Translations under genes and position numbers: made by a program
Part shown: positions 1 to 8,392 of the stretch, in pieces
How the letters are laid out: each line of letters begins with the position of its first letter
Position numbering within the stretch: the first letter of the stretch is position 1
The notes under the pieces: generated by a model
What the model was told of the DNA's origin: nothing
Seen by the model: the letters and a program-made list of their open reading frames with translations, nothing else
Database searches by the model: none
Origin: Candidatus Zixiibacteriota bacterium
GTDB lineage: Bacteria > SM23-81
DNA: 8,392 bases
NCBI GenBank assembly: GCA_030628225.1
Contig: DAOVRJ010000102.1
Span: forward strand, 1-8,392
Direction of reading: 5' to 3'

Positions 1-1187
1 ACTTCATGACCGATGGCCTGGGCACCGGTTTTGCCAGCACCCTCATCTATGAGGAGAATTCCGGTTGTTCGCACGATGAGATCGACTCCCTGATGTTAGC
101 CTATAACGGACTGGAGCAATTCGTCGTTATGCAGAGAATCAACATCGAGTACACCGGGCACATCGATCTGTGGACCAAAAGTCTGAACGACACCCTGATC
201 ATGGTGGGCGAATATGCGCCCGGCCATTCCAATTACCTACGGCTCAACGATCATGCCGATTACCTGTGCACCCTTACCAATCGCGAGGGACGTCCCTACC
301 GGGTGGTGCGCATGCCCATGCCCTGGTCCATTTCCTCGGCGCCGCCATCATATCTCAACTCGCTCATCGTCAATAACAAGGTGCTGGTGCCCCTGTGGGA
401 CAAGGCGGAGGACGACACGGCTCTGGTCATCTATCAACAGGCCATGCCGGATCACGAGATCGTGGGCATCAACTGCTCCTCCATGGCCAGTTCCGGCGGG
501 GCCATTCACTGCATCACCATGCAGGCGCCCAGTGCGAAATTCATCCACGTGAAGCATGATCCCCTGGAGGACACGGAAGACACGGCCAATCCATATCGAG
601 TGCGGGCACAGATGCTCACCTCTAACAGCTTCATCGCCGACTCAACGGTTGTTCGCTACAGGGTCAACAGCACCTCCTCCTTCAGCTCTACACCGCTGTT
701 GGCGGTCATCGACACCCCGGGCGTCTGTGCCGGCTACATTCCGGCACAATCTGCCGGCGACACCGTGAACTACTACGTCCAGGCGAAAAACACCGACGGC
801 GCCCGGCGCACTTCGCCCTGGCACGCGACGGCGCATCTTTATTCCTTCCGTGTCGGATCGACGGCTCCGGTGCCCGTCTCTGACCTGACGGTCACTCTAT
901 CCGGGGAGGACCTGCGACTGGAGTGGTCGGCGGTGACAACCGATGGCTTCGGCGGCCCCATTGTGGTTGATCGCTATCACATCTATCGGGACACCATCGC
1001 ATATTTTGAACCAGGCTCTGAGCCCTTCGACTCTACCGTGGCGCTTTTCTATATGGACGGCTCCGGAGTGGTTGGGGATACCGGCAGGAACTACTATTAT
1101 GCGGTGACGGCGGTGGCCGGGGGAAAGGAGTCGGAGCTTTCCAATATGGTGGGGGAGTTTGACCGGGGGCTAATAACAGGCGAATAG
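1..1187 (+). CDS. PAD_porph/agmatine deiminase-family protein with Ig-like and FN3 tail, 5' partial
   Basis: The reading frame is open to the left edge (codon 3-5 is Phe), so this is the C-terminal part; the ATG at 6 is very likely internal, since the residues there (FMTDG) match an interior motif of the family. Numbering from that Met, the fragment shows GHID (His52, Asp54), Asn118 in YLNSLIVNNKVLVPLWD, and GGAIHC with Cys169. These correspond to the His/Asp, Asn and nucleophilic Cys of the guanidine-modifying fold of bacterial peptidylarginine and agmatine deiminases. The upstream catalytic Asp region would lie outside the window. Residues about 195-285 resemble an Ig-like domain, as in Porphyromonas PAD. 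Residues about 287-385 form a fibronectin III domain ending in SNMVGEFD. The tailed architecture suggests a secreted peptidylarginine deiminase (arginine to citrulline plus ammonia) rather than a cytosolic agmatine deiminase, but the signal peptide is not visible. The substrate is inferred, and no obvious sorting domain follows the FN3. Confidence 0.88.
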   Translation, partial: FMTDGLGTGFASTLIYEENSGCSHDEIDSLMLAYNGLEQFVVMQRINIEYTGHIDLWTKSLNDTLIMVGEYAPGHSNYLRLNDHADYLCTLTNREGRPYRVVRMPMPWSISSAPPSYLNSLIVNNKVLVPLWDKAEDDTALVIYQQAMPDHEIVGINCSSMASSGGAIHCITMQAPSAKFIHVKHDPLEDTEDTANPYRVRAQMLTSNSFIADSTVVRYRVNSTSSFSSTPLLAVIDTPGVCAGYIPAQSAGDTVNYYVQAKNTDGARRTSPWHATAHLYSFRVGSTAPVPVSDLTVTLSGEDLRLEWSAVTTDGFGGPIVVDRYHIYRDTIAYFEPGSEPFDSTVALFYMDGSGVVGDTGRNYYYAVTAVAGGKESELSNMVGEFDRGLITGE

Positions 1188-1449
1188 AGAAGTGGATAGC
1201 GCTTCGTTTTGGCGGATGCCGATCCGTCCGAGGTATGTTTTCTCAAGCATGGAAGCTGAGGAAGCATAACGGCACCTCTGGGACCGACGCTTTTGGTATC
1301 CGTCTTTTTTCTTATGCAGGAGTGAGATGCTAAGTTGCGAAGCGGAGAGAGGGAGAAATCGTGAGGCTTATTCTTGGAAGGTGTCTCGAAACTCGTTTAG
1401 TGATGTCGAGGCTCGTCACGAAGTTATGATTGGGCTTTTATCTTTTTAC

Positions 1450-1477
1450 GATTCCCGATCCCCGAGTCTCGGTCTTT
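1450..1477. repeat. Heptamer-period tandem array A
   Basis: On the plus strand the array reads gattccc, gatcccc, gagtctc (1450-1470), followed by a decayed unit ggtcttt. On the other strand the units are GAGACTC, GGGGATC and GGGAATC. The period is exactly seven bases, but units differ at two or three positions. Short heptanucleotide tandem repeats (STRR) in heterocystous cyanobacteria are a known precedent for this type of sequence; a shared origin is not implied. Confidence 0.65.
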
Positions 1478-1570
1478 CAGAGGGGGTAGCGGAGGACAGC
1501 GAGGGGCGCGTGCCGGCCGCGGCGGATGAGCAAGGACGGCATCGGCGGCCCTGGCGCCGATAGCGAGCCG

Positions 1571-1587
1571 GTGCTGCGAAGCAGCAC
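1571..1587. other. Perfect 7-bp stem hairpin
   Basis: GTGCTGC, loop GAA, GCAGCAC forms a perfect 7-bp stem in the GC-rich core between repeat arrays A and C. No T-tract follows on either strand, so it is not a canonical intrinsic terminator. Being between convergent genes, it could still act as a 3'-end structure for either transcript. Confidence 0.5.
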
Positions 1588-1599
1588 GCTGGCCGGAGC

Positions 1600-1619
1600 G
1601 AGGGGGACACCTCCCCCTC
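1600..1619. other. Perfect 8-bp stem hairpin
   Basis: GAGGGGGA, loop CACC, TCCCCCTC forms a perfect 8-bp stem with a four-base loop, 12 bases after the previous hairpin. No T-run follows on either strand. It may be a stabilising or termination-associated structure in the convergent gap, or simply part of a repeated non-coding element. Confidence 0.5.
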
Positions 1620-1635
1620 CCATCCACACCACCCC

Positions 1636-1670
1636 AAATGAAAAATGCAAAATGCAAAGTGAAAATTGAA
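1636..1670. repeat. AT-rich heptamer tandem array B
   Basis: Five consecutive 7-base units are visible on the plus strand: aaatgaa, aaatgca, aaatgca, aagtgaa, aattgaa. This is an abrupt AT-rich island in GC-rich surroundings. It has the same period as the GC-rich arrays on either side but a different unit sequence. Confidence 0.7.
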
Positions 1671-1687
1671 TATTCCAAAACCCTTCC

Positions 1688-1743
1688 GAGTCTCAAGTCT
1701 CTAGTCTCGAGTCTCCTATCCCGGTCCCCGAGTTCCGGTTTCT
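1688..1743. repeat. Heptamer-period tandem array C
   Basis: Seven clear 7-base units run on the plus strand: gagtctc, aagtctc, tagtctc, gagtctc, ctatccc, ggtcccc, gagttcc (1688-1736). A decayed eighth unit, ggtttct, follows. The first four units are near-identical and share gagtctc with array A. The array ends 12 bases past the stop codon of the MttB-like gene, so it lies at the start of that transcript's 3' untranslated region. Confidence 0.75.
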
Positions 1744-1755
1744 CCAACAAACACG

Positions 1756-3225
1756 TCACTCTCTTCCTGGCAACTCCTCCAGCCCGAACTTCTTTCCATC
1801 CGCCAACAGGATCCGCTCCAACTCCCTGACCACGTCCTCCGGCAGGGGCTTCGGCTCCGATTTGGCCAGGATCTTCTCCACCTGCTGGTGAGCTCTCTGG
1901 GCCGCAGTCAGACGGCCGGATTCCTGCCATTCGCCCAGGGTGCCCCGGTCTATGGTCGGGCCGGGGAAGCAGGCCTCTTTGCGGAACCACTGCAGGGTAT
2001 GTGGATCGGTGAGAAAGTGGTCCACCTGGCCGACTTTCTTTAGAATGTTCAGAGCCAGAGGCTCCTCCCGCAGGGCGATGCCATCCACGAGGCGATAGGC
2101 CATGCCGCAGATCTCGTTGTCCATGACCAGCTTCTCCAGGCTCTGGCAGCTCTCGAAATCCAGCATCCCCGGGCCGGAGACCATGTTGATACCGGCCAAA
2201 GCGGCCAGTATGGCTCCCATGCCGGTCTCCAGGCCGGCCTGAGCATCCAGGCTCTTGGCGTCGGAGAGGGCCATGTAGGCGTGGGTGGGCAGGTTCAGGT
2301 GCTTGCCCACCTGGCTGTATGCCATGTCGATCATCATCGTCTCCACGGCGCCCATCGGCGAGGTGCCTTTGCGCATATCGAAGCAGGAGGGCGAGCCACC
2401 GTAAATGATCGGGGCGCCTGATCTGGCTAACTGGTGGATGACGATACCACTGAGGTTCTCGGCTGTATGCTGGACCACGGCTCCGGCCAGTGTCACCGGG
2501 GATGTGGCCCCAGTGAGGGGCATGGAGACCAGCTCGGCGGGGATTCCCGACCGGGCGCAATCGATGAGGCTCTGGCAGGTCAGATCACTCCACTTCAGGG
2601 GCGGGGAGGGACAGCAGTCGAAGATGGCCAGGGGTTTGTCCCGCAAATGCTCTTCCCCACCGCGCACCACCGCCAGCATCTCGAGCATGACCCCAAAGCC
2701 CTCCTTGGCGAATGTGCCGGTAATCACCGGTTTGGTGCAATGTGCCAGGGCGATGTACAGCCGGTAGCGGTCGGCCATCTCCTGGGGAACATCTGCGGAG
2801 AGCAGGGCCGTGCTCTGGGCTCTGAAGTGGGGCAATTCTTCCACCAGCCGGGCCAGATTGACAAGGTCGGCGGTGACGGCGTCGCGGGGCTGGCCCTGCT
2901 GAGGATCGAAGATGCGCAGGGCGACGGAGCCCGGGTCGAAGTGGATGTTGTCGTCCCTCAGGTCGAGGGTTAGCTCTCCATTCCGGCCGTAGACCTGAAT
3001 GTGGGCCGGAGCCGTCTGCAGACACCTGTCCACTAAATCTGAAGGGATGTGCACCCGGTTCTGGGCGGGATCCGCTTTCGCCCCGGCGTCGCCAAGAAGT
3101 TGCAGCGCTTCCTGGTTTTCCACGAACACGCCCACCTCTTTGAGGATATCCATGGCCTCGTCCACGATGCGCTCCAGGGCAGAGGGCTCCAGAAGCTCGA
3201 GTTTCGGTCGTTTTGCGCCGGTCAA
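1756..3225 (-). CDS. MttB-superfamily corrinoid-dependent methyltransferase, non-pyrrolysine
   Basis: The 489-residue product (from TTG) matches the MttB/trimethylamine methyltransferase superfamily in length (about 480-500) and along its whole sequence. The N-terminal part reads LELLEPSALERIVDEAMDIL, then EVGVFVENQEALQLLGDAG. The C-terminal half carries the family stretch SDAKSLDAQAGLE, AALAGINMVSGPGMLDF and LVMDNEICGMAYR (residues about 321-378). Superfamily members move a methyl group from a methylated amine such as trimethylamine, glycine betaine or proline betaine to a Co(I) corrinoid protein. The frame is continuous with a TGA stop and has no internal TAG, so it is of the pyrrolysine-free type, whose characterised members use quaternary amines. 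The exact substrate cannot be read from the sequence. The start is placed at TTG (3225) because AGGAGG lies five bases upstream. ATG codons at 3285 and 3249 give longer frames but lack a comparable ribosome-binding site. It is the last gene of a three-gene corrinoid cluster. Confidence 0.9.
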   Translation of the reverse strand: MTGAKRPKLELLEPSALERIVDEAMDILKEVGVFVENQEALQLLGDAGAKADPAQNRVHIPSDLVDRCLQTAPAHIQVYGRNGELTLDLRDDNIHFDPGSVALRIFDPQQGQPRDAVTADLVNLARLVEELPHFRAQSTALLSADVPQEMADRYRLYIALAHCTKPVITGTFAKEGFGVMLEMLAVVRGGEEHLRDKPLAIFDCCPSPPLKWSDLTCQSLIDCARSGIPAELVSMPLTGATSPVTLAGAVVQHTAENLSGIVIHQLARSGAPIIYGGSPSCFDMRKGTSPMGAVETMMIDMAYSQVGKHLNLPTHAYMALSDAKSLDAQAGLETGMGAILAALAGINMVSGPGMLDFESCQSLEKLVMDNEICGMAYRLVDGIALREEPLALNILKKVGQVDHFLTDPHTLQWFRKEACFPGPTIDRGTLGEWQESGRLTAAQRAHQQVEKILAKSEPKPLPEDVVRELERILLADGKKFGLEELPGRE

Positions 3226-3230
3226 GATAG

Positions 3231-3236
3231 CCTCCT
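3231..3236 (-). promoter_or_regulatory. Ribosome-binding site deciding a TTG start
   Basis: A perfect AGGAGG is followed by CTATC and TTG on the minus strand. It lies inside the longer alternative frame from 3285, and argues that the MttB-like protein begins MTGAKRPKLELL rather than at the upstream ATG. Confidence 0.7.
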
Positions 3237-3297
3237 GTGGGATTGTCATTGAATGTCGATCAGCCCTTCCTGGGCCAGAAAGCATAAAATCATCATC

Positions 3298-3957
3298 TCA
3301 CTTCCTGCGAAATGGACAATTCTCCAACCCGCACCGTTGACAAGGGTTCTTCGGTCTGTCTGCGGAAGCTTCCTTGTTAAAGCTCACGGCGAAGGAGACG
3401 GATTTACGGGGGATCATCATGCAGGATGGGTTCAGGCTCATCCCGATCTGGCCGGCGGGCAGCAGGCGGAAGATGACTCGCTGCTCTTCCAATGACCAGT
3501 CGCCGTATCCCGGACTGAAGCGCGGTGTGGCCACAAGGCCGTGAGCGGCGGCCCAGTGGCAGATCTTGGCGTTGATCGCGTCGGCCGTCGCCTCGGCGGC
3601 CACAGAGCCCACCGCATCCAGCACGTACCCCTCGGGCTCGTGTCCGGTGGCCATCAGCTCCTTGACCCGGGCCTCTAACTCCGCGCCGATGGTGCACAGC
3701 CCCAGGCCGGCCAGCTCTTTGCCCTGTAGTGGGCCCAGCTTTTCCAGGTCAGCGCCCTTCAGGATTCGGTAGACGCCGCGTGGTTTGATCAGCTCCCGGG
3801 AGAGCCTCTCCGCTTCCTGGATAATCCTCTCGGTGTCCTTCCGAAGCTGCGTCTTTTGCTCTCCCGCACCCAAGAGGCGAAGAATCTCGCCACGGGACAC
3901 CTGTATGGGGAAGTAACGGATGAATCGAGGCTCTGTCTGTACCTTATCTCTCTTCAT
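3298..3957 (-). CDS. Stand-alone methionine synthase activation (MetH C-terminal type) protein
   Basis: The 219-residue product resembles the AdoMet-binding activation domain of cobalamin-dependent methionine synthase, here as a separate protein. Key features are RFSPGYGDWSLEEQ (residues 146-159), matching the RxxPGY AdoMet-binding motif, and IGMSLNPSCMMIPRKSVSF (171-189), matching the following conserved strand. It would support reductive methylation of inactive cob(II)alamin using AdoMet and an electron donor. Stand-alone activators are known, for example Thermotoga maritima TM0269, which serves TM0268. The C-terminus carries Cys206, Cys209 and Cys214 in CQRCGLENCPFRR, a possible metal site absent from the fused MetH domain as I know it. 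The ATG at 3957 overlaps the end of the homocysteine methyltransferase gene by 14 bases. A GAGGG lies eight bases upstream, suggesting translational coupling. The gene ends 72 bases before the TTG of the MttB-like gene. Confidence 0.88.
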   Translation of the reverse strand: MKRDKVQTEPRFIRYFPIQVSRGEILRLLGAGEQKTQLRKDTERIIQEAERLSRELIKPRGVYRILKGADLEKLGPLQGKELAGLGLCTIGAELEARVKELMATGHEPEGYVLDAVGSVAAEATADAINAKICHWAAAHGLVATPRFSPGYGDWSLEEQRVIFRLLPAGQIGMSLNPSCMMIPRKSVSFAVSFNKEASADRPKNPCQRCGLENCPFRRK

Positions 3958-4852
3958 GCATAAAACCCTCTTCCATCAGCCGGGTGTGGATCAATTTGAT
4001 GAATTCCGGGGTGGTCCCGCAACAACCTCCCACGGCATCGATCCCGGCTTTGACGATGCTGACTATATCCTCGGCGAAAGCCTCGGGTTTCTGCTGATAG
4101 GTCAGCCGGCCGTCCTTCATCTCCGGCTGCCCGCGGTTGGGCTGGATCAAAACGGGCAGCCCGGTGGCCATCCGCCACAGGGGGGCCAGGTCGACCGCTT
4201 CGCCACTGCCCATCCCACAGTTGGATCCCAACACGTCGGCTCCGGCCTCGGCCAGTTCCCGGGCGCAGTCGGCCACGGAGTTGCCCATGATGGTGAAAAA
4301 GCCCCTGGGTTTGCGCTCGAAAGTGACGGTGGCCACGATGGGCAGGTCGCTGAACGAGCGCACTGCCCGGACGGCCGCCAGGATCTCCTGCAGGTCGTAC
4401 ATGGTCTCCACGATGAACAGATCCACCCCCTCCCCAGCCAGCACCTCCGCCTGCTCCCGGAAGGTCTTATCCATCTCCCCCGGGGTACAGTTGCCCACTG
4501 GGGGCAGGAACTTGCCCGTGGGCCCGATGTCCCCGGCCACGTATCCCTCCGCATGACAGGCTGCTCGCGCCAAACGCACCGCTTGGGCATTGACCTCCAC
4601 CAGTTGCTCCTCCAGTCCGCAGGCTATCAGCTTCATCCGGGTGCCTCCCAGGGTGTTGGTCTGGATCACATCGGCGCCGGCCTGCACATAGGCCCGGTGT
4701 ATCCGGCTGATCTCCTCGCCGCGGGAGATATTCCAACTCTCCACAGATTCCCCGGCGGCCAGGCCGCGGATGATCAGGCTGGTGCCCATGGCCCCGTCGA
4801 AGAGCACCGTGCGCTGTTTGAGAAGGTCTAGGAATGGGAGTTTTGGGCGCAT
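3944..4852 (-). CDS. Homocysteine S-methyltransferase domain protein
   Basis: The 302-residue product is a single zinc-dependent homocysteine methyltransferase barrel, like the N-terminal module of MetH or the S-methylmethionine-dependent MmuM family. It shows DGAMGT (residues 19-24), QTNTLGG (64-70), GDIGPTGKFLPP (107-118), GSNCG with Cys212, and GGCCGTTP (275-282) with Cys277 and Cys278. These three Cys are the zinc ligands that activate the homocysteine thiol. It stops where the folate- and cobalamin-binding modules of MetH would begin, so the methyl donor must come from another protein or small molecule. Context (activation protein and MttB homologue in the same operon) favours a methyl-corrinoid protein as donor; S-methylmethionine is an alternative. 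The start is secure: AGGAGG lies five bases upstream of ATG 4852. Confidence 0.92.
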   Translation of the reverse strand: MRPKLPFLDLLKQRTVLFDGAMGTSLIIRGLAAGESVESWNISRGEEISRIHRAYVQAGADVIQTNTLGGTRMKLIACGLEEQLVEVNAQAVRLARAACHAEGYVAGDIGPTGKFLPPVGNCTPGEMDKTFREQAEVLAGEGVDLFIVETMYDLQEILAAVRAVRSFSDLPIVATVTFERKPRGFFTIMGNSVADCARELAEAGADVLGSNCGMGSGEAVDLAPLWRMATGLPVLIQPNRGQPEMKDGRLTYQQKPEAFAEDIVSIVKAGIDAVGGCCGTTPEFIKLIHTRLMEEGFMHEER

Positions 4853-4857
4853 GAGGA

Positions 4858-4863
4858 CCTCCT
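4858..4863 (-). promoter_or_regulatory. Ribosome-binding site of the homocysteine methyltransferase gene
   Basis: AGGAGG is followed by the five bases TCCTC and ATG at 4852 on the minus strand. This is a near-ideal Shine-Dalgarno. The DUF58 and BatA-like starts lack an equivalent. Confidence 0.75.
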
Positions 4864-4894
4864 GCGGTTGGTCTCAAGGAGTATAAACAATGTC

Positions 4895-5011
4895 TGTCGT
4901 TCTGAGAAACGAGGTGGGGCGAAACGACACGAAGTGGCCGAAGATTCTGCTTTTGCTTTTCATTCTCCGCGCGTTCTGAAAAACAGATTCTTCGCTTCGC
5001 TCAGGATGACA
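4895..5011. repeat. Imperfect inverted-repeat element, REP/MITE-like
   Basis: The left outer arm tgtcgttctgag (4895-4906) pairs with the right outer arm ctcaggatgaca (5000-5011) at 10 of 12 positions. The inner arms cgaagattctg (4939-4949) and cagattcttcg (4984-4994) pair at 10 of 11. The left half holds an extra insertion between outer and inner arms, which itself contains TGTCGTT and AACGACA as an inverted pair (4895-4901, 4923-4929). The right arm, read on the minus strand as tgtcatcctgag then cgaagcgaagaatctg, resembles an intergenic repeat I have seen in several unrelated bacterial lineages; I cannot verify this here. It has no coding capacity. It fills most of the gap between the BatA-like and homocysteine methyltransferase genes and overlaps the BatA-like stop codon. 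Confidence 0.6.
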
Positions 5012-7112
5012 AATTCTCCTTCTTCCCCCCACCACTCCTGCCCAACACCATCTCCACCACCATCAGGGCCAGCACGCCCCACAGCACCGCCTTCCACAGC
5101 TCCCGGCCGTAGCGGCTCTGCAGGATGGCCGTCTCCAGGTTGGCTCCGGGGGAGACGGAAAAAACCTGCTCTTTGCCCAGAAGCTCCCGGGCCTGGTCAG
5201 CGCCGATGGGCTCCAGGTCCGACTCACGAAGATCAACGTTCACGGCAAAGGCTTTCCGGAGCTCATCTCCCAGGGAGAACTGGTAGATCCCCGGCTCGTT
5301 CGTGGCCCCGAAGGTGGCCGCCGAGTAGCCCCGCTGGCCCGAGGGCCTGAGCATGACCCGCTGGCCACCGGGAGTGATACAGGTGATCTCCCGGTCCCCG
5401 GGGACCTCCGTTAGATCCCAGCGCAGCCTCGTCCCCACTAAAAGCTCCTCTTCAGCCGCCGGCTGGGCCGTGGCCAGATAGTGAACGCTGCGATGCACCA
5501 GGGGGATGAAGGTCCCCCGGACGGGCATGTCCGTCCAGTCAGGGTCCACGGCCGTGGCCAAGAACAGCACTCGACCACGGCCCGTTTTGCTCTCTAACAG
5601 GGCCGGAGAGCCATTGCTGAAGGATGCCAAAATCGTAACTCCTTCCCCGGGTGCCACGTCATAGGCCATGTAGAACCGCGGAGAGGGAAATTCCTCCTTC
5701 TCTGTGCGCCGGAAGATCTGAAAAACAGGGTGGTCGTAATCCACATCCTCGATCGTTAAATACGACCCCCGCTGAATGGGGCTACCCAGAGTCTGACGAA
5801 TGGTGCCGGGACAGATGCGCTCCAGCAGGTGGTCATTGTAAAAGTGCTGGTTGATATCCGAGCCCAGCAGGATCAGCAATCCACCCCCCTGGCGCACGAA
5901 GCGGTCCACCTTGGACAACTGGTCCCCATCAAGCTCGGGCACATCGGCGAAGATGACCACATCCGTTCCATCCAGGTCCCGCTGCCGCAGCTCATCTGCG
6001 GAGATGGCCTCCGGTATCATCACCCCGCTGGTCTGCTCATCAGGCCGCAGGGCGGTTTTCAGAAAAAAGGCCGCCCGGGGATCGTCGCCCACGATGAGCA
6101 CCCGGATCTCGTGGGGAACGTTCAGAGTGAAAAACCGCCGGTTATCAGCCACAAGCTGGTTGTCCGTTACCTCTATATAGCCGGTGTGGATCCCCGGTTC
6201 AGCCACCACCGTGGTGAATGTGAGACCCTGTATCTGGCCGGGGGGCAACTGGACGCTGCGCTGCGCCCGGCGGACCCTGTCCAGGAACAGCTCCACGATG
6301 GTCTGCTCCGTCTCGCCCGCAGACCGATTCGTGACGGTGGCCGACAACCTGAGGGGTTTGCCCGCCTCGGGAAGCTGATCGGAGTAGTCCGCGGCATCCA
6401 CCGTTAGATTGCTCCACCGGGCGTCGGGGGTCACGGAGATGAGATAGAGCCGCGCTCCGGCGCCCACCCCTAGAGAGTCCCCCACCAGGGACACCCAACC
6501 GGTCCGCTGCATGTCCGTTAGCAGGTATATCTCCTTGTTCAGGTTCATCGATCCGGCCAGAAGCTCGTAGGTGGCCAGCAGGGCCTTGCGCACATCGGTG
6601 GTCTTATTGGAGAGCTGAGCCTCGCCGATGAGCCGGCGCAGCCGGGGGAAATTGTGGGTGGCCTCCGGGGTGACCAGCGTGGGTGTGTCGGAGAAGAAAA
6701 CCAGCAAGGCCTCGTCCCCCTCCTTGAGCAGATCCACCAGCTCCACAGCCCTGTCCCTGGCTAACTGGAAGACCGAGCCCTGGGGGGTTTCCCGGCCCAT
6801 GCTCAACGAGCTGTCTAACAAGATGGCCACTGTGGTTCTGGCATGAGCCTTGACCCCCCTGGCAAAGGAGCCTTTCAGGGCCGGGCGGGCGAAGGCCAGC
6901 ACGATAAATAATATTATCAGGGTGCGCAGGATCAGCAGCAGGATCTCCCGCAGACGTACGCGGCGCATCTTCTGAGCCTGCAGCATCTTCAGGAAGGAGA
7001 TGGAGCTGAAGGGAATCTTCTTCAGCCGCTGCCTGGTTAAAAGGTGGATCAGCAGGGGGATGACGGCAGCGGCCAGGCCGGCTAAAACGATGCTGTTCAA
7101 AAATGTGAGCAT
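5001..7112 (-). CDS. BatA-like membrane protein with vWA and GATase-like domains
   Basis: The 703-residue product begins with the BatA N-terminal region: a first membrane segment (residues about 5-25), the basic stretch RQRLKKIPFSSISFLKML, and a second membrane segment (about 55-75) ending AFARPAL. A vWA domain follows, with MIDAS residues Asp100, Ser102 and Ser104 in DSSLS, a TTD at 171-173 and TD at 199-200, so metal-dependent ligand binding looks intact. Residues about 235-330 form a beta-rich Ig/CARDB-like region. Residues about 336-545 resemble a class I glutamine amidotransferase-like fold (VLIVGDD, GGGLLILLG), without a clear catalytic triad. A third membrane segment lies at about 673-690. 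The role is unknown; relatives form cell-envelope complexes with DUF58 proteins and MoxR ATPases. The ATG at 7112 has no clear ribosome-binding site but gives the expected family N-terminus. The last codons (LSS and TGA) come from the inverted-repeat element. Confidence 0.88.
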   Translation of the reverse strand: MLTFLNSIVLAGLAAAVIPLLIHLLTRQRLKKIPFSSISFLKMLQAQKMRRVRLREILLLILRTLIILFIVLAFARPALKGSFARGVKAHARTTVAILLDSSLSMGRETPQGSVFQLARDRAVELVDLLKEGDEALLVFFSDTPTLVTPEATHNFPRLRRLIGEAQLSNKTTDVRKALLATYELLAGSMNLNKEIYLLTDMQRTGWVSLVGDSLGVGAGARLYLISVTPDARWSNLTVDAADYSDQLPEAGKPLRLSATVTNRSAGETEQTIVELFLDRVRRAQRSVQLPPGQIQGLTFTTVVAEPGIHTGYIEVTDNQLVADNRRFFTLNVPHEIRVLIVGDDPRAAFFLKTALRPDEQTSGVMIPEAISADELRQRDLDGTDVVIFADVPELDGDQLSKVDRFVRQGGGLLILLGSDINQHFYNDHLLERICPGTIRQTLGSPIQRGSYLTIEDVDYDHPVFQIFRRTEKEEFPSPRFYMAYDVAPGEGVTILASFSNGSPALLESKTGRGRVLFLATAVDPDWTDMPVRGTFIPLVHRSVHYLATAQPAAEEELLVGTRLRWDLTEVPGDREITCITPGGQRVMLRPSGQRGYSAATFGATNEPGIYQFSLGDELRKAFAVNVDLRESDLEPIGADQARELLGKEQVFSVSPGANLETAILQSRYGRELWKAVLWGVLALMVVEMVLGRSGGGKKENLSS

Positions 7113-7141
7113 GGCTTTGATATCGCTAGAGATTAAGTTGA

Positions 7142-7195
7142 AAGTTTAGAGAGTTTGGAGAGTTGTGCGAGTTCTGGGAGTTTGGAGAGTTTGGA
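7142..7195. repeat. 9-bp tandem array, left arm of a convergent pair
   Basis: Six consecutive 9-base units run on the plus strand: aagtttaga, gagtttgga, gagttgtgc, gagttctgg, gagtttgga, gagtttgga. Three units are identical and the gagtt core is kept in five of six. It lies 29 bases upstream of the BatA-like start codon, inside the probable DUF58-BatA transcript. Confidence 0.85.
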
Positions 7196-7224
7196 ACGAT
7201 TAATATCACATGACTTTATCTAGC

Positions 7225-7269
7225 TCTTAACTCTCTCAACTCCCTAAACTCTCAGAACTCTCTGAACTC
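7225..7269. repeat. 9-bp tandem array, right arm of a convergent pair
   Basis: Five 9-base units occur in the opposite orientation to the left arm. Read on the minus strand they are GAGTTCAGA, GAGTTCTGA, GAGTTTAGG, GAGTTGAGA and GAGTTAAGA, all with the GAGTT core. The array begins five bases after the DUF58 stop codon. With the left arm and a 29-base spacer (7196-7224) it could form a long imperfect hairpin in the intercistronic RNA. Confidence 0.85.
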
Positions 7270-7274
7270 AATTA

Positions 7275-8168
7275 CTACCCCAACCTCCCCCGCTTCCTCA
7301 AGTACGCAAACAACGCCCTGTCAAAGGGCACCGAGGTGTCCAAAGGCACGTAGTCGATGAGGCTGTCCCGGCACTCCCGCCGGTACCGGTCGGTCAAAGC
7401 GGTCATCTGGCGGACATACTCTCCGCGGATGTGCCAGGGCTGGGTGGAGATCTCCTCGCCCGTCTCCAGGTCACGGAAAATGGCCTCCCGCTGGTAGGCG
7501 AAGCTCTTCTCGAAGGGATCCAGGGTGTGGAAGACCAGCACCTCGTGCTTGTTGTGTCGGAAATGCTTCAAGCCGTGGATGATCTTATCCGGCTCATCCA
7601 GCAGATCGGAGATGATCACGATCAGCCCCCGGCGGCGGATGCGCTCGGCAAGCTGGTGAAAGGTGGCGCTAACATCCGTGGTTTCCGCGGGCTCCACCCG
7701 GTCCAGCTCTTTGAGAACTTCGTGCAGGTGCGTTCGCGCGGATCGTGGGGGCACGTACTTGCGGATGCCCTTGGCGAAGAGCACCAGGCCAACGGCGTCC
7801 TTCTGCTTTAGCATCAGGTAGGTCAGGGCCGCAGCTAAATAGCAGCCGTACTCCAGCTTGGCCATGCCGTCGGAGCGGTAGGCCATGGACCCGCTGGCGT
7901 CCAGCAGGATGTGCGCCTTGAGATTGGTCTCCTCCTCGAACTCCTTAATGTAGAAGCGGTCCGTCTTGCCGAAGACCTTCCAGTCGATGTTCCGGATGGG
8001 ATCCCCAGGCATGTACTGGCGGTGTTCGGCGAACTCCACGCTGAAGCCGTGGTACGGGCTACGGTGCAGCCCGGTGATGAACCCCTCCACCACCAGGCGG
8101 GCCTTCATCTCCATGCTGGAAAGGCGGGAGATGAGCTCTGGATTCAGAAATCGGCGGTAATCTTCCAT
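7275..8168 (-). CDS. DUF58 domain protein with vWA-like fold
   Basis: The 297-residue product is a full-length DUF58 protein of the short soluble type, with no membrane segment. It carries the family signature YMPGDPIRNIDWKVFGKTDRFYIKEFEEE (residues 52-80, quoted here only for its key PGDP, IDWK and EFEEE parts). A vWA-like metal site follows: DASGS (Asp90, Ser92, Ser94), TTD at 163-165 and SD at 187-188. DUF58 proteins are usually encoded beside MoxR-family AAA ATPases and BatA-like proteins and are thought to act in envelope maturation or stress tolerance; the exact biochemical role is not established. Here the BatA-like gene follows in the same direction after a 162-base repeat-filled gap, while MoxR is not seen upstream. 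ATG 8168 gives the usual short N-terminus; no strong ribosome-binding site precedes it. Confidence 0.93.
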   Translation of the reverse strand: MEDYRRFLNPELISRLSSMEMKARLVVEGFITGLHRSPYHGFSVEFAEHRQYMPGDPIRNIDWKVFGKTDRFYIKEFEEETNLKAHILLDASGSMAYRSDGMAKLEYGCYLAAALTYLMLKQKDAVGLVLFAKGIRKYVPPRSARTHLHEVLKELDRVEPAETTDVSATFHQLAERIRRRGLIVIISDLLDEPDKIIHGLKHFRHNKHEVLVFHTLDPFEKSFAYQREAIFRDLETGEEISTQPWHIRGEYVRQMTALTDRYRRECRDSLIDYVPLDTSVPFDRALFAYLRKRGRLG

Positions 8169-8202
8169 GGGTTTGCCGGGTGAGATGTTGAGGTGTTAGA
8201 GA

Positions 8203-8223
8203 CCGATCCTTGATCCTGGATCC
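8203..8223. repeat. Heptamer-period tandem array D
   Basis: Three 7-base units, ccgatcc, ttgatcc and tggatcc, run on the plus strand. Read on the minus strand they are GGATCCA, GGATCAA and GGATCGG. It is the fourth heptamer array in the window and lies 34 bases upstream of the DUF58 start, overlapping the possible promoter -10 region. Confidence 0.6.
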
Positions 8224-8240
8224 TGGTTTATTGTTGTCAA
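8213..8240 (-). promoter_or_regulatory. Possible sigma70-type promoter for the DUF58 gene
   Basis: A perfect TTGACA (8240-8235) is followed after 16 bases by CAGGAT (8218-8213), a poor -10 with only the A at position 2 and the final AT conserved. It lies about 45 bases upstream of the DUF58 start in an AT-richer stretch. The -35 match may be chance, and if the organism uses Bacteroidetes-like promoters the consensus would differ. Confidence 0.25.
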
Positions 8241-8312
8241 GTATTTTTTCTACGTTATTAGTTCAACATTGGAAGTAATCAGCCTTGTATGTAGCACCTG
8301 GCCCGACCCTGG

Positions 8313-8392
8313 CTATTTTAGAGAGTCTCCGTAGAGCTCTGACCTTGCTTCATCGGGGCTCAGGTGCAGGCAGGCAGTTATGAATGCTTGAT
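8313..8392 (-). CDS. C-terminal end of an unidentified protein, partial
   Basis: On the minus strand one frame is open from the window edge (first full codon at 8390) for 25 codons to TAG at 8313. It encodes QAFITACLHLSPDEARSELY followed by GDSLK. The other two minus-strand frames are closed by stops in the same stretch. The residues look like a genuine amphipathic C-terminal helix rather than noise, but the fragment is too short to assign to a family. It does not resemble a typical MoxR C-terminus. It would be co-directional with the DUF58 gene, ending 144 bases before it. Confidence 0.4.
   Translation of the reverse strand, partial: QAFITACLHLSPDEARSELYGDSLK

Follow-up and report, generated by a model that had tools for sequence, protein, structure and literature searches.

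A conserved gene cluster pairing an MttB-type protein with a homocysteine methyltransferase suggests corrinoid-dependent methionine synthesis from a betaine-like donor in candidate-phylum bacteria and Asgard archaea

To make methionine and SAM, cells require a source of methyl groups, and the textbook routes draw on folate. The locus described here, from a Candidatus Zixiibacteriota bacterium, raises the question of why genes for a homocysteine methyltransferase, a reactivation protein, and an MttB-superfamily methyltransferase lie side by side, and whether a methyl group could pass to homocysteine without folate, as the initial annotation of this DNA had proposed. The window, that is, the whole stretch of DNA analyzed (8,392 nucleotides), is the entire contig C154 of a 2.34 Mb MAG that is 92% complete. 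Domain matches and coordinates place the three genes on the minus strand, at the positions initially annotated. HMT is a stand-alone homocysteine S-methyltransferase domain protein of 302 aa (positions 3944 to 4852; PF02574, 205 bits), ACT is a stand-alone MetH-type reactivation protein of 219 aa (3298 to 3957; PF02965, 30.4 bits versus a cut-off of 25), and MttB is a member of its superfamily without pyrrolysine, 497 aa long when read from the ATG at 3249 (1756 to 3249; PF06253, 321 bits). The annotated overlap of 14 bases between HMT and ACT is correct. The annotated gap of 72 bases between ACT and MttB holds if the latter, which ends at 1756, begins at the TTG at 3225, directly upstream of which lies CAGGAGG, a good Shine-Dalgarno sequence, but it shrinks to 48 or 12 bases with the upstream ATGs at 3249 and 3285. 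At the gathering threshold, Rfam returned no riboswitch pointing to methionine or B12 control; its sole matches were to PYLIS_3, inside mttB genes of relatives that have no in-frame stop, and probably reflect coding conservation.

The best solved relative of HMT is the MetH of T. maritima (1q7m), and the alignment retains all three zinc ligands (C212, C277, and C278) as well as Glu149, the equivalent of T. maritima Glu146, which we take to bind homocysteine. The protein is a separate HMT domain with the three zinc cysteines, as in a split MetH, and it belongs to PF02574 rather than having the PF01717 MetE catalytic-domain fold of MesA-MesD. The zinc ligands and the glutamate are invariant in all 44 aligned HMTs of the module type, that is, those encoded in clusters like the one described here. 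A second HMT-like protein is encoded on contig C24 of the window genome and reads GGSWGT at the zinc motif GGCCGT; no other HMT among the 45 aligned lacks these ligands, it is absent from the matching locus (L048) of the sister genome, Zixibacteria SM23_81, and it was ruled out as a methionine synthase on the loss of two of the three ligands. Because the window HMT is the sole zinc-complete HMT found in its genome, it is the likely methionine-forming subunit. It might be supposed that HMT acts by itself, as a direct, corrinoid-free betaine:homocysteine methyltransferase of the Bmt/BHMT type, with MttB and ACT belonging to another pathway, and the Bmt of Phaeobacter, the HMT part of a split MetH, does produce methionine in vitro from betaine and DMSP without THF or cobalamin (PMC12366255). 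However, HMT scores 205 bits against the betaine-homocysteine family NF005718, where the cut-off is 338, its nearest relative is MetH, and its conserved neighbors encode corrinoid and reactivation proteins; we give this explanation very little credence.

The sequence match of ACT to PF02965 is weak, and the AlphaFold model (pLDDT 84) has as its top fold match 1j6r, the T. maritima activation protein TM0269 (E 1.1e-12); both the above-threshold score and the fold bear out the initial description of a stand-alone MetH-type activation protein. The window ACT carries an extra C-terminal CxxCx4CxxR motif, and all of the module-linked ACTs found share a C-terminal CxxCx3-6CxxR motif, which is lacking in the ACT next to a fused MetH (L043), in L045, and in 1j6r as aligned. 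Model confidence is low for the residues around this motif, and a role in binding a metal or Fe-S center for electron input is a guess on our part.

MttB, the only gene of its family in the window genome, has Leu328 at the position of Pyl334, in keeping with the initial claim of a pyrrolysine-free protein, and its score against TIGR02369 (433 bits) is under the cut-off of 525, which together rule out a true TMA methyltransferase. Its model (pLDDT 75) matches MttB (7xcl) and the glycine betaine enzyme MtgB (9yce/2qne) about equally, so that it has an MttB fold without pyrrolysine, as expected of an MtgB-like protein. In characterized MttB relatives, the absence of pyrrolysine goes with quaternary amine substrates (PMC12155760), and the window MttB is predicted to be a quaternary-amine:corrinoid methyltransferase. 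Near the Pyl site, its residues are unlike those of either MttB or MtgB, and substrates are known for only some members of the superfamily (PMC12155760). Both points would suit a cluster that moves methyl groups from or to something else, for example, from a sulfonium donor or to another thiol acceptor. The invariant zinc ligands and homocysteine glutamate of the 44 HMTs speak against such a role, and several genomes with the module have neither MetH nor MetE and would need a methionine synthase unless the organisms are auxotrophs; we consider it distinctly unlikely.

Whether the three genes belong together was addressed by following their order in relatives, with the phylum of the window represented by four genomes. 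The order HMT-ACT-MttB is preserved in the sister genome, where a gene for an EamA transporter lies in the ACT-MttB interval, and another genome of the phylum (G001) has a compact MttB-ACT-COR-HMT cluster, where COR is a small corrinoid protein. Protein scans of genome contigs revealed the same set, MttB-ACT-COR-HMT, in Cloacimonadota, and COR-HMT-MttB in Heimdall- and Hodarchaeota, with ACT downstream where the contig goes on. A profile of the MttB clade scored above 700 bits in 6 of 124 Cloacimonadota genomes, a seventh being a distant match; among Asgard genomes, it matched 122 of 227 at E <1e-90, a count that includes some more distant groups. We examined 65 further neighborhoods, in which genes were labeled by HMMs derived from the proteins of the module. 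In a maximum likelihood tree of 81 MttBs, the window protein falls in a 48-row clade (SH-aLRT 99), and in 41 of these 48 rows HMT is encoded no more than 6 kb away on the same strand, usually accompanied by COR and often by ACT. At least three of the seven exceptions sit no more than 1.7 kb from where the examined stretch ends; two clade members with no HMT nearby, L020 and L022, are from genomes with MetH. When MttBs were instead assigned to the clade by score and only those flanked by at least 3 kb on both sides were counted, HMT was nearby for 29 of 33 clade MttBs versus 1 of 20 others, although these linkage counts are descriptive, because they treat related genomes as independent and the loci were chosen by hand, with a preference for those away from contig ends. 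No pterin-binding methyltransferase was found in the neighborhoods of the 48-row clade, and the sole COR-pterin-MttB cluster observed (L123) belongs to an outgroup. The DxHxxG motif is present in all 60 COR proteins. Since the three-gene grouping turns up again in several lineages of bacteria and among Asgard archaea, it is not a matter of chance, and the tree shows an MttB clade apparently specialized for partnership with HMT. The association that the initial annotation had singled out is strongly conserved, and the corrinoid gene that it had listed as missing is usually part of the clusters in relatives.

In the window genome itself, the carrier is indeed encoded outside the window, as had been anticipated. 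A search of this genome family by family recovered two small corrinoid proteins on other contigs: COR24, whose operon on contig C24 also encodes a pterin-binding methyltransferase and the second HMT-like protein, and COR256, on contig C256 next to a gene of the URO-D family. By pairwise identity, COR256 had appeared to be the obvious carrier, a choice that was dropped once the tree placed COR24 nearer to the bacterial module carriers, albeit weakly (support 81). An MTHFR is encoded on contig C130. The search that the initial annotation had called for thus yields separate corrinoid and pterin-binding parts, as in a split MetH, but neither a full MetH nor a MetE-type protein (PF01717), both of which are also absent from the sister genome. 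MesA-D and MetE were therefore rejected as the synthase of the window genome, where none was found.

This gene content lends itself to another interpretation, in which HMT and ACT serve an ordinary split MetH that depends on methyl-THF and works with COR24 and the C24 pterin-binding protein, while MttB is a catabolic demethylase that shares the corrinoid protein and passes methyl groups mainly to THF. Two genomes, G000 and G003, hold all of the split MetH parts as well as MTHFR, and COR24 is in an operon with the pterin-binding protein in both. A complete split MetH had initially been named as evidence against the proposed methyl flow, and that objection stands by half: all of the split parts exist, the pterin-binding methyltransferase and a corrinoid protein being on C24, and there is an MTHFR on C130. 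On the other hand, the conserved partner of this MttB clade is HMT and not a pterin enzyme, the clusters of most other clade members are without a pterin part, and none was found genome-wide in four more distant relatives; on balance, we regard the ordinary split MetH as unlikely. It does not follow that folate plays no part, for with both MTHFR and a pterin-binding part in the window genome, HMT can probably be fed from methyl-THF too, and this may be the main donor there.

The four relatives are MAGs of Cloacimonadota (G005 and G007) and Asgard archaea (G009 and G011), which were searched with a metH profile and for MTHFR (PF02219) and MetE-type proteins (PF01717). None of the four yielded a full MetH, a pterin-binding part, an MTHFR, or a MetE/Mes-type protein; the metH profile recovered HMT and COR of the module, ACT where detectable, and elsewhere weak B12-binding matches at most. 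The module is the only methionine synthase machinery found in these genomes, a weak conclusion in that it concerns absences in MAGs. Other genomes vary. Among the Asgard genomes checked for MetE or MetH (G008, G009, and G011), G008 carries genes weakly resembling MTHFR and MetE alongside an apparent SAM synthetase gene (L051). G010 encodes a fused MetH in addition to the module, and G004 and G006 encode stand-alone MttBs of the clade together with a fused or full MetH. The folate-free methyl flow of the initial annotation thus survives as one route of input, consistent with the linkage and the genomes of relatives, but not as the exclusive route, as the window genome has an MTHFR and a pterin part.

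Taken together, the window genes probably supply three components of a dissociated system, made up of four or five, in which corrinoid methyl transfer yields methionine from a betaine-like donor. We infer the direction of methyl flow, the class of substrate, the choice of carrier, and the reductant as follows. MttB would transfer a methyl group from a quaternary amine, such as a betaine-like compound, to the Co(I) corrinoid of the small carrier protein, HMT would pass it from the methyl-corrinoid to zinc-bound homocysteine, and ACT would re-reduce any corrinoid that had become oxidized to Co(II). For the window genome, this carrier would be COR24 or COR256, encoded off-window, and it would probably also be charged from methyl-tetrahydrofolate, so that two possible methyl inputs would converge on a corrinoid hub. 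In the relatives (Cloacimonadota, Asgard archaea, and G001), the carrier gene lies within the cluster and a pterin part does not. A broader claim is that MttB, COR, HMT, and ACT constitute a self-contained, pterin-independent methionine synthase, fed by quaternary amines and outside MetH, MetE, and MesA-D, that is the main or only such enzyme for many Asgard archaea and for some bacteria of candidate phyla; this we consider possible, while leaning slightly against it. A conserved gene set that feeds osmolyte methyl groups into methionine by way of a corrinoid protein would explain how some candidate-phylum bacteria and Asgard archaea that harbor neither MetH nor MetE regenerate methionine, and it would tie the methyl economy of such organisms to betaines and vitamin B12.

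Among known systems, MtgBCDE of Ruegeria pomeroyi comes closest; as in Phaeobacter inhibens and Sinorhizobium meliloti, it is both a glycine betaine demethylase and a split methionine synthase (PMC12478193). Ruegeria mutants show that a corrinoid hub and a bidirectional pterin enzyme serve betaine demethylation and methionine synthesis alike (PMC12478193). The window genome shares with it a pyrrolysine-free MttB-type protein and separate corrinoid, pterin, and HMT proteins in the absence of MetH and MetE, and a hub able to serve both processes is predicted here from the genes. The two differ in that mtgE, which encodes the HMT, is usually apart from mtgBCD, whereas here HMT is the conserved neighbor of MttB; in that reactivation proceeds via RamA and DUF1638, whereas here a MetH-type ACT is in the operon; and in that MtgBCDE belongs to marine Pseudomonadota and includes a pterin enzyme, whereas the present genes are from anaerobic candidate phyla and Asgard archaea, with a pterin-free cluster in the relatives. 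The MtgABC system of Desulfitobacterium hafniense, which consists of an MttB-type protein, a corrinoid protein, and a pterin methyltransferase, is similar in that an MttB-superfamily protein charges a small corrinoid protein, and MtgB is a fold match for the window MttB, but its methyl acceptor is THF and not homocysteine, and its layout is seen here only in L123, outside the clade of the window. MetH and Thermotoga TM0269 have homocysteine methyltransferase and activation domains homologous to those of the window, and the fold of ACT matches 1j6r, yet here HMT stands as a protein of its own, with a linked MttB gene, and ACT has the C-terminal cysteine motif that 1j6r lacks. MesA-MesD are folate-independent core methionine synthases of the MetE type (PMC7857596) and are thought to use methyl-corrinoid proteins, while the present system combines a MetH-type zinc HMT with a defined corrinoid methylase encoded together with it. 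The MttB genes of Asgard archaea have been assigned in one study to methylotrophy via THF or H4MPT, with no mention of methionine or homocysteine (PMC11291895), and the partnership with HMT offers an alternative reading of these genes. A literature search, with most subscription journals outside its coverage, found no description of an MttB-HMT cluster. What sets the present genes apart from MtgBCDE is a cluster centered on HMT and free of a pterin part, the MetH-type reactivation protein, and the spread in candidate phyla and Asgard archaea.

The window genome has a corrinoid/pterin operon on contig C24 that encodes a second protein resembling the stand-alone homocysteine methyltransferase (HMT) (L013:2680-3594), in which GGSWGT replaces GGCCGT and two of the three zinc ligands are gone. 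This protein, which may serve a different acceptor or play a scaffold role, has no counterpart at the corresponding locus in the sister genome, Zixibacteria SM23_81. In G001, another genome of the phylum, the full four-gene module is present together with two MetE-type genes adjoining a 602-aa HMT-MTHFR fusion (L046 and L056).

At four Asgard loci (L071, L078, L079, and L103), the cluster of genes for the corrinoid protein, HMT, and MttB is adjoined by a second, divergent MttB-family gene, as if two donors shared one carrier. Matches to the Rfam pyrrolysine insertion family PYLIS_3 lie within the mttB genes of L018 (4207-4306), L021 (1749-1848), L023 (706-805), L061, L062, and L063. There is no internal stop in the frames of these genes, and the matches probably reflect coding conservation rather than a working element.

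Elsewhere in the window, on the plus strand, a PAD_porph/agmatine deiminase-like protein is cut by the contig end, so that only its C-terminal portion is encoded (3-1187), and it bears a long additional C-terminal region. Also on the plus strand, a 9-base unit (about agagagttt) is repeated in a short tandem array (7134-7200) that lies in the gap separating the BatA-like gene from the DUF58 gene.

The stand-alone MetH-type reactivation protein (window 3298-3957) carries at its C-terminus (residues 206-217) a tail of the conserved CxxCx3-6CxxR type. Not present in a reactivation protein adjoining a fused MetH, nor, as aligned, in the Thermotoga maritima TM0269 structure (1j6r), this tail is kept in all module-linked reactivation proteins found and is a possible metal or Fe-S site.
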